64,000 nucleotides of DNA, from positions 186,001 to 250,000 of the forward strand of contig JAJRQK010000039.1 of the NCBI GenBank assembly GCA_024280295.1, in the 5' to 3' direction. Below are positions 1 through 64,000 of this stretch, in pieces; within the stretch, counting starts at the first letter, position 1; every line of letters begins with the position of its first letter. The position numbers were made by a program, and so were the translations under genes. This DNA is from Bacteroidota bacterium. Its GTDB lineage: Bacteria; Bacteroidota; Bacteroidia; Flavobacteriales_D; Crocinitomicaceae. The notes beneath the pieces are model-generated. The model was not told the DNA's origin. It searched no databases and saw nothing but the letters and a program-made list of their open reading frames with translations.

Positions 1-890
1 AATACGACGTTCTTATAGCCACCACGATAATTGAATCCGGAATTGATATTTCAAATGCAAACACGATTATTATCAATAATGCTCAAAATTTCGGAATTAG
101 CGACCTTCACCAGTTGCGAGGTCGTGTTGGCCGTTCGAATAAAAAAGCATTTTGTTACCTCATTGCTCCAAGTTCTCACATGATAACCTCAGAGGCACGA
201 AAGCGTCTTGAAGCACTTGTTCAATTTTCTGACCTTGGCTCTGGGTTCAACATTGCCATGAAAGATCTCGACATTCGAGGAGCGGGAAACTTATTAGGTG
301 GAGAACAGAGTGGTTTCATTTCTGACATCGGTTTTGAGATGTATCAGAAGATACTAAATGAAGCAATTGACGAGCTGAGAGAATCAGATTTCAAAACGTT
401 ATTTGCGGATAGAAATAGCGACCAATTGACCAAATTTGTGCGTGATTGCGTCTTAGAAACGGATTTAGAAGTTAGAATTCCAACGAATTACGTGAACAAT
501 GTCGCAGAGCGATTGAGCCTTTATCAAGACATGGATAATCTAAAGAGTGAAGAAGAACTTGATGAATTTTTAATGGAACTGAAAGATCGATTCGGTCCTG
601 TACCCGATGAGGTTGAAGACTTGGCATACTCTTTCAAACTGCGTTGGTTAGCTCAAGATTTAGGTATCGAGAAATTGGTGTTGAAATCTGGTAAAATGCT
701 CGGTTATTTTATTGCTAACCCAAAGTCTGACTTTTATCAATCTCCTGTATTTACTAAGGTGCTAGATTATGTCCAGAAGCATCCAAATGGAGTTAAATTG
801 AGTGAGAAAAACGATTGCTTGCGTATTATTTACAGTGACGTTACGAATCTACATAGCGCGATGGATTTATTGGGAAGTGTGATGAAATAA
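1..890 (+). CDS. mfd: Transcription-repair coupling factor Mfd, C-terminal part (5' end outside window)
   Basis: Superfamily 2 DNA translocase that removes RNA polymerase stalled at lesions and recruits the UvrABC repair system. The reading frame is already open at base 3 and enters with YDVLIATTIIESGIDI, followed by helicase motif VI (LHQLRGRVGRS), so the gene starts upstream of the window. An in-frame TTG at 114 lies inside motif VI and cannot be the true start. After the motor comes the Mfd-specific stretch DLDIRGAGNLLGGEQSG (about residues 90-105 of the visible part) and the C-terminal TRCF domain (about residues 110-290). It ends at a TAA at 888-890, 11 bp before the convergent outer-membrane protein gene. 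Nothing looks abnormal in the visible part. Confidence 0.95.
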   Translation, partial: YDVLIATTIIESGIDISNANTIIINNAQNFGISDLHQLRGRVGRSNKKAFCYLIAPSSHMITSEARKRLEALVQFSDLGSGFNIAMKDLDIRGAGNLLGGEQSGFISDIGFEMYQKILNEAIDELRESDFKTLFADRNSDQLTKFVRDCVLETDLEVRIPTNYVNNVAERLSLYQDMDNLKSEEELDEFLMELKDRFGPVPDEVEDLAYSFKLRWLAQDLGIEKLVLKSGKMLGYFIANPKSDFYQSPVFTKVLDYVQKHPNGVKLSEKNDCLRIIYSDVTNLHSAMDLLGSVMK

Positions 891-901
891 TCGCAAAAAC
901 A

Positions 902-1654
902 TTAAAACAACTGAAACTTCAACGTTACCGATAACCAACCAGCCACACCGTTTTTCTTAATCGATTCTCCATTAACACCAAACCCAGCACTTTCGGCATT
1001 CCAAATTACACCAAACGAATTTTCAGTATCGAATGTGATTGATTCTTGCTCATACGCAAGGTGAAATCCAAGGTTCACATCCACTTTAGGTGCGACATGA
1101 TAATTTACACCTGCTTCAATACCATAACGAGAGAGTATTCGCTGAAATTGTAAATCATAATCTAATGCTAGAGAATAAACATAATTTGCGAAATTTGCAT
1201 TTGGATCAATTGAATTCTTAATGTTATACCGTTGCATTACCTCAAAACTACTCGAAGTATATTTCCAATTTTCATATTCAAGTCCGAGGTAAAAGCTTCC
1301 CTTTCCCAAAAATTTATTTCTCGCAAGATATGTACCTATTCCAACATTGAATTCGTAACCCCTTTGAACTTGTGTCTCAAATCCAAAAAATTCTGCTCGG
1401 TACGGTAGGAGTAACATTCCATATTGAAAATCCACAACATATTGCTCGTTTAATTCGAAAGCTGCTGATAGATTCGGTGTTCCAAAAGCAATACGAACCA
1501 TGTCGAAACCAAGATTCATATTAACGCCTTGAGTGGTGTCGTAAAAAATATCAACATCGGCGAGTTCATCGACTAACTCTTCACCCTGAGACAGGGTATG
1601 AAACGAGATAAAAAGTACTCCTAAAACATTGATGCATTTTGATATCATATTCAT
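902..1654 (-). CDS. Predicted outer-membrane beta-barrel protein, unknown function
   Basis: A 250-residue protein with an N-terminal signal peptide (hydrophobic GVLFISFHTLSQG, cleavage probably near residue 23). The mature part alternates short aromatic-rich strands such as FYLGLEYENWKY and VNLGFHLAYEQ, and ends in the strand VTLKFQLF with a C-terminal phenylalanine, as outer-membrane barrels do. I do not recognise a named family. It is a single gene, convergent with mfd and divergent from the lipoprotein pair at 1853. A TATCTTTG -7 box lies about 33 bp upstream of the ATG. The barrel call is inference from strand pattern and C-terminus. Confidence 0.7.
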   Translation of the reverse strand: MNMISKCINVLGVLFISFHTLSQGEELVDELADVDIFYDTTQGVNMNLGFDMVRIAFGTPNLSAAFELNEQYVVDFQYGMLLLPYRAEFFGFETQVQRGYEFNVGIGTYLARNKFLGKGSFYLGLEYENWKYTSSSFEVMQRYNIKNSIDPNANFANYVYSLALDYDLQFQRILSRYGIEAGVNYHVAPKVDVNLGFHLAYEQESITFDTENSFGVIWNAESAGFGVNGESIKKNGVAGWLSVTLKFQLF

Positions 1655-1686
1655 TTGCTATTACTTAGGTCATTGTTTGAGTGGCG

Positions 1687-1694
1687 CAAAGATA
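1687..1694 (-). promoter_or_regulatory. Candidate Bacteroidota -7 promoter box (TATCTTTG)
   Basis: The minus strand reads TATCTTTG, matching the Bacteroidota TAnnTTTG consensus, 33 bp upstream of the start codon at 1654. No convincing TTTG -33 element sits at the usual spacing, so this is tentative. Confidence 0.4.
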
Positions 1695-1852
1695 TCAAAT
1701 TATTAATGTCTTTGACTTTTACTTAATTGTAACGGAGAATACGTTAGCTTTTGATCATCTTTCACCAGGGTGAATTGCTCAATAAAGTCAGAAATGCATC
1801 CTCTTTCAAACTAAACTCGTATTTTCAACGTTAACAGATACAAATTCTGATC

Positions 1853-2452
1853 ATGCGGCTACTTTTATTTGGGATTGTGCTTATTCTAATTAGTTCATGT
1901 GGACACCACAAGATTCGTTTCACACGTATGCCTGAAGTGATTGAATTATCTCCTAAAACTGTTAAAGACCCTACAAATAATAGGTCTGACAACCAACATC
2001 AATCCTTAGTATCGGAAACTGAAATCGTGCAAACAAGTCACAATTCGTCCCTAATTGATCAAGAAGTCGCTGCTTTAGAACAAGGGTTTTTGGTGATTCC
2101 AAGAACAAAACAAGATTCAACAGAGCTTACTGACACAGAAAAGCAAATTATTGAATGGCAAGCACAAAAGGCTGAACATAATGCTAAGAGATCAACTTTA
2201 AATTCGGCACTGTTCCTTCCAAGCGTAGCGTTAGGGGTAATCTCTTCCTTTCTCATAGGGTCATCAATACCCGCAATTGTTGGTGCTATTATTGGTCTTG
2301 CATTACTTGTTCTTGGCATCCTTTATTATGGAAGAGCTTCAGGGTCTCGTTATATCACCCCAAAAGGAGAGCGGTTTTTAAAGATTGCACTTATTACTAT
2401 GATCCTAAATGGCGCTGCAGTTGCAGTGTTAACTCTTTTACTTTTTATTTAA
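1853..2452 (+). CDS. Lipoprotein with two C-terminal membrane helices (paralog 1)
   Basis: 199 residues. The N-terminus has a lipobox-type signal (LILISSC, Cys 16). The middle (about residues 20-110) is polar and Ser/Thr/Gln-rich. Two hydrophobic segments follow, at about residues 120-158 (with IGSSIPAIVGAIIGLALLVL) and 175-198. It is the first of two tandem paralogs. Both share the start (Cys-Gly-x-x-x-IRFT), a basic Arg-x-Ala/Glu linker before the helices, and a conserved loop SRYITPKGE / SRFITEAGE. The stop codon abuts the next ATG (TAA then ATG at 2453), so the two are surely co-transcribed. A lipidated N-terminus plus C-terminal transmembrane helices is an unusual topology. The function is unknown; the C-terminal part resembles small DUF4190-type membrane modules only in general form. 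Confidence 0.75.
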   Translation: MRLLLFGIVLILISSCGHHKIRFTRMPEVIELSPKTVKDPTNNRSDNQHQSLVSETEIVQTSHNSSLIDQEVAALEQGFLVIPRTKQDSTELTDTEKQIIEWQAQKAEHNAKRSTLNSALFLPSVALGVISSFLIGSSIPAIVGAIIGLALLVLGILYYGRASGSRYITPKGERFLKIALITMILNGAAVAVLTLLLFI

Positions 2453-3034
2453 ATGAGATATTTAATTCCTTTTATAGTCCTCCTTTTTTTTATTGCCACA
2501 AGTTGTGGATATCAGCAAATTCGTTTTACTAAAGTCGCAAAACTTGAACGTGTACAAACCAGCATTACTGACTCGAAGGTAAAACCTACAAAGAATCAAA
2601 TCCGAACAGATGCGATTACTAGTGAGCTGGAACTAGAGAATGAAGTCGTATCGGGGAATGAAATAATCGAAGATCAACCAACAATTTTGGAAGTTCAACT
2701 GGTTGAAAAAGCAGCAATTCCAACTGATACCCTAGATGCTCAATCAGATCTTCCCGAAGATGTTGTTTATCTGGCAAAGAAAGCAGCAAACCGAGCATCA
2801 ACGGCTAAAGCATTATTTATCACTAGTTCTATTTTCCTTTTTATCCTCCCTTTCTTTGCTTTCATTTTTACCTTCATTGGGCTTTGGTTCTACATTAAAA
2901 GTAATCGCTCACGATTTATTACAGAGGCAGGTGAAGCCCACTTACGGAAAGCGAAAATTGCGCTCATTGTTAACATAGCCTTATTCTTTTTGCTTACCGT
3001 TTTATTAATTGGATTGATTTTCCTAGTTTTCTGA
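2453..3034 (+). CDS. Lipoprotein with two C-terminal membrane helices (paralog 2)
   Basis: 193 residues, the tandem paralog of the preceding gene and starting at the base after its stop. Lipobox FIATSC (Cys 18), then GYQQIRFTKVAKLE, a match to the first gene's GHHKIRFTRMPEVIE. An acidic, low-complexity middle region is followed by a basic segment (AKKAANRASTAKA) and hydrophobic helices at about residues 118-150 and 168-192, separated by the conserved SRFITEAGE loop. Sequence identity is concentrated at the lipidation site and the loop between the helices, while the middle has diverged, suggesting that the ends carry the function. No family is recognised. Confidence 0.75.
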   Translation: MRYLIPFIVLLFFIATSCGYQQIRFTKVAKLERVQTSITDSKVKPTKNQIRTDAITSELELENEVVSGNEIIEDQPTILEVQLVEKAAIPTDTLDAQSDLPEDVVYLAKKAANRASTAKALFITSSIFLFILPFFAFIFTFIGLWFYIKSNRSRFITEAGEAHLRKAKIALIVNIALFFLLTVLLIGLIFLVF

Positions 3035-3069
3035 TATCGAACCTTGCACATTTATTCTACTTTTGATTG

Positions 3070-4203
3070 ATGTTGAAAAAGCCTAGAGCGATAGTGTCTG
3101 TTACAAATGACCTTTATACGGACCAACGGGTTCATAAGGTCTGTACTTTTCTTGTCGCTCAAGGTTACGATGTACTCTTAGTTGGACGAAAACGAAAATC
3201 GAGCATTCCTCTTCCCAATAGAGATTATAATACAAAGCGCATCAAACTGCTTTTTGAGACTGGAGCAAAATTTTATGCGTTCTTCAATTTGAGGCTCTTT
3301 TTTTATCTCCTATTCAAAAGATCTGATATTCTTGTCTCAAATGATTTGGATACCCTTCTTGCCAATCATCTAGCAAAGAAATTTAAACGAAACACTCGAT
3401 TGGTTTATGATTCTCACGAGTACTTTACAGAAGTACCAGAGTTAATTAATCGCCCTAAAGTTCAGCGTGTTTGGCTGAAAATTGAGCAAAAAATCTTCCC
3501 AAAACTAACAGATGTATATACAGTGAATAAATCAATAGCTGAAATTTATTCAATAAAATACAACAAGGAAATACGTATTGTTCGGAACATTTCACCACTC
3601 TGGAAAGGAAAAGAAATTAAGTCAAAGCAAGAGCTTGAACTCCCCGAAAAGAAATCACTTATCATCTTACAGGGAGCAGGAATAAATGTCGATCGTGGAG
3701 CGGAAGAAGCAGTTAAAGCAATGAAAACCGTGGATGCCCTACTCCTCATTGTTGGCGATGGAGATGTTGTTCCTCAACTTAAATCCTACGTGAAAAATGG
3801 AGATGAAATACTCCAATCAAGAGTTCGATTTATCGGGAAACAACCTTACGATGTAATGATGAATTATACCTATCATGCTGATATCGGGCTCACATTAGAC
3901 AAACCATTAAGCCTAAATTACAAACTCTCCTTGCCTAATAAGGTCTTTGATTATATGCATACAACAACGGCTGTTATCGCGACTGATATTAAAGAAGTTG
4001 CTAATTTTGTAAAAACACATGGTATAGGAGAAATCCTAGATGAACTAACTGTAGATCGCCTCTCAAAAACATTAACTTCACTGATTAACGACCCAAAACG
4101 ACTTACAAAATATCATGCAAATTGTAAGATTGCTGCACAAACAGAAAATTGGGAAAATGAAACACAGGTTTTAGCTAAAATCTATCCGAAAGTTGAACAA
4201 TAA
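3070..4203 (+). CDS. Glycosyltransferase, GT4-like
   Basis: 377 residues, predicted cytosolic or peripheral retaining glycosyltransferase of GT-B fold. The N-terminal Rossmann half carries NDLYTDQRVHKV and VLLVGRK; a short basic-hydrophobic patch around FYAFFNLRLFFYLLFKRSD could bind the membrane. The middle has LVYDSHEYFTEVPEL, a donor-domain motif typical of GT4 proteins. The C-terminal half carries LLIVGDGDVV and LPNKVFDYM, the usual nucleotide-sugar region with conserved Glu/Asp positions. I start at the ATG at 3070 rather than the TTG one codon earlier. It overlaps the next glycosyltransferase by 11 bp. Donor and acceptor are unknown; the pair may act on the glycan made by the 25-38 kb locus, but that is inference. 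Confidence 0.85.
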   Translation: MLKKPRAIVSVTNDLYTDQRVHKVCTFLVAQGYDVLLVGRKRKSSIPLPNRDYNTKRIKLLFETGAKFYAFFNLRLFFYLLFKRSDILVSNDLDTLLANHLAKKFKRNTRLVYDSHEYFTEVPELINRPKVQRVWLKIEQKIFPKLTDVYTVNKSIAEIYSIKYNKEIRIVRNISPLWKGKEIKSKQELELPEKKSLIILQGAGINVDRGAEEAVKAMKTVDALLLIVGDGDVVPQLKSYVKNGDEILQSRVRFIGKQPYDVMMNYTYHADIGLTLDKPLSLNYKLSLPNKVFDYMHTTTAVIATDIKEVANFVKTHGIGEILDELTVDRLSKTLTSLINDPKRLTKYHANCKIAAQTENWENETQVLAKIYPKVEQ

Positions 4204-5320
4204 ATCGATTCATATCATCTCTTTTGATGTCCCTTTTCCTGCGGATTATGGTGGTGCAATTGATGTCTATTATCGAATTAAAGCATTGAATGAACTAGGC
4301 GTAAAAGTGATACTTCATTGTTACGAATATGGTCGTGGAAGAGCGAAAGAATTGGAAGACATTACTGAAAAGGTCTATTATTATTCACGAAAAAAACGAC
4401 TTGTTGATTGGTTCTCTAAGCGACCATTTATAGTTCAAACTCGGCGATCAAAAGAACTACATTCAAGATTACTGAAAGATGATTTTCCCCTCTTATTTGA
4501 AGGGGTACATTCAACTTTTTGGCTTGATGATGAGCTGTTGAAAAAGAGATTAAAAATAGTGCGAACTCATAATATTGAGCATCTTTATTACGATCATTTG
4601 GCTGAAAACACATCTGGAATAAAGGCATTCTTTTTTCGTTCAGAGGCAAAAAAACTTAAGAAGTACGAGACCATATTAAATCATGCAGACCACATTTTAG
4701 CTATAAGTGAAAATGATGTTAAACATTTTAATCACTTCAAGTCGGAAGTAACGCTTCTTTCTCCTTGTTTCAATGAAAAAGAGATAAAATCGCTAAATTC
4801 AACTGAAAATTACGGTTTATTTCATGGGAACCTGTCTGTTTCGGAAAATTTCATCAGCGCAAAATGGCTAATTCAGCAGGTTTATTCTTCAAGTTCATTG
4901 CGCCTAGTGATCGCTGGAAAAAACCCTAGTGATGAATTACTTGCATTGGCGAATCAGACTATTCAAATTATTGCAAATCCATCAGAAGTGGAGATGAATG
5001 CATTGATTGAGAATGCACGGGTTCATGTTTTACATACCCATCAGTCCACTGGCGTAAAATTAAAATTGATTCGAAGCCTTCAAACTTCTGGAAGTCTGAT
5101 TGTTAGTCCAAAAATGGTTGAAGGAACAAACTTATCAAAGCATTGTATAGTTGTTGACTCTCCAGAAGAATGGGCGAAATCAATCGAGGAAGCAATGAAA
5201 TCGGAATTAAGCAAAAACGACTTTGACAAAAGAGTGAAATTGTTTAACCAGGAGTTAAACACGAAGAAAAACTGCGAGAACAAGATTGTTAAATTATTAG
5301 ATGATAAGATGACAAACTAA
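4193..5320 (+). CDS. Glycosyltransferase, GT4/GT1-like, TTG start
   Basis: 375 residues. Conserved family sequence begins directly after the start (IHIISFDVPFPADYGGA, with the Gly-Gly of the acceptor domain) and no in-frame ATG occurs in that region. The TTG at 4193, overlapping the previous gene by 11 bp, is therefore the likely start and points to translational coupling. The middle has VRTHNIEHLYY and ILAISENDVKHF. The C-terminal half has LFHGNLSVSENF, VIAGKNPS and HTHQSTGVKLKL, typical of GT-B donor-binding domains. It probably works with its upstream partner on the same saccharide. Specificity cannot be read from sequence. Confidence 0.85.
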   Translation: MNNKSIHIISFDVPFPADYGGAIDVYYRIKALNELGVKVILHCYEYGRGRAKELEDITEKVYYYSRKKRLVDWFSKRPFIVQTRRSKELHSRLLKDDFPLLFEGVHSTFWLDDELLKKRLKIVRTHNIEHLYYDHLAENTSGIKAFFFRSEAKKLKKYETILNHADHILAISENDVKHFNHFKSEVTLLSPCFNEKEIKSLNSTENYGLFHGNLSVSENFISAKWLIQQVYSSSSLRLVIAGKNPSDELLALANQTIQIIANPSEVEMNALIENARVHVLHTHQSTGVKLKLIRSLQTSGSLIVSPKMVEGTNLSKHCIVVDSPEEWAKSIEEAMKSELSKNDFDKRVKLFNQELNTKKNCENKIVKLLDDKMTN

Positions 5321-5365
5321 ATGAAAGAAGGATAATCAGACCAACGAATAAAAAAATAGAATTAA

Positions 5366-6787
5366 CTAGTATTTCTTCCGCCTAATATCCAATTTAGTCA
5401 ACACGAAAAACAAGGCAATTCCTGCGATATTAAACAAGGCAAACGGGGCATAAGAAAGCGTAGAAACATCCAAGGTATATGCCATGTAAACTCCAGTCAC
5501 GTGCCATGGTAACAAAGACTCTAAAAGCGTCATCGAATTCTCCATTGATCTTGAAAGAACCGTTCGTGGAATTTTTCGGTCATTATATGATTTTCGAAAT
5601 AATTGACCAACAGTTAAAATTGAAAATGTTCCGCTTCCAGATACCGCATTAAGTGTTGCTCCAGAAAAGAAAGTTGTAACAATAAACCCAAATGTTGACT
5701 TCACTAGAGTAAACAAAGCCTGCATTATTCGGTCGAATGCACCTATTGTTTGCATAAAAGAACCAAATCCAATTGCGAGTATTGTATAAAGTACTGCCCC
5801 AGACATCATACCTTCAAATCCGCCGCGGTTAAGTAAAGTCGTTAGTGTTTTAGAGTAGACCATCTCTGAACTGAGCATTTCCGTAGAAAATCCTGATATC
5901 ATAGATTGCGCACCATCTACAAAAGGAAACCAGTGACTGATCATTCCAACCAAAAGCGCTGACAACGAAGATGCTGTCATTACAATAACTGGACTGTACC
6001 CCTTAAATCCACCGATCAAGACAACTGCCGCAGGAAGGAGCATAAACAAATTGAAAGAATAAATAGAATCGAGCTGAGTCAGAATGTTATTCACTTCGGG
6101 GTTTGCTCCATCCAAGGGGGTAATCGTCATGCCTAAGATCAAAAACCCAGAAATAGCAATTACAGCAGAGATAATGACATTGGGTAGCATTCCCTTTATG
6201 TGTTCATATACCGTAATTTCTGATGCCAATGCACAAATATTCGTTGTGTCAGATACTGGCGACACTTTATCTCCTAGCACTGCTCCAGACAATACTGCTC
6301 CAGCTACCATTTCTAGTGGAATACCAAAACTATACCCAATGCCCATAAACGCAACACCCGAAGTTGCAGCAGAGCCATAACTCGTGCCGGTAAAGACCGA
6401 AACTAAGGCCGTAACGATAAACGCTGTTACCAAAACAAAACTTGAATCAATGACCTGTAAGCCTAGATAAATTAGATAAGGAACAGTACCACTATACATC
6501 CAAGAACCAACAATTCCTCCAATGGAAATCAAGATTAAAATTACAGGGAACGCTTTTCGTATATTCTCTGCAAAATCATCGATCAGTGTTTTTAGTTTAT
6601 ACTTCAAAAAGTAGGCAGTGACCCCGACTCCAATTGTTGAAAGTAAAAGCACAAACTTCAAATTAACACCCATCCATAGGTGCAAGACACCCACCAAAAC
6701 ACCCATGATTAGCATAGGCACAATGGCTAACCCAAGTGAAATTTCATTCACTTTTGATTCCTGATCTATCAGATTGTCTGAATTCAT
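5366..6787 (-). CDS. nhaC: Na+/H+ antiporter, NhaC family
   Basis: 473 residues from the ATG at 6787; a GTG at 6817 would add ten residues but the conserved part does not need them. About 11-12 hydrophobic segments. Family signatures are GTSYGSAATSGVAFMGIG and LSGAVLGDKVSPVSDTTN, the acidic/polar cluster expected for ion exchange in NhaC, and later GSGTFSILTVGQLFRKSY and SMTLLESLLPWHV. It would exchange sodium for protons across the inner membrane. It stands alone, convergent with the glycosyltransferase pair and divergent from the porin at 6992. It could instead be a related member (for example malate/lactate-type MleN); family membership is sure, substrate less so. Confidence 0.9.
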   Translation of the reverse strand: MNSDNLIDQESKVNEISLGLAIVPMLIMGVLVGVLHLWMGVNLKFVLLLSTIGVGVTAYFLKYKLKTLIDDFAENIRKAFPVILILISIGGIVGSWMYSGTVPYLIYLGLQVIDSSFVLVTAFIVTALVSVFTGTSYGSAATSGVAFMGIGYSFGIPLEMVAGAVLSGAVLGDKVSPVSDTTNICALASEITVYEHIKGMLPNVIISAVIAISGFLILGMTITPLDGANPEVNNILTQLDSIYSFNLFMLLPAAVVLIGGFKGYSPVIVMTASSLSALLVGMISHWFPFVDGAQSMISGFSTEMLSSEMVYSKTLTTLLNRGGFEGMMSGAVLYTILAIGFGSFMQTIGAFDRIMQALFTLVKSTFGFIVTTFFSGATLNAVSGSGTFSILTVGQLFRKSYNDRKIPRTVLSRSMENSMTLLESLLPWHVTGVYMAYTLDVSTLSYAPFALFNIAGIALFFVLTKLDIRRKKY

Positions 6788-6991
6788 TTGAGAAAAGTAC
6801 AAATAATAAGCGTGCACTTGATTACATCCAAATTTGAAAATAACATCACTTCAAATAATGAGCAACAAGTTGTCTTTTCAACGCTGTTATTTAGAATCAT
6901 TCAAAATACCACAAATAAGGTATTGTGAAAACTGAACGATCTTCCGTTCTTTGCCCCAAGAGATTTATTTCTTTACAACAAACTCGAAGGC

Positions 6992-8182
6992 ATGACTAAA
7001 AGACTCCTTTTTAGCATTTTATTTCTTATTTCAAGTGTTGCTGTTTTTGGGCAAACATATCTTGATAGCACTGTGAATAGTTCCACTAAAAAAGTTCTAT
7101 TTGCTGACCCTAATACCTTTGCAATTGGCTCTTATGGTGAAGCTCATTACAACCAAGAAATTGTTGATGGAACATATCAAAATGGAACAATGGATTTGCA
7201 TCGAGTGATCCTGTTTCTGGGTTATAAATTCAATAAAAATCTTCAATTCTTTACAGAGATTGAATTCGAGCATGTAAGTGAGCTTTTCGTTGAACAAGCC
7301 TATTTAAATTATAGCATAAACAGTGCATTTAATATAAAAGGTGGGGTTATTCTCATCCCAATGGGGTATGTAAATGAATTCCATGAACCAACTCTCTTTA
7401 ATGGTGTAGAGCGTCCCGATTTTTCAAAATATATACTTCCTAGTACATGGCAAGAAATGGGGCTTGGTTTCCATGGTCTTCTTAAAAAAGTAAATTTAAA
7501 ATACCAGGTTTACATGGTAAATGGATTTATGGGATATGATGGAGCAGCTAAATTTTCGGGGAGCAGCGGACTTCGTGGAGGACGTCAAAAGGGAGCCAAA
7601 GCAACATTTAGATCGCCTTCAATTACAGGTAAAATGACCTTTTATGGACTAAACGGATTACGGTTAGGAATCTCTGGATATTATGGCAATTCTGAGTCAA
7701 TTGCTTATGATGGACTCGATAAAACAGATGAAAGCACAATTAAAACGGCAGATAGTACCAGTGTCGGCATCGCGATGACAGCAATTAATGCGGAGTATAA
7801 TCTTGGTGGTCTTACCTTGAAAGCGGTGGCAAGTTGGACTTCAATTTCCGGCACAGATCAATACAACGACTTTACAGGAGCGAATTTAGGAAGTAAGATA
7901 ATGGGCTATTATACTGAAGTGGCGTACAAAATTAAGATAAAAAAAGATAAAAATTTCCCTCGCTTAATACCATTTGTTCGATACGAAAATTACGATACTC
8001 ATTATTCCGTTCGCGAAGGAATCACAAAAAATGAAGCCTTTAATCGAGAGGTATTAACTGGAGGTCTTGGTTTTCAAATTACACCTGGAACGATACTCAA
8101 AACGGATTTTCAATGGGTAAAAACCGTTGCTAATCCAAAACCAACAAATGTATTTAACCTAGGCTTCGGATACTGGTTCTAA
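6992..8182 (+). CDS. Outer-membrane porin (OprO/OprP-like)
   Basis: 396 residues, with a signal peptide ending at about residue 21 (VAVFGQ). The barrel begins with GSYGEAHYNQEI and continues with regularly spaced amphipathic strands (LHRVILFLGYKF, LQFFTEIEFEHV, LKAVASWTSISG). It ends NLGFGYWF, a canonical outer-membrane C-terminal strand with terminal phenylalanine. Motifs such as GGVILIPMGYVNE and RPDFSKYILPSTWQEMGLG are those of the phosphate-selective-porin-like family widespread in Bacteroidota. It is followed after 1 bp by the FMN-binding protein, so the two are probably one operon. The real solute is unknown. Confidence 0.85.
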   Translation: MTKRLLFSILFLISSVAVFGQTYLDSTVNSSTKKVLFADPNTFAIGSYGEAHYNQEIVDGTYQNGTMDLHRVILFLGYKFNKNLQFFTEIEFEHVSELFVEQAYLNYSINSAFNIKGGVILIPMGYVNEFHEPTLFNGVERPDFSKYILPSTWQEMGLGFHGLLKKVNLKYQVYMVNGFMGYDGAAKFSGSSGLRGGRQKGAKATFRSPSITGKMTFYGLNGLRLGISGYYGNSESIAYDGLDKTDESTIKTADSTSVGIAMTAINAEYNLGGLTLKAVASWTSISGTDQYNDFTGANLGSKIMGYYTEVAYKIKIKKDKNFPRLIPFVRYENYDTHYSVREGITKNEAFNREVLTGGLGFQITPGTILKTDFQWVKTVANPKPTNVFNLGFGYWF

Positions 8183-8183
8183 T

Positions 8184-8741
8184 ATGAGAATTACCTTCAA
8201 CATATCAGCGTTACTTTTTGGCACACTCGTCATGATGGCCTTTGTATCTCCACAGAAGAAGATCGATAAAATTATCTCTAAGGTGTGGAAAGACAAAGAA
8301 GTAACTGCAATTCGTAAGTCTGTTCCTGATTCACTTGAACAGGATATTATGATGCTCAGTGAAGTGGTTTCTGAAGGTAAAACAATAGGGTATGTTTGTT
8401 ACGCAATGGCTTTTGGCTGTCAAATTGGTGGTTGTGCCGCTCCATCAAGTCCAAACGCACAAACCTATGAGACCTTTGACTACATTGTGGTTTACGATAA
8501 TGAATTAAAAATCTTAAAAGTTGATATCGCAGATTATGGTGGACAGTATGGTTATGAAATTTGTCGTAAGAAGTGGTTGTCCCAATTCAGAGGAAAGAAC
8601 GGTGGTTTTGTCCTCGATGGAAACATTGATGGAATATCTGGGGCAACGATCTCAGCTAAATACTTGATAGATGATCTTAACCTGATTGGAGAAAAATTAT
8701 TAGCTCTTGATTTGTCCAAACTCGTTGCTCACAAGTCTTAA
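8184..8741 (+). CDS. Exported FMN-binding domain protein with a Cys-rich insert
   Basis: 185 residues with an N-terminal signal or anchor (ISALLFGTLVMMAFVS). The C-terminal FMN_bind domain ends with DGISGATIS, the flavinylation motif in which ApbE attaches FMN to the threonine of SGAT. The preceding strands (FDYIVVYDNELKILKVDI, WLSQFRGK) match periplasmic single-domain FMN carriers. Unusual is the segment VCYAMAFGCQIGGCA (about residues 71-86), three cysteines where relatives I know usually read a plain hydrophobic strand, plus a fourth Cys in YEICRK. It may bind a metal or form disulfides. Paired with the upstream porin. Probably an extracytoplasmic electron carrier; no ApbE gene is in the window. 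Confidence 0.85.
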   Translation: MRITFNISALLFGTLVMMAFVSPQKKIDKIISKVWKDKEVTAIRKSVPDSLEQDIMMLSEVVSEGKTIGYVCYAMAFGCQIGGCAAPSSPNAQTYETFDYIVVYDNELKILKVDIADYGGQYGYEICRKKWLSQFRGKNGGFVLDGNIDGISGATISAKYLIDDLNLIGEKLLALDLSKLVAHKS

Positions 8742-9572
8742 TTAATGTTTCGTCTTTTTCAAGCAGCAATTCCGAAATTTCTTCCCACTATCACATGGAC
8801 AGGGATCCCAATGTTGGATAACTTTAGCTTTTTTTCTCAATGACCGATCTACCAAAGGTTGTCCAAAAATAAGCTCCATGTATTCGTACAGTACAGGATG
8901 CTTCTTAGCTAATAATTGCGGTCGCTCGAAAAAATATTCTCCTACAACTGACAAGAATTCAGCTTCATTTGTTGCCCCATAAGCTCGAATATCACTTTTG
9001 CTGGCTCGAATTTCTTCGATTTTTTTCTTCATTAGATGAACCCACGGTACAACATTTGAATTTGCTTTTAATGTGGGAAGAATCCCATCAATATCGCCAT
9101 CCGCCTTATCAATTAAGTGAATAAACTCATGTATTGCTGTGTTGCTTTTATCCGTTTCATTTTTGAACCCGTGATGTAATGACTTTTTGGAAATAATCAT
9201 TTTTCCATCCATGTACCCGAATCCAACCATGCCTAAAATTGCCTTTGAATGTGAGCCAATGGCGAAGTTATCATCAAAGTGTGCTGGATAAAGCAGTACT
9301 TCATTCAAATTGTGGTAATACCAATTTGAAAATGCAAAAATAGGGATGATCGCACTAGCAGCGAGTAACATTCTATCTTCGTCTTCAACGGTTGTTTTTA
9401 TTCCAGTGATTGTTGTTGTGGATAAAAATACCAGCATTCGCTTTTCAAAATGACGCCGTTTATCATCTGAGAGATTCCTGTAAAAGGGAACACTTGTAAC
9501 AAGTTTTGACTTCCAGTGAACAGGAAACACAGTGATTGCGTTCTGCTTATTCTTTCGTTTGAACCAACACAT
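8742..9572 (-). CDS. mtfA: MtfA-like zinc peptidase (M90) with C-terminal SEC-C motif
   Basis: 276 residues. The MtfA core carries the zinc motif HEFIHLID (His 148, Glu 149, His 152) and the downstream ATNEAEFLSVVGEYFFE, which holds the family's third-ligand region. The N-terminal part (LSDDKRRHFEKRMLVFL, AASAIIPIFA) is also typical. At the C-terminus (about residues 255-270) there is an added CPCDSGKKFRNCC, a SEC-C zinc-binding motif as found in SecA tails. The product is probably a cytosolic peptidase; MtfA in enterobacteria binds the glucose-PTS regulator Mlc, which is unlikely here. The ATG overlaps the stop of the upstream gene by one base (TAATG), so the two are coupled. Its stop is adjacent to that of the convergent FMN-binding gene. 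Confidence 0.88.
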   Translation of the reverse strand: MCWFKRKNKQNAITVFPVHWKSKLVTSVPFYRNLSDDKRRHFEKRMLVFLSTTTITGIKTTVEDEDRMLLAASAIIPIFAFSNWYYHNLNEVLLYPAHFDDNFAIGSHSKAILGMVGFGYMDGKMIISKKSLHHGFKNETDKSNTAIHEFIHLIDKADGDIDGILPTLKANSNVVPWVHLMKKKIEEIRASKSDIRAYGATNEAEFLSVVGEYFFERPQLLAKKHPVLYEYMELIFGQPLVDRSLRKKAKVIQHWDPCPCDSGKKFRNCCLKKTKH

Positions 9573-10225
9573 TAATCTCGTTCTTGTTGTGACTCTTCAA
9601 CTGGAGATTTTTCTAATTCCTCCTCTATATCATTAAATTCTATCCCTTCTAAACCGTTCTTCTCTCCAGTAACAACCAACTTAAATGATTTCAGTATTTT
9701 TTTCATCCGCCTCATGGAGTTTATTTTTCCTTTTCCACGTAGAGAAAGCGCTGTTATTCCAATGTAATAATTTCCAAAAATTGTGACTGCCGAATAAAAA
9801 TGTTCGTATTTCAATTCCCCAAGCTTTCCTTTAAATCCAGAAATTAAAAACTCTCGCCCTTTAATTTCTACAACCTTAGGTTTTGTGGTAAAATCTGCAT
9901 CATCTATCTGTTCATTTTCGGCACGTTTAATAATCTTAAGCATGTAATCTTCTAATGACTTCCCTCCTGTACTGGTATGCATAATCGTGAGTAGATCTCC
10001 CGTGTAGTTTTGCATCCTTAATAAGTCGAACTTAAAAGTCGTATCTGATACATAAATGGCTAACTCTACAAATTGAATTTCTTGAGTATCACGGTATAGC
10101 CCTTTTGGAATATCAAGCTCAAAAGAAAGACCATCATGTACATAAGGACTCTCATAAATAGACTGCGCACTGACATTCAGCGAGCACAAAATCACCCAAA
10201 TACTAGCGTAAACCTGTTTCATCAT
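9572..10225 (-). CDS. Secreted protein of unknown function
   Basis: 217 residues with a clear signal peptide (VYASIWVILCSLNVSAQS). The mature part has a mixed alpha/beta pattern (LSFELDIPKGL, LLTIMHTSTGG, FGNYYIGITALSL) and a charged tail (EEELEKSPVEESQQERD). It resembles the PsbP-like/DUF-type small periplasmic proteins of Bacteroidota in outline, but I do not recognise a family. The ORF has two adjacent ATGs; either gives the same signal peptide. It is the first gene of a two-gene unit with the MtfA-like peptidase, linked by a one-base stop/start overlap. A minus-strand TATCTTTA at 10241-10248 is a possible -7 box, 16 bp before the ATG. Confidence 0.6.
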   Translation of the reverse strand: MMKQVYASIWVILCSLNVSAQSIYESPYVHDGLSFELDIPKGLYRDTQEIQFVELAIYVSDTTFKFDLLRMQNYTGDLLTIMHTSTGGKSLEDYMLKIIKRAENEQIDDADFTTKPKVVEIKGREFLISGFKGKLGELKYEHFYSAVTIFGNYYIGITALSLRGKGKINSMRRMKKILKSFKLVVTGEKNGLEGIEFNDIEEELEKSPVEESQQERD

Positions 10226-10294
10226 TTCAAATTTCTGAACTAAAGATATTCATTTCTACCAACTTGAAATAGTAAAAATCTGTATCTTGATCGC

Positions 10295-11683
10295 ATGAAA
10301 ACATTCTTGCTCACTTTACTTCTTTTTCCACTTATGCTTTCGGCGCAAATAACTGGAGAGTGGCACAGCTCATTTGTTGTTATGGGTCAAGCTACTCTAT
10401 TAGACATGACTGTTGCCGATAGCGCAGGGAAGCAATCGATCAAAATCTCAGACCCGAATGGTGTCTTCAGCAGTATTAATGCGAAAGTGGTTGAATTAAC
10501 GGATTCTAAACTCATTTTCGAAGTAGCAAAACTTGGAATCCGTTACGACGCGGATTACCATGAAGAGGGTGATAGTATTTCGGGAACAATGGGGCAGATG
10601 GACGTACGCTGGTCCGTTTCATTTCACCGAGATATTCAAGAAACACCTGAAGTAAATCGGCCTCAAGAGCCAACCGAACCTTTTGCTTTTACTCAAGAAG
10701 AAGTAATGATTCCAAATGGAGAGATTTTACTTGGAGCGACGATTACTCTGCCACTTCAGTATAAATCTGATCTCCCGATTGTTATTTTAGCTTCGGGTTC
10801 TGGCCCCCAAAATCGTGATTGCTTTTTACTCGGACACAAGCCCTTTTTCGTAATTGCAGAACATTTTGCAAAAAAAGGAATTGCTACACTTCGTTTTGAT
10901 GATAGAGGAGTGGATAAGAGCGGTGGCGATTTCAAAAGTGCAACATTAACGGATTTTGAAAGTGATGTTCGTGCTTGCATAAAATACATTTCCAAGCAAA
11001 AACGATTCAAGAAAAATTTTCTCGGACTCGCTGGACATTCAGAAGGTGGAATGCACACTTTAATGGCTGCAAAACGCAATCGAAAAGTAGATTTTGTGAT
11101 TCAATTATCCTCCGTTGGAACAAGCGGAAGAGAAGTACTTGTTGAGCAACAATACCTTATTCCAATTCAAAATGGAAATTCTGAAGAACTCTCAAAGTGG
11201 AATCAATCAGTTTTTGACGGGATGTGTACTATCGTTTCAAAATATAAGCCCGATGAAGCGCGCGATTCTCTTACTATTTTCTTGGGAGCGATGTACGATA
11301 ATGCTCCAACAGAATATACTGAAAACAATGGGAAATTAGCTTTTATGGTTGGCTCTGCGTCGTTTATTAATAATCAATGGGCACGAGACTTTATTCAGTT
11401 TGAATCTTCAGAATATATTAAAAAACTAAAAATCCCGGTGCTTTGTATTTCTGGAGGAGAAGATATACAAGTCCCTGCTGAATCGAATATAGCTGCTTTT
11501 GAAGCGAATTTCTCTAAGAAATCAAGACCTCACTCAAAAACAGAAATTGTTCCAGGACTGAATCATTTATTTCAAGAATGCAAAACTTGTTCAATTACAG
11601 AATATGGGGAGTTATCTGAGACATTTTCACCCCTAGTTTTGAACCTAATGAGTGATTGGATAAAGGGTATTCATGCTTTATGA
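10295..11683 (+). CDS. Secreted alpha/beta hydrolase (S33-like)
   Basis: 462 residues. Signal peptide (LLTLLLFPLMLSAQ), then a roughly 110-residue beta-rich N-terminal domain (TGEWHSSFVVMGQATLLDM), then an alpha/beta hydrolase domain. The hydrolase starts near IPNGEILLGATITLPL; the oxyanion region is ILASGSGPQNRD; strand-turn FDDRGVDKSGG; nucleophile elbow GHSEGG; acid strand CISGGEDIQVP; and histidine in GLNHLFQECKT. All three catalytic positions are therefore present. Members of this family are periplasmic esterases or peptidases of unclear substrate. The stop codon overlaps the next ATG (ATGA at 11680-11683). Confidence 0.85.
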   Translation: MKTFLLTLLLFPLMLSAQITGEWHSSFVVMGQATLLDMTVADSAGKQSIKISDPNGVFSSINAKVVELTDSKLIFEVAKLGIRYDADYHEEGDSISGTMGQMDVRWSVSFHRDIQETPEVNRPQEPTEPFAFTQEEVMIPNGEILLGATITLPLQYKSDLPIVILASGSGPQNRDCFLLGHKPFFVIAEHFAKKGIATLRFDDRGVDKSGGDFKSATLTDFESDVRACIKYISKQKRFKKNFLGLAGHSEGGMHTLMAAKRNRKVDFVIQLSSVGTSGREVLVEQQYLIPIQNGNSEELSKWNQSVFDGMCTIVSKYKPDEARDSLTIFLGAMYDNAPTEYTENNGKLAFMVGSASFINNQWARDFIQFESSEYIKKLKIPVLCISGGEDIQVPAESNIAAFEANFSKKSRPHSKTEIVPGLNHLFQECKTCSITEYGELSETFSPLVLNLMSDWIKGIHAL

Positions 11684-12216
11684 TGAAATTACAGCCATTT
11701 CCCGAACTCAATTCTGAGCGTCTACACCTACGGAAATTGAAGCTGTCCGATTGTGATGAAATTTTTGAGATCCGAACAAATCAAATCATTAATCAATACA
11801 TTTTTCGTCCAAAAAATAGACAAATAGTCGATAAAGATGGTGCGGTTAACTTCATTCAGTCAATTAATGAAAAGGTTGACAAAAATCAAGTTGTGTTTTG
11901 GAGTATTAACTTGAAAAAGATAGAAAAAACAATCGGGACGATTTGTCTTTGGAACTTCTCTAGCGACAATAGCACTGCAGAAGTTGGTTACGACCTAAGC
12001 CTTGAATATCATCAAAAGGGAATAATGCATGAAGCCCTTTGCTGTGTGATTGAATTTGGGTTTAACGAATTATCACTTCGTAAGATTACCGCATATACTC
12101 ATCGGGAAAACAAATCGTCATGTGAATTGCTAAAACGGAATAACTTTGTTCTCAATGAAAATGAACGGGATAATAGCAACCCAAACAATCTCATTTTTGA
12201 GCTTAATAAAACCTAA
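11680..12216 (+). CDS. GNAT N-acetyltransferase, RimJ/RimL type
   Basis: 178 residues from the ATG at 11680, which overlaps the hydrolase stop as ATGA; an upstream TTG at 11656 would extend it into the previous gene and is less likely. The sequence has the RimJ/RimL-type N-terminus (LNSERLHLRKLKLSD), the acetyl-CoA strand AEVGYDLSLEYHQKGIMHEA (motif A, with Q/R-x-x-G-x-x variant QKGIMHEA) and the C-terminal HRENKSSCELLKRNNF. It would acetylate an amine of a protein or small molecule; the acceptor is unknown. Coupling to a secreted hydrolase gives no clear hint. Confidence 0.82.
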   Translation: MMKLQPFPELNSERLHLRKLKLSDCDEIFEIRTNQIINQYIFRPKNRQIVDKDGAVNFIQSINEKVDKNQVVFWSINLKKIEKTIGTICLWNFSSDNSTAEVGYDLSLEYHQKGIMHEALCCVIEFGFNELSLRKITAYTHRENKSSCELLKRNNFVLNENERDNSNPNNLIFELNKT

Positions 12217-12231
12217 ATTAGACTCTAACAA

Positions 12232-13812
12232 TTAATGCTTCACCACAATTTTCTTCTGAAATAGCGTCCCATTTTTGTCTGAAACACGAATAAAGTAATG
12301 TCCATCTGGCAAATTCTCAGTAACTATTTCGAGACCATTACTGGCGGTAATACTCTTCTTCTCATCGATCATTCTCCCCATCAAGTCGGTAATCGAAATT
12401 GAAAAATCACCCGAAACTAATAATGGTGATTGAATTCGTAATTCTTTATCTGCAGGAACAGGATAAGCAATTGCCTGAGGGCTTAAAATTGATGGAATAT
12501 CAACATTTAGAGCGCAAAAATCAGGAATTCCGTAACCCGTTAGTGTATCAGGCGTTGCAAATTGACTTGCTGACTCACGAACTGTTTGGATAATTTCTTG
12601 AGCCGTCATCAAAGAATTTGCCTGAACCAAACAAGCAACTGCTCCAGCAACAATTGGACTCGAAAAAGACGTTCCATTGCCATCATCGAGAACACCATCA
12701 GCCCTAATAAACCAAGCAGCACCTCCTCTAGCAACAACATCCGGTTTCACTCGTCCATCGAATGACGGACCGACGCCAGAAAACCAAGCGTAATTTCCAA
12801 AACCTTCAATAGCTCCAATTGTAAGAATACTATCCGCATCTCCAGGGGTGGTTATGTGATTTGGACCTGAATTTCCGGCTGAAGTCACCACAATTATCCC
12901 CTTGGAAGCTGCTACAGTTACTCCAATTGCGGAAATTGTCGTTTGTCCATTCAAATCATCATAAATATAATTCGTAAGCGAATCATCAAATTCAAAATAA
13001 CCCAATGATATATTCACAACATCCACTCCAACAGAATCTGCACGTTCTAATGCTGCAACGAGATTGAATTCTTCCAGTTGTGTTTCCGATGTAACGTCTT
13101 CAGTCACATACAAAGCAATATCAACGTCTTTACCTGTTCCTGTATATTCTACTGAATCTACCCCTACCATTTCCGCAATAATAGTGGAAACTACAGAAGT
13201 TCCATGTCCACTGTAAGCATAGACTGTGGAGTCATTGATAAAGTCGTGAAAATCAAGCAATCTATTTTCAAGATAGAGTGAGTCGAAATAGGAGATGGTG
13301 TCCATACCATTAAATCCTGCATCGATTATTGCAACAAAAACACCTGCTCCAGTATAGCCGAGGTCGTGAAGACAATTCACGTTAATTTGAGTTATTTGCG
13401 TATCGGCATAGCCATAATTTAATGCTTTTGTCTCTTCAATTTCCCATTTCTTGATAGTAGACTGCCCCAAGGGGATTGAAAACGTTTGAATCGATTTAAT
13501 AAAGTTGAACTGTGCCAATAGAGCTTGCTCGTTTAAATTCGTTTCAAATTTCACCGCATTCATCCAGCGTGACTTTTCAAGCACTCGCCCAGAAGAGTTT
13601 AATTGTTCCACATACGATTGTGTGATGGGCCAATCTTTAGAATCAAACTGAACATTGTTCTTCAAACGGCGAGCCAAAGCACGATTCGTAAAGTTTTTTT
13701 GTAAATCTACCGTAGAAGATTCTTGCTTATCCTTGAGGTAAACAATCATTGTTTCTTGCGCCATTACTTGCGCACAACTTAAGGTAATAAGGATAGAGAT
13801 AATAGATTTCAT
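12232..13812 (-). CDS. Subtilisin-family serine protease with T9SS type A sorting domain
   Basis: 526 residues: signal peptide (ITLSCAQVMAQ), propeptide-like region (about 20-140), then an S8 catalytic domain with Asp in AIIDAGFNGMD (Asp 164), His in SGHGTSV (His 203) and Ser in GTSFSSPIVAG (near 378). The oxyanion Asn is in VTSAGNSGPN. The last roughly 75 residues form a T9SS type A tail, beginning AIAYPVPADKELRIQSP and ending DGHYFIRVSDKNGTLFQKKIVVKH. The enzyme should cross the outer membrane by the Por system and be anchored or released at the cell surface. It is a single gene, convergent with the GNAT gene. Confidence 0.93.
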   Translation of the reverse strand: MKSIISILITLSCAQVMAQETMIVYLKDKQESSTVDLQKNFTNRALARRLKNNVQFDSKDWPITQSYVEQLNSSGRVLEKSRWMNAVKFETNLNEQALLAQFNFIKSIQTFSIPLGQSTIKKWEIEETKALNYGYADTQITQINVNCLHDLGYTGAGVFVAIIDAGFNGMDTISYFDSLYLENRLLDFHDFINDSTVYAYSGHGTSVVSTIIAEMVGVDSVEYTGTGKDVDIALYVTEDVTSETQLEEFNLVAALERADSVGVDVVNISLGYFEFDDSLTNYIYDDLNGQTTISAIGVTVAASKGIIVVTSAGNSGPNHITTPGDADSILTIGAIEGFGNYAWFSGVGPSFDGRVKPDVVARGGAAWFIRADGVLDDGNGTSFSSPIVAGAVACLVQANSLMTAQEIIQTVRESASQFATPDTLTGYGIPDFCALNVDIPSILSPQAIAYPVPADKELRIQSPLLVSGDFSISITDLMGRMIDEKKSITASNGLEIVTENLPDGHYFIRVSDKNGTLFQKKIVVKH

Positions 13813-13907
13813 AGTATGAATGTACTGCTTATTAATAATAACGATTAGTAATCTTGATTGGTTGATATTTATGATTCCTTCCTATTAATAATTTGCTTTA
13901 AATTGAA

Positions 13908-15161
13908 CTACTCATCTTCAATTTCGTTGTTTTTAAACGCCGAAGGGAGAATGTCGGGCATGATTTTCACCATCATTGGAAGAAGCAATGAACCTCCTGG
14001 AATTAGAAATATCGCTACAGTTGGAAGTGATTTCAGTACGTCCTTCAATTGTGCCTTTACTTTGATTTTTTCCTCTGGAGTTAAATCTTCTGACATGGAT
14101 TTCTTCATCAGTGAAACCAACTCCTTACTTGCTCCCAGTTCAGTTGCAAGTTTTTCCTTATTTCGTGTGAGTACTTTCTTCCAACGATTACTAAAGCTTC
14201 CATATACCCGTTCATACGAAGGGGCATCGGTTAAAAAATCAGACTCTGCATGATTCGTAATGATGAAGTTTTCAATAAACATGATTGTTTCATCCAATTC
14301 AGCTTCTGGAATATCAACGTGTTTTCTTAATTGATCAATAAAATCACGCTCGCTATCATCTGTCTCTAAATTCGAAAAAACAGTTAAAATCGAGATGTCC
14401 ATTAGAAACCGTTTCAGCAACCAATGATGATGAATAAAACCGTCAAAATCATCAAATGTTGCCCCCTTTTCAAATTTAGTCTCTGCAATTGTTCGTTGCT
14501 CATCCGCAAGGTTAGCCGAAGCCAAGAACACATTAAAAATATCGCGCTCTTTGGAGCTGATCTCACCATCAGCATAAGAGGAAAGTGTAATAGCTGTTAG
14601 TGCATTTTGTGCGAAATCACTGTATTGTCCGATGGCATTTTCTGTTTCGTTTGATCGGAAGTCATGGTAAAGAATCACATCTAGATACACAAACGCGTTA
14701 TTGAGGCTGTTCACCCACCATTTATTATCGAAGAGATTTAGCTTGATGTCAATTCGTTTATCCAGTATTTTCTCAAGCTTGACTTCATTCCTTTCCTTGA
14801 TAAAAAATGAAAGTAATTTCTTATGTGTTCGTGCATTGTGATCTCCATAAAAGGTCAACAAAGATTCCACAAAATCATCTTTATCGAGTTCTCCGCCAGA
14901 CTTTAGGTGCACAAAAAGAAGTGCTTCCATCAGCAGAACTTTCAATTTTTCTTGTCTGGTCCAATGACTTGTATCTAATTTATGTCCGAAAATTGCACGT
15001 GTTGGTAGCCCAAAATTGATCCCACAACGAGAAAACGTCAAATGATAATGTTTGAGTGTACTCAATTCTTCGTAATTGCGAATTGAAACCCATAGATCTC
15101 CCTTTTCGACATAATCGAAGTACTTAGAAATCCAACCGTTTGAACCTGGAGAGAGAATCAC
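13908..15161 (-). CDS. LETM1-related protein with TerB-like middle region
   Basis: 417 residues from a GTG at 15161; an in-frame TAA lies four codons upstream, and no ATG occurs near the start. The middle (about residues 190-290) has DGEISSKERDIFNVFLASA, the look of a TerB/DjlA-like helical domain. The C-terminus (about 345-410) carries EDLTPEEKIKVKAQLKDVLK and PTVAIFLIPGGSLLLPMMV, which match the LETM1-like domain and its single hydrophobic helix. Bacteroidota homologues are commonly labelled LETM1-related biofilm-associated proteins; the actual role is unproven. Single gene. Confidence 0.75.
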   Translation of the reverse strand: MILSPGSNGWISKYFDYVEKGDLWVSIRNYEELSTLKHYHLTFSRCGINFGLPTRAIFGHKLDTSHWTRQEKLKVLLMEALLFVHLKSGGELDKDDFVESLLTFYGDHNARTHKKLLSFFIKERNEVKLEKILDKRIDIKLNLFDNKWWVNSLNNAFVYLDVILYHDFRSNETENAIGQYSDFAQNALTAITLSSYADGEISSKERDIFNVFLASANLADEQRTIAETKFEKGATFDDFDGFIHHHWLLKRFLMDISILTVFSNLETDDSERDFIDQLRKHVDIPEAELDETIMFIENFIITNHAESDFLTDAPSYERVYGSFSNRWKKVLTRNKEKLATELGASKELVSLMKKSMSEDLTPEEKIKVKAQLKDVLKSLPTVAIFLIPGGSLLLPMMVKIMPDILPSAFKNNEIEDE

Positions 15162-15244
15162 TGTAACACTTTAAGTTTCCCTAAAGTTACATAGATGAAT
15201 TGAATGTCAATGATTGACGTGTTGATTTTTAGGTATAAGAAACA

Positions 15245-15315
15245 AAAAGGCAGCTTATTCAATGGGGCAATGATTATGAAAAGTGAGCTGATCACAGGAA
15301 AGAAGGCTGCCTTTT
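15245..15315. repeat. 10-bp perfect inverted repeat with 51-nt loop, possible terminator
   Basis: AAAAGGCAGC at 15245-15254 is exactly complementary to GCTGCCTTTT at 15306-15315. Read on the minus strand, after the lipoprotein gene at 15358, the second arm runs into TTTTTGTT, so it could act as a long-loop terminator for that gene. The plus strand also ends in TTTTAT. The rest of 15162-15357 shows nothing else convincing. Confidence 0.45.
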
Positions 15316-15357
15316 ATGGGGACTAAGCAAAAAGCAATGCGCAAATCCTTCAATACA

Positions 15358-16524
15358 CTACTTCTTCAAATAAAGCATGTAGTTCTGTGCACCATCTCCC
15401 CAGTGATACCCCAAAGAAAATGGTAGATTTCCTGAATATTGATCCGTAGAATCATACGCAAACTGCAAATCCTCCTGCCATAATCGCTCTTGAAAATCAG
15501 CAATTGGCTTAGTATATTTTCCATACAAATAAGAATTCCATTCAGATGGCTCAAAATAGTTGTAGGGGATTCCAGTATCATCCTCAAGAATCGCATTAGA
15601 GTTATCCAATACAAATTCTCGCATATCACTGAATGTAGAATAATGCATTAAGTAGGATGCTGACTTCATAAAAGTATTGCTTTCCGATAGTTTTGCTAAA
15701 TATTTAGCAAGTTCTGGAGTTCTTTCAAATCCACTATTCGATATATCACAATCCCAATAAACGAGCTCTTTTTGTTGAGAATCTCCATTCTGCATAATTG
15801 TAAATTGTACTCCATCCAGTTTTTTCGAAGCGGCTTGATTTTTCGGAACAATCTCTCCATTGACATCCAATCCGATACGCTCAACGTTTAATATTTCGTA
15901 GTTACTCCGCTCAATAAATACATATAGTAGAGGCAGTATTCCATTGACTGCTGATGTATCGACATCACCTTCCATATTCTTTGTGATGAAATAGCTTCGA
16001 CGATAAATGTCCCTCAAAAAGCGATTAATGTTCTTAAGGTAGTTGTCCATGTCAACTTGCTTCATCGTAGAGAAACTGGGCAAATCACCTATCGGTTCTA
16101 AAGCCATCATTGTGTAACTTGAAGCATCAGGGAATAAATAGTTTGCATGCAGGAAATCTGGGCCTGAATACGGATAAACTAATGGAAGAGTATCATTGAT
16201 AATGGGATTGATCTTAGCATTCACCCAGTTACTCATGGGGGTTAATCGAGAGGATTCCATTTTACTCCAATTTTCCTTGAGTTGATTTGCATGAGTGCTC
16301 CACTTATCAGCATCAAATGAATTTTGGTTACCAATATTATCAAGTTCGATTCCAGCTAGAAATTTCCCTATTTTATCATGGATGGATTGTTCTCTTGGAA
16401 GATCATTGTTCTCTTCAATCGTTTCATTTGATAAATCGCTCTCTAAAGTGGACGAATCAGCCTTACATTGAGTAAGTAATAAGATGAGTAATAATGGTAT
16501 GGTGATTTTGGGAACACAATTCAT
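15358..16524 (-). CDS. Lipoprotein of unknown function
   Basis: 388 residues with a lipoprotein signal (PLLLILLLTQCKAD, lipidated Cys near residue 20). An acidic linker follows (about 25-50), then a globular region without recognisable motifs; it is rich in Asn, Ser, Tyr and Trp, with segments such as LPLVYPYSGPDFLHANYLFP and LPFSLGYHWGDGAQNYMLYL. Those two phrases, a phrase about Tyr-Pro-Tyr-Ser-Gly-Pro-Asp-Phe-Leu in particular, recur in secreted Bacteroidota proteins of unknown role. It is a single gene on the minus strand between the structured regions at 15245-15315 and 16686-16892. No function is proposed. Confidence 0.65.
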   Translation of the reverse strand: MNCVPKITIPLLLILLLTQCKADSSTLESDLSNETIEENNDLPREQSIHDKIGKFLAGIELDNIGNQNSFDADKWSTHANQLKENWSKMESSRLTPMSNWVNAKINPIINDTLPLVYPYSGPDFLHANYLFPDASSYTMMALEPIGDLPSFSTMKQVDMDNYLKNINRFLRDIYRRSYFITKNMEGDVDTSAVNGILPLLYVFIERSNYEILNVERIGLDVNGEIVPKNQAASKKLDGVQFTIMQNGDSQQKELVYWDCDISNSGFERTPELAKYLAKLSESNTFMKSASYLMHYSTFSDMREFVLDNSNAILEDDTGIPYNYFEPSEWNSYLYGKYTKPIADFQERLWQEDLQFAYDSTDQYSGNLPFSLGYHWGDGAQNYMLYLKK

Positions 16525-16685
16525 AGCTCTGTTTATTCAGTTTGCTGAATAATACGGGAATTGGCGTGGTTGGTTACATGATTTTCAATTGTTGATGAAG
16601 AGATTAGGCAGCTATCTTCTTTCGGCCATCAATCAATACAATCACTTAACATCACCCTCTAATTTCTTTGTGCGTTAAATTAACC

Positions 16686-16773
16686 CCTACTTCAATCCAC
16701 AAAAAAACCTGAAAAGAAACCCAGAGAAGTTGAAGTAGGCAAACTCTCAAATGGAACTCTTTTCAGGTACCTG
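16686..16773. repeat. Interleaved perfect inverted repeats (pseudoknot-capable) in a 388-bp gene-free stretch
   Basis: The 388 bp between 16525 and 16912 have no supported gene. Inside lie CCTACTTCAA (16686-16695) complementary to TTGAAGTAGG (16730-16739), ACCTGAAAAGA (16707-16717) complementary to TCTTTTCAGGT (16758-16768), and the palindrome CAGGTACCTG (16764-16773). Arms of the first two alternate (A, B, A', B'), so an RNA could form either stem alone or an H-type pseudoknot. A weaker pair, AATATTG (16791-16797) and CAATATT (16813-16819), follows. The rest of the gap shows nothing. Confidence 0.55.
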
Positions 16774-16862
16774 CAAGGAAAATAAAACCAAATATTGAAA
16801 AAACCAGAATTCCAATATTCAATTATAAGACGGCACTGGTAGAGTAAAGGTTGGGTAGAAAG

Positions 16863-16892
16863 CAAAAAAGCCACAAACAAAAGTCAGTGGCT
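16863..16892 (-). terminator. Intrinsic terminator of the 16913-17272 gene
   Basis: On the minus strand AGCCAC, a 12-nt loop and GTGGCT form a 6-bp stem directly followed by TTTTTTG. It lies 20 bp after the stop codon of the small-protein gene, in the right orientation. Confidence 0.75.
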
Positions 16893-16912
16893 CTAAATTA
16901 TTTTAATGATTC

Positions 16913-17272
16913 CTAGTACAGGTCTAACTTTAAGGCTGTACGGTAATCTTTTATTTCTTCACGATTTATTTTGTGATCTGAACTCTTCAATAGGTTCAAC
17001 AGGTACAAGAAATTCTCTTTATCCTCAATTTCGATTGGGTATTCTTGATCTTCTTCGTCCTCTTCATATTGAGCTTGAACGTTAAATGATTCATTTTCGA
17101 TGAGGAATTCATAAGACAGACGCAATACTTTGGTCACCAATGGATCCTGTTCCTGAAGTGCAAGTTCTCTGAGTTCTTTCAAGTCTTCAACCAATTTTGT
17201 GGCTGCAATTCCCTTCTTCTCAACTTTTGCAATGATGCTATCCAGTTTAGTATTTGCCGCTGTGAGTTTCAT
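16913..17272 (-). CDS. Small acidic helical protein, unknown function
   Basis: 119 residues without signal peptide or membrane segment. The first half is predicted helical with heptad-like Leu/Ile/Val spacing (LDSIIAKVEKKGIAATKLVEDLKELRE); the centre is very acidic (YEEDEEDQEYPIEIEDKE); and the C-terminus has LLNLLKSSDHKINREEIKDYRTALK. Codon use is like that of neighbouring genes, and it has its own probable promoter (TACATTTG, 17324-17331) and terminator (16863-16892), which support a real monocistronic gene. I do not recognise the family. Confidence 0.7.
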   Translation of the reverse strand: MKLTAANTKLDSIIAKVEKKGIAATKLVEDLKELRELALQEQDPLVTKVLRLSYEFLIENESFNVQAQYEEDEEDQEYPIEIEDKENFLYLLNLLKSSDHKINREEIKDYRTALKLDLY

Positions 17273-17300
17273 AGTTACCTAGTATGTTACCTTATTTAAC

Positions 17301-17331
17301 GCTCAATGTTGAGCATCTGCTTGCAAATGTA
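17301..17331 (-). promoter_or_regulatory. -7 box plus operator-like palindrome upstream of the small-protein gene
   Basis: The minus strand has TACATTTG (17331-17324), an exact TAnnTTTG -7 box, 52 bp before the ATG at 17272. Just downstream of the expected transcription start lies GCTCAATGTTGAGC (17301-17314), a palindrome with 6-bp arms and a 2-nt centre, which would suit a repressor or a 5'-leader hairpin. A second hairpin, ATGCT-9 nt-AGCAT, is at 17340-17358. Confidence 0.4.
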
Positions 17332-17488
17332 CACATCTTATGCTAAAAACAGTAGCATCTAAAAACATTAATTGAATTTGATTCTTTCTTCTTCAAAGGA
17401 TCGCGCTTCTTGACGCACTGTGGATTAATCCAAGATCATCTCACTTATGCCAAATGAAACGTTATTTTTGTGGGTAATAATTGAATTC

Positions 17489-18130
17489 ATGGATTTACTA
17501 TTGAAAGGGCTGGTCACAGGATTTATACTAAGTATAATGATAGGACCTGTTTTCTTTGTTCTTCTTGAGACCAGTATTCGCAAAGGTGTTAAAGCCGCAA
17601 TTGCCCTAGATATTGGGGTTCTTGTCAGTGATCTCGTCTACATTCTTATTGCATATATGTTCTACACTGAGGTGGAAGCGTTATCGCATGGTGATGATAA
17701 ATCACTGTTGCACCTAATTGGTGGTGGGTTGTTTCTTTTCTACGGGTTTTTCAACCTCATGAAGAAAGTGAAAGAACGAAAGGTTAAAGGTGGAGAACTC
17801 GATAAAGTAAACACACGAGATTTTATTTGGCTTGGGGTAAAGGGATTCTTACTCAACATTGCGAATCCTCTGGTTGTTTTCTATTGGTTTAGTGTAATGA
17901 CGCTGGGAGCTGATAGCAATGGAGAGTCTGGTGGGTGGCGGATGATTGCTTTTCTAGGAATCATTCTTATTACCTTTTTCACCATTGATTTACTGAAGAT
18001 TTTGGGAGCAAAAAGACTTCGTCCACTTGTCACTCATCGTGTCTTGGTTGGGTTAAATAGATTAATTGGAATCGTTTTTGTTCTATTTGGGGTGGTTCTC
18101 ATCGTAGAAGGAATTTTGGGAATGCAGTAA
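17489..18130 (+). CDS. LysE/RhtB-family amino-acid exporter
   Basis: 213 residues from the ATG at 17489, which gives the standard LysE start (MDLLLKGLVTGFILSIMIGPVFF). An earlier in-frame ATG at 17447 would add 14 residues before the first helix and cannot be excluded. Six hydrophobic segments, the conserved Gly-Pro in IGPVFF and the GVKGFLLNIANPLVVFYWF helix mark the LysE fold. It should export amino acids or related small molecules across the inner membrane. It lies 13 bp upstream of the MORN-repeat gene in the same direction, so the two may be co-transcribed. Confidence 0.88.
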   Translation: MDLLLKGLVTGFILSIMIGPVFFVLLETSIRKGVKAAIALDIGVLVSDLVYILIAYMFYTEVEALSHGDDKSLLHLIGGGLFLFYGFFNLMKKVKERKVKGGELDKVNTRDFIWLGVKGFLLNIANPLVVFYWFSVMTLGADSNGESGGWRMIAFLGIILITFFTIDLLKILGAKRLRPLVTHRVLVGLNRLIGIVFVLFGVVLIVEGILGMQ

Positions 18131-18143
18131 CATCAATCAATTA

Positions 18144-19883
18144 ATGAGTTATAGTAAAAAATCATCTATGATGAAATTCGCATTAAGTCTCTTAATATTG
18201 CTCTTCGTGAATAGTTCATTCGGACAAGAAGTCCTGAAAGAAAATCTCACAAAGATGAAATCAACCTATTGGGACTTTAATAGAACGCAAATTCAAGCAC
18301 GGGGCAAATATTACACAGATGAGTTGGGTGAAACTACTGAAAAGCATGGTAAATGGACTTACTACGATCGTTTAGGCGAAGTTGAAGAGGTGCGACACTA
18401 TTATCGAGATATGCTTTCGGGACAGGTTGTTTTGTTCTTTCCAAATGGTAAGAAACGTCAAGAAGGTTACTTCAAATATGACCGACAGGATAGTTTATAT
18501 TTTGAGTGGTATGAAACTGGACATCTCAAAACGGAAGGAACCTATAAACTCAACCAACGAATTGACGAATGGAAAAATTATTACGTTGATGGACGTTTGA
18601 AATCTGTGGAAGAACCAAAAGGAGAGGACACCTATATTTGGCAATTTTATCTTCCAGACTCTCTTAATACAGCGATTATTACGGATGGAAATGGTGAGTT
18701 ACTTATCTATTATTCCACAGGAGGAGTCAAAGAATGGTACAACTACAAGAACGGATTAAAAAATGGCCCGTTTGAAGAACTGAGCATCTATGGCTATATG
18801 TCACTCAAAGGAGAATTCAAGGATGGTGCAAAACACGGAACGTGGGAATATTTCTATTACACAGGAGACAAAGAAAAAACAAGTACATATAAAGATGGCA
18901 TGCTCGATGGGCCTTACCAATACTTTTACGATACAGGACAGTTAAACGTCAATGGAAGGTATAAAATGGGCGAAAAATCAGGATTATGGACTTGGTACAC
19001 CAATAAAGGAACGCGCGACATGGAAGGTAGTTTTGATGAAGGGGAGCAGAACAATTCATGGACGTTTTGGTATCCAACAGGTGAAATTTCTTATTACGCA
19101 AAATTCGATCATGGAAAGAAAACAGGATCGTGGACTTACCTCTATTTGGATGGATCGACATTTAAACAAGGAACATTCGCGAATGATATGCGAAATGGCG
19201 AGTGGAAAACTTGGTACGAAGACGGAACACTTCACTCTCAAGGAAGTTTTGTCGACGGAAAGGAAAACGGAGAATGGCTTAACTATTGGGATATTGGAGA
19301 ATTAAAGAACAAGACGGTTTTCAAAAATGGATCTATTAATGGTGCTTGGGAATCGTACACTCCAAATGGCAAAGAAAAATTGATCGGAGAGTACAAAGAT
19401 GATATGAAAGTTGGTGAGTGGTTCGAGTACTTCGACAACGGAAAAGCGAAAGAAGTTTCGAACTATAGACTCTTCAAGAAGAAGACAGAAATGGATTACT
19501 CAATTTTGCGTGGTCATGTGGTTATGGAAAGCAAAAAGCATGGTCATTCAACATCTTTTTCTGGAAAAGACTACAAAATCACTGAAGAAGGAGATTACAA
19601 ACGCGGAAAAAAGGACGGTGAATGGATTGCATATCACCCAGGGGGAAGACTTCCAGCCGTAATTAGTTCTTACAAAGAAGGTGAGCTACATGGCAGAATG
19701 AAAATTTATAGCCGTAGAGGGAAACTATTGCAGGAAATGGATTACAAAGATGGTCTCAAGCATGGGAAATTTATCATCTACGACAAGCGCGGAAAAATCC
19801 TTAGAGAACTCAAATACAGTGAAGGAATGCAAATTATTGAAGGCTCAAATGGTGGCGGAGGGTCATTTACGCCTGGGAGATAA
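18144..19883 (+). CDS. Exported MORN/YwqK-repeat protein
   Basis: 579 residues with a signal peptide (FALSLLILLFVNSSFGQ). ATGs at 18168 and 18171 are alternative starts that keep the signal. Nearly the whole mature protein consists of about 20 repeats of the MORN_2/YwqK type, with the recurring pattern G-x-W-x-x-Y/W-x-x-x-G-x-x-x-x-x-G-x-Y/F-x-x-G, for example GKWTYYDRLGE, GEWKTWYEDGTLHSQGSF and GKFIIYDKRGKILRELKY. YwqK was first described as a putative antitoxin in Bacillus, but in Bacteroidota long exported versions are common and their role is unknown; there is no toxin partner here. A Gly-rich end (GSNGGGGSFTPGR) closes the protein. Confidence 0.85.
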   Translation: MSYSKKSSMMKFALSLLILLFVNSSFGQEVLKENLTKMKSTYWDFNRTQIQARGKYYTDELGETTEKHGKWTYYDRLGEVEEVRHYYRDMLSGQVVLFFPNGKKRQEGYFKYDRQDSLYFEWYETGHLKTEGTYKLNQRIDEWKNYYVDGRLKSVEEPKGEDTYIWQFYLPDSLNTAIITDGNGELLIYYSTGGVKEWYNYKNGLKNGPFEELSIYGYMSLKGEFKDGAKHGTWEYFYYTGDKEKTSTYKDGMLDGPYQYFYDTGQLNVNGRYKMGEKSGLWTWYTNKGTRDMEGSFDEGEQNNSWTFWYPTGEISYYAKFDHGKKTGSWTYLYLDGSTFKQGTFANDMRNGEWKTWYEDGTLHSQGSFVDGKENGEWLNYWDIGELKNKTVFKNGSINGAWESYTPNGKEKLIGEYKDDMKVGEWFEYFDNGKAKEVSNYRLFKKKTEMDYSILRGHVVMESKKHGHSTSFSGKDYKITEEGDYKRGKKDGEWIAYHPGGRLPAVISSYKEGELHGRMKIYSRRGKLLQEMDYKDGLKHGKFIIYDKRGKILRELKYSEGMQIIEGSNGGGGSFTPGR

Positions 19884-20102
19884 CTTTATTTTTTTGGACG
19901 TTTCCACCTTCCGCGCTAAGTCCAACTGTAGTGGTCGGGTTATTCGTTAAATCTTTTTTTAATAAAGCTTGAGGTTCTCGAAGATTAGTTAAAAAAGAAT
20001 ATCACTACTACCCCTAACGCAGGGGCTTAAACTGAACAACAACTTTAGCAAGTTTTTGAACTCATTTGCAATCTTCTTAGTACAGAATCGTTAATTTAGA
20101 CT

Positions 20103-20549
20103 ATGGGAAAAGTGATTGGAATATCTACAAGAGTTAAGAAACATGCACCAATGGATGAATTAGACAATGCGCAATTGACCTTTAAAAAGGGAGTTGCTGA
20201 AGATAGCCGGGGAAAGTTTCAAAATCACCGACAAGTAACTGTCATATCTCAAGAAAGCTGGAGCGATGCTTGCACTGATCTTAGGAAAAGTGTTCCATGG
20301 ACAACTCGACGCGCTAACCTATTAATTTCTGGAATAAATCTTGAAAACACCAAAGGAAAGCATTTAAAAGTTGGCGAAATTGTATTAGAAATAACAGGTG
20401 AATTGGTGCCTTGCCACCGAATGGATGAACAAGTGATGGGACTCACAAAAACATTAGAAACTAATTGGCGAGGCGGTGTAACATGTAGAATGGTTTCCGA
20501 AGGAAACTTGAAAAAAGGAGATGAAATTAAACTCATTGATTTAGTTTAA
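20103..20549 (+). CDS. MOSC-domain protein
   Basis: 148 residues, one MOSC domain (molybdenum-cofactor sulfurase C-terminal domain). The core shows the strand DSRGKFQNHRQVTVISQESW, the conserved RRANLLISGINL, and the cysteine motif GELVPCHRMDE, where the invariant Cys would bind the molybdopterin or sulfur. Closing strand GDEIKLIDLV. Stand-alone MOSC proteins are proposed to carry sulfur or reduce N-hydroxylated compounds; the substrate is not known. The gap upstream (19884-20102) has only a CCCCT-AACGC-AGGGG hairpin at 20011-20025. The next gene begins 24 bp downstream. Confidence 0.88.
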   Translation: MGKVIGISTRVKKHAPMDELDNAQLTFKKGVAEDSRGKFQNHRQVTVISQESWSDACTDLRKSVPWTTRRANLLISGINLENTKGKHLKVGEIVLEITGELVPCHRMDEQVMGLTKTLETNWRGGVTCRMVSEGNLKKGDEIKLIDLV

Positions 20550-20572
20550 CCAATTAGTTAAAGCGTCTGACT

Positions 20573-21874
20573 GTGACTAACAAAACCATAATCATTGGAG
20601 GTGGATTAATGGGGAGTGCAGCCGCTTGGCAACTCTCTAAACAAGGAGTAGAAGTACTTCTACTAGAACAGCAAAGTCAAATTTATACGTCTGGATCAAG
20701 TTTTGGTGAAGCTCGAATAACGAGATCTCTCGGTCCGAAAGGTGATATTTTCGCTTACCTACAAAAAATTTCAACCTCTGAAACCATTCAGTTAATTGCT
20801 TACCTAAACGAGAATGACCCAGAAAGAAATCACACAATTGATGAAATATTCACAACATCTCCTGTCACTTATATCTATTATGGAAATCAACAAGATCAAT
20901 TCGATGCGCTAATTAAAACCTCTGATTTAGACCTAAAGGTCGCACAAAATCCAAAAGAATGCAAGAGGGTCTTTGGAATGAAAATGACAGAAAATCAACG
21001 AGTAATCCGTGAATATGAAACCTATTCTGGAGCAATGAACCCACGTCTTGTAATAGAAAAATTGCATCTAGCAATCAAATTGAAGGGAGGTGAAGTTCGA
21101 TATAATCAACGAATAAGTGGAATTGTAAAGAATGGGGACAGATACCAATTTGACCTTAAAGACCTAAAATCAACTCTTGGTAAACAAGTCAAGTGTGAAA
21201 ACCTCATTATTGCGGCGGGCGCTTACACAGGTAAACTAGTTGCCAGCCTCAATCCAGAATTTCAAAAATGGATTCTACCAAAACGAGTCTTCTTGTCTTT
21301 TCTTACGATTGCAACATCAACTTACAATCGATTTACAGAAGTTCAGAAAAAACAACTTCGCGATGGTTTCCCAGTGGTAGATTTTTCCTCAGAACTCATT
21401 TTCGCCATGATTGAGAAGGAGGAAAACGATCAGCCCATTTTGAAAATTGGAGCTCACTATCTTAGGTCTAAGATTCAAAATATGGATGAGGTTTGGACTC
21501 AAGAGGTTACAGAAAATGAAATCGCTTGGAGCAAGAAACGGATGCTTTCCTATCTTCACATGCTTAACCTCCCTGTTCAACTCAATGATTTAGAATTTCA
21601 CAAAGGCAGCTCCTGTGTTTATTCACTCACATCAACAGAAATTCCTTATGTGACAAATATTCAAAATCAAAACAATCGAGAGCATTCTTGTGTACTTATT
21701 GCTGGGATGTCAGGCATTGGTACTAAATCTGCTCTTGGATATGGATTAATCGCAGCGAATTTAATTACTCAAGGGCTAATCAAAAATCCCATCTACCAAA
21801 AAGCAAAGAAAGCATTATCAATTGATCGAGATGACTCAAACCCGGAAGTCCAGAATACATTTCGAGCAGATTAA
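20573..21874 (+). CDS. FAD-dependent amine oxidase, MSOX/MTOX (SoxA-SolA) family
   Basis: 433 residues from a GTG at 20573; conserved sequence starts at once (TIIIGGGLMGSAAAWQL, the dinucleotide-binding Gly-x-Gly-x-x-Gly), so the start is well placed. SGSSFGEARITRSLG is the motif after the FAD helix typical of monomeric sarcosine oxidase and N-methyltryptophan oxidase. Near residue 345, GSSCVYSLTSTEIPYV carries a cysteine at the position of the covalent 8-alpha-cysteinyl-FAD link in those enzymes. The C-terminal AGMSGIGTKSALGYGLIAANL is the second FAD-binding element. It should oxidise a secondary amine to imine and hydrogen peroxide; the substrate is unknown. Cotranscription with the MOSC gene is likely (23 bp apart). 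Confidence 0.85.
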   Translation: MTNKTIIIGGGLMGSAAAWQLSKQGVEVLLLEQQSQIYTSGSSFGEARITRSLGPKGDIFAYLQKISTSETIQLIAYLNENDPERNHTIDEIFTTSPVTYIYYGNQQDQFDALIKTSDLDLKVAQNPKECKRVFGMKMTENQRVIREYETYSGAMNPRLVIEKLHLAIKLKGGEVRYNQRISGIVKNGDRYQFDLKDLKSTLGKQVKCENLIIAAGAYTGKLVASLNPEFQKWILPKRVFLSFLTIATSTYNRFTEVQKKQLRDGFPVVDFSSELIFAMIEKEENDQPILKIGAHYLRSKIQNMDEVWTQEVTENEIAWSKKRMLSYLHMLNLPVQLNDLEFHKGSSCVYSLTSTEIPYVTNIQNQNNREHSCVLIAGMSGIGTKSALGYGLIAANLITQGLIKNPIYQKAKKALSIDRDDSNPEVQNTFRAD

Positions 21875-21884
21875 CCTAAGTTCA

Positions 21885-21971
21885 TCATCTCACAACTATC
21901 TTCTGTTTCATAATTTTAAACCCATCAGTTGCTGTGATCAAATAAACACCTGCTTGAACTCCATTTAATCG
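21885..21971 (-). pseudogene. Remnant of a T9SS type A sorting domain
   Basis: On the minus strand the frame reads RLNGVQAGVYLITATDG then FKIMKQKIVVR and a stop at 21885-21887. This is the last roughly 28 residues of a T9SS type A tail. Upstream of 21971 the frame loses all similarity (TRHSRQNLGEFC), exactly where the hairpin that starts the IS200-like element lies. No matching gene body is found on the other side of the element, so this is the 3' scrap of a lost surface-protein gene. Confidence 0.6.
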
Positions 21972-22031
21972 ACAGAATTCCCCTAGATTCTGCCTCGAGT
22001 GTCGTGTATTGATATTCCTATATTTGTGATT

Positions 22032-22471
22032 ATGAGTGAACACATTCGTAAAAGTCAAAGCAAGAACTTGGCTATTGTATCATTTTGTTTGTCTGATCAA
22101 ATATAGAAGAAATGTACTTAGTGATGGTGTTTCTATCACCTTCAAAAAAGTATGTTTAGAGCTTGAAGAGCGTTATGATTTTCATTTTTTGGAAATCGGC
22201 ATAGACGGTGATCACGTTCATTTGTTGATACAAAGTATTCCAATGCTTGCTCCTAAAAAAATTATTAGAACAGTAAAGAGCATTACTGCGAAGGAAATTT
22301 TTCGTTTTCACCGTGAAGTGAATGCTTTGGGGCGGAAAGTTTTGGACCAGTGGGTATTATGTAAATACGGTTGGGCAGTACGCAAATGAAGATGTGATAA
22401 AGAAATATATTCAAAATCAAGGAGAGTCAAAGTACGTTCAAATACACAGGAATCAACTTAAGTTATTTTGA
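22032..22471 (+). pseudogene. tnpA: IS200-family HUH tyrosine transposase (tnpA) with two frameshifts
   Basis: Joining three frames restores a normal IS200 TnpA of about 145 residues. Frame 1 from ATG 22032 reads MSEHIRKSQSKNL. After a one-base insertion near 22068-22072 the frame reads LLYHFVCLIKYRRNVLSD and contains the HUH motif GDHVHLLI. A second one-base insertion near 22329-22335 (GGGGCGG) is needed to reach GKFWTSGYYVNTVGQYANED and the end at 22471. The catalytic tyrosine lies in GYYVNTVG, after the second shift, so the 117-residue product of the longest single frame (22036-22389) would be inactive. Total length 440 bp equals 146 codons plus two bases, consistent with two single-base insertions. 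Confidence 0.8.
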
Positions 22472-22473
22472 TA

Positions 22474-22495
22474 CTCCGACGGCTCTGATTCGGAG
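22474..22495 (+). repeat. Right-end hairpin of the IS200-like element
   Basis: CTCCGA and TCGGAG form a perfect 6-bp stem with a 10-nt loop, starting 2 bp after the transposase stop and followed by GCAGTTCATT. This is where IS200-type elements carry the subterminal hairpin recognised by TnpA. Confidence 0.5.
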
Positions 22496-22622
22496 CAGTT
22501 CATTCCACCATAAAAATACATATAAATCATTAGTTTACTGTCCATTACAACCGGGTGACATTTAACAAATCACGGCAAAATTAAACTTGTCAAATGAATA
22601 AATAACACATTGGAAACAATAG

Positions 22623-23312
22623 TTAATTCACATACAATCCATATCCGCTTGAATGAATATTTTCAATTCGCACTGACTCATCATCTTTTAGATACTTTCT
22701 CAATTTTGCGATGTAAACATCCATACTTCGGGTAGTAAAGTAATTATCTTCCTTCCAAATTTCAATCAGAGCTTTCTCTCTAGGCAATATGTCATTCAGA
22801 TGGATGCAGAGCATTTCTAATAAAGCACCCTCTTTGGGAGAAAGTTTTTTGGATTCACCATAAATCGTGAGTGATCTCGGCTTCACAGCATAAGAAAACT
22901 GTCCAATAGCAAAATGTGATTCTTCAAGTTCAGCTTTCCCTTCTCTGCAAAAAATTGCTTCTAATTTGAGTAGAAGAATTTCAATATCAAAGGGCTTATT
23001 TAAATAATCATCGGCCCCAGCTTTATAGCCTTTTATCATATCTTCTCTCATTTTCTTAGCTGTGAGAAATATTATTGGCGTTTGACTACCACGATCACGT
23101 ATTTTTTCGGTGAGTTGAAACCCGTCCAAATGTGGCATCATCACATCGAATATGCAGACATCGTAATTGCCCGAAATGAAGGTTGAGTAGCCAGTAGCTC
23201 CATTCTTTGCCCAATCAACTTTGTGCCCCGATAGCCGTAAATAATTTTGAAGAAGAGACCCAAAATTTTCTTCATCTTCTACAAGCAAGATATTCTTCTT
23301 CGGCCACCTCAT
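22623..23312 (-). CDS. OmpR-family response regulator (RprY-like)
   Basis: 229 residues. Receiver domain (about 1-120): acidic pocket VEDEENF, phosphoacceptor Asp in CIFDVMMPH, Thr in FLTAKK, Lys in NKPFD. C-terminal winged-helix domain (about 130-229): SPKEGALLEMLCIHLNDILP and TRSMDVYIAKLRKYLKDD with the recognition helix. Overall pattern is closest to Bacteroidota RprY. Its ATG overlaps the stop of the kinase gene by one base (TAATG), so translation is coupled. I infer that it binds the TTTAAC direct repeats at 24934-24958 and 38384-38422, because 11-bp-spaced direct repeats are the usual OmpR-family site and one copy lies in front of its own operon. Confidence 0.93.
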   Translation of the reverse strand: MRWPKKNILLVEDEENFGSLLQNYLRLSGHKVDWAKNGATGYSTFISGNYDVCIFDVMMPHLDGFQLTEKIRDRGSQTPIIFLTAKKMREDMIKGYKAGADDYLNKPFDIEILLLKLEAIFCREGKAELEESHFAIGQFSYAVKPRSLTIYGESKKLSPKEGALLEMLCIHLNDILPREKALIEIWKEDNYFTTRSMDVYIAKLRKYLKDDESVRIENIHSSGYGLYVN

Positions 23313-24892
23313 TATTTTGGGAGTTTTACATGTACTGATGTTCCTTCATTCAGTGAACTCATTAATTCTACAGATCCATGATGAGCTTCGATAATACTCT
23401 TTACATAACTTAACCCAAGTCCAAAACCTTTGCGCGTATGAATATTTCCTGTTTCCTCTCGGTAGAATTTATCGAAGGCCATTTTTTGAGATTTTTTGCG
23501 CATCCCAATGCCATTATCTTTTATTTCAATTGAGTAAAAATCATCGCCCTCACTTATTTCGATCTCAATTTGAAGTTTTTCCTTACTGTACTTAATGCTA
23601 TTATCCAAGATGTTTGTAAAAACGTTTATGAGGTGAAATTCATCACCTTTAATAGTCATTGATGTTAAATCACAGTTTAGATTAAGACTTCCATTAACAG
23701 AGTCTAGCGCCAACTGAACATTTGAAGAACTTTTTTCTAAGATCTCTACTAAATCTATCGTTGACAAATCCATTTTTAGATCTTTAGAATCTAGTGCTGC
23801 TATATCTAACACTCTCTCTACATGTGCGTTAATTCTTTGTTCCTCACTTTTAATGATGCTAATAAAACGGGATATCTCTGTAGGTCTCTCAATAACTTTT
23901 GGATGTGTAATTGAAGAGGCTGCAAGTGAAATTGAAGCCAATGGTGTTTTTAACTCATGTGTCATGTTATTGATGAAGTCATTCTTAATCTGTCCAATTC
24001 GTTTTTGCTTGAAAATGAAATAAAGTGAGTACCCGAAGCAAAGAAGAATTAGAATTGTGAAGAGACTGCTTAGAATTACCATTGATCTAATTCCAGACCA
24101 AATGAACCCATTGTTTCCCTCAAATTGAAGGTTGAGCTCATAAGGCGAGGGCATTATTGCATCATTTTGGAATAGATTCTTGACATAATTGCCTTTCTTA
24201 CTGATGCGAAAACCTTTGGTTGAAAATCCTTTTTCCAGTTTAGATGTATTAGTATTGATCACACCAATTTCAGCATTCGCATTAAGTCCTTCTGTGGAAA
24301 GTGCTTTTTCAACAGACTCAACAATCGAGGACATCGAAACACGATCTTTTAGGTTTTGTGCGTGCCACTTCTCGAAAGTGTAGCGCTTCACAGCTGATCG
24401 AATGTGCGCGAATTTATTCTTTTCTAATGCATTTAGATCGATGGTTGTTGAAGCGCCATCTTCATCCTTTTCGATCAGAACCTCAAGCTCGTTTGAACTA
24501 TGATGCACTCTTCTTATTTCTTGCGGATTCCCTCCAATAATCTCATGAATCAGTTCTGTTGTACCACCATTTTCATCAATTGAAATTTGAAAGGTTTGTG
24601 ATTGACCAGAATTAAAAACTATAGTGCCTCTGTTCGATTCTATTTCATCCCCTATTAGTAAAAAGTCTTGCATGAGTGAATCCATTCCTCCAAATTCCTC
24701 TCGAATAAAAACGGTAGCTTCATTTTCGCCGATAATGTCATCGATTTCATTTAACGCGTTAGTTACTCGATTGGCGAATTCTTTTTCCCGCTCTGTAATA
24801 GCACTAGAAACCCAGCTTGTTTGAAGCACAATAATGCCTAATAGTGAAACCACCATCAGTCCAATAAGAATATAGATTAATCTTGTTTTCAT
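23312..24892 (-). CDS. Sensor histidine kinase (RprX-like)
   Basis: 526 residues. TM1 about 7-28, a roughly 240-residue periplasmic sensor region, TM2 about 271-295, and no HAMP domain. The dimerisation/phosphoacceptor box is NNMTHELKTPLAS (His 312). ATP-binding boxes: NILDNSIKYS (N), IEIKDNGIGM (G1), KGFGLGLSYVKSI (G2). The sensor region is acidic in part (LIEKDEDGAS) and has no recognised domain. It forms an operon with the response regulator. A TACTTTTG -7 box lies 8 bp before the ATG, so the transcript may be nearly leaderless, and a pair of TTTAAC half-sites lies where an activator would bind. The signal is unknown. Confidence 0.93.
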   Translation of the reverse strand: MKTRLIYILIGLMVVSLLGIIVLQTSWVSSAITEREKEFANRVTNALNEIDDIIGENEATVFIREEFGGMDSLMQDFLLIGDEIESNRGTIVFNSGQSQTFQISIDENGGTTELIHEIIGGNPQEIRRVHHSSNELEVLIEKDEDGASTTIDLNALEKNKFAHIRSAVKRYTFEKWHAQNLKDRVSMSSIVESVEKALSTEGLNANAEIGVINTNTSKLEKGFSTKGFRISKKGNYVKNLFQNDAIMPSPYELNLQFEGNNGFIWSGIRSMVILSSLFTILILLCFGYSLYFIFKQKRIGQIKNDFINNMTHELKTPLASISLAASSITHPKVIERPTEISRFISIIKSEEQRINAHVERVLDIAALDSKDLKMDLSTIDLVEILEKSSSNVQLALDSVNGSLNLNCDLTSMTIKGDEFHLINVFTNILDNSIKYSKEKLQIEIEISEGDDFYSIEIKDNGIGMRKKSQKMAFDKFYREETGNIHTRKGFGLGLSYVKSIIEAHHGSVELMSSLNEGTSVHVKLPK

Positions 24893-24899
24893 CCTAGAT

Positions 24900-24907
24900 C
24901 AAAAGTA
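24900..24907 (-). promoter_or_regulatory. -7 box of the kinase-regulator operon (TACTTTTG)
   Basis: On the minus strand TACTTTTG fits TAnnTTTG and ends 8 bp upstream of the ATG at 24892. No TTTG -33 box is seen; instead the TTTAAC repeats start 27 bp further upstream, as expected for an activated promoter. Confidence 0.45.
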
Positions 24908-24933
24908 CGCTCTGAAATCCATAGAAAAAAGTA

Positions 24934-24958
24934 CTTTAACCTAACTTTAACCTTCGTT
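24934..24958. promoter_or_regulatory. Left copy of the 25-bp TTTAAC repeat, candidate response-regulator site
   Basis: CTTTAACCTAACTTTAACCTTCGTT in two parts: half-sites TTTAAC at 24935-24940 and 24946-24951, 11 bp apart, then CTTCGTT. It matches 23 of 25 bases of 38384-38408. It lies upstream of the histidine kinase gene. Confidence 0.65.
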
Positions 24959-25020
24959 GTGAGTTCAATACTAGATCGAATTAACACGATCAAATCAACA
25001 AGATATAATGTGAAATCTGA

Positions 25021-26154
25021 TTAAAAATTAGCGAGCTTTTCACGCTTAAAAATCTTGCGATAAGTGTCGTAGATGAAACCAAGTCTTTTTTGATCGTTTG
25101 GGTAATCCCAGTACCACTTTGCTGGCCGTTGGATTATCTGGTCAAGTTCTTCGAGTGAAATACTCAATTTTTTAGCGATGTATTTTTTCTCTTTCGCAAC
25201 TATTTCATCAGAATAAGGCTTCGATTCAAGAGTTTGTAGAGCATCTATACGACTGACTTCTTTGGTGCAAATTTGTGTTGCCAATGTCGCTCTTCGGTAA
25301 TCAATTTGAAACTTTTCATAGAGGTAATAAGATTGTATGAACCCAGTATATTTGGATTCATAGTGTTTACCGCCATAATATTTCCAGTCTAATTTATCTT
25401 TCAATAATTGCATTGCATCATCCTTGACATAGGGGACATAATTCAGGATGTAGATGATTTTAATTCGCTTAACTATTTTGTAATACATCTCCTTCATGAA
25501 GCCAAAGGTTGGAAACTTTCGAATTTTTTTCGTTCCGAACTTTTTGGTGATATACTTGAAATATTTAAGGTCTTTTGAATTATAATGCCACGACCTTGGT
25601 AAAATTCCTTCAGTTGCAAAGTTACCGCCACTAATAATATGTTTAATTCCATGTTTTGCTGCAACTTTATGCATTGCTGCTGGAATTGCCAGGTCTGTTG
25701 GGGTTTCGGCTTCTGGAATTGACGCCTTCAAGAAGGCTAACTGGATATCTTTGAATTCTTCCCAGTCAAGCACATAGCTTTCGTAATCTATGTCAAGTTT
25801 TTTGGCAATGTTTTTAATATTTAGAACAGCTTCTTCAGAATTCCAACCATTGTCCATGTGGAGAGCCAACACCCTAAGACCAAATTTGCGCGTGATGTGC
25901 GATACGTATGAACTATCAATTCCGCCACTTACACCAACAAGACAATCATACTTTTTTCCTTTGCCTGATTTTTTCATCTCGGCAACAATTCGCTCAAGTT
26001 CTTGATCACTTTCAGCACCCAGATAATTGTGTTTTGATCGAGTATTGATAAAGTTTGTACAATGATTACAGACCCCTTCAGAATCAAACTTGATTTCTAA
26101 ATCCGTAGTGTCCATTACACATCGAGTACATATCTGGTAAGGTTCTTTCGTCAT
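25021..26154 (-). CDS. N-acetyl-sugar amidotransferase, WbpG/PseA family
   Basis: 377 residues from the ATG at 26154; a TTG at 26193 would add 13 residues that do not fit the family start. The N-terminus YQICTRCVMDTTD and the CNHC pair form the zinc-binding region; VGVSGGIDSSYV is the PP-loop that adenylates the amide; LALHMDNGWNSEEA follows. Family members use ammonia from a HisH/HisF-like pair to turn an acetamido group of a UDP- or CMP-sugar into an acetamidino group. All three genes (this one, HisF-like, HisH-like) lie in order on the minus strand, so the module is complete. It is the last gene of the left arm of the glycan locus. Confidence 0.9.
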   Translation of the reverse strand: MTKEPYQICTRCVMDTTDLEIKFDSEGVCNHCTNFINTRSKHNYLGAESDQELERIVAEMKKSGKGKKYDCLVGVSGGIDSSYVSHITRKFGLRVLALHMDNGWNSEEAVLNIKNIAKKLDIDYESYVLDWEEFKDIQLAFLKASIPEAETPTDLAIPAAMHKVAAKHGIKHIISGGNFATEGILPRSWHYNSKDLKYFKYITKKFGTKKIRKFPTFGFMKEMYYKIVKRIKIIYILNYVPYVKDDAMQLLKDKLDWKYYGGKHYESKYTGFIQSYYLYEKFQIDYRRATLATQICTKEVSRIDALQTLESKPYSDEIVAKEKKYIAKKLSISLEELDQIIQRPAKWYWDYPNDQKRLGFIYDTYRKIFKREKLANF

Positions 26155-26201
26155 GTGTAAGTTTAATATTGTTTTTTTATTCACTAGACTCAAGTAAAAT
26201 A

Positions 26202-26963
26202 CTAAATAAAACGAGAAAACTCAAGTTCTTTCTTTTCTGGATAATTCACTAAAACTCCTTTGTTTGATCCGTGGTAAACAAACATACTTCCAGCTGCAAG
26301 TCCATTTGCTAGCCCTTCATCGTATGCTTGCAGTAAGTCGTTAGTATTTCCTGCTCCTCCAAGAGCTGTGACTGGAATTGTAATGTTTTGGGTGATTTCT
26401 TTAATAAGCTCAATATCATACCCTCCCATCCGGCCATCATTTGCCATAGATTGTATGATTACTTCACCTACTCCAAGATCCTCCATTTTACGCGCAAAAT
26501 TTACAGGAGAGTTCGAAATACTTTTTGTTCCAGCGTTGATCCAGACATGATTCCCTTTGAATATTTTCTTTTTCACATCAATACAAACACTAATCGTAGA
26601 AGACCCAAAATTCAAACATGCTTCTTTAATAAATGAATTATTTTCAGCAGCGGAATTGATAATAATTCGTTCTGCTCCAGCCTTAATAATTGATTCTATA
26701 TCGGCAAGTGATTTCACTCCCCCCCCAACTCCAAATGGCATGTTTGCTTCTTCACCTACTTCACGAACAAAATCAAGTGAAATTAACCTTCCTTGTTTAG
26801 ATGCCTCAATGTCGAGAAAAATTAATTCGTCCGCTTTGAGGTCATTGAAAATCTTAACGGCGTTTATGGGGTCACCAATATAGTTGTGATTTTTAAATTG
26901 TACTGATTTAACAAGGATATTTCCTTTTAATAACAAGACGGGGATAACTCTGGGGCGATACAT
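26202..26963 (-). CDS. HisF-like cyclase subunit of the sugar-amidation complex (WbuZ type)
   Basis: 253 residues, a TIM barrel related to imidazole-glycerol-phosphate synthase subunit HisF. It differs from true HisF at the start: VIPVLLLKGNILVKSVQFK where HisF has the catalytic Asp in CLDVxxGRVVKG. This substitution marks the WbuZ/HisF2 subfamily used in polysaccharide loci. Other parts are kept: GDPINAVKIFNDLKADELIF, PFGVGGGVKSL, ADGG-like AGGAGNTNDLLQ and the phosphate loops. The role is to receive ammonia from the HisH-like partner and feed the WbpG-type enzyme. Start overlaps the HisH-like stop by one base (26963). It is not a histidine-biosynthesis gene. Confidence 0.88.
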   Translation of the reverse strand: MYRPRVIPVLLLKGNILVKSVQFKNHNYIGDPINAVKIFNDLKADELIFLDIEASKQGRLISLDFVREVGEEANMPFGVGGGVKSLADIESIIKAGAERIIINSAAENNSFIKEACLNFGSSTISVCIDVKKKIFKGNHVWINAGTKSISNSPVNFARKMEDLGVGEVIIQSMANDGRMGGYDIELIKEITQNITIPVTALGGAGNTNDLLQAYDEGLANGLAAGSMFVYHGSNKGVLVNYPEKKELEFSRFI

Positions 26964-27580
26964 TAGAGAGCGATAAAGTTTTTGAAAAATTGATTACCTG
27001 CGTCATGACTTTTCTCAGGGTGGTATTGAACGCCAAAAATATTTTCTCTTTCTATTCCCGAAGTGAATTTATAGCTGTACTCAGTTTCATTAAGGATATC
27101 CTGTTTATTTTTCATTTTGATGTGATAAGAATGGACAAAATAGAACCTTTCTTCATGAAGGATGCCGTTCATTATTGGACTTTTTTTATTGATCGCCACA
27201 GAATTCCATCCGATATGTGGGACTTTGTAATTCACTTTATCTTCCACTTCAAATTTTACTACTTCCGCATCAAACCAACCAAGTCCTTTTACACTTCCTT
27301 CTTCACTTGAATTTGCCATTAATTGCATTCCCAAACAAATACCAAGTACTGGCGTTTTTTTAACCAGAACTGCTTCATGCAGTGCCGCTTCCAGATGAAG
27401 CGACTGAATGTTCTTCATTGCTTTTTGGAAATGACCTACACCGGGAAGAATAATTTTGTCTGCAGAAAGAATCTCATTTGCGTCAGATGATATTATTGCG
27501 GTTGAGTTTAGACTATTGAGCCGCCTAGCAACAGAACTTAAGTTCCCCATCCCGTAATCGATTAGAATTATTTTCTGCAA
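26963..27580 (-). CDS. HisH-like glutamine amidotransferase of the sugar-amidation complex
   Basis: 205 residues, class I glutaminase. The nucleophile Cys is in LGICLGMQ, the His-Glu pair in QYHPEKS, and the start IILIDYGMGNLSSV is that of HisH. It hydrolyses glutamine and channels ammonia through the HisF-like barrel to the amidotransferase. The gene is first of the three-gene module and its stop overlaps the HisF-like start. No other his genes are nearby, which supports the glycan role rather than histidine synthesis. Confidence 0.9.
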   Translation of the reverse strand: MQKIILIDYGMGNLSSVARRLNSLNSTAIISSDANEILSADKIILPGVGHFQKAMKNIQSLHLEAALHEAVLVKKTPVLGICLGMQLMANSSEEGSVKGLGWFDAEVVKFEVEDKVNYKVPHIGWNSVAINKKSPIMNGILHEERFYFVHSYHIKMKNKQDILNETEYSYKFTSGIERENIFGVQYHPEKSHDAGNQFFKNFIAL

Positions 27581-27590
27581 ACCTCTATCG

Positions 27591-28928
27591 TTAGCTTTTT
27601 GATTTAATCCCGGTTATTATTTGAGCCAGAAGTTCAACTTGTTTTTTTCTCGAAAGCTTATCAACGCCGATTGAGTTACATTCAATTTTTCCCGACGATT
27701 TAAATTCGTGAGCTAGTTGCTTTAGTGCAAATAATAGATGAGTATCATTCTCTATAATTATCCCAGAATTAGTTTTATTAATTAGGGCTATCTGAATTTG
27801 CACCTCATTTAAAGGGTCTTCCTCAAGTGTATAATATTGATCTTTTATACGTTGGGCCTCCTTATCATTTGAATAACAAAAAAGAATTTTCCGATTAATC
27901 CCGATGTAATCAAAAATCTTCGTTCCCATAAAAGAGTAATAATTGAATAAAAGCATCACATTATCTTTTGAAATCGCTTCAAGTAGTTCTGGGTTTGGTA
28001 TTCTTGGGTAAATGACGATTTTATCTTCGATTCCTTTATAGGTAGACGCGATTAAATCTGTTAGCATGTCATTGCTCCCAAGGCCATAAAACTTTAGCCG
28101 AATTGGGTCATCAGGGTTGCTGTTTACAAATTCCTCAAATACACGCAAAAAACTATTAATGGGGTGCCAATTGTACAATGTGCCAATAAATGAGATTGTC
28201 AACACATCGGTTTCTTGCTCAATATTTTTAACCCGTTCTATCGCTTCTGGGTCAAATCCATTTGGCACTATTTTGTGATCTAAATTAGGTACAAGTTTAG
28301 AGATGTTATAGGCGAAAAAGTTATCAACTGTTGTGAACAATGTGGCTTTTCTAACGATTCGTTTTTCCATGATTCGCCCCCATCGATTCAGTAAAAAATG
28401 CTGTTGTCCATAAATGTCTTGTGACCAAGGGTCTCTGTAGTCTGCGATCCATGGTGTAGTGTATTTTTGGCTTAATTTACTGGCGTATTTAAAAAGGATG
28501 AAAGGATCTCCAGTGGCAATAATTGCATCGACAGAATTTTCTTTTAAATAAGTGTTTGCTGAACGGTAGAGTTCTTTTTTTGGACCTACTGGTATAACAA
28601 ATTGAGCAAACTCGTAAAAAGCGGTTATTAATTTTCGGAAAAATTTATATTTGCTTTTTCCATATTTAAGAAGTAATCTATTTGATAAATTGGGTTGATA
28701 ATGGCTACGAATAATCATACCTCTTTCCGTTTCTTCAATTTCAGTTTTATCTGAGATACTAGGGGCAACATAATCCAATTCATTACCATATTCGTTCGTC
28801 CATTGGCGTGTAACAACGATTGGGTAAACGCCAAATTCATTGAAATACTTATACCAATTGTATGGCCTTAACCCACCAACGGAAACATAAGGGGGAAAAT
28901 CGTAAGCAAGAATAAGTACTTTTTTCAT
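27591..28928 (-). CDS. Glycosyltransferase, GT4-like
   Basis: 445 residues from the ATG at 28928, 4 bp after the flippase stop; a GTG at 28946 would overlap that gene and add six residues. N-terminal acceptor domain: LILAYDFPPYVSVGGLRPYN, with the Gly-Gly loop. YRDPWSQDIYGQQHFLLNRW lies at the domain junction. The C-terminal donor domain carries VPNGFDPEAIE, TISFIGTLYNWHPINSF and, weaker, the GT4 Glu region near NVMLLFNYYSFMGTKIFDYI. It probably adds one sugar of the repeat unit flipped by the neighbouring Wzx-like protein. Donor unknown. Confidence 0.85.
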   Translation of the reverse strand: MKKVLILAYDFPPYVSVGGLRPYNWYKYFNEFGVYPIVVTRQWTNEYGNELDYVAPSISDKTEIEETERGMIIRSHYQPNLSNRLLLKYGKSKYKFFRKLITAFYEFAQFVIPVGPKKELYRSANTYLKENSVDAIIATGDPFILFKYASKLSQKYTTPWIADYRDPWSQDIYGQQHFLLNRWGRIMEKRIVRKATLFTTVDNFFAYNISKLVPNLDHKIVPNGFDPEAIERVKNIEQETDVLTISFIGTLYNWHPINSFLRVFEEFVNSNPDDPIRLKFYGLGSNDMLTDLIASTYKGIEDKIVIYPRIPNPELLEAISKDNVMLLFNYYSFMGTKIFDYIGINRKILFCYSNDKEAQRIKDQYYTLEEDPLNEVQIQIALINKTNSGIIIENDTHLLFALKQLAHEFKSSGKIECNSIGVDKLSRKKQVELLAQIITGIKSKS

Positions 28929-28932
28929 TCGT

Positions 28933-30387
28933 TTAGTCCATTTCACGATTTACGGTATCTGCAATTTTCATCTTTTTATACGTTAATAGATACGCTGCGA
29001 ACAATATAATGAAACATACGATTCCGCCGAATATGATAAAGCCGAAGTTGCCAGATAAGATGTTTTCCATGTCATAATAAACAGAAGTAACATAAATTCC
29101 CACAATTGAAATAAACACAAGCGTATTTCTCAGGCGCAAATTCATATTTGTAATTCGTTTTCCAATGAGATATAGTATTGCAGCCATTAAAAAAGAAGAA
29201 ACCGCTTGGGCAATACCAGAACCAATATAACCGTACTCTCTCATGAGGATAATATTTAGAGAGATAACAGATATTCCTGCCACAGATGTTGCAATAAGTA
29301 AATAGGCATTCTTCTTCACAAGACTAAAATTCACGGAGAACTGAGTAGATATAAGAGATAGGACGTTGCTAAATGCAATCAAGGGGACTACCGTCACAAC
29401 GCCTAAATAGAGATCGTTCGCTAATACTAATGTCAGTAGAGGTGACGCGGCGATAATTCCAACCATCACTATAAGTCCAGAGAAGACAGAAATATCAAAT
29501 ACTTGCTGATAACTTTGGTCCGCATTTTTTTCTTTATGTATGGACATTATAAAAGGTCCGATTGCCATTCGAATCATGTCGGCAACTACAATTATTGGTA
29601 TTGTAAGTTGCATTGCTAGTGCTAGTGTTGCAATATCTATAGGTTCATCTAGCAAATCTACACCAATGAACTTATCTACGCTTAATATCATCCATTCAAA
29701 GCCACTTATTACAAAAAATGGCCATGAGAAAAGCCATAACCTCTTGAGCATTCCACTCGAATAATACTTCCAATTTAAATAGCTTCGGGCGGTCTTGATA
29801 AAGAAGAAATTTACCAAAAGTCTTCCAATAAACTGTGAAGCAATGATTTCTATCAATCCGAAATCTAGAAACAACAGGCCGCCTCCGATTAGCATTAAGG
29901 TAAATAATGCTTCCAAAAAGACTATTTGAAGTACTTTCTTAGGTTTGCGTTGTATTCTGAAGGTGTTTATATTCGTGATATTAATAATGTATGGGAAAAA
30001 TTGACAAGCAACTAATACAAGGGCCCACTCAAGATCACCTCCATTTTCAGCTGTCACAATAAAGATAGATTTTATTGACCCTGCGAAGAGGTAAAAGGAG
30101 AAGAGAATTACTAATGCAATGAGAAGTTGGTAATAAAACCAACTTGAAAATATCATCTTGTGAACTTTAGGTCTATTCCACGAATAGTAGTAGTAAAACA
30201 CTCCCGAATTCAGTGCTAAAAACACTGTTAACACAGAGAAAATAGATTGCAGCATGATTAAGTTAGAATAATCAGTCTCTCCTAATCCAACATAAAGCGG
30301 GATTAGCATCATTGCAAAGACTCGTGAGAAGACATTTGCAAAGCCATAAATTAAGGTTTCACCGATAAATTCTTTAATCTTACTCAA
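28933..30387 (-). CDS. Wzx-like polysaccharide flippase (MOP superfamily)
   Basis: 484 residues with 12-14 hydrophobic segments throughout. The N-terminus FIGETLIYGFANVFSRVFAM is the classic start of Wzx/RfbX flippases, and later parts (KSTRSYLNWKYYS-like arginine-rich loop, SWPFFVISGFEW, SVAGISVISLNIILMREYGY) agree. It should move an undecaprenyl-linked oligosaccharide from the cytoplasmic to the periplasmic face. First gene of the left arm, divergent from legB. No Wzy polymerase or Wzz gene is visible in the window, so chain building depends on genes elsewhere or on single-unit transfer. Confidence 0.9.
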   Translation of the reverse strand: MSKIKEFIGETLIYGFANVFSRVFAMMLIPLYVGLGETDYSNLIMLQSIFSVLTVFLALNSGVFYYYYSWNRPKVHKMIFSSWFYYQLLIALVILFSFYLFAGSIKSIFIVTAENGGDLEWALVLVACQFFPYIINITNINTFRIQRKPKKVLQIVFLEALFTLMLIGGGLLFLDFGLIEIIASQFIGRLLVNFFFIKTARSYLNWKYYSSGMLKRLWLFSWPFFVISGFEWMILSVDKFIGVDLLDEPIDIATLALAMQLTIPIIVVADMIRMAIGPFIMSIHKEKNADQSYQQVFDISVFSGLIVMVGIIAASPLLTLVLANDLYLGVVTVVPLIAFSNVLSLISTQFSVNFSLVKKNAYLLIATSVAGISVISLNIILMREYGYIGSGIAQAVSSFLMAAILYLIGKRITNMNLRLRNTLVFISIVGIYVTSVYYDMENILSGNFGFIIFGGIVCFIILFAAYLLTYKKMKIADTVNREMD

Positions 30388-30602
30388 TGTGGAATTACAA
30401 TTAATTTAGTCTATTAATACTAAGGTCATTTAGCATAGAATTTTATGTAGGTAGCACTTCAAATTTACATGTTTTTTTCATTTCAAGCAGTACGATTTGC
30501 ATTTTGGTATGAACTTTTCAAATGAGGAAACACTCATAATATCTGTCATTTTCTTCCAAAGGACTGGTAGATTGTGTAGTTTAGTTCGAAAATTTGGCAT
30601 TT

Positions 30603-31577
30603 ATGAAGGCACTTGTAACTGGTGCAGATGGGTTTATCGGATCTCATCTTACAGAACTCTTACTGGCTACTGGCTTTGAAGTAAAAGCATTGGCTCAGTA
30701 TAACTCTTTCAATAACTGGGGATGGATCGACGATTTGCAACACAATCAACTTGAAATTGTATCTGGTGATGTTCGAGATTCAAACTATTGCAGAGAAATC
30801 ACCAAAGATGTTGATGTTATTTTTCATCTCGCAGCATTAATAGCAATTCCTTATTCATACGTCGCACCTGAAAGTTATGTCGATACAAATGTCACAGGAA
30901 CACTGAATATTTGTCGAGCAGCAAAGGATCATGGAATAAAAAAAGTCATTGTTACCTCCACTTCTGAAGTTTATGGCACCGCTCAGTATGTTCCTATTGA
31001 TGAGAAACACCCTAAGCAGCCTCAATCACCTTATTCTGCATCAAAGATTGGTGCGGATATGATGGCGATGAGTTATTTTAATTCATTCGACTTGCCTGTA
31101 GTCATTGCGCGCCCTTTTAACACGTACGGACCTAGACAGTCAGCGCGAGCTATTATTCCTACAATTATCGGTCAAATTGCCGCTGGAGAAACCATTATTA
31201 AGCTGGGGGATTTATCTCCTACGCGCGATTTTAACTATGTAGAAGATACATGTCGTGGATTTCTAGCACTCGCTGAATCAGAGCAAGCAGTAGGGAAGGA
31301 AGTAAATATTGCAAGTAATAGTGAAATCTCTGTAAAAGATACGCTAGACTTGATTGCGAAATTGATGAATAAAGATGTTGAGTTTGTTCAAGAAAAAGAA
31401 CGAATGCGTCCTGGGAAATCAGAAGTTTTTAGGCTGTATGGTGATAATTCACTGATCCGTTCAATTTCAGATTTCGAATCGTGCGTTTCTTTGGAAGAAG
31501 GATTATTACGAACGATTGAATGGTTTTCAAAACCACAAAATTTGGCAAAGTACAAGACCTCTATCTATAATATTTAG
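30603..31577 (+). CDS. legB: NAD-dependent 4,6-dehydratase, LegB type
   Basis: 324 residues from the ATG at 30603; a TTG three codons earlier is less likely. Extended SDR fold: NAD loop GADGFIGSHL; the LegB-characteristic YNSFNNWGWIDDL; AALIAIPYSYVAPESYVDTN; active-site STSEVYGTAQYVP; and YSASK (Tyr and Lys of the catalytic set). LegB removes water from a nucleotide-activated N-acetylglucosamine to give the 4-keto-6-deoxy sugar, the first committed step towards di-amino sugars and legionaminic acid. The neighbouring aminotransferase and CBS-nucleotidyltransferase support this. LegI (synthase), LegG (epimerase) and LegF (CMP transfer) are not in the window. Confidence 0.9.
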   Translation: MKALVTGADGFIGSHLTELLLATGFEVKALAQYNSFNNWGWIDDLQHNQLEIVSGDVRDSNYCREITKDVDVIFHLAALIAIPYSYVAPESYVDTNVTGTLNICRAAKDHGIKKVIVTSTSEVYGTAQYVPIDEKHPKQPQSPYSASKIGADMMAMSYFNSFDLPVVIARPFNTYGPRQSARAIIPTIIGQIAAGETIIKLGDLSPTRDFNYVEDTCRGFLALAESEQAVGKEVNIASNSEISVKDTLDLIAKLMNKDVEFVQEKERMRPGKSEVFRLYGDNSLIRSISDFESCVSLEEGLLRTIEWFSKPQNLAKYKTSIYNI

Positions 31578-31583
31578 TTCAAC

Positions 31584-32723
31584 ATGAGTTTTACGATCCC
31601 CCTTTTTAAACTAAATTTCGATGAGCGAGAGGAAGAAGCTGTATTGGAAACGATTCGCTCAAAATGGATTTCGACGGGCCCTCGTTGTGCTGATTTTGAA
31701 GATCGGTTTTCTGAGTTATTGAATGTTGATTATAGCGTCAGTTTAGCGAACTGTACTGGAGCTTTGCATCTCGCATTGGCTGCCTTAGACATCTCAGAGG
31801 GAGATGAGGTGCTTTGCCCATCTTTAAGTTTTGCAGCCACCGTTAATTCGGTACGTTATGTTAATGCAACTCCTGTATTTTGCGATGTTTCCAGTGCATC
31901 CGACCCTACAATTAGCTTGGAAGAAATCAAGGCAAAAGTTACAGATAAAACCAAGGCAATTATTGTCATGCACTTTGGCGGTTATGCCTGTGCAATGGAT
32001 GAAATTTTGACCTTCGCGAAAGAAAGTAATATTTATGTGATCGAAGATGCTTGCCATGCACCGCTTTCAGAATATAAGGGTGAAAAATTAGGAACGCTTG
32101 GAGATATTGGCTGCTTCAGTTTTTTCTCGAATAAGAATATCTCCACAGGAGAAGGAGGAATGCTCGTAACGAATAATGAAGATACGGCAAAGAAAATTCG
32201 ATTGCTGCGATCTCATGGAATGACTACCATGTCTTATGAACGTTCAAAAGGTCATGCAACGCGTTATGATATTGTTGAGCTAGGTTACAATTATCGAATG
32301 GATGATATTCGAGCATCAATAGGGATCGTCCAGTTGCAGAAATTACCGGGAGATTTAATTAAAAGAACTGAAGTTCGAAAAAATTATCTTTCTCATCTAT
32401 CAAGTTTGACTGAAATTACGATTCCATTTGCTGATCGAACTGATTTTTCGTCCAACTATATTTTTCCAATCGTTTTGAATGATTCAACAGAAGAAAAAAG
32501 AGATCAGCTGAGGGATTATATGCATGCTCAAGGAATTCAGACAAGTGTTCATTATCCATCAATTCATCAGTTTTCTATTTATCAAGACGATAGTCATCAG
32601 CTTCCGATAACAGAATATATCTCAGGTAATTCAATCACATTACCAATTTATGGAAGTCTAACCGAAAAGGAGGTTGAGTTTATTTGCGCAACACTTAAAA
32701 GTGGTTTGAATGAGTTTTACTAA
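31584..32723 (+). CDS. DegT/DnrJ/EryC1/StrS aminotransferase
   Basis: 379 residues, PLP-dependent fold type I. Motifs: SKWISTGPRCADFE at the start, CTGALHLALAALDI, PSLSFAATVNSV, VIEDACHAP with the PLP-binding Asp, and SFFSNKNISTGEGG with the Schiff-base lysine. In context it most likely transaminates the 4-keto sugar made by LegB (a LegC/PglE role), using glutamate as amino donor. It starts 6 bp after legB and overlaps the ATP-grasp gene by 14 bp, so the three genes are coupled. The exact sugar cannot be read from sequence. Confidence 0.9.
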   Translation: MSFTIPLFKLNFDEREEEAVLETIRSKWISTGPRCADFEDRFSELLNVDYSVSLANCTGALHLALAALDISEGDEVLCPSLSFAATVNSVRYVNATPVFCDVSSASDPTISLEEIKAKVTDKTKAIIVMHFGGYACAMDEILTFAKESNIYVIEDACHAPLSEYKGEKLGTLGDIGCFSFFSNKNISTGEGGMLVTNNEDTAKKIRLLRSHGMTTMSYERSKGHATRYDIVELGYNYRMDDIRASIGIVQLQKLPGDLIKRTEVRKNYLSHLSSLTEITIPFADRTDFSSNYIFPIVLNDSTEEKRDQLRDYMHAQGIQTSVHYPSIHQFSIYQDDSHQLPITEYISGNSITLPIYGSLTEKEVEFICATLKSGLNEFY

Positions 32724-33897
32724 TAAACGACTTTTAATTTTTGGTGGTGGTCCGCTTCAAAAATCACTAATAAATCAAGCGAATTCTCTTGGAATTGAAA
32801 CAATAGTTATTGATCCTGATCCTAGCGCAATAGGAAAACAATTGGCATCACATTTTGAGGTTATTGAAGGTGATGACTTTGAAGCAACCTGTGAAGTGGT
32901 TGATAGCTTTGCAATTGATGGGATAATTACAAGTGCCACGGACAAACCTCTGGTAATGATGGCGAGAATAGCAGAGCGCTATAAATTTCCATTTTATTCT
33001 GTAAAAACAGCAGAAAACTGTACGAATAAAAGTAAGATGAAGTGTGTGTTTGACCAGAATGATATCCGCTGCGCTAAAGGGAAGTTGATGAAGAATTCTT
33101 CGGAAATTGAACTATACCCAGTGATTATTAAGCCGGTAGACAACTCCGGTAGTCGAGGAGTATTTTATTGTGACAGCCCTCAAGGGGCAGGGGCATTGTT
33201 CGAAGAAAGTCTCAGATATTCCAAAGAAGATGCACTTCTATGCGAAGAAGTCATTCTTGGAGCAGAATATAGTGTTGAATCCCTTCATGATGGAGTCACC
33301 TCTGAACTAATAGCAATAACTAAGAAAACAAGTACGAAATTTCCAGTAAACGTTGAAACAGCACATGTTATCCCAGCTCAACTGAGTAAAGATATTATTA
33401 AAAGGATTAATGCTCTTATTCAGGAGATATCAATAGCATTTAATTATCGATTCTGTGCAGCTCATACTGAAATCAAAATATTTAATGGTACAATCACTGT
33501 AATTGAAACTAGCCCAAGATTGGGGGGTGACTATATTACTTCTCATTTGGTTCGCCTAGCTACTGGTGTTAACTTAGAATCCAATTTAATTAAACTTCGA
33601 TTAGGTATGGAGGTTTCAACTTTACCGTCTGAATCAGCACATTCAGGGATATTTTATTTCGAACTCCATCAAGGAAAAGTTACTCAGCTTGGGGACTTTA
33701 ATTCTATACTGTCCATTCCTGAAGTAATATTGCTTACTGTTGATTTGAAGGTGGGTGATAGTACAAAGCAGCTTCGGAATAGTTTGGACCGGCAAGGTTA
33801 TGTTATTCTGAAATGTCAAAGCAACTTAGAATTAATTGAAACAAAACAGCGTGTATTCTCGTTAATAAAAGAGCAGATTGATATTATCATCAAATGA
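32710..33897 (+). CDS. ATP-grasp ligase in glycan locus
   Basis: 395 residues. Pre-ATP-grasp domain LLIFGGGPLQKSLINQA; central lid region YPVIIKPVDNSGSRGV with conserved Lys; CEEVILGAEYSVES; and the metal-binding part VIETSPRLGGDYITSHL (Glu and Asn/Arg-type residues). This looks like the carboxylate-amine ligases of the carbamoyl-phosphate-synthase-like group. Its place between an amino-sugar aminotransferase and an acetyltransferase suggests that it attaches an amino acid or other carboxylate to the newly made amino group; that is inference from context. It overlaps the upstream gene by 14 bp and comes 13 bp before the GNAT gene. Confidence 0.82.
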   Translation: MSFTNKRLLIFGGGPLQKSLINQANSLGIETIVIDPDPSAIGKQLASHFEVIEGDDFEATCEVVDSFAIDGIITSATDKPLVMMARIAERYKFPFYSVKTAENCTNKSKMKCVFDQNDIRCAKGKLMKNSSEIELYPVIIKPVDNSGSRGVFYCDSPQGAGALFEESLRYSKEDALLCEEVILGAEYSVESLHDGVTSELIAITKKTSTKFPVNVETAHVIPAQLSKDIIKRINALIQEISIAFNYRFCAAHTEIKIFNGTITVIETSPRLGGDYITSHLVRLATGVNLESNLIKLRLGMEVSTLPSESAHSGIFYFELHQGKVTQLGDFNSILSIPEVILLTVDLKVGDSTKQLRNSLDRQGYVILKCQSNLELIETKQRVFSLIKEQIDIIIK

Positions 33898-33910
33898 AAA
33901 TTTTAAGTTT

Positions 33911-34453
33911 ATGTTAACTGGCAAAAATGTAAGACTGCGATCATTAAGAGCAGAAGATATTCATAAAACGAATGTGTGGCGAAATGATCTTGAATTAATT
34001 CGAGTTACCCAAGGGACTCGCTATCCTAGTTCAATCGAGATGGATGAAATTTGGTTTGACAGGGTACTTAAAGATATGAGTAATCGAAATATTTATTTTG
34101 CGATAGAGGAAGTTGGAACCTCGGATTATATTGGAATGGTTCACTTAAGTGGCATTGATTACTTGAGTGGAACATCTAATTGGGGAATTATTATAGGAGA
34201 TCGATCGAAACAAGGAAAAGGGTATAGTATTGAGGCACAAAACTTATTGTTCGAATATGCTTTTGAAGAGTTGAACCTTAAAAAATTAAACAGCTATGTT
34301 GTAAATTTTAATAACGCTTGCATTAAAATGCTTGACAAGCTCGGAAGTATTAAAAAAGAGGGCAAATTGGAACGGCATTACTATACAGAAGGAGCGTATC
34401 ACGATATTTATATTTTCGCGATTTTCAAGGAAGATTTTATTAAAAACAAATAA
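33911..34453 (+). CDS. GNAT N-acetyltransferase (LegH/PseH-like role possible)
   Basis: 180 residues from the ATG at 33911; a TTG at 33878 lies inside the previous gene. LTGKNVRLRSLRAEDI start, WRNDLELIR, GIIIGDRSKQGKGYSIEA (acetyl-CoA-binding Gln/Arg-x-x-Gly-x-Gly/Ala loop) and VNFNNACIKMLDKLGSIKKEG near the end. PseH and many polysaccharide GNATs look like this. It would acetylate the 4-amino group of the nucleotide sugar made by the two upstream enzymes. It is one of two candidate acyl-adding enzymes here, the other being the ATP-grasp protein. Confidence 0.85.
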   Translation: MLTGKNVRLRSLRAEDIHKTNVWRNDLELIRVTQGTRYPSSIEMDEIWFDRVLKDMSNRNIYFAIEEVGTSDYIGMVHLSGIDYLSGTSNWGIIIGDRSKQGKGYSIEAQNLLFEYAFEELNLKKLNSYVVNFNNACIKMLDKLGSIKKEGKLERHYYTEGAYHDIYIFAIFKEDFIKNK

Positions 34454-34457
34454 CAAC

Positions 34458-35504
34458 GTGTTTATTAATCAAATTCCCCCAGATACATCTCTCGTAGAAT
34501 GCTTGAAGAAGATGGACGAGATTGACCAGAAGCTGTTAGTTATTACTGAAGGGCGTAAGTTTATCAGTGTTATTAGTATTGGAGATATCCAACGTGCTAT
34601 AATTAATAATATAGACTTAAATGCTCTAGCATCTGAAATTATTCGAGGAATTATCACCGTTGCTTCAACCAAAGATAGCCTAGAGAGTATCAAAGCGAAC
34701 ATGATGGAATTACGCGCCGAATGCATGCCCGTTATAGCAGAAAACGGTGACTTAGAAAACATCATCTATTGGAAAGATTTATTCGAAGAGAGAAAAGAAA
34801 AATTAGAACAATTAGGCTGCCCGGTAGTAGTTATGGCTGGAGGAATGGGGACACGGCTTCGACCACTAACCAATGTTATTCCTAAACCATTGATTCCTGT
34901 TGGGGAGAAAACTATGCTAGAAACAATTGTGGAGAGTTTTACAAAACATGGTTGTTCTGACTTTTATGTCAGCGTTAATTACAAGTCTGACTTAATCAAA
35001 TACTACATCGACGCAAACCCCGTGGAAGGAGCAAACTTCTCATTTTTCACAGAACCTAAACCATTAGGAACTGCTGGAAGTTTGCACTTACTCAAGGATC
35101 TGATCAAAGTTCCTTTTTTTGTCACGAACTGTGATATATTAGTCGATCAAGATTATGCAGAAATTTACAAATACCATAAAGAGAACAAGAACGAATTGAC
35201 AGTTGTTGCTGCCCTCAAGCACATATCGATTCCGTACGGAACACTTGAAACTGGGGAAGATGGAATACTCGAAAAGATTACAGAGAAGCCAGAGTTAACC
35301 TACTTGATTAATTCTGGACTATACATTTTAGAGCCACATCTGCTGGATGAGATTCCTACAAATGAATTCTACCATATTACGACCTTAATTAATAAACTAA
35401 TTTCGGAAAAACGAAGAGTTGGAGTATTTCCCGTAAGTGAAAAAAGCTGGAGAGACATTGGTGAGTGGAAGGAGTATTTCAAATTCATTAATATTGGCTC
35501 ATGA
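34458..35504 (+). CDS. CBS-domain sugar-1-phosphate nucleotidyltransferase (PtmE-like)
   Basis: 348 residues from a GTG at 34458, 4 bp after the previous stop; the frame is open further upstream but that part lies inside the GNAT gene. Two CBS domains occupy about residues 1-115 (PPDTSLVECLKKMDE, KDSLESIKANMMELRAECMP), then a nucleotidyltransferase domain: VVMAGGMGTRLRPLT, PKPLIPVGEKTMLE, TEPKPLGTAGSL and NCDILVDQDY with the metal-binding Asp. This architecture matches Campylobacter PtmE, the GlcN-1-phosphate guanylyltransferase that starts GDP-based legionaminic acid synthesis. That LegB is nearby supports a GDP-activated amino sugar. The overlap ATGA at 35501 couples it to the next gene. 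Confidence 0.87.
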   Translation: MFINQIPPDTSLVECLKKMDEIDQKLLVITEGRKFISVISIGDIQRAIINNIDLNALASEIIRGIITVASTKDSLESIKANMMELRAECMPVIAENGDLENIIYWKDLFEERKEKLEQLGCPVVVMAGGMGTRLRPLTNVIPKPLIPVGEKTMLETIVESFTKHGCSDFYVSVNYKSDLIKYYIDANPVEGANFSFFTEPKPLGTAGSLHLLKDLIKVPFFVTNCDILVDQDYAEIYKYHKENKNELTVVAALKHISIPYGTLETGEDGILEKITEKPELTYLINSGLYILEPHLLDEIPTNEFYHITTLINKLISEKRRVGVFPVSEKSWRDIGEWKEYFKFINIGS

Positions 35505-36613
35505 GGATCATCATTCTCACCGCAATTCCATTTTGGCATCCTGGCACACTTGAATTAATCAAGCGATTGCGTAAGAAAAACATTTCTGTTACTGCATTAG
35601 ATATATTTCATGGGTTAGAGCATAACGAGAATGGTATCATAAAGAGTTTACTTCCATTCGGCATGAAGGGACTTGTCGCTCGTGCCTACCTTAAGTTTTT
35701 CAGAAACAAATTCGTTCGAAAGCATACAAAAGTTGCTGATATCCTAGATATCCATTTTATCGAGCCGCATTATTCAAAGTACATTCCCCAGCTTAATAAA
35801 AAAGTAATATGTTGCTTATTCGGATCGGATTTATTTCGGACATCAACTATCCAAAAGGAAGAGCAGAAGAGCCTTTTTCAAGCTTGTGATCGGATTTTAC
35901 TATCCAAAAATATGATTCCTTATTTCGAAGAACATTTTCCAAAATATCCCCATAAATACATCTTTAATCAATACGGCTCTGATCGAATTGACCTAATCTA
36001 TGAGATGAAAAAATCAGTCAATCGTAAAGAACTGAAGAGCCTGCAAGGCATTCCCAAGGATAAGATTGTCGTCACATGCGGCTACAACGCGAAACAACAA
36101 CAACAACACATTAGGGCACTTAAATCTCTCAGTCAACTTGATGAAGCTACACGAGAAAAACTTTATTTGCTATTCCCGCTCACTTATGGAGATGAGGATG
36201 GGTATATTGATAGGCTAAAAATAGCAGTGAATCAATCAGGATTTCAGTATAAATTTGTAACAAATAGATTAACCGAGGAAGGACTCGCTGAAATGAGAAT
36301 TGTATCTGATATCACGTTGAATACTCAAACCACAGATGCCCTTGCTAGTTCAATAAAAGAGGCAATGGTTGCAGGTGATGTTTTGCTCGTAGGGGATTGG
36401 CTTCCTTATGAGATCTACAAAGAGTTAGGAATTTACTTCCAAACGGTGCAATTTGACACCATAAGTGATCAGTTAAACAATGTGATTGCCGACTTGGAAG
36501 GCTATCGAGAAAAATGTAAAAAAAATGAGAAAATCATTTGTAACTTTGCATCATGGGATGTACTAATCGACCAATGGATAATGGGTTACTATCAACTTAA
36601 TAATGAGAGTTAA
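35501..36613 (+). CDS. Glycosyltransferase, GT4-like
   Basis: 370 residues. N-terminal half: IIILTAIPFWHPGTLELIKRL and ILDIHFIEPHYSKYI; CCLFGSDLFRTS is typical of family-4 donor-side loops; LLSKNMIPYFEEHFP, NQYGSDRIDLIY. C-terminal half: IVVTCGYNAKQQQQHIRAL and TTDALASSIKEAMVAG, which holds the conserved Glu of the sugar-nucleotide site (E-A-M). It begins inside the upstream gene (ATGA overlap) and ends overlapping the epimerase-like gene by 11 bp. Likely transfers one unit of the repeat; the specificity is unknown. Confidence 0.82.
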   Translation: MRIIILTAIPFWHPGTLELIKRLRKKNISVTALDIFHGLEHNENGIIKSLLPFGMKGLVARAYLKFFRNKFVRKHTKVADILDIHFIEPHYSKYIPQLNKKVICCLFGSDLFRTSTIQKEEQKSLFQACDRILLSKNMIPYFEEHFPKYPHKYIFNQYGSDRIDLIYEMKKSVNRKELKSLQGIPKDKIVVTCGYNAKQQQQHIRALKSLSQLDEATREKLYLLFPLTYGDEDGYIDRLKIAVNQSGFQYKFVTNRLTEEGLAEMRIVSDITLNTQTTDALASSIKEAMVAGDVLLVGDWLPYEIYKELGIYFQTVQFDTISDQLNNVIADLEGYREKCKKNEKIICNFASWDVLIDQWIMGYYQLNNES

Positions 36614-37520
36614 TGATAATTTAACACTTGGGGTTGGTGATGTTGAAATGTCATCAAAGTTAGGTGGATATTACCAAAATTTGAAGCCAGCTATTTACCA
36701 TTTTGATAATAACTCATTAGGTGAAATTGACAAGAACGGCATTCCCTACTTGATTATCGATGGTGTACCATATTACAGCATCGTTATGGTGATGCAATAT
36801 GCGCTGATTCAGTTTGAATTTATTGTAGAGGACGGTTCTACTGATGGTCGAGTGGATATTATCAAAAACTGCATGAATTGGCTTGACAGTAAATCAGAGA
36901 TCTTCAAGGATTCTGTTGTATGGAGAAGCGAAGCCAACAATCAGTATAAACTTCCAAAAGGATGGACATCGGGTATGTATCAAGGTCAGGCAGCATCACT
37001 CTACTTGAGAGCTTATCAACTCTTTAACAACGAATATTACTTATTGACGGCAAAGAAGGCCATTGAATACCTAAAATATGATTATGTTGATGGTGGAGTA
37101 AGAAGAACTGACAAAAACGGATACATGTGGTTAGAAGAGTACCCAACTGACCCCCCATCACTCGTCCTGAATGGGTTCATATATGGACTATTTGGCGCGC
37201 TAGATTTGTATCGAGTTACTGGAGATGGTGACGCTAAGAAATTGTTTGATGATGGCGTCGAAACACTTGAGAATAACTTATATAAGTACGACCGCTGGTA
37301 TTGGTCTGCTTATGACCAAGCAAAGAAAGAACTTGTTTCGTATTATTACCAAAAGAACGTACATACACCATTGATGGAGATCATGTTCTTGCTTACCAAG
37401 AAAGAAATTTTTCAGAAGTACCACGTCAAGTGGAAGGGGCAACTTAATAATGGATTTAAACGTTTGATTGTAAAAGTCATGTATCGGGTTCAACCAAGAA
37501 TTAAAAAATTGTTCAAATGA
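36603..37520 (+). CDS. D-glucuronyl C5-epimerase C-terminal domain protein
   Basis: 305 residues without signal peptide or membrane helix. The sequence follows the C5-epimerase C-terminal family: YYSIVMVMQYALIQFEF, GWTSGMYQGQAASLYLRAYQ, MWLEEYPTDPPSLVLNGFIYG and LYRVTGDGDAKKLFDDG, an alpha/alpha-barrel pattern. In heparin-like polymers such enzymes invert C5 of D-glucuronate to L-iduronate. In a bacterial glycan locus this suggests a uronate in the repeat unit that is epimerised at the polymer or lipid-linked level, but no UDP-glucose dehydrogenase is in the window. It could also be a related alpha-barrel hydrolase or lyase. Overlaps both neighbours (11 and 4 bp). Confidence 0.8.
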   Translation: MRVNDNLTLGVGDVEMSSKLGGYYQNLKPAIYHFDNNSLGEIDKNGIPYLIIDGVPYYSIVMVMQYALIQFEFIVEDGSTDGRVDIIKNCMNWLDSKSEIFKDSVVWRSEANNQYKLPKGWTSGMYQGQAASLYLRAYQLFNNEYYLLTAKKAIEYLKYDYVDGGVRRTDKNGYMWLEEYPTDPPSLVLNGFIYGLFGALDLYRVTGDGDAKKLFDDGVETLENNLYKYDRWYWSAYDQAKKELVSYYYQKNVHTPLMEIMFLLTKKEIFQKYHVKWKGQLNNGFKRLIVKVMYRVQPRIKKLFK

Positions 37521-38377
37521 GCACAGCGCGAGAACTACTTAAAGAACGTCTTGATGAGGAAATAGCACTTTATTTCCCCGACATATCAATGTATCCAAAG
37601 GAAGCCTATGAAAGAGTATTAACACGATGGGGTGATGATAGTGTGTACTCTGAAAAACATCGATTCGACCTACTTGAAGAATTTATTGACAATCTAAAAT
37701 CAAAGAAGATTCTAGATATGGCCGCTGGCTGCGGAAGTTTTGTTTTGCAAGGATTGCGGGACGGATATAACACCTATGGAGTAGAACCAGAAGTCTGGAA
37801 ACAGGATGTAATTGATGCTAAATTCAAAGAGAATGATTACTGTGATGAATGGCGAAACCGCGTAGTTGTGGGTGTTGGAGAAAAACTCCCTTTTGAAGAC
37901 GAATCCTTCGACGCTTTTGATAGTTGGCAAACGATTGAACATGTTGCAGATGAGAAAGATTGCCTTTTTGAACTTTACCGAGTTCTAAAAAAGGGAGGAT
38001 CTGGGATTCTTCGCGGACCGGATTATATTTCATTTTACGAAGGTCATTATCAGATGTTTTGGTTCCCACTGATGGGGAAAGGTGCCTTTGCTCGATGGTA
38101 TTTGAACCGTAGAAAACGTCCACATGGAGGGTTGGATACTTTTCATCCTGTGAATCCTTTTAAAACGCGCCGATATGCACGACAAGCCGGGTTTAAAATC
38201 GTAGACATAAAACGTGAGCAAATTTATCGTGCGGCGAAACGAAAAATGCCGATCTTGAAAAAAGGAATCTTCAAGCCTGCACTTTGGACTATTTATTTCT
38301 TCTGGGATATATCGAAAGGTATTCGCAATATTGGTCGCGTTGAAGCAACAATCAGCTATCATCTTATTAAAGAGTAA
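37517..38377 (+). CDS. SAM-dependent methyltransferase (class I)
   Basis: 286 residues. Motif I ILDMAAGCGSFVLQGL binds S-adenosylmethionine; EKLPFEDESFDAFDSWQTIEHV is the Methyltransf_11-type motif II/III region with the DxxDA-like acidic end, followed by ELYRVLKKGGSGIL. The C-terminal part (about 170-286) is basic, with a hydrophobic stretch (WTIYFFWDISKGI). It presumably methylates a hydroxyl, amine or carboxyl of the glycan. The start overlaps the upstream stop as ATGA. Last gene of the right arm: six bases after its stop begins the 25-bp repeat. Confidence 0.85.
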   Translation: MSTARELLKERLDEEIALYFPDISMYPKEAYERVLTRWGDDSVYSEKHRFDLLEEFIDNLKSKKILDMAAGCGSFVLQGLRDGYNTYGVEPEVWKQDVIDAKFKENDYCDEWRNRVVVGVGEKLPFEDESFDAFDSWQTIEHVADEKDCLFELYRVLKKGGSGILRGPDYISFYEGHYQMFWFPLMGKGAFARWYLNRRKRPHGGLDTFHPVNPFKTRRYARQAGFKIVDIKREQIYRAAKRKMPILKKGIFKPALWTIYFFWDISKGIRNIGRVEATISYHLIKE

Positions 38378-38383
38378 ATCAAG

Positions 38384-38422
38384 CTTTAACCTGACTTTAA
38401 CGTTCGTTAGAATTTCTTTAAC
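38384..38422. promoter_or_regulatory. Right copy of the 25-bp TTTAAC repeat plus a third half-site
   Basis: CTTTAACCTGACTTTAAC then GTTCGTT at 38384-38408, matching the left copy at 24934-24958 with two differences, and a further TTTAAC at 38417-38422. Half-sites are at 38385, 38396 and 38417 (spacing 11 and 21 bp, one and two helical turns). A weak -7 box, TACCTTGG, is at 38445-38452. Confidence 0.65.
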
Positions 38423-38504
38423 GTTATCGACTGTCTATTGGCAGTACCTTGGCTCTAGAAATCGATCAACAGCATTCAATGCGCTCGATCAAAACAACTG
38501 AAAA

Positions 38505-39683
38505 ATGGTATTAGGAAAAAAAATGGTATTGCTAGGCTTAACGGCTATTGCAACTACAGCACTTTTGGTTTCGTTCACAAGTAAACCTGATGATGACAAC
38601 AAAAAGAAGTATCAAGTCATTCACCATGAGGGTGGAAAAGTGGTTATGCACGACACAATTATTTCAATGACTTCAAATTATTCTGTGGATGATTTCCTGG
38701 CAGATAAAGGGATTGACAGCAAGAATGTGAAAATTATTGATCTGCCTTCATTGGGCAAAATGATGCCTCAGTCAGGCACTCACATGATTATCCGTGATCT
38801 TTCGGAAGAAGTTGATGGCGAGAATACTGAGAAAGTTGAAATTCAAGTTGAAATTGACGGTCAAGACCATAAAACAGTAAAGAAAATTGTCAATGGTGAA
38901 GAGGTTGAGTTAACGGAGGAAGATCTTAAAATGATCGAGGAACATAGAGTGGAAGGCAGCCATCATAGTAGTATGATGAAGATGAGAATGTACGATGACC
39001 AAGGTAATCATTGGGCGGAAGATTCTGAAAATGTGCAAATTAATGTCGAAATCGATGACGATGGAAACCGTACAATCACGAAAATCGTAAATGGTGAGGA
39101 AGTAGAATTGACAGAGGAGGAGATGAATAGCATTGAAATTCACCAAATGCAAAGAAGTGATAGTGAAAACATCATGATTATTCTTAATGAAGATGATATG
39201 GGTGATCCAGAGGACGGAAAACACGTAGTGGTTGTCAAAAAAACATGCACAAACATCGAAAACTCAGATGATTTGGATCACAACATAGAAGTGAGTTTCG
39301 AATGGATATCAGAAAATAGTGATGGTGAAGTAATGATGATGAATGGAGATGAAGACTTCACTATTGTAATTGTCATGGAAGATTATAACGAAAACAGTCG
39401 AGGAAAGCACCGGGGAAAGTTGAGCACTTCTGAGGATGAAGTTGATGTTTACCCAAACCCAAATGATGGAACATTCACGATACGATTTAGTCAATCTGCG
39501 AAAGTGAAAACGACGGTAAAGGTGACTGATTCAAAAGGAAAAATTGTTTTTGAAAAGAAACTTGGGAAGTTCAAAGGCGATTACAATGAGCAAATCGACC
39601 TGAAGAAATTTGGTTCTGGAACATATATTATAACGATCGAGTCAGGAAATAATGTTGAGAAAACAAAGGTGATTGTAAACTAG
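38505..39683 (+). CDS. Acidic secreted protein with internal duplication and T9SS type A tail
   Basis: 392 residues. Signal peptide or anchor VLLGLTAIATTALLVSF. The protein is rich in Asp, Glu, His and Met. Two copies of a roughly 33-residue unit (about 114-146 and 179-212) each read V-E-I-D-x-D/Q-x-x-x-T-x-x-K-IVNGEEVELTEE. The 12 residues from Ile-Val to Glu-Glu are identical although codons differ, which suggests selection on the protein. The C-terminus DVYPNPNDGTFTIRFSQSA to the end is a type A sorting domain. I start at ATG 38505; 38523 is possible. The gene follows the TTTAAC repeat also found before the histidine kinase operon, so I infer control by that regulator. Function unknown; the acidic His/Met-rich repeats could bind metal. 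Confidence 0.8.
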   Translation: MVLGKKMVLLGLTAIATTALLVSFTSKPDDDNKKKYQVIHHEGGKVVMHDTIISMTSNYSVDDFLADKGIDSKNVKIIDLPSLGKMMPQSGTHMIIRDLSEEVDGENTEKVEIQVEIDGQDHKTVKKIVNGEEVELTEEDLKMIEEHRVEGSHHSSMMKMRMYDDQGNHWAEDSENVQINVEIDDDGNRTITKIVNGEEVELTEEEMNSIEIHQMQRSDSENIMIILNEDDMGDPEDGKHVVVVKKTCTNIENSDDLDHNIEVSFEWISENSDGEVMMMNGDEDFTIVIVMEDYNENSRGKHRGKLSTSEDEVDVYPNPNDGTFTIRFSQSAKVKTTVKVTDSKGKIVFEKKLGKFKGDYNEQIDLKKFGSGTYIITIESGNNVEKTKVIVN

Positions 39684-39871
39684 TAAGCTAAGTATCAAAA
39701 GATACGTGGAGATGTGAAAACTAATCAAGAGGAAACTAAAACTCATAGGCTGAAATTGTGTCCGAAAACACTTAAAACCGTAAAATTCAATTGAACATTG
39801 CGTTTTGCATAGCACTTTAAAAATAAGAAGAGTAAACCTGAAGGCTGGAGAGTCTTAGTTTCATAAGAAGG

Positions 39872-39911
39872 AATCGGCATTAAGCAATTAGTGTCGATTT
39901 TTGTTTTTATT
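39872..39911 (+). terminator. Intrinsic terminator after the acidic T9SS protein
   Basis: AATCGGCA (39872-39879) pairs with TGTCGATT (39892-39899), 8 bp with one G-U pair, 12-nt loop, followed by TTTTGTTTTTATT. It lies 190 bp after the stop at 39683. The 278-bp gap also has a GTATC-AAAA-GATAC hairpin at 39692-39705, and a small RNA between the two is possible; otherwise I see nothing. Confidence 0.7.
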
Positions 39912-39961
39912 GGATCATAGATCGAAATAACCTTCGATCAATAGAAGTTGGTCAATTACCT

Positions 39962-40744
39962 CTACCTTAGTATGTTCAAGTCGTCCAAAGGAAAATAAAC
40001 AGTATCGGTTTTTACTTCTTCGTGCAAGAGGAAGTGTTTGAGCAAGTTTAAGCTCTTTACTTCATTCGCTGGATAGTAGTTTCCATCATCCCATTTTATT
40101 AATTCCTTCTCGACAATCTCAGACTTCACTTCTTCAATTTTATCAACAGGATCGTTCAGCAGTGCTTTCAGGTTTGAAGAGAAGAGTTTTACAGCAATCG
40201 CCAAGAGGATAATCCCAAACACCTTTTTTAAGATTGCAATTCCACCTGCACCAAGTAATCGTTCAATTAATCGAGTTGACTTTAATACCGCAAATACGAT
40301 TATTACATTGATACAAATCGCCAAGAAGATGTTAATCTCAGCAAACTCTGCGCGAAGTGAGATAATAGATGTCATGGCACCCGCCCCAGCAATGATGGGA
40401 AATGCCAATGGAACAATACTCGCAGTTTTATCCGTTCCACTCTCTTTAAATAGCTCAATTCCAAGAATCATCTCAAGTGACATTGCAAAAAGAATAAACG
40501 CACCTGCAACTGCAAATGCCTCCACCTCCACACCAAATAAGCCAAGGATACTATCCCCTAGCAATAAAAAAGCGGTCATTATTACAAACGAAACAATCGT
40601 TGCCCTACCCGACTGGATTTCTCCAGATTTCTCTTTCAACTTAATTATTATTGGAATTGATCCAACAATATCGATTACCGCAAATAGAACCATTGTTGCT
40701 TTGAACAATTCTGTCCCGTCAAACCCTTTGAAAAAATCTTCCAT
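39962..40744 (-). CDS. MarC-family integral membrane protein with C-terminal extension
   Basis: 260 residues. Six hydrophobic segments in the first roughly 200, with MarC signatures: VLFAVIDIVGSIPIIIKLK at the start, GAFILFAMSLEMILG, and VPLAFPIIAGAGAMTSII, the last a hallmark of the family. After it comes a soluble extension of about 55 residues (DKIEEVKSEIVEKELIKWDD and on) absent from the usual 200-220-residue members. MarC proteins were once linked to multiple antibiotic resistance but this was not confirmed; transport function is unknown. It starts 2 bp after the purN stop, so they form an operon. Confidence 0.88.
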   Translation of the reverse strand: MEDFFKGFDGTELFKATMVLFAVIDIVGSIPIIIKLKEKSGEIQSGRATIVSFVIMTAFLLLGDSILGLFGVEVEAFAVAGAFILFAMSLEMILGIELFKESGTDKTASIVPLAFPIIAGAGAMTSIISLRAEFAEINIFLAICINVIIVFAVLKSTRLIERLLGAGGIAILKKVFGIILLAIAVKLFSSNLKALLNDPVDKIEEVKSEIVEKELIKWDDGNYYPANEVKSLNLLKHFLLHEEVKTDTVYFPLDDLNILR

Positions 40745-40746
40745 GA

Positions 40747-41319
40747 CTATCTTAAAATGGTGGTTTCAACTACACGCGGAAGGTAGCTTTGTTCCAAGTG
40801 CGCAATTTTCTTTTGAAGTGAGTTTAAATCATCTGTCTCATCAAGACTGCAATAAAACTGAGCGATCATTCGTCCTTTATCAAACTCTTCATTGACTAGA
40901 TGAATAGAGATGCCCGATTGCGTTTCTTTTGCTTCCAAAACCGACTTGTGCACATTTGCTCCAAACATTCCTTTTCCGCCGTGTTTTGGTAAAAGTGACG
41001 GATGTAAATTGATGATTTTATCTTGATATGCAGCGATTAACTCCAATGGGATTTTGCGTAAATAACCTGCCAACACAATCCAATTAATATCGCGATCAGC
41101 ACAAAAGCGTTTCAATAATTCTCCATCAGCAACTTGCGCATTTGTCTGCACATACGTCGAAACTCCAAGCTCTTTGGCCGAATCAATGACCTTAGCTGAC
41201 TCATTATTGCTCAACACAAACGCCACCTCCAATTCACGATGATTTCTAAAAGATCGAATCAAATTCATGGCATTACTTCCTGTTCCAGAGGCAAATATCG
41301 CTATCTGTGTACGTGTCAT
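40747..41319 (-). CDS. purN: Phosphoribosylglycinamide formyltransferase (GART)
   Basis: 190 residues from the ATG at 41319, which gives the standard start MTRTQIAIFASGTGSNAMNL; the longer frame to 41388 has no homologous sequence. Transfers a formyl group from 10-formyltetrahydrofolate to GAR, step three of purine synthesis. The phosphate loop is SGTGSNAMN; the catalytic core is VLAGYLRKIPLELIAAY followed by KIINLHPSLLPKHGG (catalytic Asn and His); the C-terminal Asp region is HLVNEEFDKG. Usual length. MarC follows within the same operon. Confidence 0.95.
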   Translation of the reverse strand: MTRTQIAIFASGTGSNAMNLIRSFRNHRELEVAFVLSNNESAKVIDSAKELGVSTYVQTNAQVADGELLKRFCADRDINWIVLAGYLRKIPLELIAAYQDKIINLHPSLLPKHGGKGMFGANVHKSVLEAKETQSGISIHLVNEEFDKGRMIAQFYCSLDETDDLNSLQKKIAHLEQSYLPRVVETTILR

Positions 41320-41531
41320 GCTGCAAAGGTAAATACTCTTACAATAATACGCATCATCGAAGTCCAACCTTCTCAATAAAAACGACACAATTCAACAACG
41401 AAACTTTATCGAACACTTCTCCACACTAAAACCAATCTATGCCAAAAAATCATGAAGATCAACGTCATCAGCGCTCCGATCCATCCCAAGACTTCCACCC
41501 AAATCCCTATATTTACCCAAACTCCACAAAC

Positions 41532-42203
41532 ATGTCTAAAGAATACCCATTCATTCCATTCTCTCAAAAAAGCTATTCCGAAGAAGAAATGCTAGAAAGA
41601 ACTCGCGACTTCTATGCATGGGCCGATTGTCGTCGTTCCGTCCGTGATTTTTCTGATCAACCAGTACCAAAAGAAGTCCTTGAAAACATACTTATGACTG
41701 CTTCAACTGCCCCCTCTGGAGCGCACAAACAGCCTTGGACCTTTTGCTTAATCTCTAATACAGAACTTAAATCGCGCCTCCGAGAATTAGCTGAACAAGA
41801 AGAAAAGAAGTCCTACGATGGAAGAATGAGCGACGATTGGTTGGAGGATCTTGAACCCCTTGGAACTAACTGGGAAAAGGAATTTATCGATATTGCACCT
41901 TGGATCGTCGTTGTTATGAAGCGTGTCTATGAATTTAAGAATGACGGAAAAAAGAGAAACAATTATTATGTCTCCGAATCTGTAGGAATTGCTTCTGGGT
42001 TTTTAATTATGGCGATTCAAAATGCAGGTTTGGTAACATTAACGCATACACCTAGCCCAATGAACTTCATTGCAAAAGCACTAAATCGCCCTGAAAACGA
42101 ACGCCCATTTCTTTTATTACCCATCGGATATCCAACGAATAACGCTAAAGTTCCAGACCTCACACGCAAACCAAAAGGGCAAGTGATTGAATATTATGAC
42201 TAA
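41532..42203 (+). CDS. Iodotyrosine-deiodinase-type nitroreductase (IYD homologue)
   Basis: 223 residues from the ATG at 41532; an earlier ATG at 41439 adds a proline-rich leader without similarity. Flavin motifs: CRRSVRDFSDQPVP, TASTAPSGAHKQPWTF, SVGIASGFLIMAIQNAGLV, LTHTPSPMNF, LLLPIGYP. The active-site lid keeps the substrate triad of iodotyrosine deiodinase: Glu 91, Tyr 95 and Lys 116, spacing 4 and 21, the same spacing as human Glu157/Tyr161/Lys182. The FMN enzyme should reductively dehalogenate halotyrosines; bacterial homologues (for example from Haliscomenobacter, also Bacteroidota) show this in vitro. Its physiological role is unknown. Confidence 0.87.
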   Translation: MSKEYPFIPFSQKSYSEEEMLERTRDFYAWADCRRSVRDFSDQPVPKEVLENILMTASTAPSGAHKQPWTFCLISNTELKSRLRELAEQEEKKSYDGRMSDDWLEDLEPLGTNWEKEFIDIAPWIVVVMKRVYEFKNDGKKRNNYYVSESVGIASGFLIMAIQNAGLVTLTHTPSPMNFIAKALNRPENERPFLLLPIGYPTNNAKVPDLTRKPKGQVIEYYD

Positions 42204-42269
42204 TAATTTTGTTTTATGGTTCTTTGTGGTTTTCTTTGCGGCTGAATTAACCCTTAAAAAAAACAAGTA

Positions 42270-42506
42270 ATGTCTGACATCAAATCAAAAGTAATATCTA
42301 TCATAGTTGATAAGTTAGGTGTTGAAGAAAGCGAAGTTTCTAACGAAGCAAGCTTCACAAACGATCTTGGAGCCGATTCTTTGGATACGGTTGAGCTAAT
42401 TATGGAATTCGAAAAAGAATTTAACATTGCTATTCCAGATGATCAAGCTGAGAACATCCAAACAGTTGGTGACGCAGTAAAGTATATTGAAGAAAACGCT
42501 GGTTAA
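42270..42506 (+). CDS. acpP: Acyl carrier protein
   Basis: 78 residues. Carries growing fatty acids as a thioester on 4'-phosphopantetheine at Ser 37 in the motif [15 protein letters not shown]. Strongly acidic, as usual for AcpP ([26 protein letters not shown]). It is followed by fabF and rnc in the order common in Bacteroidota. Upstream at 42250 there is a run of AAAAAAAAC but no clear promoter box. Confidence 0.97.
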
Positions 42507-42542
42507 ACCAATACATTAAATAGTCGAATCGATCGATTGAGT

Positions 42543-43796
42543 ATGGAATTAAAAAGAGTAGTTGTCACTGGTTTAGGAGCCCTTACCCCAATTGGGAATA
42601 ATATTTCTGAATATTGGGAAGGTCTAATCAATGGTAAAAGTGGAGCTGCCCCCATAACTCGCTATGATGCGTCGGCATTTAAAACACATTTTGCTTGCGA
42701 ATTAAAAGGTTATGATGCCTCTGAGCATTTTGACCGAAAGGAAGCAAGGAAATTAGATCCATTTTCCCAATATGCTATGGTCGCGGCTACCGAGGCCATG
42801 GCAGATTCGGGCTTGATGGAATCCGAACCTAATCAAGACCGTATTGGTGTTATTTGGGGATCAGGTATTGGTGGACTTCAAACATTCCAAGAAGAAGCGA
42901 AGAACTACTTCACAGGAGATGGAACACCAAGAATGAACCCTTTCTTTATTCCTAAGATGATTGCAGATATCGCAGCGGGACATATTTCCATTAAGTATGG
43001 ATTACGTGGACCGAATTACGTGACCGTTTCTGCGTGCGCTTCATCGACAAACGCAATCATTGATGCATTTAATTACATTCGACTGGCAAAAGCCGATGCA
43101 ATTGTAACAGGTGGATCTGAAGCCTGCGTTAATGAAATGGGAATGGGTGGATTTAATGCACTAAGAGCCCTTTCAACTAGAAATGACTCTCCGAAAACAG
43201 CATCTCGTCCTTTCGACTTAAATCGCGATGGATTTGTGCTAGGTGAAGGAGCAGGCGCACTTATCTTGGAAGAATACGAACACGCCAAAAAACGAGGAGC
43301 TAAGATTTATGCTGAAGTTATTGGTGGTGGAATGTCAGGTGATGCTTATCACATGACGGCACCTCATCCTGATGGATTGGGAGCTAAAAACACTATGATC
43401 GCTGCTTTAGAGGACGCCGAAATCGATCCTTCACAAGTAGATTATGTAAATGTTCACGGAACATCTACGCCTTTGGGAGATCTTGCCGAAGTTAAAGCAA
43501 TCAAACACGTTTTTGGAGAACATGCTTATGATTTAAATATCAGTTCAACGAAATCTATGACAGGTCACCTACTTGGAGCTGCTGGAGCAATTGAAGCAAT
43601 TGCTTGCATCTTGGCAGTTAAACATGACTTGATTCCTCCAACGATCAACCACGAAACAGAAGATCCAGAATTGGATAATAAGTTAAATTTCACATTCCAC
43701 AAATCGCAAAAAAGAGAAGTAAATATTGCGCTCTCTAATACATTTGGTTTTGGAGGACACAATACAAGTGTCATTGTGAAAAAAATGGTAGAATAA
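42543..43796 (+). CDS. fabF: 3-oxoacyl-ACP synthase II (FabF)
   Basis: 417 residues from the ATG at 42543 (a TTG two codons earlier is a less likely start). Condenses malonyl-ACP with acyl-ACP. The family set is complete: start VVVTGLGALTPIGN, nucleophile in VSACASSTNA, first His in VNVHGTSTPLGD, second His with Lys in STKSMTGHLLGAAGA, and the C-terminal NTFGFGGHN loop. Normal length. Lies 36 bp after acpP; its stop is close to the open frame that leads into rnc, so the three genes are surely one transcript. Confidence 0.97.
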   Translation: MELKRVVVTGLGALTPIGNNISEYWEGLINGKSGAAPITRYDASAFKTHFACELKGYDASEHFDRKEARKLDPFSQYAMVAATEAMADSGLMESEPNQDRIGVIWGSGIGGLQTFQEEAKNYFTGDGTPRMNPFFIPKMIADIAAGHISIKYGLRGPNYVTVSACASSTNAIIDAFNYIRLAKADAIVTGGSEACVNEMGMGGFNALRALSTRNDSPKTASRPFDLNRDGFVLGEGAGALILEEYEHAKKRGAKIYAEVIGGGMSGDAYHMTAPHPDGLGAKNTMIAALEDAEIDPSQVDYVNVHGTSTPLGDLAEVKAIKHVFGEHAYDLNISSTKSMTGHLLGAAGAIEAIACILAVKHDLIPPTINHETEDPELDNKLNFTFHKSQKREVNIALSNTFGFGGHNTSVIVKKMVE

Positions 43797-43896
43797 GATC
43801 GATTTATTCTCTTTCTTTTCGCGTAAAAGCCTTTCCTCTGATGATCATGAAATTGCAAAATTCATTCTAAAACGATTTGGTTACAATGCAACGAAC

Positions 43897-44520
43897 ATGA
43901 AATTGTTCAAGAAAGCATTGACACACAAATCATTCTCTAATAGTAAGTCTGATGTATCCTCAAACGAGCGATTAGAATTTTTGGGTGATGCTATCCTAGA
44001 TTCTGTAATTGCTGAATTCTTATTTCAACGTTTTCCTTATGAAGACGAGGGTTACTTAACTAAGATTAAATCGAAAATCGTGAGTAGAAGAACACTCGGA
44101 ATGATTGGACACGAAATGGAAATTCATAAAGTCCTTCGTTATAATCGAAACCGAACAATTAAACTCGAAACTATTGAAGGAAATGCTTTCGAAGCGTTAA
44201 TTGGTGCTATTTACCTCGACGGTGGCTTTGAAAGTACTCGTAAATCGATCAATAGTCATGTGTTCAAAAAATATGTCAACCTAAATCAAATTCTGGAAGA
44301 AGAAATCGATTTTAAATCGAAATTGTTTATCTGGAGCCAGAAAAATCGTCTTCCAATTGAGTTTGATGTTCTCAAAGAGGAAAACAATGGGACATCTTGG
44401 ACCTATGTTATTATGGTTCTTATCAATGGGCAAGAATATGGACGTGGTACGGGAACTTCCAAAAAGAAGGCAGAACAGGCAGCAGCAAAAGAAACACTCG
44501 AGCTAATTGGTGAAGATTAA
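43897..44520 (+). CDS. rnc: Ribonuclease III (true N-terminus probably further upstream)
   Basis: Cuts double-stranded RNA in rRNA and mRNA processing. From ATG 43897 it has 207 residues: ERLEFLGDAILDSVIAE (catalytic Glu and Asp), GNAFEALIGAIYLDGG (second catalytic pair), and a C-terminal dsRNA-binding domain ending GTSKKKAEQAAAKETLEL. The start is odd. The frame is open back to 43792 and the preceding codons read DLFSFFSRKSLSSDDHEIAK and on into NATNMKLFKKALTHKS, like the usual first helix of Bacteroidota RNase III. No ATG, GTG or TTG occurs there; an ATC at 43798, just after the fabF stop, would give 240 residues. So either a rare start codon is used, a start was lost, or the short form is made. 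Confidence 0.92.
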   Translation: MKLFKKALTHKSFSNSKSDVSSNERLEFLGDAILDSVIAEFLFQRFPYEDEGYLTKIKSKIVSRRTLGMIGHEMEIHKVLRYNRNRTIKLETIEGNAFEALIGAIYLDGGFESTRKSINSHVFKKYVNLNQILEEEIDFKSKLFIWSQKNRLPIEFDVLKEENNGTSWTYVIMVLINGQEYGRGTGTSKKKAEQAAAKETLELIGED

Positions 44521-44553
44521 GCCAGTTTCGAAATTTTGATGCAGCACAATTCT

Positions 44554-44575
44554 GCCAATATTCATTGGTCTTTTT
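44554..44575 (+). terminator. Intrinsic terminator of the acpP-fabF-rnc operon
   Basis: CCAAT (44555-44559), loop ATTC, ATTGG (44564-44568), with a flanking G-U pair, then CTTTTTGTT. 35 bp after the rnc stop. A short stem, so moderate strength. Confidence 0.6.
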
Positions 44576-44638
44576 GTTAAACAGCCTTCCTAATCATTGA
44601 TTTGTAACTAGCTTAGATCCCCGGTTGAGCAAGTCAAA

Positions 44639-45910
44639 TTACTCTTTAATGAACTTGATTACTTTCTGGTTACTTTCTGTCTGAATCTTAATGGAATACA
44701 TCCCACTACTAAATTCATTAGTTGGCAAATCTATCCCTCCTTGATTCTCGATAGATTCCGAGTATACAGCTTCGCCTTTCGTGTCGAATATAGAAACGGA
44801 CTTATACTCATTGTTTGGGTCTAGTTCCAGGTGTGTATTTCCACTGCTTGGATTTGGTGATATACTAATTTCTTCACCGAATTCGTTTTCATCCTTACCT
44901 AATGTATTTGAAAAAACGTAGAAAGTTCCGGGAGTTTGAGATGTTACTCCGTAAATGTATCCTCCTTGTAGTTCTAGCTTATATAATCCATCTGTGACTG
45001 TCTGTGATGCAACAAGAAAAGGAAAGGATGGAGTTGAAATATCGAGAACTTCGATCCCACTATTCTCATCTGCGATATAGGCATAGTTTCCAACAATTTT
45101 GACATCAGTAATGATTTTAGATCCTCCATTTCCATATCTGGCTACTTCCGAAATCAATCCAGGATTGGAGATGTCTAATATAATCAAGCCATTTGACCCA
45201 GCGGCAGCAATGTATAAATAGTTTCCAGCTACAACCATTTCAGCAGATATTCCTATACTTCCTGATGATAGTGCAGGAGAGAAACTGTAGTCTACTAATA
45301 GAAATGGGCTAGCTGGATTGGAATTATTGAGCACCCAAAGAGAATTATCGTCCAAATGTCTAAGAGCAAAAATAGTAGCACCACTTGTTGCTACTCGCTC
45401 GCAAGCATCATTACTCACGTCGTAACCACCTGTAAAGGCAAGCGATGAAGTGTTAGAATTGTTAACATTAGCTATTCCAAAATTAAACAATGCCGCCACT
45501 AAATTGTTGCTGGTTACATCCATGGCTTCTATTTCCCCGTTAAACGAAATAGTTGATAATAAACTGAGCGAAGTTGGGTTTGAGGCATTAGTAGCATAAA
45601 TATCTCCACCGGCTGTCCCTAAATAGGTAGTTTGCCCATTTACCGCAACACTTATTGCTCTTGTGCTACTAAGAGTTGGAACAAATGATTCTACTATGGA
45701 AGGTGATGAAGGATTACTTGCATCAATTGTGTAGAAATTCCCAAAACTGGAGCCAGACTTTGCCGCAAACACGTATGGTCCGTTAGAAGCAATTGCGATA
45801 CCATTAAACCATTGATTGTCATTGATACTTGTTTGTCCCACTAATTGGATTGATTGCGCTGAAGAGAATAGGCACATCAGCATAAATAGGAGTGTGATTT
45901 TGTAAGTCAT
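44639..45910 (-). CDS. LVIVD-repeat surface protein with T9SS type A tail
   Basis: 423 residues: signal peptide (LLFMLMCLFSSAQS), then about seven beta-propeller-like LVIVD units (GLIILDISNPGLISEVARYG and GIEVLDISTPSFPFLVASQ are the clearest; NFYTIDASNPSSPSIVESF near the start), and a type A C-terminal sorting domain (ISISPNPSSGNTHLELDPN to KVIKFIKE). LVIVD proteins are secreted adhesion- or enzyme-like proteins of unknown activity. It is a single gene, divergent from the duplicated-domain gene at 46145; the 234-bp gap between them has no other feature I can support. Confidence 0.85.
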   Translation of the reverse strand: MTYKITLLFMLMCLFSSAQSIQLVGQTSINDNQWFNGIAIASNGPYVFAAKSGSSFGNFYTIDASNPSSPSIVESFVPTLSSTRAISVAVNGQTTYLGTAGGDIYATNASNPTSLSLLSTISFNGEIEAMDVTSNNLVAALFNFGIANVNNSNTSSLAFTGGYDVSNDACERVATSGATIFALRHLDDNSLWVLNNSNPASPFLLVDYSFSPALSSGSIGISAEMVVAGNYLYIAAAGSNGLIILDISNPGLISEVARYGNGGSKIITDVKIVGNYAYIADENSGIEVLDISTPSFPFLVASQTVTDGLYKLELQGGYIYGVTSQTPGTFYVFSNTLGKDENEFGEEISISPNPSSGNTHLELDPNNEYKSVSIFDTKGEAVYSESIENQGGIDLPTNEFSSGMYSIKIQTESNQKVIKFIKE

Positions 45911-46144
45911 ATTGATTGATTTTTAAGATGATTGTTTAGAATAAAAATATAGATGAAATGTGCCTTCACCCATTATTTTACTTGATATGTGCTAATTGGC
46001 GCAATAAAAGTGACAACTGGAATATTCTGATTTGATGATGACAGGAAATTCATTCTTTTAGCATTTCCTAGACTAGGGTTCAATTAGTTGAATTAATTCC
46101 GCTTAATTATTGCTATCTTGTTCATTGAACACTAATTATAACGA

Positions 46145-47194
46145 ATGAAAAACCTTAATACTATTCTAGTCACAGCTATCATGCTATATAGTTCAATCTT
46201 ATTTGCACAAGCACCAGATGATGTAATAAAAATAAATGCTGTCTCAAATCAAACAACCATATTCACCGGGAATTTAAAGTCTGGTAAACTGATGAGTGAA
46301 TTAAGATGGGCATCAACCAGTTCAAATGCTTGTTTTCCTGCAACTCAAAATCTAAAATTCAAAGGAAATCATGTGTTGCATTATTTTCAAATTCCGGCAT
46401 ATTCACAAGTAGAGATTAAACTCATACCGAAAAACAAAGGCGCGAATTTTAGCCTGTACGGTTATCAAGTAGGGACAACAAACTTTAATACTCCTCCTAG
46501 TCTTTCGTCTTGTGTATCATGTGAAGCTGACTATAAATGGGATTATGCATGGGTAGGGAAAACGCAAGATCATACTCGATCGATTAAATTTAACTCAATT
46601 GCTAATGCATATAATATTTTCATTGGTGTAACAGGGGTAGAAGGATTAATCGCTGGAGAATATTCACTTGAAATTAATCTAGTATCGAAAGTTGAGAATA
46701 CTGAAGAGCAGAAAAAACTGACAACTTATTCTGTTGAAGTCGAAAAAGGAAAAACAATCACGGTTAATGGCGATTTGAAAGACGGGTGCAAGATTCATGA
46801 TTTATCTTGGGCATCAAATAGCTCAACAGCATGTTTCCCAGGAACTCAAAACTTAAAATTCACAGGAAATCATGTCTTATATGTAACAGAAATTCCACGA
46901 CAATCTAATATGGAAATAACCGTTATTCCAAAGGATAAGAATGCAAACTTTAGTATTTACGCATATCAAGATGGGGTTAATTCGGATATATATCCCCCAG
47001 AACTTTCTTCATGTGTTTCATGTGAAGCGGAGCATAAATGGGATTATCTAAAACGTGGAAGAACTCAAAATCACACAAGAACAGTCAATTTAAATGCAAT
47101 AAATAACCCTTACCGAGTTGTTATTGGCATTGTCGGTGCAGAAGGTCTTTCAGAAGGTGGCTTCGAGTTAAAAATAGCAGTAACTGATCGTTAA
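46145..47194 (+). CDS. Secreted protein made of two tandem copies of a Cys-containing domain
   Basis: 349 residues, signal peptide (ILVTAIMLYSSILFAQA). The rest is two copies of a roughly 150-residue domain (about 29-178 and 190-346). Each has SELRWASTSSNACFP / HDLSWASNSSTACFP, then TQNLKFKGNHVLHY / TQNLKFTGNHVLYV, the motif LSSCVSCEA, KWDY, and IFIGVTGVEGLIAG / VVIGIVGAEGLSEG. The three cysteines per copy (one alone plus a CxxC pair) are invariant between copies. The fold pattern resembles pre-peptidase C-terminal (PPC) jelly rolls, but this is a guess. A TATCTTG box at 46114-46120 lies 25 bp before the ATG. The role is unknown. Confidence 0.7.
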   Translation: MKNLNTILVTAIMLYSSILFAQAPDDVIKINAVSNQTTIFTGNLKSGKLMSELRWASTSSNACFPATQNLKFKGNHVLHYFQIPAYSQVEIKLIPKNKGANFSLYGYQVGTTNFNTPPSLSSCVSCEADYKWDYAWVGKTQDHTRSIKFNSIANAYNIFIGVTGVEGLIAGEYSLEINLVSKVENTEEQKKLTTYSVEVEKGKTITVNGDLKDGCKIHDLSWASNSSTACFPGTQNLKFTGNHVLYVTEIPRQSNMEITVIPKDKNANFSIYAYQDGVNSDIYPPELSSCVSCEAEHKWDYLKRGRTQNHTRTVNLNAINNPYRVVIGIVGAEGLSEGGFELKIAVTDR

Positions 47195-47201
47195 TACTTA
47201 T

Positions 47202-47462
47202 TTGAGTATCGCTAAAAGCGATGTGCGTCCATCAATAATATTGGTCACATCACGTTGTCCTTTTTATGACATCTACTCGAAAAAACAGTTCATCTTATTG
47301 GCAATCATAGCAACGTTCTGCCTCGTGTTATGCGGTATCCGAATAGCATCAACAGGTACATTAAAGTACTTTTTCTTAAATTGGAATTTGTTTCTTGCTT
47401 TTTTGCCCCTGTTATTCACTAGTGTTCTAGCGGTAAGTAGACCCTTGCTCAAAATTGGATAA
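47202..47462 (+). pseudogene. Truncated DUF1361-like membrane protein fragment
   Basis: An 86-residue reading frame from a TTG has two hydrophobic segments. The second part, LKYFFLNWNLFLAFLPLLF, matches the signature of DUF1361 membrane proteins (a W-N-L-F-L-A-x-x-P core). Intact members are about 200-230 residues with five to six helices and continue with a W-L-x-F-x-P-N-A-P-Y motif. Here the frame stops after the second helix and I find no continuation in any frame before 47644. Likely a remnant; a small functional protein is less likely. Confidence 0.4.
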
Positions 47463-47644
47463 TCAAGATGGCCACTTTGCTATCAGTGTTCCCTTTCTAT
47501 TTAGCCCATTAAAACACAAAACCTTCACCATCCACGTCTCACAATTTCCAATAAACCGTTTCAGTCCAACCAATTCAGCATTTATCGCTCAAATCCATCA
47601 ATTTTTCTCACTTTTTTGCCTATTATAGCATCGATTTATAGCCC

Positions 47645-49267
47645 ATGAAGAAACTTGAAGGAAATATAGTTGATGTTGTAAACAAACAAATTTACAAAGG
47701 AGAAATCACCATTGAAAACGGAAAGATCAGTCAAATTCGTAAATGTGAAACTGATGAGAGTCAATACATAATACCTGGCTTCGTTGATGCTCATGTTCAT
47801 ATAGAAAGCTCCATGCTCATCCCCTCAGAGTTTGCTCGATTAGCAGTATGTCACGGAAGTGTTGCTACTATATCAGACCCGCACGAAATAGGGAATGTTC
47901 TCGGTAAATCTGGCGTCGAATACATGGTGAACAATGGACTTAAAACACCTTTTAAGTTCCATTTTGGAGCTCCATCATGTGTTCCCGCAACCATTTTTGA
48001 AACGGCAGGAGCTGAAATCACCTTAGATGATATAGAAGAAATATTTAAACTTCCACGTGTTAACTACCTAGCGGAGATGATGAACTTCCCAGGTGTACTC
48101 AACCGTGATCCAGAGGTCATGGATAAAATCAATTTGGCAATTAAACTGGGTAAACAAGTCGATGGTCATGCGCCTGGACTAATGGGCGAAGAGGCAAAAC
48201 ATTACATCGAAGCAGGAATTACAACCGATCATGAATGCTTTACCAAACCTGAAGCTCTCAATAAATTGAAGCATGGGATGAAGATCATCATTCGTGAAGG
48301 ATCCGCGGCAAAGAATTTCGAAGCACTTTGGACTTTAATAGATGAATTTCCTGAGCAAATAATGCTTTGTTCTGATGATAAACATCCAAATGATTTAGCT
48401 GTTGGACACATAAACGTTCTTGCGAGACGTTCAATTGCAAAGGGCTGCGATCTGTTTAATGTACTTAGAGCCGCTTCCTACAATACAGTAATGCACTATC
48501 GAATGGATGTTGGTTTGCTTCAACAAAATGATCCTGCTGATTTTTGTATTGTCGATAATCTCACCGATTTTAATGTAAGTGCCACATACATTGACGGAGA
48601 GTTGGTAGCTGAAAATGGCTCAACATTAATTGATTCAGTTCATGAAGAAATAGTAAATAATTTTTCGTGTTCAGAAATTTTGGAAAATCAACTAAAAGTT
48701 GATGCCAAATCTAACAACGTACAAGTTATTTGTGTCGAAGATGGTCAGTTAATCACTACTAATGAGGTTGTAACCTTGACAAACCAAGATGGTGCTCTCA
48801 ACATAGATGTGGAGAATGATATTTTGAAAATTGCTGTTGTTAATCGTTATATGGATGCCCCACCAGCTTTGGGGTTCGTAAAGAATTTTGGATTGAAACA
48901 CGGAGCAATTGCCTCATGTGTAGCGCATGACAGCCATAATATTATCGCTGTTGGGACGAATGATACTGACCTATGCACAGCTATTAATGCAATTATTCGC
49001 GAAACGGGAGGTGTTTCACTGGCAAATGGTGGTGAATTAAAAACAGTGGCACTCCCAGTTGCTGGGATTATGTCTAACCTTGACGGATATCAAGTTGCTG
49101 ATGCCTATGAAAAACTCGACTTGAGATCAAAAGAATTGGGAGCAACGCTTGCGGCTCCATATATGACACTGTCATTTTGTGCCCTCTTAGTTATTCCCAA
49201 ATTGAAACTCAGCGATAAAGGCTTGTTTAACGGCGAAACTTTTAGTTTTACGAGCGTTTGCGTGTAA
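47645..49267 (+). CDS. ade: Adenine deaminase
   Basis: 540 residues, amidohydrolase superfamily, converts adenine to hypoxanthine plus ammonia in purine salvage. Metal-binding motif GFVDAHVHIESSM; ISDPHEIGNVLG; DGHAPGLMG; TDHECFTKPEA; the catalytic region SDDKHPNDL; and the C-terminal AdeC-specific domain with FVKNFGLKHGAIASCVAHDS and NGGELKTVALPVAGIMS. Length and motif order are as in the AdeC family. It is monocistronic, and a hairpin at 49293-49317 follows within 26 bp. Confidence 0.95.
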   Translation: MKKLEGNIVDVVNKQIYKGEITIENGKISQIRKCETDESQYIIPGFVDAHVHIESSMLIPSEFARLAVCHGSVATISDPHEIGNVLGKSGVEYMVNNGLKTPFKFHFGAPSCVPATIFETAGAEITLDDIEEIFKLPRVNYLAEMMNFPGVLNRDPEVMDKINLAIKLGKQVDGHAPGLMGEEAKHYIEAGITTDHECFTKPEALNKLKHGMKIIIREGSAAKNFEALWTLIDEFPEQIMLCSDDKHPNDLAVGHINVLARRSIAKGCDLFNVLRAASYNTVMHYRMDVGLLQQNDPADFCIVDNLTDFNVSATYIDGELVAENGSTLIDSVHEEIVNNFSCSEILENQLKVDAKSNNVQVICVEDGQLITTNEVVTLTNQDGALNIDVENDILKIAVVNRYMDAPPALGFVKNFGLKHGAIASCVAHDSHNIIAVGTNDTDLCTAINAIIRETGGVSLANGGELKTVALPVAGIMSNLDGYQVADAYEKLDLRSKELGATLAAPYMTLSFCALLVIPKLKLSDKGLFNGETFSFTSVCV

Positions 49268-49286
49268 TCCACCTCGATTATTGGAA

Positions 49287-49317
49287 TAAAAAAACCACCC
49301 CAAAATTTGGGATGGTT
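49287..49317 (-). terminator. Hairpin between convergent genes, terminator on the minus strand
   Basis: AACCA-C-CCCAAA ... TTTGGG-A-TGGTT spans 49293-49317, a near-perfect stem with one mismatch. On the minus strand it is followed by TTTTTTTATT, giving an intrinsic terminator for the gene at 49342; on the plus strand it may also halt ade transcripts though without a T-run. Confidence 0.7.
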
Positions 49318-49341
49318 AATACAATGTGCGAATCGCTAATA

Positions 49342-50141
49342 TTAGTTCTTTGTAAATTTGATAGTTGAATTGCCTAGTTTCACGAAATAAAGTCCACTTT
49401 TAAGTGAAGTTAAGTCTAAAATTTTGCTTAATTCAGAAGCTAATATTTCTGTAGAGAAAACAATAGCGCCATTTAAGTCAACAATCACAAACTCTCCGTC
49501 CATACCTTCTTTTAAATCAATTTTCAGGTCAGTTTTTACTGGATTTGGTGAAATAGAAATATTATTCTCTATAGGTTCTGCTATACTCGCAACAGCGCAA
49601 TTAGAAACAAAGCTATATGGGTCTGCCTGTTGTCCTATTAAAGTGACGGTTCTGTCTGGACAAACCATGTAAATATATGGCCAAAAGAATCCTGTTTGAT
49701 AATCTGCAGCAATCGTATTTCCTGAATTTGCAGGGTTTACCACACAGACAGTTGGGTGAGATGTTCCTGTGAGCCAGTCTCCTTGAGATGAAGTATTACA
49801 AGATGTATTTGGTAAACATGTACAATCATTCCCATCTGCTTCAATCGCAAAAATCATAATATCATTGGTCGTTGTTGCCGATACACCAGGGTATCCTGTT
49901 GGACCATGTTGAACATACGCATCTTCCATTGATCCCGTTTCTTTATATGTCCAGCAAGGAGGACACCAAACGGCAAATAAATCTAGAAATACGGTTTTGC
50001 CATCATCTAGGAGAGTGTATAAATTGTGCGTCGGCCGTCCTCATCTGTAAGAGTAAAGTCGGGTGCAATTGATCCGTTGGCTAGCTGCGAATACCCTTTA
50101 AAGGATACAGCTATAACGACCATTAGTAGTAGTGATTTCAT
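49342..50141 (-). pseudogene. Thioredoxin-fold protein with T9SS tail, broken by one frameshift
   Basis: From ATG 50141 the frame gives a signal peptide (LLLMVVIAVSFKGYSQ) and GSIAPDFTLTDEDGR, the standard start of AhpC/TSA-type thioredoxin-like proteins, then hits a TAG. Shifting one base near 50028-50035 (a missing base in GGCCGACGCAC) continues as THNLYTLLDDGKTVFLDLF and AVWCPPCWTY, the CxxC active site. It then runs into the 195-residue frame ending at 49342, with SISPNPVKTDLKIDLKEG and KFTKN of a type A sorting domain. The only in-frame ATG after the shift (49929) lies behind the active site, so a short product would lack it. Either a pseudogene or a sequence error; a programmed shift is unlikely. 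Confidence 0.8.
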
Positions 50142-50215
50142 AAGTTTTAGTTTAACGTGAAGTTAGTTTATAATAAATCAATAGTGCGTAACTTAGGTTA
50201 TATGGCTCTTAGCCA

Positions 50216-50815
50216 TTACAACCCTTTTAAAATGGCTGAAATGTCTGTTGCGGAAGGGTTATACTCCAACGCAATAGTATAGTGCTTTTTTGCTTCTTTG
50301 ATCTTGCCTAGTTTTACATAGATGCTTCCAAGCAGTGCATTTGAATTATAGTCGAAAGGATAAAGGCTTAAGATTTTTTTTAGATGCGTCTCTGCTGTGG
50401 TATATTTTTTCCGCACGAAATAGATGTATGCAAGTTGATATCTTGAACTTGTGTGATTACCATCAATAGACAGTATTGCAGTGTAAACTTTAATGACTTC
50501 ATCCCAATTACTCATCACCTGAAGTGGGTAAATAAGTCCGAGTCTAGCTTCAATACTAGAAGGCTTCAACTTGATTGCGGTAGTGTAAAAACTTTTAGAT
50601 TTAAGATAATTGGCATTGAGGTAATGTAACCAACCCAATCGTAAATTGGCACTATAAGAGCTGCTTAAATCTATTTTCTCCAAAGTGGAGATTGCTTTTT
50701 GATACTGTCCACTGGCCTCATAGGCATAACTAGTCTTAAAAACTTCTACTGAATTTCCTTGTGCGAAAGAACTAACACTGATCGCTGTGATTGCTATAAT
50801 AAAAATATATTTCAT
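50216..50815 (-). CDS. Exported TPR protein
   Basis: 199 residues. Signal peptide (FIIAITAISVSSFAQ), then about five tetratricopeptide repeats: YAYEASGQYQKAISTLEKI, LRLGWLHYLNANYLKSKSFY, SRYQLAYIYFVRKKYTTAE, LLGSIYVKLGKIKEAKKHY. It should be periplasmic. Last gene of the minus-strand cluster that begins with the PqqD-like protein, only 4 bp after the TPR-barrel gene. In such positions TPR proteins bind partners; here perhaps the outer-membrane protein next door. Confidence 0.85.
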   Translation of the reverse strand: MKYIFIIAITAISVSSFAQGNSVEVFKTSYAYEASGQYQKAISTLEKIDLSSSYSANLRLGWLHYLNANYLKSKSFYTTAIKLKPSSIEARLGLIYPLQVMSNWDEVIKVYTAILSIDGNHTSSRYQLAYIYFVRKKYTTAETHLKKILSLYPFDYNSNALLGSIYVKLGKIKEAKKHYTIALEYNPSATDISAILKGL

Positions 50816-50819
50816 GTTG

Positions 50820-52181
50820 TTAAAGTTTAAATTTTAGCCCTAAATAGATTGAATTCAATCGGTAATCTACTCCATTAAAATTATCGAATACGGATTCGTA
50901 CTGATAAGTCAAATAAAGATGTGTTTTTTTTGAAATTGAATATTTAGTAGTTAAACTATATCGTGTCAACGGTGCAAAATAATTGAAGAGTTGAGAACCT
51001 TCGAATAAACTTATAGCGTAGTTCCCTTTTTTGAAATAGTAAGCAGAAAACTGAAGTTTTTCACTGATATTTATCTTTAAATAAGGAGAAAAGAAAAAGT
51101 TTGAATTTCCATCGTTCAAGATAAATTTTAAATCACTTCCCGCCGTAATGAACCAATGGGAATACGAAAAATCCATGCCAATGGTATATTGATTGATTGT
51201 CGCGCCAACAGGTTGTGATGTGCTGTCATTGACCTCAATTGATTGGCTAATGATTGCTGGACCTGTTCGTTCGGTAATCACTGTCGAATCATAATAAGTT
51301 TCTAAGTAATTTGACTGTCCTTTTGAAGTATAGAATCCAAAATACCCCGAAGTAATAATGTTGTTCCACTTTTTTGTAAATCTCGGTTCTATCAATAAAC
51401 CTAGCTCTTTATACGTTCCATTTATTTGATAAGATGAATCGGCTAAAGTGTCAATAAAACTTGCCCCAGGGAATCCCATTGGAGGTGGGGATTGGTAAGT
51501 GCCTTCCCAGAGAAAATCAAAAACTCCATCAAATAATGACCCGTGGAGTCCTAAGTTTAATTTGGTCGATTTATTGAATAAATAAGATGGATTCGCATAA
51601 TATTGATGCTGTGTATAGTTCCCCCAATTTAATGATTGTGAATTAAAAGTGTATGCTTGAACAAAAGCAATTTTCCCTGTTAGATGATGAGTCAAACCAA
51701 GGTTTAAGTAGGTAGCATTGTTAGCGAACTGCCTGTCACTTGCAAGCTTTAACCCGTATTCCAAATAGATGCTTGATAATTTCTTATTTGGAGTGTAAGC
51801 GATGCGCTGTTGTGTGCTATCATCCAGTTGCGTGTACCATTCTTTCGCTTCTTTCTCCTTTAATAAATGATAATTGCTCCAAAACAAATATTCTACCGCT
51901 ATTTTATTGTAGGAGTTATTTTGATTTGCCTTGGTGAGAAATTCTAAGCTCGATTTATAATCTTCTAACTTAAAATAGGCAATTCCCATTCTGAGATTAA
52001 AATAAAAATAATCCGCGCCATTCTGAGTAGTTTTTTCACCAAATTCAATCAATTTCTCCCAATCCTCATTGACAAAATGTTTATAGGTAACACTATCCAC
52101 TTGCTTATAGTCTTCTTGCGCGAAGAGAATGAATCCTCCCGATAGAAACATAAAGAAAATATAAAGAGTTAATCGACGCAT
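50820..52181 (-). CDS. TPR plus outer-membrane beta-barrel protein (YaiO-like architecture)
   Basis: 453 residues. Signal peptide (FFMFLSGGFILFAQE); TPR-like helices at about 30-115 (FNLRMGIAYFKLEDYKSSLEFL); then about 16 amphipathic strands from about 135 to the end (YLEYGLKLAS, YLNLGLTHHL, YFKKGNYAISLFEG). It ends in LNSIYLGLKFKL, a barrel-type C-terminal strand. The combination of periplasmic TPR and barrel resembles YaiO-type proteins, but I cannot assign a solute. Its ATG overlaps the end of the transporter-peptidase gene by 13 bp, so translation is coupled. Confidence 0.8.
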   Translation of the reverse strand: MRRLTLYIFFMFLSGGFILFAQEDYKQVDSVTYKHFVNEDWEKLIEFGEKTTQNGADYFYFNLRMGIAYFKLEDYKSSLEFLTKANQNNSYNKIAVEYLFWSNYHLLKEKEAKEWYTQLDDSTQQRIAYTPNKKLSSIYLEYGLKLASDRQFANNATYLNLGLTHHLTGKIAFVQAYTFNSQSLNWGNYTQHQYYANPSYLFNKSTKLNLGLHGSLFDGVFDFLWEGTYQSPPPMGFPGASFIDTLADSSYQINGTYKELGLLIEPRFTKKWNNIITSGYFGFYTSKGQSNYLETYYDSTVITERTGPAIISQSIEVNDSTSQPVGATINQYTIGMDFSYSHWFITAGSDLKFILNDGNSNFFFSPYLKINISEKLQFSAYYFKKGNYAISLFEGSQLFNYFAPLTRYSLTTKYSISKKTHLYLTYQYESVFDNFNGVDYRLNSIYLGLKFKL

Positions 52182-54352
52182 ATTGCTATTATTTTTTTTG
52201 AATTCAGTGTCATCTGTAATTTTTCAATACGGTTGTTCTCCACAATGATTTCGGCATCAATCTCCCCACTTTCCTTTCCAAAATAGGAACCTTTTGAATT
52301 GGTCGAAAAAACAATCTTTGTAGGCAGATGCTCATTCTCAATTTCGGCGAATTGCATTTGATAATTTGCCTTGCAATAATGAAAAAACGGTGCCGTAAAA
52401 TCGTGAAGTCCTTTCACAACAGGTGAGAAAAATGCATCAATCAGTAGTTTATCCTTAATGATCGCACCTTTGTAATAACCCAATAAGACACGATGTACAG
52501 CTATGTAAAATAAATGCAAAAAGGACTTTTTACTTCCGTAGAAATCGGTGAAATAAAATAGCGTTCCGTTGTTTACAAAATAAGCAGTGGATTTTGTCTT
52601 GTGACAATAGAGGTAAGTAAGATTAGCAGGAGTCGTAAAGATTTCCCAATTTGTTGTGTAGGTGGCTTTATTCTCTTCTGTGATTTCAAATGAAATTTTT
52701 TGTCCAGGAATAAAGTGGAATGCATCCTTGAGCAATTTTGTTGGATTAATATTACTGACAATGTCCTGCTCTTTTGGAATATCAAAGGAATGGAAGTCAA
52801 ACCCCTCGTCATTCTTGGTTAAGTAATAACTGATCGGGTATTTTAATGTTTTTGACCCAACAAATGGCGTTGCTTGCAATTGAAAGTGAAGATGCGGTTC
52901 TGGAGATCTACCCGAACTTCCACAATAGGCAAGAATATCACCTTTTGATACAAAATCACCCCGTTTTACTTGTGCCGTGTCCTTTTTAAGGTGGGATAAT
53001 TTACTATAAATGTAGTCTCCATGCTTGATAATTAAGGTATTTCCCCAATTGTTCTCAAGATCAACATCTCCAATTTCGTTGTCTTCAATTCCATCGATAA
53101 CTTCAACGATCCATCCGTTAGCGGGAGAGGATACAGGGAGATCATAACAGAAATAGTCTTTTAATTGATATCCTGGATCTTTGAAAGTGTCTCCATTCTC
53201 ATTTACAACATCAAAATCCAACGCTTGTGCCCATTCTCCTTTATGGGTCATATCGCCATCATAACCTTGTGAAATTCTCCAATTCCCAGTTATTGGCAAG
53301 GAGATATGGAAATAAGTATCGGAACTAAAGCGATCCAACGAATTGTAATATTTATAATGGTTTTTCTCTGGAGAAAACTGTTGCAAGGTAACTAGCTGGA
53401 GCCCGGATGATTTATACCTTAACGCCATCGCAGACAAGAACAATAGAACAACAATGTTAAATGGCAACGAATACAACGGCAGTCCAAATTGTGAAAATAA
53501 AGTATGGAGTGCGCTAATAAGTAATGCAATAATTGGAATGGTAAGAAGTAGAATTAGGAATGATTTCTTAGATGGAATCACGAAAAATCCTCCAAGAGCA
53601 ATCGCTGTTAATATGAAATTGAAGCCGATATAACTATAAATCAACTGGGAGAAATCACCTTCTAGGTAATAGTAGAATAAGTATCCAATTGTGAATCCAA
53701 ATATGGAAAGAACAAATCCAATTCTTGAATAGATTAAAAGTCCAATAACAATGAAGACACCCGCTAAATCATTAAATTGAAAAAAGATTGCTCCAAGTGA
53801 TCTTAAGTAAAGCAATATGGCATTTGAAAACGGTAAATCACCTATAAATTCAGTAGTTCCAGAGAATAATCCTGGGAAATAGCGCACTAATGACAGTGTC
53901 TCTTTTTGATTTAATTCGAGTGCGGTAAAATTATTTGCTCCAAGAATAATAATCCATACAACCAATAGAAAGGGAATACTCAAAAATGGAAGTCCTTTAT
54001 TCCCCAACGATGTCGCAAACCAAATCGCAATAAAGAAGGTTAAGATTGATGCAACAATGAGTAAAATCAGAAAGGAAAGATTGAAATCGTAGAAAATACC
54101 AATTGCCATACCCACCATAAGTGAATTGTAGGTATACATCCCGTTTCGGATTTGCGAATGACTAAAATTGAACAACAGTGCGGTAATTTGCCCTATCGCG
54201 ACAGCTATAACCCCACTAATTCCTGCACCGATATCAAAAAAACTAACCAACAACAAAAGCACGGCAAGCACTTTGTTGTTGGAAAAGAATACCTGAGAAT
54301 AACTATTAATAAGTCCCTCCCAGGAGAGTTTTATGTGGTATTTCGCTGTCAA
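52169..54352 (-). CDS. Urea-transporter domain fused to M23 metallopeptidase domain
   Basis: 727 residues from a TTG at 54352; no ATG precedes the first conserved helix. Residues about 20-330 form a urea transporter (UT) with ten or so helices: VFFSNNKVLAVLLLLVSFF, NGMYTYNSLMVGMAIG (the UT G-x-x-x-x-N-x-L-x-x-G motif), and a second half-repeat with LPFSNAILLYLRSLGAIFFQ. From about 350 to 510 lies an M23 LytM-type peptidase with the zinc set: His and Asp in HKGEWAQALDFD, SHL, and HxH in PEPHLHFQL. The last roughly 210 residues are beta-rich and unknown. All expected zinc ligands are present. Overlaps the TPR-barrel gene and lies 44 bp after the PLP decarboxylase gene. Confidence 0.85.
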   Translation of the reverse strand: MTAKYHIKLSWEGLINSYSQVFFSNNKVLAVLLLLVSFFDIGAGISGVIAVAIGQITALLFNFSHSQIRNGMYTYNSLMVGMAIGIFYDFNLSFLILLIVASILTFFIAIWFATSLGNKGLPFLSIPFLLVVWIIILGANNFTALELNQKETLSLVRYFPGLFSGTTEFIGDLPFSNAILLYLRSLGAIFFQFNDLAGVFIVIGLLIYSRIGFVLSIFGFTIGYLFYYYLEGDFSQLIYSYIGFNFILTAIALGGFFVIPSKKSFLILLLTIPIIALLISALHTLFSQFGLPLYSLPFNIVVLLFLSAMALRYKSSGLQLVTLQQFSPEKNHYKYYNSLDRFSSDTYFHISLPITGNWRISQGYDGDMTHKGEWAQALDFDVVNENGDTFKDPGYQLKDYFCYDLPVSSPANGWIVEVIDGIEDNEIGDVDLENNWGNTLIIKHGDYIYSKLSHLKKDTAQVKRGDFVSKGDILAYCGSSGRSPEPHLHFQLQATPFVGSKTLKYPISYYLTKNDEGFDFHSFDIPKEQDIVSNINPTKLLKDAFHFIPGQKISFEITEENKATYTTNWEIFTTPANLTYLYCHKTKSTAYFVNNGTLFYFTDFYGSKKSFLHLFYIAVHRVLLGYYKGAIIKDKLLIDAFFSPVVKGLHDFTAPFFHYCKANYQMQFAEIENEHLPTKIVFSTNSKGSYFGKESGEIDAEIIVENNRIEKLQMTLNSKKIIAICVD

Positions 54353-54396
54353 TCTTGGTAGTGATTTAGTTTTGAAATTAAATGATTTAAAACCAA

Positions 54397-55761
54397 CTAT
54401 AATTCAAAAGTACTTAAATGCGATGGGAGGAGTTCATTTCGCTCGACATCCTCCAATGTCTCACTCGATTTTATTTTATGTGGTACTCCTTTCATGTCAA
54501 TCATAACTACCGCAGGACGAAGTGAAATAAATTGCATGGATTGCGTTATGTTGTACGCTCCAACGTAATGTACAACCACATGATCTCCTGCATTTAACGG
54601 CGGAAGCGTTACATTTTCTCGTACCACATCAATGTTCATACAAAGTGGTCCATATAGCACTGTGTCTTCTGTATATTGACTGAATTCTTGTGCCGGTGAG
54701 ACTTTATGATCGTACCAAAATGCAGTGAATAATATATTGACTCCAAAATCCAAAATGGTTGACCTACGCCCATCAGACAGACGTTTATTTGAGATAACAG
54801 AGCCCAACAAGTAACCAGCACTATCAACTAAAGCACGTCCTGTTTCTAAATAAAGGTAAGGAAGTTCATCAGTATCAAATCCTGCATTTAGCAAAGCACT
54901 TGATATTTGTTCTGCATACTCTTCAATATCTGGAACCGCATCAGTGCCTAATTGATAGGATCCTTTTAACGTGTTTTTTGAAGCAAATCCGCCACCCATG
55001 TCAATATAGGTAATGATTTTATCGTATCGTTTTTTAATGTTCAACGCAAGTACCGAAAGTTTTGTTGCTGCGACACCATAAGCGCTAGGAGTTAACATAT
55101 ACGTTCCGATATGACAGTGTAAACCTATTAAATTAAGTTTACCAGATGCCATGATTTTATTAATAGCATCCCAAGCCTCTCCATTTTCGTAATTAAAGCC
55201 AAATCGATCCCACATCGGGTAGATTCCGGTATCCATATTTACACGAATAGCCACGCGAGGTTTTTTATGCATGTCATCTGCAATTTCAATCAAACGATAG
55301 AGCTCATCCAGATGATCAATGTGAATTGGAGAATCATTTTTCACTGCCGTTCTTAAATCATCATCCGTTTTATCTGGTCCGTTGAACAAGATTTTATCTG
55401 CCGGAACTCCGTTTTTTAATGCTTTGTTGTATTCAAACATCGAAACAACTTCCCCCCAAGATCCTTCTTGATGAAAAACATTACAGACAGCATTAATATA
55501 GTTGGTTTTATAAGACCACGCGAATTGAACTTTGGGATAACGTGTTTCAAAAATCCGCTGCGCACTTTGCATGTTTTCTCTAATTTGTCTTTCCGACATG
55601 ACAAACAATGGAGATCCATATTCGGCAATGAGATCTTTAACCTTAACCCCATCAATATGAGTCTTTGGAGCATATTCAGTTCGTGTCCCAAACTTATTCA
55701 TTAAACCAGAATTTAAGGGCTTGATAATTGGCCTTTCGTATGTTTTTTTTTCTATATCCAT
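54397..55761 (-). CDS. PLP-dependent decarboxylase, fold type III (LysA/BtrK-like)
   Basis: 454 residues from the ATG at 55761; a TTG at 55818 would overlap the ATP-grasp gene. Alanine-racemase-like barrel with the Schiff-base lysine in FAWSYKTNY (Lys 85), HCHIGTYMLTPSAYG, the phosphate loop DMGGGFASKN, and the C-terminal beta domain with ETGRALVDSAGYLLG and YGPLCMNIDVV (active-site Cys). The family includes diaminopimelate decarboxylase and the decarboxylases of ornithine, carboxyspermidine and butirosin (BtrK). Neighbourhood argues against plain lysine synthesis: it sits with an ATP-grasp ligase and a PqqD-like protein. The substrate could be an amino acid attached by that ligase. Confidence 0.88.
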   Translation of the reverse strand: MDIEKKTYERPIIKPLNSGLMNKFGTRTEYAPKTHIDGVKVKDLIAEYGSPLFVMSERQIRENMQSAQRIFETRYPKVQFAWSYKTNYINAVCNVFHQEGSWGEVVSMFEYNKALKNGVPADKILFNGPDKTDDDLRTAVKNDSPIHIDHLDELYRLIEIADDMHKKPRVAIRVNMDTGIYPMWDRFGFNYENGEAWDAINKIMASGKLNLIGLHCHIGTYMLTPSAYGVAATKLSVLALNIKKRYDKIITYIDMGGGFASKNTLKGSYQLGTDAVPDIEEYAEQISSALLNAGFDTDELPYLYLETGRALVDSAGYLLGSVISNKRLSDGRRSTILDFGVNILFTAFWYDHKVSPAQEFSQYTEDTVLYGPLCMNIDVVRENVTLPPLNAGDHVVVHYVGAYNITQSMQFISLRPAVVMIDMKGVPHKIKSSETLEDVERNELLPSHLSTFEL

Positions 55762-55786
55762 CTTAAAACAATTTTTTGTAATCAAT

Positions 55787-56836
55787 TTATAATTCTCCGA
55801 GTGTAGAGATTTGTTCAAATTCTTTCATGTCTACAATCATATCTTGCGAATAACGAATAAACATTTTTCCTACTTCGTAATCTTTAAACGGAATTACTTT
55901 TGTACCCATAGTCAGATTAACGAGTGCTTCGATTTGATTTTGTCCTGCACCAACTGCCAAATAACACCAGGCAGGGAAACGAGGATTAATTTCAATGAGG
56001 TAATATTCATCTTCGTTCGTTTTCATAAACTCAAGTTCAAATGGGCCATTCCATTTTGTTTTTTGGACTAAATCTCGCGTGATATCAAGTAGTTTTTTAT
56101 CGTCTAAAGATACTCCTGCCCATGCTTTTCCTTTATCGGTAATGAATAGTTTCCGCATAGGAACTGCTCCTATTGTTTCGCCTTTAGAGTCGCCAACTCC
56201 GCAAACATTTACTTCAGCACCGTGAACAAATTCTTGAACGAGAACAGGCAGCCCCCATTCTGCGCTAATCTTATTAAAATGCTGCATTGCTTGATCAGGA
56301 GTATGTGCAATCAGAGCATCGTAGAACTTTCCTTTTATAACTAATGGGAACCCTAATTCGGATGCAATTGCCGGAATTTCTGTAGTATTAAAGATCATTT
56401 TTGCGAAGGGGACCTTTATTCCATGCTCTTTTCCATAATCGAATAAGTTTACCTTGTGGCGAGCTTCAAACTGTTCTTGTGTGGGCAATGACATTTTGAT
56501 TCCAAGTTCGTCCCACAGTCGCTTTTCTAACGAAATATAGTTGAACAATTCGGCATCGAAATTGGGGAACAAGAAGTCCACATCTTCCACAGCGTTAATG
56601 TATTTAAATCGCTCGAACAAAACTTCCTGTCCAGCTGATGGGTAAGGGACTTGATATGTTTTATCCACATATTCGTGCATGTAAATTCCAGGTTCTAGTG
56701 TTTCGTAGGAAAGTCCAATTATTCTAACATCAAAACTCTGCGCGTCTTTTAATGATCGAATAACTGCCATTCCCGGCCCTGGACTATCAATGGCATTAAG
56801 TCCCGTTACAGCAATTGTATATTTTGGTTTACTCAT
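55787..56836 (-). CDS. ATP-grasp ligase (carbamoyl-phosphate-synthase-like)
   Basis: 349 residues. Pre-ATP-grasp Rossmann part YTIAVTGLNAIDSPGPGMAV; substrate pocket region LFPNFDAELFNYI; ATP-grasp lid FPLVIKGKFYDALIA and VLVQEFVHGAEVNV; Mg-binding end FELEFMKTNEDEYYLIEINPRFPAWCY (Glu and Asn). Enzymes of this kind join a carboxylate to an amine or thiol through an acyl phosphate. It starts 2 bp after the PqqD-like gene stop and its own stop is 25 bp before the decarboxylase ATG. The pairing of ATP-grasp ligase and type III decarboxylase recalls BtrJ/BtrK in butirosin synthesis, where an amino acid is activated on a carrier and then decarboxylated. Confidence 0.85.
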   Translation of the reverse strand: MSKPKYTIAVTGLNAIDSPGPGMAVIRSLKDAQSFDVRIIGLSYETLEPGIYMHEYVDKTYQVPYPSAGQEVLFERFKYINAVEDVDFLFPNFDAELFNYISLEKRLWDELGIKMSLPTQEQFEARHKVNLFDYGKEHGIKVPFAKMIFNTTEIPAIASELGFPLVIKGKFYDALIAHTPDQAMQHFNKISAEWGLPVLVQEFVHGAEVNVCGVGDSKGETIGAVPMRKLFITDKGKAWAGVSLDDKKLLDITRDLVQKTKWNGPFELEFMKTNEDEYYLIEINPRFPAWCYLAVGAGQNQIEALVNLTMGTKVIPFKDYEVGKMFIRYSQDMIVDMKEFEQISTLGEL

Positions 56837-56838
56837 AG

Positions 56839-57078
56839 CTAGTCGATTAATTTATAGTTTTCTAGCATCCGTATGAAATCATTCAAATCTTTTTCAACAG
56901 TGTTTTTATCAATTCGATATTCTTGAAGAATATCATCCAAGATCTCTTTATCTGATTTCCGTTCTTGGAAGGAGTTAATAATTGATTGCCCGATTGGATT
57001 TACGGAAAATGAATCTCCAGTCAATGGGTTAAAAATAAATCCTGAATCACTGACTGCTATATTTTTTCGAATTTTCAT
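56839..57078 (-). CDS. PqqD-like protein (possible RiPP recognition element)
   Basis: 79 residues with the PqqD fold pattern: a beta hairpin IAVSDSGFIFNPLTGDSFSVN, then helices IGQSIINSFQERKSDKEILD and EKDLNDFIRMLENYKLID. PqqD-like proteins bind leader peptides and deliver them to modifying enzymes (RiPP recognition element). First gene of the tight cluster with the ATP-grasp ligase 2 bp downstream. I looked for a precursor peptide in 57079-57201 and in the other intergenic gaps of the cluster and saw none of convincing length, so the client may be encoded elsewhere or the protein may have another role. Confidence 0.8.
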   Translation of the reverse strand: MKIRKNIAVSDSGFIFNPLTGDSFSVNPIGQSIINSFQERKSDKEILDDILQEYRIDKNTVEKDLNDFIRMLENYKLID

Positions 57079-57201
57079 GATGAGTATTTTAAATGAATCT
57101 CATGTTAACAAATGTTGTACACCAAAATTAACGAGAACGTAGATTTAATAGTTTACACAATTTTAAGTTTAATGTGTAAGATTTAGGAATGGTAGATGAC
57201 G

Positions 57202-57798
57202 TCACCTAGTAAGTAGGTCATCAAGGGCAACCCTAACTGGTTGTTCCATCTCTTTGTATTCCGAAAACGTGCATCCTGAAATTTGTTTGAACTGTCGGCT
57301 GAGGTATTGGACACTACTGTATCCTAGTTGATAAGAAATCTCGCTCAAGGTTAGTGAATCTTCAAGAACAAGTTCCTTCGCTTTTTCAATCTTTAGGAGA
57401 ATAATGTACTTTTCAAGGGTTGTTCCTGTAATTTTCGAAAACACTTTACTGATTTTATCGTATGGTTCTTGAATACGGTCACTAATATAATCTGAGTTCC
57501 GAATAATCGAATTGTTATTATTCGAGAACATGATTAATTCGATTGCGGCAATTTTTATTTTTTCTGTTAGGATGGTTTCTTTGTCGATTATAACCTCGAA
57601 ACCAATATTTTTAAAATGGGTGCTAATTTGTTCGATTGAAATGATATCCAAATCAGCATAAAGCGAAACCTCCCCTAGAAACACACGATGAACAGTAATA
57701 TCTTCAACTGCATTAAAGTACACTTCCACTAGTTTTAGACAACTTTTGGAGACCATGTTTTTAAGAATGAACAGATGTTCTTTTACCATTTTCGGCAA
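57202..57798 (-). CDS. AraC-family regulator with degenerate HMA-like N-terminal domain
   Basis: 198 residues. N-terminal about 1-75: an HMA-like fold, FILKNMVSKSCLKLVEVYF, strands VFLGEVSL and IGFEVIIDKE. In relatives this region reads with a CxxC metal site; here only the second Cys is left (Ser 16 in place of the first, in MVSKSC). C-terminal about 110-190: AraC double helix-turn-helix, EKYIILLKIEKAKELVLED, LTLSEISYQLGYSSVQYLS and RQFKQISGCTFSEYKE. It lies upstream of, and in line with, the PqqD-like gene (123-bp gap), so it may control the cluster, although it could also be independent. A TGACGTCA palindrome lies at 57193-57200 in that gap. Confidence 0.85.
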   Translation of the reverse strand: MPKMVKEHLFILKNMVSKSCLKLVEVYFNAVEDITVHRVFLGEVSLYADLDIISIEQISTHFKNIGFEVIIDKETILTEKIKIAAIELIMFSNNNNSIIRNSDYISDRIQEPYDKISKVFSKITGTTLEKYIILLKIEKAKELVLEDSLTLSEISYQLGYSSVQYLSRQFKQISGCTFSEYKEMEQPVRVALDDLLTR

Positions 57799-57911
57799 CG
57801 CTTGAACACTAAATTTAGAATTTTGTTTGAATTAATGGTTGAGGGGATTCCAAATTTTAGAGTTTAATGGCTTTAGAATTTAAATAGTAACTATAAATAA
57901 TTGGGCTAGTC

Positions 57912-58526
57912 TCATGCTAAATTAAGTAAGAAAGCAACAAATGATTTGAATAATTGATCTGTTTCACTAGAGCGATTGTTGCAATAAAAACGAGAATATC
58001 CACCATCAATAATTACTCTTCCTTTCTCTATCGAGCCAGATAGTATAAGCGGTTGATCATCTACCCATGCCTCCACTCGGAGGCGATAATCCATTGGGAA
58101 TGCAACAGTAGTTCTTCCTGCTGGTACCTTTTTCAAAGAATCAAGAGCTAGATTTCCGTTATTTGTAGCAATTTCAGCATCGTTAACTTGATAATCGCCA
58201 AAACTTTCTTTCAAGTAGATTTTCTTTGTCATCTGATTTGACTCTGCTTGAAGTGGCCAATTTTCAGCACCAAGATATACTCCACCACCACTTTCTGCGA
58301 AATCAATCAATCGATCTACATCTGAATCACTCAGAGTACTCGTCGAATTCGAAAATATAAAGACAACTTTGTAGTTGGAAAGTGATTTTGGTAGATTGTC
58401 CTCACGAATGATCTTTTCATCTTCAATACAAATAGTGGTGTGGTTTCCGATCAATAATATTTCACCTGTTTCCTGCGCCAAAGTAACGAAAGACAATAAG
58501 ATAATAAGAGTAAGGTAAATACGCAT
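57912..58526 (-). CDS. Secreted protein with ThuA/GATase-like domain, function unknown
   Basis: 204 residues from the ATG at 58526, which gives a signal peptide (YLTLIILLSFVTLAQE); the frame is open 44 codons further up but that part is basic and has no signal. The mature part has the alternating strand/helix pattern of ThuA/GATase1-like proteins: EILLIGNHTTICI, YKVVFIFSNSTSTL, DVDRLIDFAESGGGVYLGAENWP, RVIIDGGYSRFY. No glutaminase Cys-His-Glu set is visible, so it is probably not an amidotransferase. Single gene; no clear tie to its neighbours. The gap 58527-58796 (270 bp) has no feature I can support. Confidence 0.65.
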   Translation of the reverse strand: MRIYLTLIILLSFVTLAQETGEILLIGNHTTICIEDEKIIREDNLPKSLSNYKVVFIFSNSTSTLSDSDVDRLIDFAESGGGVYLGAENWPLQAESNQMTKKIYLKESFGDYQVNDAEIATNNGNLALDSLKKVPAGRTTVAFPMDYRLRVEAWVDDQPLILSGSIEKGRVIIDGGYSRFYCNNRSSETDQLFKSFVAFLLNLA

Positions 58527-58796
58527 ACATTGAAGTACATATAACTTTCTCTTTCGTTCACGCAAAGAGCGATTACACCTTTGAAACCATACTACTAAAT
58601 TGAGTTTTATGAGAATGGTTTTTTGGATGCCTACTCTGTCTAAATCTTTTAGTTTCATCCAGCGTCAATATGCTGAATAGCCATTGATACTTCAATTGGA
58701 AAAGTGAAAGATTCTTAATCTTATTGAATCTGTTTAAACAACGAAATTGGTAACACAAAAAGCAGTGCGGAAAAAAACAAGTCCATTCCGTTTGAT

Positions 58797-60608
58797 TTAT
58801 CGAACTAAAGTAATAAATCCAGAGGTTTCTTCAGTCCCTCCTAGTTTCGATTTCACTTCTATCTTATAGAAATAAGTCCCATCAGCAACTAGCAATCCAG
58901 ACTTTGTTCTTCCATCCCACCCTTGAAGTAAGTCATTCGACTCATATACAACCTCACCCCAGCGATTGAAGATGAATACTGTTCCGTCCATATTACACGA
59001 TTCAGAGAAATACAATAAGTCATTGACTTGATCACCATTCGGAGTAAAAACGTTCACCGATAGTAATTCACAATGCTCTTCTTTTGGGGCTTCTGGACCT
59101 GGAGGTATAGGTGGAGTTGGAGGTGTTGATCCAAAGCAAGCATCAGTTATCTTACCATTAAATATTTGCTTTCCTTGATTTGGACTAACAGTTATTCCAT
59201 CGAAGGTCATACTTTGAGTGAAGTATCCTGTAAAAAAAACATCACACCCATTCACATCCACACTCGCTGCTCGATCGAAATCAGTTCCGCCGCCGCCAAG
59301 TACCCAATGCCAATTTCCTAAAGTGTCAAGTCCCGCAACAAATGCTTGAACGCTATCTCCATTTGAGCTAATTGGAAAGAGTCCAAAACTTGCATCACTA
59401 CTAAATTGTCCTGAAACGAAGATATTTCCTTGATCATTTGCACAAAGACCAGTCACACGATCTTTCCCTTTCTTTGATCCAGCTTTTGTGGCCCACATCC
59501 ATTGACCGTCTTTGGTCATCCTAGCAACAAATCCATCTTTGCCTCCAGCGGATCCGTAATTATTCAAATACTGTGTTCCGAAGTAGGCAGTGTCTCTAAA
59601 TTCACCGCCAATGTACATTGTGTTATCGTTTCCGAAAGTAATGGCGTCGCCTCGATCATCAAGTAAACCACCTGCTTGAGTGACTTGTAGGAAGTTACCA
59701 CTGGGGTCATATTTAATCACATAAATATCTTCTCCGCCAGCACTTATCAAGCTTGTTGTTCCAAATGTTTTGGTGCCAACAAAACCACCTGTCACATAAA
59801 CATTATCTTCGTCATCTACCGCTACGGCATTATCTCGATGTTGGTAAATCCCTTCAAATGTTCGCACCCATATCCAAGTGCCATCATTTGCCAGTTTAGC
59901 AAGAAACGCAACAGAATCTATTGGCTGAATTGGAACTGCAATTGCATCAAAAAAGGCATTTTGGACATTAAATGAATCTATATTTGACAAGAAACCTGTA
60001 ACGTAAATGTTTCCTTGACTATCTGATGCTAAATCTTGCCCATGATCATCTTGATAGAGGGTTTGATAAGCACCATTCTCATTTATTGTAGAAGCAATGC
60101 TTCCGTCAGAATTTCCTGCATTTTTCATCCAAAGTTCATTTCCATTATTATCTAATTTCACAACAAATATTTGATCTGTATAAGAAGACAAATTGTAAAC
60201 AGAGAGCGAACCAAAATCTAATCCTCCCCAACAAGTCCCTGTAATGTACACATTCCCAGCTGGATCTAGGCAAAGTCCTAATCCACGGTCATCGTAATAG
60301 TTAATGCCATTTTTCACCCAAACGTAATTTCCACTGGGGTCAATTTTAGCAACATAAACTTCCTTACTACTGGCAAATGAATAACCAGTATAAAACGGAC
60401 CAAAATTCGCTTCTGAATTGTAATACCCTGTAATGTATGTAAAACCATCATCATCCACTTGGATAGTTGTACCTTTATCTGAACCATTTAGGCCAGCAGT
60501 GTTAATCCACTCTGCTGTTTGAGACAGTATCGTACTAGAAAAACCAAGAATTAGAATTATTAGTGTATATCGAATTGATAGCATATTGGAGATAATAGGT
60601 GTTTTCAT
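58797..60608 (-). CDS. Beta-propeller-repeat surface protein with type B (CHU_C) T9SS sorting domain
   Basis: 603 residues. Signal peptide (LIILILGFSSTILSQ), then about 9-10 SBBP-like repeats with the pattern G-x-x-Y-I/V-T-G-x-F-x-x-x-x-x-F-G and D-x-x-G-N-x-x-W (DPSGNYVWVKNG, GNVYITGTCWGGLDFGS, NVYVTGGFVGTKTFG). A proline-rich linker (PPTPPIPPGPEAPKEE) leads to a type B sorting domain: VNVFTPNGDQVNDLLYF, IFNRWGEVVYES, and GTYFYKIEVKSKLG to FITLVR. Such proteins are exported by T9SS with the gliding-type C-terminus and kept at the surface. Role unknown. A second ATG at 60584 is possible. Confidence 0.88.
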   Translation of the reverse strand: MKTPIISNMLSIRYTLIILILGFSSTILSQTAEWINTAGLNGSDKGTTIQVDDDGFTYITGYYNSEANFGPFYTGYSFASSKEVYVAKIDPSGNYVWVKNGINYYDDRGLGLCLDPAGNVYITGTCWGGLDFGSLSVYNLSSYTDQIFVVKLDNNGNELWMKNAGNSDGSIASTINENGAYQTLYQDDHGQDLASDSQGNIYVTGFLSNIDSFNVQNAFFDAIAVPIQPIDSVAFLAKLANDGTWIWVRTFEGIYQHRDNAVAVDDEDNVYVTGGFVGTKTFGTTSLISAGGEDIYVIKYDPSGNFLQVTQAGGLLDDRGDAITFGNDNTMYIGGEFRDTAYFGTQYLNNYGSAGGKDGFVARMTKDGQWMWATKAGSKKGKDRVTGLCANDQGNIFVSGQFSSDASFGLFPISSNGDSVQAFVAGLDTLGNWHWVLGGGGTDFDRAASVDVNGCDVFFTGYFTQSMTFDGITVSPNQGKQIFNGKITDACFGSTPPTPPIPPGPEAPKEEHCELLSVNVFTPNGDQVNDLLYFSESCNMDGTVFIFNRWGEVVYESNDLLQGWDGRTKSGLLVADGTYFYKIEVKSKLGGTEETSGFITLVR

Positions 60609-60682
60609 TAGTAAGACGTAAAATTCAAATAATTAGTTGCCCAAGGCAAATAATAGCACTATCTTAATTGGAAACCTAACCT

Positions 60683-61042
60683 ATGAATCACATTGAGCTT
60701 GGTAAAGCTGGAGAAAAACTTGCTACCGATCATTTAAGAGCAAATAATCACATAATTCGATCGCTGAACTATAGCTACAGGCGTGGAGAGATTGATATTA
60801 TCTCAGAATCGGGCAACTTTTTAGTTGCAACAGAAGTAAAAACAAGGCAATCCCGAAAATATGGAAGTCCAACAAATGCTGTTTCCCTTTCTAAACAAAG
60901 GCAATTAGTTAAAGTGATGAATGCTTACATTATTGAAACGAGTAGTGAACAAGAAGTCCGCTTTGATGTGATCTCCATTATCTTAAATCCCCACCAATTG
61001 GAAATAGAACACATCGAAGGAGCGTTTTACCCTCTTCTGTAG
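60683..61042 (+). CDS. YraN family protein (UPF0102), endonuclease-like fold
   Basis: 119 residues. Restriction-endonuclease-like core: NHIELGKAGEKLATDHL at the start, RRGEIDIISESGNFLVATEVKTR with the Asp ... Glu-x-Lys metal-binding set, and SLSKQRQLVKVMNAYI. YraN proteins are conserved, often near ribosome or DNA-repair genes, and have a nuclease-like site of unknown use. Complete length. Divergent from the propeller protein; a TATCTTAA box at 60660-60667 is a weak promoter candidate. Confidence 0.9.
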   Translation: MNHIELGKAGEKLATDHLRANNHIIRSLNYSYRRGEIDIISESGNFLVATEVKTRQSRKYGSPTNAVSLSKQRQLVKVMNAYIIETSSEQEVRFDVISIILNPHQLEIEHIEGAFYPLL

Positions 61043-61084
61043 TATCTGTTTATTGTAATATACGCGCGAACGACTGCTTTTTCT

Positions 61085-61092
61085 TATCTTTG
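61085..61092 (+). promoter_or_regulatory. -7 promoter box (TATCTTTG) before the pseudouridine synthase gene
   Basis: TATCTTTG, a perfect TAnnTTTG, 21 bp upstream of the ATG at 61113. A TTG at 61053-61055 is too far to be a good -33 box. Confidence 0.5.
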
Positions 61093-61112
61093 CGGAAAAT
61101 GATAAGCTAGAT

Positions 61113-62003
61113 ATGGGCAGAGGAAGAGATACGAGCGCAGGGCGATCAGGAGGAAGAGGAAAAGACGCAAAACAAAATTCGTCAAAAGGAAAAAACCCTT
61201 CTGATAAGAAGAAAGTAACTGCTCGTGATAAAGGCAAGTACAGCGACTATAAAGATCGTACAAAAAAAGGTGACCCTCTTCCAACTTTTGGAGAAAATGT
61301 TCGACTGAATAAATACTTATCGAATGCTGGTATTTGTTCTCGGCGTGAGGCTGATGTGCTAATTCAAACTGGACTTGTATCTGTTAATGGCATTGTAGTC
61401 ACTGAAATGGGATTAAAAGTTAGTCCAACAGACGAAGTGAAATATGACGGTGGAACAATTGCCGCTCAAAAGAAACAATACGTTCTACTCAATAAACCTA
61501 AAGGATTTGTTACTTCGCTCGATGACCCCTTTGGTCGAAAGAACGCAATGACATTGGTAGCAAAAGCATGTAAGGAAAATGTGTTTCCAGTTGGTCGACT
61601 TGGAAAAGATACAACAGGCTTGGTGCTTTTCACAAATGATAGTGATCTTGAGAAAAAATTGATGCATCCAAAACATCGAGCTGCTCAATTATTTCATGTT
61701 GCACTGAACAAAAAAATGAAACCAGAACATTTAGCAGCCCTTACCAATGGTGTCTTGTTAGAGGACGGAACAATAAAATTTTCAAAGGCTGAATTTGTCA
61801 GTGATACAGATTCACGTGAAGTTGGAATAGAGTTCCATTCTGGGAAAAATCAAATCGTTCAACGAGCATTGGAAACGCTTGGATATGCTGTTGTAAAGAT
61901 GGATCGAGTAACTTTTTCTGGACTTACCAAAAAGGATCTGCCGCGTGGAAATTACAGGCATTTATCAGAGAAAGAAGTTGGGTTTTTAAAAATGACATCA
62001 TGA
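61113..62003 (+). CDS. RsuA/RluB-type pseudouridine synthase with GRLG in place of GRLD
   Basis: 296 residues. A basic Gly/Lys/Arg-rich leader (about 1-55, GRGRDTSAGRSGGRGKD) precedes an S4 RNA-binding domain (RLNKYLSNAGICSRREADVL, VSVNGIVV), then the catalytic domain: LLNKPKGFVTSLDD, FPVGRLGKDTTGLVLFTND, KLMHPKHRAAQLFHV, and the end EFHSGKNQIVQRALETLGY. In RsuA, RluB and relatives the catalytic Asp is the D of GRLD; here codon GGA gives Gly at this place (GRLG), while the rest of the motif (KDTTG) is intact. Uridine isomerisation may therefore be lost or use another residue. The gene overlaps the next by 4 bp. Confidence 0.88.
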   Translation: MGRGRDTSAGRSGGRGKDAKQNSSKGKNPSDKKKVTARDKGKYSDYKDRTKKGDPLPTFGENVRLNKYLSNAGICSRREADVLIQTGLVSVNGIVVTEMGLKVSPTDEVKYDGGTIAAQKKQYVLLNKPKGFVTSLDDPFGRKNAMTLVAKACKENVFPVGRLGKDTTGLVLFTNDSDLEKKLMHPKHRAAQLFHVALNKKMKPEHLAALTNGVLLEDGTIKFSKAEFVSDTDSREVGIEFHSGKNQIVQRALETLGYAVVKMDRVTFSGLTKKDLPRGNYRHLSEKEVGFLKMTS

Positions 62004-62704
62004 AAAAAATCATCCTTCTTTTATCCGTTATTCTTGGAATTACTGCTTGTTCTTCAAAAGAGACAGAAGATAACGCAGAGTTTGCATCCACGAATATGTT
62101 TGGCGAATATTTCTATGAATATGATACTATTCCTAAAGTTTACGTTTATAGGGATGTCGTTGGTGGTTTGGAGGAACAGTTTCATCGTGTTTTTTCGATT
62201 GAAGACACCGAAGGAAAACACATTGTAGTAGAAATATATGCCGATGATGGCCGAATTTTAGAAGCACTCAATTACAATTTAGACAGCCTTAACTTAATGG
62301 ATCACATGGTTGTCGACACTTCCTTTGTTAAACGCAAAGCAGAACTCTTCAAAAATCAAATGATCCCACTGGATAAAACATCACAAGCAGAATTCGCAAG
62401 TCGTTTTGCTGGAATTATGGATTCAACTCTGTTTTTGAAAGAGGTGAATAGAAAGTATTCAAAAGAGGTGAAATTGGAGGTAATGGGAAAGGAGTACGAT
62501 GCAGTTGTATTTAGTGATGACTTGCGTCTGACACTTTTCAATCCATTCACTCAGCTGGAGGATGTGAGGGAAGGTCGATCATTCTCCTACTTTGCAAAAG
62601 GTTTCGGACTAGTTGAATGGCATACCGAAAATAAATTAGGGCATTTTCGACTTGAAAAAATTATATCTCAAGATGAATTTGTCAACTTAATGAGTAAGCA
62701 ATGA
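62000..62704 (+). CDS. Lipoprotein of unknown function
   Basis: 234 residues with a lipobox (SVILGITAC, Cys 17). The mature part begins with an acidic stretch and has alternating helices and strands (IPKVYVYRDVVGGLEEQFHR, HIVVEIYADDGRILEALNY, GKEYDAVVFSDDLRLTLF). It has a Bacteroidota-lipoprotein look but I cannot name the family. Its ATG overlaps the pseudouridine synthase stop (ATGA), and its own stop overlaps the next start (62701-62704), so three genes form one coupled operon: RNA modification, lipoprotein, outer-membrane protein. Confidence 0.72.
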   Translation: MKKIILLLSVILGITACSSKETEDNAEFASTNMFGEYFYEYDTIPKVYVYRDVVGGLEEQFHRVFSIEDTEGKHIVVEIYADDGRILEALNYNLDSLNLMDHMVVDTSFVKRKAELFKNQMIPLDKTSQAEFASRFAGIMDSTLFLKEVNRKYSKEVKLEVMGKEYDAVVFSDDLRLTLFNPFTQLEDVREGRSFSYFAKGFGLVEWHTENKLGHFRLEKIISQDEFVNLMSKQ

Positions 62705-63585
62705 TGAAATTTATTTTGGCTTTTGTACTAATTGCCATGCCTTTTATGGGTGAAAGTCAAACCGTTTGGAGTAAAAAAAAGCAAAAAATTTCTATTGCTA
62801 AAGGTACGCTATTTGGTTATTGGGGATACAACAGAAGTGCTTACACGAAAAGCAGTATGCGCTTCATTGGTCCTGGATACGACTTCACATTACAAGGAGT
62901 TGTTGCACATGATAACCCATCTAAAGTTGGAAGTGGGCATTATATTAATCCAGCGAAAATTACAATTCCTCAATTCAATGCTAGAGTTGGTTATTACTTC
63001 AAAGATCATTGGGCAATCTCGTTCGGCTATGATCACATGAAATATATTTTTGCAGATAATAACAAGGTGCTTTTGAGTGGTCAAATTGATCCCGGAGTTG
63101 ATACAGAAACGAATTGGTCAGGAATTTATAACGCTGAACCAGTTACAACTGATAGAAATACATTCCACTATGAAAATTCTGATGGATTAAATTATTTGCG
63201 CTTCGAATTGACGCGTTCTGACATGCTATTTGGCTTTGGAGATAAGCAACAATTTGTGGTTACATCTAATTTGGGAGCAGCAGCAGGAACTCTACTATCC
63301 TTTAATGACTTTACATTTGCAGGGAAGAAAAATATTCGTACAATATCGATGTCAGGCTATGGAATTTCAGCACATGTTGGACTGAGATTTGAATTTTTTA
63401 AACACCTGTTCTTACAATCCACATTAAGTGGAGGTTTCCACCATCAGCTCGCTGTGAAAAATAGACCAAATGACCCATCGGCGATTACGAAACAAAAATA
63501 TGGCTACGGAGAACTTATTACGGTAGTAGGTTTCTTGATTTACATTCGTCCTACAAATTCTTGCGATAGTTGCCCTGTTTGGTAG
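62701..63585 (+). CDS. Predicted outer-membrane protein, unknown function
   Basis: 294 residues. Signal peptide (FILAFVLIAMPFMGESQ). Strand-rich mature part with Tyr/Phe/Trp-bearing amphipathic stretches (ARVGYYFKDHWAISFGYD, LRFELTRSDMLFGFG, AHVGLRFEFFKHLFLQS), a barrel or porin-like pattern. It ends CDSCPVW rather than with a classic terminal strand, and the CxxC near the end is unusual. Third gene of the operon with the lipoprotein. Family not recognised. The 3' end overlaps by 35 bp with the decayed minus-strand gene. Confidence 0.7.
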   Translation: MMKFILAFVLIAMPFMGESQTVWSKKKQKISIAKGTLFGYWGYNRSAYTKSSMRFIGPGYDFTLQGVVAHDNPSKVGSGHYINPAKITIPQFNARVGYYFKDHWAISFGYDHMKYIFADNNKVLLSGQIDPGVDTETNWSGIYNAEPVTTDRNTFHYENSDGLNYLRFELTRSDMLFGFGDKQQFVVTSNLGAAAGTLLSFNDFTFAGKKNIRTISMSGYGISAHVGLRFEFFKHLFLQSTLSGGFHHQLAVKNRPNDPSAITKQKYGYGELITVVGFLIYIRPTNSCDSCPVW

Positions 63586-63929
63586 AATACCATTGTACTG
63601 AAGAAATGCAAAATCCGCTCCCTCTGTTCACAATCACAACTTGAGCATTGACCTCATCGTTTTCATAGATTAGTTTATAAGGTAGCTCAACTGTGGTAAT
63701 TCCATTGCTGATATTTGTATTGAAACCCATTCCTTTTTTTGCCATCAATAGCTGTTCCGTATGCTGGATCATTTCCCAGTAAATTATGTTGAGGTGGTAT
63801 CCATTAATTTTCAAGCCTGCTCGTATTTTTCCTTGATAAGGAGCGAGAAGAATTTATCTGAGCATTTTTGTCCTTCATCAGCTGATCCGCAATTGTTAAC
63901 TAGAAGCAATCCAACTAAGATGATATCAT
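63551..63929 (-). pseudogene. Decayed lipoprotein-like gene
   Basis: Reading the minus strand from 63929, IILVGLLLVNNCGSADEGQ looks like a lipoprotein signal and is followed by CSDKFFSLLIKEKYEQA and then a stop (TGA near 63821). In a second frame the rest reads KKGMGFNTNISNGITTVELP and VVIVNRGSGFCISSVQWY, a natural C-terminal beta-rich domain. Together they form one small secreted protein of the kind (about 115-125 residues) with a helical start and a cystatin-like end. A frame change is needed near 63815-63825 and probably others, and the ATG at 63929 is out of frame with the signal. So the gene is disrupted or poorly read. The family is not named. Confidence 0.45.
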
Positions 63930-63968
63930 TCTAATGATTAAGGAAATCATCGGTAATTAGTTGATTGT

Positions 63969-63976
63969 TATCTTTG
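63969..63976 (+). promoter_or_regulatory. -7 promoter box (TATCTTTG) near the window end
   Basis: TATCTTTG followed by TGTCAATC, probably in front of a plus-strand gene that begins beyond base 64000. No gene is visible in the 70 bp before the window end. Confidence 0.35.
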
Positions 63977-64000
63977 TGTCAATCATCTCATATTTTGAGA

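Follow-up and report, generated by a model that had tools for sequence, protein, structure and literature searches.

A co-inherited six-gene operon of Bacteroidota in which a RiPP recognition element seems to bind a leader-like tag on a decarboxylase

In the stretch of 64,000 nucleotides analyzed here (the window), six genes form one minus-strand operon at 50216-57078, with a gene for an AraC-family regulator in line upstream (57202-57798, minus strand). This operon is co-inherited as one unit far beyond chance, and the molecular system that it specifies is apparently undescribed so far; no account of the six-gene set was found in the open-access literature searched. Judged from sequence, a RiPP recognition element (RRE) encoded in the operon seems to grip a leader-like tag on a decarboxylase and not on a precursor peptide. 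We give even credence to the interpretation that the six genes represent a synthesis-plus-envelope machine, in which the RRE would serve as an adaptor docking the tagged decarboxylase onto a ligase.

The placement of the six open reading frames and the AraC gene in an earlier, sequence-only reading was borne out, and the distances it gave between the six genes (2, 25, 44, -13 and 4 bp) are exact when the decarboxylase gene is taken to start at the ATG at 55761. As mechanically called, this reading frame starts at a TTG at 55818; the ATG is the true start because the homologs all begin with MxKKxYERP at its position. The gene for UT-M23, a urea-transporter-fold channel with a C-terminal M23 metallopeptidase, and that for the ATP-grasp ligase each occur in 34 of 395 Bacteroidota genomes, and these are the identical 34. 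The operon is thus present in about 9% of the sampled Bacteroidota species, i.e., about one in twelve. Among loci gathered with UT-M23 alone as the query, direct neighbors adjoin on one strand in 65/67 cases for PqqD/ATP-grasp, 75/76 for ATP-grasp/decarboxylase, 71/78 for decarboxylase/UT-M23, 81/84 for UT-M23/barrel and 75/79 for barrel/TPR, and the overlap of -13 bp between the UT-M23 and barrel genes is the median. Gene order is kept in more than 90% of the loci, which answers the proposal of the earlier reading to look for it across Bacteroidota. That reading had also held that scattering of the genes in relatives, or lys/dap neighbors, would render the arrangement accidental; the genes remain neighbors in the UT-M23-collected loci and no lys/dap genes recur. 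All-against-all clustering of 1581 open reading frames yielded only the six operon genes and the AraC regulator as families present in more than 20% of loci. In two genomes (G114 and G138) the PqqD-ATP-grasp-decarboxylase and UT-M23-barrel-TPR parts lie on separate contigs, and the operon consists of these two modules. Plasmid records contained distant ATP-grasp, UT or M23 relatives only and never the six-gene set.

The first gene (56839-57078, minus strand) encodes a stand-alone PqqD-like protein of 79 amino acids (PqqD, 1.6e-11) that is, by its sequence matches, an RRE closest to those of lasso peptide systems (TbiB1, E 9.6e-13; TfuB1, 4.6e-7). Its peptide-binding groove is intact and of the YxxP type, as the residues for YxxP leaders, N27, D64, F68, L72 and L77, are all present. 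N27 is conserved in 68/68 and F68 in 67/68 sequences, L72 and L77 in at least 90%. N27 and D64 align with PbaB1 G42 and Q79, which have been equated with LppB N33 and D70; in LppB, binding is almost abolished by N33A and reduced by D70A, while a YxxP leader was bound strongly by PbaB1 once it carried G42N/Q79D (PMC13381572). The operon RRE is the sole PqqD-family protein in 15 of 17 cluster genomes, and none was found in three cluster-free congeners. The lasso peptide RREs (TbiB1, TfuB1/FusB1) and LppB have in common with the operon protein the fold, the Asn and Asp that bind a YxxP leader, the hydrophobic pockets formed here by F68/L72/L77 and the ligand motif YxxPx[LIV]. In contrast to these systems, the operon has no precursor peptide, B2 protease or cyclase, and the ligand motif is carried N-terminally by a decarboxylase of 450 aa.

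This candidate docking motif, YERPII (55723-55740, minus strand), fits the RRE ligand motif YxxPx[LVIFA]. The pattern [Y/F]xxPx[I/L/V] stands at the start of 97/97 complete decarboxylase sequences (77/77 and 20/20), against a background of 4/687 for the RRE ligand motif within the first 15 amino acids, and it is absent from LysA and other alanine-racemase-fold (AR-fold) paralogs in the same genomes. In the divergent set, the inner residues of the tag vary (ER, EK, TK) while Y/F, P and I/V/L are kept. Conservation of the tag alone is no proof of binding, because the enzyme is conserved as a whole and keeps the motif anyway. The tag Tyr co-occurs with Asp64 of the RRE in 90/90 cases, and a tag Phe with Tyr or His at position 64, Asp64 being lost, in 4/4; since these four stem from one or two lineages, the covariation amounts to one or two evolutionary events.

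A classical RiPP pathway would offer a different explanation: the RRE would bind a precursor encoded elsewhere, with the decarboxylase tag as a side effect or second client, the ATP-grasp enzyme and the decarboxylase would tailor the peptide, M23 would cut the leader and the channel would export the product. Where an RRE stands alone next to enzyme and transporter genes, the locus is usually taken as a RiPP cluster (PMC7470986), and leader removal would be a fitting task for a channel-fused cytoplasmic peptidase. On the other hand, a short conserved ORF near the PqqD gene, as had been proposed at the outset, did not turn up in the 600 bp flanking 68 operons on each side, where the only candidate precursor ORFs to form clusters were frames antisense to the AraC gene. 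In addition, no copy of the tag besides that on the decarboxylase was found in 12 genomes, other matches having E values of 0.06 or worse, and the clustering revealed no further conserved family. We consider the classical pathway unlikely, although an unrelated precursor might be encoded at a distance. According to another alternative, which we regard as improbable, the RRE and the ATP-grasp enzyme modify the N-terminal tail of the decarboxylase itself (e.g., by amidation or cross-linking) and M23 clips it later. The strongly conserved stretch LNTGxMNKFGTRTEY that follows the tag and the overlap of the ATP-grasp and RRE genes in 48/67 loci would agree with such a role, but the stretch past the tag is variable in the divergent lineage, and the decarboxylase retains a full PLP active site and is therefore an enzyme in its own right.

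The decarboxylase (54397-55761, minus strand) is an AR-fold PLP enzyme that matches 7kh2 (E 1.7e-57) and scores below the NCBIfam cut-offs both for LysA (216.5 vs. 297.9) and for FslC (239 vs. 500). LysA binds diaminopimelate (DAP) through an Arg for the distal carboxylate and an acidic residue after the catalytic Cys (PMC7857480). The former is replaced by T365 in 76/78 of the operon decarboxylases and by Asn in the others, the latter by M394 in 78/78. With both DAP-binding determinants lost, the protein is, by its residues, not LysA. That it nevertheless acts as the LysA of these bacteria in an incidental neighborhood is extremely improbable: it is the sole PF02784 protein of the window's genome, and 7/9 cluster-free congeners possess standard LysA, but two cluster genomes (G175 and G218) carry LysA besides the cluster, LysA above the cut-off is absent from 177/249 genomes of the order anyway, and the operon genes are co-inherited (34/34 genomes). 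Replacement of LysA by the operon enzyme, striking within the genus, was rejected because most of the order lacks LysA. One family has AR-fold decarboxylases of 553-586 aa, which were set aside as distant relatives in a different context.

The closest characterized decarboxylase is the rhizoferrin enzyme FigC/FslC, which decarboxylates an N-acylated ornithine (N-citrylornithine). T365, Y369 and M394 correspond to FigC T327, Y331 and M355, and this signature, i.e., T365 and Y369 in the specificity helix and M394 beside the catalytic C393, suggests that the enzyme belongs to the polyamine-unrelated AR-fold type of FigC, SbnH, AcsE, MccE and BtrK. As in the systems of FigC/FslC, SbnH and AcsE, a ligase would act first in the scheme proposed below; the ligase of the FigC system is, however, an NIS synthetase and not an ATP-grasp enzyme, and the operon decarboxylase has an extra tagged N-terminus. 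This kinship is also the basis of a possible metallophore route, in which the ligase would couple a diamino acid with a carboxylate, the conjugate would be decarboxylated in the manner of FigC and the product would bind metal outside the cell. Some loci have genes for an ECF sigma factor and a Metal_resist protein upstream, and two operons contain a multicopper oxidase gene. Against this, the FigC citrate contacts H357 and R387 are replaced by I396 and Q426, neither an NIS synthetase nor a TonB receptor occurs among the recurring locus genes identified by clustering, and regulators differ by lineage, the AraC family of the operon being present in 37/97 loci, and in most AraC proteins the CxxC-like start is degenerate. 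We view the metallophore route as quite unlikely. The likeness to butirosin BtrJ/BtrK drawn in the sequence-only reading gains from the active-site signature of the BtrK clade: there, too, an ATP-grasp ligase is paired with an AR-fold decarboxylase acting on a bound amino acid, and a carrier- or conjugate-type decarboxylase is predicted here. In contrast to BtrI/BtrJ/BtrK, the operon has an RRE, an inner-membrane channel and envelope genes, and no acyl carrier protein family recurs in the clustered loci.

The partner enzyme (349 aa; 55787-56836, minus strand; ATPgrasp_Ter, 2.5e-9) is a predicted carboxylate-amine ligase that matches 2pn1 (1.1e-10); its structural model matches 2pn1, RizA and BacD. 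The invariant C-terminal tail of this protein (...ISTxGEL), considered as a docking tail, is looser in divergent loci and was dismissed.

UT-M23 (727 aa; 52169-54352, minus strand) combines a UT-fold membrane domain (residues 1-340; 53333-54352), an M23 domain (residues 346-524; 52781-53317; 4.5e-14) and a beta-rich domain; for residues past 524 no fold match stood among the matches listed, which were filled by other domains. The predicted structure (pLDDT 91.9) gives Z scores of 35 to dvUT and about 14 to M23. The UT fold (PF03253, 2e-59), both LPxx[ST]xPF filters and equivalents of Q24/F27 are common to UT-M23, dvUT and SLC14. In dvUT, we take Gln24 and Glu187 to be the urea-binding pair and Thr130/Thr294 to be the filter; UT-M23 retains the former as Q20, while A188 replaces E187 and Ser125/Ser295 replace the filter Thr, so that one of two urea-binding residues is lost and the substrate site of the urea channel is altered. 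A further difference from dvUT and SLC14 is the fusion to M23 and another domain. The M23 residues H370, D379, H454, H487 and H489 are present in at least 87/89 sequences, the remainder being gaps.

Lys or Arg occurs in every predicted inner loop of UT-M23, which makes a cytoplasmic location of the M23 domain most likely. If this predicted topology is right, UT-M23 resembles peptidase-containing exporters (C39-ABC), in which a cytoplasmic peptidase is fused to a membrane transporter, albeit with a UT-fold channel devoid of an ATPase and an M23 zinc peptidase instead of a C39 cysteine peptidase. The same charge bias weighs against the processing of wall fragments by an outward-facing peptidase, the part of the initial interpretation that found no support, whereas its notion of one system with a ligase and decarboxylase pair stands. 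A muropeptide route, in which M23 would cut wall fragments containing DAP, the decarboxylase would act on their DAP and the ligase would reassemble them, could draw on the resemblance of the M23 fold to wall endopeptidases and on the common ancestry of the decarboxylase and DAP decarboxylase; with a peptidase predicted to be cytoplasmic, and with both the Arg for the DAP carboxylate and the amine-binding acid lost, it is very improbable.

The last two genes encode a protein with TPR and an outer-membrane beta-barrel (453 aa; 50820-52181, minus strand) and a periplasmic TPR protein with a signal peptide (199 aa; 50216-50815, minus strand; TPR_2, 9e-20). Among homologs of the former, TPR was matched in 19/39 and OMP_b-brl in 2/39; in the divergent lineage (L181, L185, L188, L189), TPR and barrel are separate genes. 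In several lineages, a gene with a type IX secretion (T9SS) tail adjoins the operon. A general link to this secretion system was discarded, the share of T9SS-tailed genes near the operon being 8.6% vs. 8.1% and 6.2% farther out.

The preferred reading, that of an adaptor RRE, builds on an intact YxxP-type groove and a decarboxylase bearing the matching motif: by way of the leader-like tag, the RRE would dock the decarboxylase onto the ATP-grasp ligase. The latter would join a carboxylate to an amine, thereby making an amino acid part of a conjugate, from which the decarboxylase would strip the alpha-carboxylate, leaving a small amine. A conjugate is a plausible substrate because the active site has no LysA-type binders for a distal amine or a distal carboxylate and matches FigC. 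As to the nature of the product and the way it travels, we infer that the small amine would meet the UT-fold channel in the inner membrane, that the cytoplasm-facing M23 domain could trim or release it, and that the co-translated TPR-barrel and TPR proteins would carry it across periplasm and outer membrane. The operon would then be a precursor-free RRE system, in which a leader-binding module known from peptide-antibiotic biosynthesis is reused as an enzyme-tag adaptor that holds ligase and decarboxylase together and feeds a UT-fold channel with cytoplasmic M23, an idea that we see as evenly poised.

RREs are known for reading precursor peptides, and in genome mining a stand-alone PqqD-like gene is flagged as a sign of RiPP biosynthesis. 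If the RRE reads an enzyme instead, this flag would also mark systems of a second class, and nature would possess a portable peptide tag with which enzymes are assembled. Several annotations that these genes would probably receive need correction: the "diaminopimelate decarboxylase" is not one, the "urea transporter" has an altered site and the M23 "cell-wall" peptidase probably faces the cytoplasm. Given the spread of the operon, a small molecule that carriers within a major phylum secrete or import would become directly testable.

Six open reading frames and an AraC-type regulator gene, which the sequence-only reading had regarded as a single compact cluster, were located at 50216-57798 on the minus strand as proposed, and the intergenic gaps between the six (2, 25, 44, -13 and 4 bp) proved correct with ATG 55761 as the decarboxylase start. 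Pfam and NCBIfam matches across the cluster comprise PqqD, ATP-grasp, AR-fold PLP decarboxylase, UT plus M23 (urea-transporter-fold channel and metallopeptidase), TPR plus barrel (weak), TPR and AraC. The N-terminal half of the AraC regulator (57202-57798) and its relatives resembles a metal-binding HMA domain (KNMVxxxC), a sequence impression without a Pfam match, and the first Cys is replaced by Ser in most. In the surroundings, a broken thioredoxin-like gene (49342-50141, minus strand; WCPPCW motif, type IX secretion tail) has a signal-peptide start at 50141 that runs into a stop, the remainder (195 aa, ending at 49342) lying in a different frame. A 603-aa repeat protein with a C-terminal gliding/type IX (CHU_C-like) tail is encoded at 58797-60608 (minus strand), with the AraC gene two genes downstream.

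Relatives were gathered with the UT-M23 fusion as sole query, so that neighboring genes were not selected for, yielding >480 contigs, nearly all from Bacteroidota. Clustering of all ORFs recovered each of the six families in 72-96 of 97 loci, the AraC family in 37 and every further family in 14 or fewer; the RRE (RiPP recognition element, here the PqqD-like protein) counted low only because it was hidden by overlapping ORFs, and most copies were recovered later. Neighboring operon genes are adjacent in 65/67 to 81/84 loci, with typical overlaps of -11 bp (PqqD/ATP-grasp) and -13 bp (UT-M23/barrel), and the UT-M23 and ATP-grasp profiles match the identical 34 genomes in a draw of 395 across the phylum. 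The adjacency and the shared genomes bear out the reading as one cluster, and the six genes form, with near certainty, one co-inherited operon. Within the order its occurrence is patchy (16/249 genomes at a looser cut-off, one of the 16 being a UT-only match). In two genomes PqqD-ATP-grasp-decarboxylase lies apart from UT-M23-barrel-TPR, a division that points to one module for synthesis and another for the envelope. Regulators vary from lineage to lineage (AraC; LytTR with histidine kinase; hybrid kinase; ECF sigma accompanied by a Metal_resist protein), which makes it probable that the system is inducible. Additional genes occur in some loci: one for a secreted protein of ~280 aa that carries a FlgD_ig/type IX tail, immediately upstream of the RRE in one divergent lineage (L180-L192), an IF-2B (eIF2B-like isomerase fold) gene between decarboxylase and UT-M23 in some Bacteroidales (L082, L088, L100), and a multicopper oxidase with type IX secretion tail between the RRE and ATP-grasp genes in two related operons (L019, L020).

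The PqqD-like family profile matches the lasso RREs TbiB1 and TfuB1. By alignment, N27 and D64 of the RRE correspond to G42 and Q79 of PbaB1 (9x90), which a 2026 study equated with LppB N33 and D70 (PMC13381572). Both LppB residues bind the Tyr-x-x-Pro leader, binding was almost lost in the N33A variant, and PbaB1 carrying G42N together with Q79D bound a YxxP leader strongly (PMC13381572). Given these leader-binding positions and the conservation in the RRE family (N27 invariant, F68 nearly so), the groove is almost certainly intact and of the YxxP type. A short precursor ORF, sought near the RRE gene as the sequence-only reading had advised, was not found conserved there. In 15/17 cluster genomes the operon RRE is the sole PqqD-family protein.

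A leader-like tag, M-x(1-4)-K-x-[Y/F]-E-R-P-x-[I/L], stands at the N-terminus of the decarboxylase in 77/77 complete sequences of a first set and in 20/20 of a second, drawn later from a phylum search, in which the residues separating Y from P vary (ER, EK, TK) and the final position is I, V or L. Of 687 other ORFs from these loci, four have the motif within the first 15 residues and eight within the first 30; no tag copies outside the decarboxylase were found in 12 genomes. Neither LysA (diaminopimelate decarboxylase, DAPDC) nor other AR-fold paralogues encoded in the same genomes carry the tag, the LysA start falling past the tag region. RRE residue 64 covaries with the tag aromatic (Tyr/Asp 90/90; Phe/Tyr or His 4/4). 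In a tree of 97 decarboxylases computed without the tag, the Phe rows form two pairs, each well supported, that are joined at a support of 65/24, so that the covariation reflects one or two events; it is supportive of docking, short of independent proof. Overall, the RRE probably docks the decarboxylase.

Among named models the decarboxylase matched FslC first and LysA second, both below cut-off, and its closest solved structure is 7kh2, an N-citrylornithine decarboxylase. DAPDC binds the distal carboxylate through R343 and the distal amine through an acidic residue beside the catalytic Cys, while the determinants of the N-citrylornithine decarboxylase FigC are T327, T330, Y331, M355, H357 and R387 (PMC7857480). 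The latter align with T365, W368, Y369, M394, I396 and Q426, of which M394 is present in 78/78 decarboxylases, T365 in 76 (Asn in two) and Y369 in 77. Judged by these residues, the enzyme lacks the determinants used by LysA and basic amino acid decarboxylases, and it is very unlikely to be a LysA. It shares a conjugate-type site with FigC but has lost the citrate contacts; from this combination we infer that the substrate is an amino acid that is acylated or bound in some other way. Genomes of another family (L142-L146) encode AR-fold decarboxylase-like proteins (553-586 aa) that form a separate uncharacterised group, in 3/5 with a rhodanese gene run alongside.

The predicted structure of UT-M23 is confident (pLDDT 91.9), its UT domain matching the bacterial urea transporter dvUT (Z 35) and its M23 domain M23 peptidases (Z ~14). 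dvUT Q24 is retained as Q20, whereas E187 is replaced by Ala188 (81/89 sequences) and the filter Thr residues by Ser; all five M23 active-site residues are retained. Urea transporters usually have both termini inside. Lys/Arg clusters at the N-terminus, 61-70, 111-120, 208-212, 260-264 and directly past the last helix fit this topology, which makes a cytoplasmic M23 domain likely. M23 relatives (31-36% identity) also occur in haloarchaea, which lack murein, so the subfamily need not target the wall. TPR and barrel are encoded by a single gene in most loci and by two in a divergent lineage, a signature of joint function.

Each operon protein comes from a known family. A search of open-access papers, a collection that lacks most subscription journals, gave no description of the six-gene set, of an RRE whose only visible ligand is an enzyme, or of a UT-M23 fusion in this role; the claim to novelty concerns the gene set and the role proposed for the RRE, and with so limited a search an earlier mention may exist. 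In the proposed mechanism, the RRE would dock the decarboxylase via its N-terminal tag. We slightly favor that the ATP-grasp ligase and then the decarboxylase would act on one conjugate; more tentatively, the product might be passed to the UT-M23 channel and would then cross the envelope.

Follow-up and report, generated by a model that had tools for sequence, protein, structure and literature searches.

A conserved six-gene operon places a fusion of a urea-transporter-fold domain and an M23 peptidase domain beside ligase, decarboxylase and envelope genes

In the window, the 64,000-nucleotide stretch of DNA analyzed here, a minus-strand reading frame joining a urea-transporter (UT) domain to an M23 peptidase domain lies among the following genes:

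50216..50815, minus strand: TPR protein of 199 aa; a signal peptide is apparent on inspection by eye
50820..52181, minus strand: exported 453-aa protein, probable outer-membrane beta-barrel with a short N-terminal TPR (Porin_4 and TPR matches in homologues)
52169..54352, minus strand: UT-M23 fusion protein of 727 aa (profile matches, alignment of homologues, structure prediction and comparison)
54397..55818, minus strand: fold-III (alanine-racemase-fold) PLP decarboxylase of 473 aa (closest solved structure 7kh2; C-M-N-I-D motif)
55787..56836, minus strand: ATP-grasp ligase of 349 aa (PF15632 above cut-off; PRK12767 carbamoyl-phosphate-synthase-like models below cut-off)
56839..57078, minus strand: PqqD-like protein of 79 aa with an RRE/peptide-chaperone fold (PF05402 above cut-off)
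57202..57798, minus strand: AraC-type DNA-binding protein, upstream, an optional neighbor

The last 13 bases of the UT-M23 gene also lie within the frame of the barrel gene. The window copy of the 453-aa barrel protein itself gave no profile match above cut-off.

The fusion frame, for which the first-pass annotation had named no strand, runs on the minus strand, comprises 727 codons, begins with a TTG start and has no internal stop. The encoded chain consists of a UT domain (residues 15-308), a linker (~309-345), an M23 domain (~346-505) and a C-terminal beta domain (~506-727). Both Pfam families were matched above cut-off, UT (PF03253) over residues 15-308 with 201.4 bits (cut-off 25; profile positions 5-290 of 292) and Peptidase_M23 (PF01551) over residues 406-493 with 52.9 bits (cut-off 28.7). 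A chain of ~730 aa with the same UT, M23 and C-terminal parts was found again in many genomes, which excludes a chance junction, joined genes or a local sequence error. The first-pass annotation, which had placed both domains in one reading frame and named the joining of two genes by sequence error as the finding that would speak against it, is thereby borne out, and the UT-M23 fusion is a genuine, widespread protein within one large bacterial phylum. An AlphaFold prediction of the full chain, run with eight sequences, gave mostly pLDDT values below 50 in the UT half; statements on this half consequently rest on profiles and alignments. In one genome (G398, locus L101) the gene is split such that the M23 part would start without a signal peptide. 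This split was dropped as proof of a cytoplasmic M23 domain, as similarity extends beyond the start codon and a frameshift or an error in sequencing accounts for the split. In another genome (G057) the UT-M23 gene occupies two frames, as does LysA there.

The first-pass annotation had also proposed a survey of the frequency and neighbors of such fusions. Of 395 genomes drawn from the class to which the window's genome belongs, 82 have a fusion-length frame, and the fusion is also present in 22 genomes of other classes of the phylum (in one of them as two frames). The survey revealed a conserved six-gene operon, which the first-pass annotation had overlooked, in near-fixed order: PqqD-like protein, ATP-grasp ligase, fold-III PLP decarboxylase, UT-M23 fusion, outer-membrane barrel and TPR protein. 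Among the 68 class loci examined, the barrel gene was present in 62, the TPR gene in 62, the decarboxylase gene in 61 and the ligase gene in 60, all on the strand of the fusion except for one member of the TPR cluster. The PqqD gene accompanies the ligase gene in 59 of 60 loci, the remaining one lying at a contig edge, while relatives of the AraC-type gene occur upstream in 16 of the 68 loci and are therefore regarded as optional. Outside the class, PqqD, ligase, decarboxylase and UT genes follow each other in this order in 18/18 loci, with the TPR gene next in 15 of them. Ligase homologues and decarboxylase homologues occur in exactly the same 76 genomes out of the 395; here the UT is of fusion length in 72, the UT is cut by a contig edge in three and the M23 part lies at a contig edge in one. 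At the thresholds applied, ligase and decarboxylase are missing from ten of the 82 genomes with a fusion; UT-M23, TPR and barrel are retained in at least four of the ten, suggesting that the envelope half can work alone. A search of open-licence papers for the fusion, the operon and the ligase-decarboxylase logic returned no description of the fusion or the operon. The six-gene context is the best clue to the function of the fusion, which we tentatively read as the membrane component of a conserved operon for the biosynthesis and release of a small molecule.

The best PDB match of the decarboxylase is 7kh2, an N-citrylornithine decarboxylase (E 1.7e-57). A CMNID motif, in which Met follows the catalytic Cys, is invariant in 60/60 operon decarboxylases, which thus carry no acidic residue beside this Cys; DAPDC uses an acidic residue at that place. 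Scores remained below the cut-offs of both TIGR01048 (LysA; 216.5 versus 297.9 bits) and NF041039 (FslC; 239 versus 500 bits). For most genomes an ordinary LysA is rejected, since the motif differs and 19 of the 20 tested genomes with the operon decarboxylase have a separate LysA above cut-off. In the window's genome no second LysA scored above cut-off; only the operon gene and a remnant were found there, and the operon decarboxylase might therefore also serve lysine synthesis in this genome.

The M23 domain of the window protein combines the family profile with the H..D, H and HxH residues of M23 metallopeptidases. All zinc ligands visible to the first-pass annotation were recovered: H370, D379, H454, H487 and H489 are invariant in 66/66 aligned fusions of the class (the alignment took in 66 of the 68 sequences and excluded two, 537 and 513 aa long) and in 16/16 fusions outside it. 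Both homology to UT proteins and the positive-inside rule predict a location on the cytoplasmic side for the M23 domain and the C-terminal domain. In the fusions, K/R came to 8.5 in predicted inner loops versus 3.3 in outer ones, with more K/R in the predicted cytoplasmic loops of 65/66 class fusions, 16/16 outside-class fusions and 16/16 stand-alone UTs, and no additional hydrophobic segment lies between UT and M23. In its available part, a review of the M23 family (PMC9662197) mentions no cytoplasmic chromosomal M23. The high Cys content of the M23 and C-terminal part would suit the cytoplasm, and C402 and C477 tend to co-occur (both in 47 sequences, neither in 7, only one in 12). However, Cys content was dropped as proof of the cytoplasmic side, as a Cys at the C477 position is also present in exported M23 relatives.

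The kinship of the domains argues for the opposite side. Inspection by eye of the closest stand-alone M23 relatives showed exported proteins: four have a signal peptide or lipobox, and in four an N-terminal membrane domain precedes an M23 part that apparently lies outside. The C-terminal domain, noted at first pass as some 210 residues of no known identity, indeed matched no family in a Pfam profile search. A structure prediction of this domain by itself gave mainly beta structure (mean pLDDT 79). Foldseek gave a best E of 1.2e-3 to 8cgm (TM 0.34-0.40), a weak LolA/LolB-like match, and with VIA the best Z of 9.2 belonged to an unrelated porin, with LolA at ~8 (rmsd 3.2-3.5 Å over 114-118 residues). 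These weak matches, mostly to periplasmic LolA/LolB-like proteins, and the exported M23 relatives favor a periplasmic M23 domain.

Such a domain, with its intact zinc site, might belong to an envelope or wall module in which periplasmic M23, TPR and barrel proteins remodel peptidoglycan, the UT domain acting as anchor or taking up a small fragment that the decarboxylase and ligase would recycle. The partner genes for envelope proteins would fit this explanation as well. Against it stand the predicted cytoplasmic C-terminus and a decarboxylase without the DAPDC-type acidic residue, and muropeptides are too large for a UT pore; we therefore judge it unlikely. Local opening of the wall by the peptidase, as the first-pass annotation had envisaged, likewise finds no support with an M23 part predicted to be cytoplasmic, even though domain kinship points the other way.

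The PqqD-like protein belongs to the PqqD family by its PF05402 score (44.8 bits; cut-off 23.4), and several related chaperones match it below cut-off. Since the PqqD fold is the RiPP recognition element of many pathways and M23 is a peptidase, a RiPP-type pathway was considered, in which a ribosomal precursor peptide, encoded at another place in the genome, would be bound by the PqqD-like protein, modified by ligase and decarboxylase and freed of its leader by the M23 domain in the cytoplasm. Yet among same-strand ORFs of 18-120 aa within 1.5 kb upstream and 6 kb downstream of the operon, none besides PqqD recurs across lineages. Other small-ORF clusters reached at most 12 loci; the members listed stem from a single group of close genera and resemble matches in a wrong frame. 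As a peptide would not get through a pore of the UT type either, this pathway appears quite improbable.

For the UT pore, columns were taken from the alignment of the fusion with the dvUT structure sequences, in which we take Q24 to form the So site, E187 the Si site and T130 and T294 the Sm pair of the urea filter. Gln or Glu at Si is absent from 66/66 aligned class fusions and 16/16 fusions outside the class, the window protein having Ala. The Sm Thr residues are replaced by Ser in 58/66 and 54/66 fusions, at both sites in the window protein, whereas 16/16 stand-alone UTs of the class have Thr at both Sm sites and Gln/Glu at Si. The So Gln is retained in 56/66 fusions, and the pore positions with Phe and Asn are mostly conserved. 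Of the UT pore residues, whose loss the first-pass annotation had named as counting against its proposal, the So Gln thus mostly persists and the Si residue is gone throughout, in a chain with a strong UT profile match. The window fusion lacks the full urea filter (So Gln, Si Gln/Glu, Sm Thr pair) and scored 135.4 bits against a cut-off of 274.6 for the Yut equivalog TIGR03441; because of the filter residues it is filed as a UT-fold relative and not as a urea transporter. The change at Si in all aligned fusions suggests that their pore probably conducts another solute, either instead of urea or along with it, in agreement with the first-pass idea of a different solute.

A genuine channel for urea, ammonia or an amide serving nitrogen or osmotic needs, with M23 as a regulatory or degenerate appendage, would account for the profile match and the retained pore positions. 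It is very improbable given the filter changes and the invariant M23 ligands, which do not indicate degeneration, and urea is not a likely cargo. Urease alpha was found in 1/60 genomes with fusion and decarboxylase and not in the window's genome, in keeping with the first-pass view that the fusion is unlikely to serve urease, and urease was rejected as its partner; in a second set of genomes with mostly stand-alone UTs, however, it occurred in 1/29, so that its absence alone does not separate fused from stand-alone UTs. An anti-phage defence system was rejected, as PADLOC defence models gave 0 matches for the six operon proteins.

For the preferred reading, a biosynthesis-and-release operon with the fusion in the membrane, we infer the following pathway. 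The ATP-grasp enzyme would couple a carboxylic acid with either an amine or a carrier, and the PqqD-like protein would be its recognition or carrier subunit. The PLP decarboxylase would strip CO2 from the acylated amino acid, by analogy with FigC/FslC on N-citrylornithine and BtrK on a glutamyl-carrier, and the product of both enzymes would be a small amine or amide. The cytoplasm-facing M23 zinc domain may cut an amide or peptide bond, trimming or freeing the product beside the channel mouth. A small neutral product could then exit passively via the modified UT pore and cross the outer membrane via the barrel protein, assisted by the TPR protein. It is possible, if doubtful, that the fusion is an enzyme-coupled channel, whose cytoplasmic M23 hydrolase on a re-purposed UT pore feeds the last ligase-decarboxylase intermediate into the channel of a phylum-wide six-gene exporter.

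The operon spans many families of a large phylum with its order kept in most loci, suggesting a common, selected function. If the predicted topology is right, it would combine an M23 hydrolase working inside the cell with a UT pore that evolved away from urea. Its product might be a widespread metabolite new to science.

Several known systems resemble parts of this operon. The fusion is homologous to dvUT of Desulfovibrio vulgaris (3k3f/3me1) over the whole UT domain (E ~1e-23) and has the ten hydrophobic segments and the majority of the Phe/Asn/Leu pore positions of bacterial UTs, including Yersinia Yut. Unlike these, it adds M23 and C-terminal domains, has lost the Si Glu/Gln, has mostly Ser for the Sm Thr in the class and is not paired with urease. 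All five ligand or catalytic positions are common to M23/LytM peptidoglycan hydrolases, and the M23 fold matches lysostaphin, ShyA, DipM and Csd3 (Z ~13, rmsd 2.4-3.0 Å over 120-132 residues), but the M23 domain of the fusion is attached to a channel protein, and its predicted location is cytoplasmic. The decarboxylase shares the Cys-Met motif of the FigC/FslC N-citrylornithine decarboxylases, although it scores far below the FslC cut-off and is partnered by an ATP-grasp enzyme instead of an NIS synthetase. In butirosin synthesis, BtrJ is the ATP-grasp ligase, and the pairing of such a ligase with a fold-III decarboxylase, BtrK, recurs in the operon, BtrJ being likened by description. BtrK acts on a glutamyl-carrier, the carrier BtrI having 87 residues, whereas the operon has no acyl-carrier protein and its small partner is PqqD-like.

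The first-pass annotation had placed a urea transporter (UT) domain and an M23 peptidase domain in a single chain, and this was borne out: one uninterrupted frame of 727 codons with a TTG start encodes both. The positions in the window of this gene and of one neighboring gene are:

52169-54352, minus strand: UT-M23 fusion protein
47645-49267, plus strand: adenine deaminase-type amidohydrolase, downstream of the fusion operon and on the opposite strand

The UT (residues 15-308) and M23 (residues 406-493) domains both exceed Pfam cut-offs, and the UT part shows sequence similarity to D. vulgaris UT (dvUT). The predicted full-chain model is good in the M23 and C-terminal parts only. Its M23 part resembles DipM, ShyA, lysostaphin and other LytM domains (VIA-align, Z about 13), a likeness also returned by Foldseek. 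Modelled alone, the C-terminal domain is mostly beta (mean pLDDT 79), with only weak, LolA-like structural matches.

UT matches occur in 104 of the 395 sampled genomes of the class. Fusion-length frames (500 aa or more, length serving as a proxy for fusion where the sequence was unread) are present in 82 of these; in three the UT runs into the end of its contig, and 21 possess a stand-alone UT, two of them together with the fusion. Whole-protein matches (E 1e-30 or better) were found in 27 of 296 phylum-sample genomes, 22 of them outside the class, including G398, which encodes the protein as two abutting frames, and G601, whose match reaches only residue 516. In G398, a single-contig genome (L101, 7944-10198), the UT and M23+C-terminal parts form these two frames, which overlap and represent either a true split or a frameshift. 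A FastTree phylogeny of 98 UT domains (66 from class fusions, 16 from fusions outside the class, 16 stand-alone) splits fused from stand-alone domains with a support of 0.80; the tree, though not strong, fits a single origin of the fusion.

The genomic context was analyzed in 68 loci, comprising the window, seven named contigs and 60 of the 82 fusion genomes. Clustering around the fusion gene recovered a probable outer-membrane barrel protein and a TPR protein in 62 loci each, a PLP decarboxylase in 61 and a ligase, an ATP-grasp enzyme, in 60. A profile detected a small PqqD-like protein upstream of the ligase in 57 of the 60 ligase loci. Two more (L004 and L005) also carry the gene upstream, at about the same distance, and the last (L006) meets a contig edge there. 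In L005, a gene which we take to be multicopper-oxidase-like, judging by its sequence features, separates the PqqD-like and ATP-grasp genes and carries a C-terminal sorting-type tail. The complete order PqqD-ligase-decarboxylase-UT-barrel-TPR was recognized in 52 of the 68 loci; because the barrel profile used for this cross-hits TPR proteins, the cluster counts are the safer measure for the barrel gene. Outside the class, PqqD-ligase-decarboxylase-UT follow in order in all 18 loci read, and the decarboxylase is present in all 22 genomes with the fusion protein. The amidohydrolase is absent from the genes conserved with the operon.

Ligase (E 1e-30) and decarboxylase (E 1e-60) occur in an identical set of 76 of the 395 class genomes. 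The fusion is present at full or near-full frame in 72 of these; in three the UT lies at a contig edge, and in G253 the M23 part lies at a contig start. Ten fusion genomes of the class were counted as missing both enzymes, and for at least two of them assembly incompleteness may be the explanation: in L060 (G307) a contig edge truncates the decarboxylase, and the completeness of G209 is 68%. Four other enzyme-less loci examined (L051, L056, L057, L098) retain UT-M23, followed by TPR and barrel in swapped order.

The pore was compared between 66 fusions and 16 stand-alone UTs, all from the class, with the filter sites So, Si and Sm taken from dvUT. The stand-alone set covers 16 of the 21 genomes with such a UT, those among the retrieved loci. 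At the Si position (dvUT Glu187), all 16 stand-alone UTs carry Gln or Glu, whereas the fusions carry Ala (56), Ser (5), Gly (4) or Tyr (1); in 16 fusions outside the class it is Leu, Ala, Ile, Phe or Tyr. Every one of the 16 stand-alone UTs keeps Thr at both Sm positions, which are mostly Ser in the fusions (58/66 and 54/66). The So Gln is retained in 56 of 66 fusions and gone from all four enzyme-less fusions checked (L051, L056, L057, L098). The slots and oxygen ladder are described in general terms in PMC2868824. The pattern at the filter suggests that selection maintains the channel part, although probably not for urea.

Averaged hydropathy revealed ten hydrophobic segments in the UT domain of the fusions, as in UT domains generally, and both of its ends therefore lie on one side. 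The loop matching the Kidd-antigen loop of human UT-B spans about residues 231-238; the antigen residue is extracellular according to PMC10541013. Across the 66 fusions, Lys plus Arg averages 8.5 in predicted inside loops and 3.3 outside, or 1.0 outside once the 40-residue linker is excluded. The inside count is higher in 65 of 66 class fusions, equal in the remaining one, and higher in all 16 from outside the class. Segment number, loop homology and charge bias together make a cytoplasmic M23 domain the likely arrangement. However, the nearest stand-alone M23 relatives are exported, and the C-terminal fold weakly resembles periplasmic LolA. Those relatives (L119-L126) fall into two groups: some, about 240-350 aa long, carry a signal peptide or lipobox, and the others begin with about four membrane helices. 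The earlier proposal that the peptidase opens the wall locally would require a periplasmic M23 domain, which the topology evidence does not favor.

The joint presence of these genes suggests an operon that makes and releases a small molecule, every chemical step being inferred. The ligase-decarboxylase pair and its PqqD-like helper would build the compound, and a zinc amide hydrolase attached to a narrow channel, together with two exported envelope proteins, would release it.

A C-terminal remnant of diaminopimelate decarboxylase (LysA), roughly 60 codons long, lies on contig C12 of the window genome (25531-25656, L100). No other LysA above cut-off was found in this genome (98.8% complete), nor another one in the related genome G131.

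No description of the fused protein or its operon was found in the open-licence PMC papers searched, and automatic entries for the UT-M23 architecture may exist in domain databases. All operon parts are members of known families. The best solved relative of the decarboxylase is the N-citrylornithine decarboxylase 7kh2, and a Met follows the catalytic Cys in all 60 operon decarboxylases, as it likewise does in the N-citrylornithine decarboxylase FigC.
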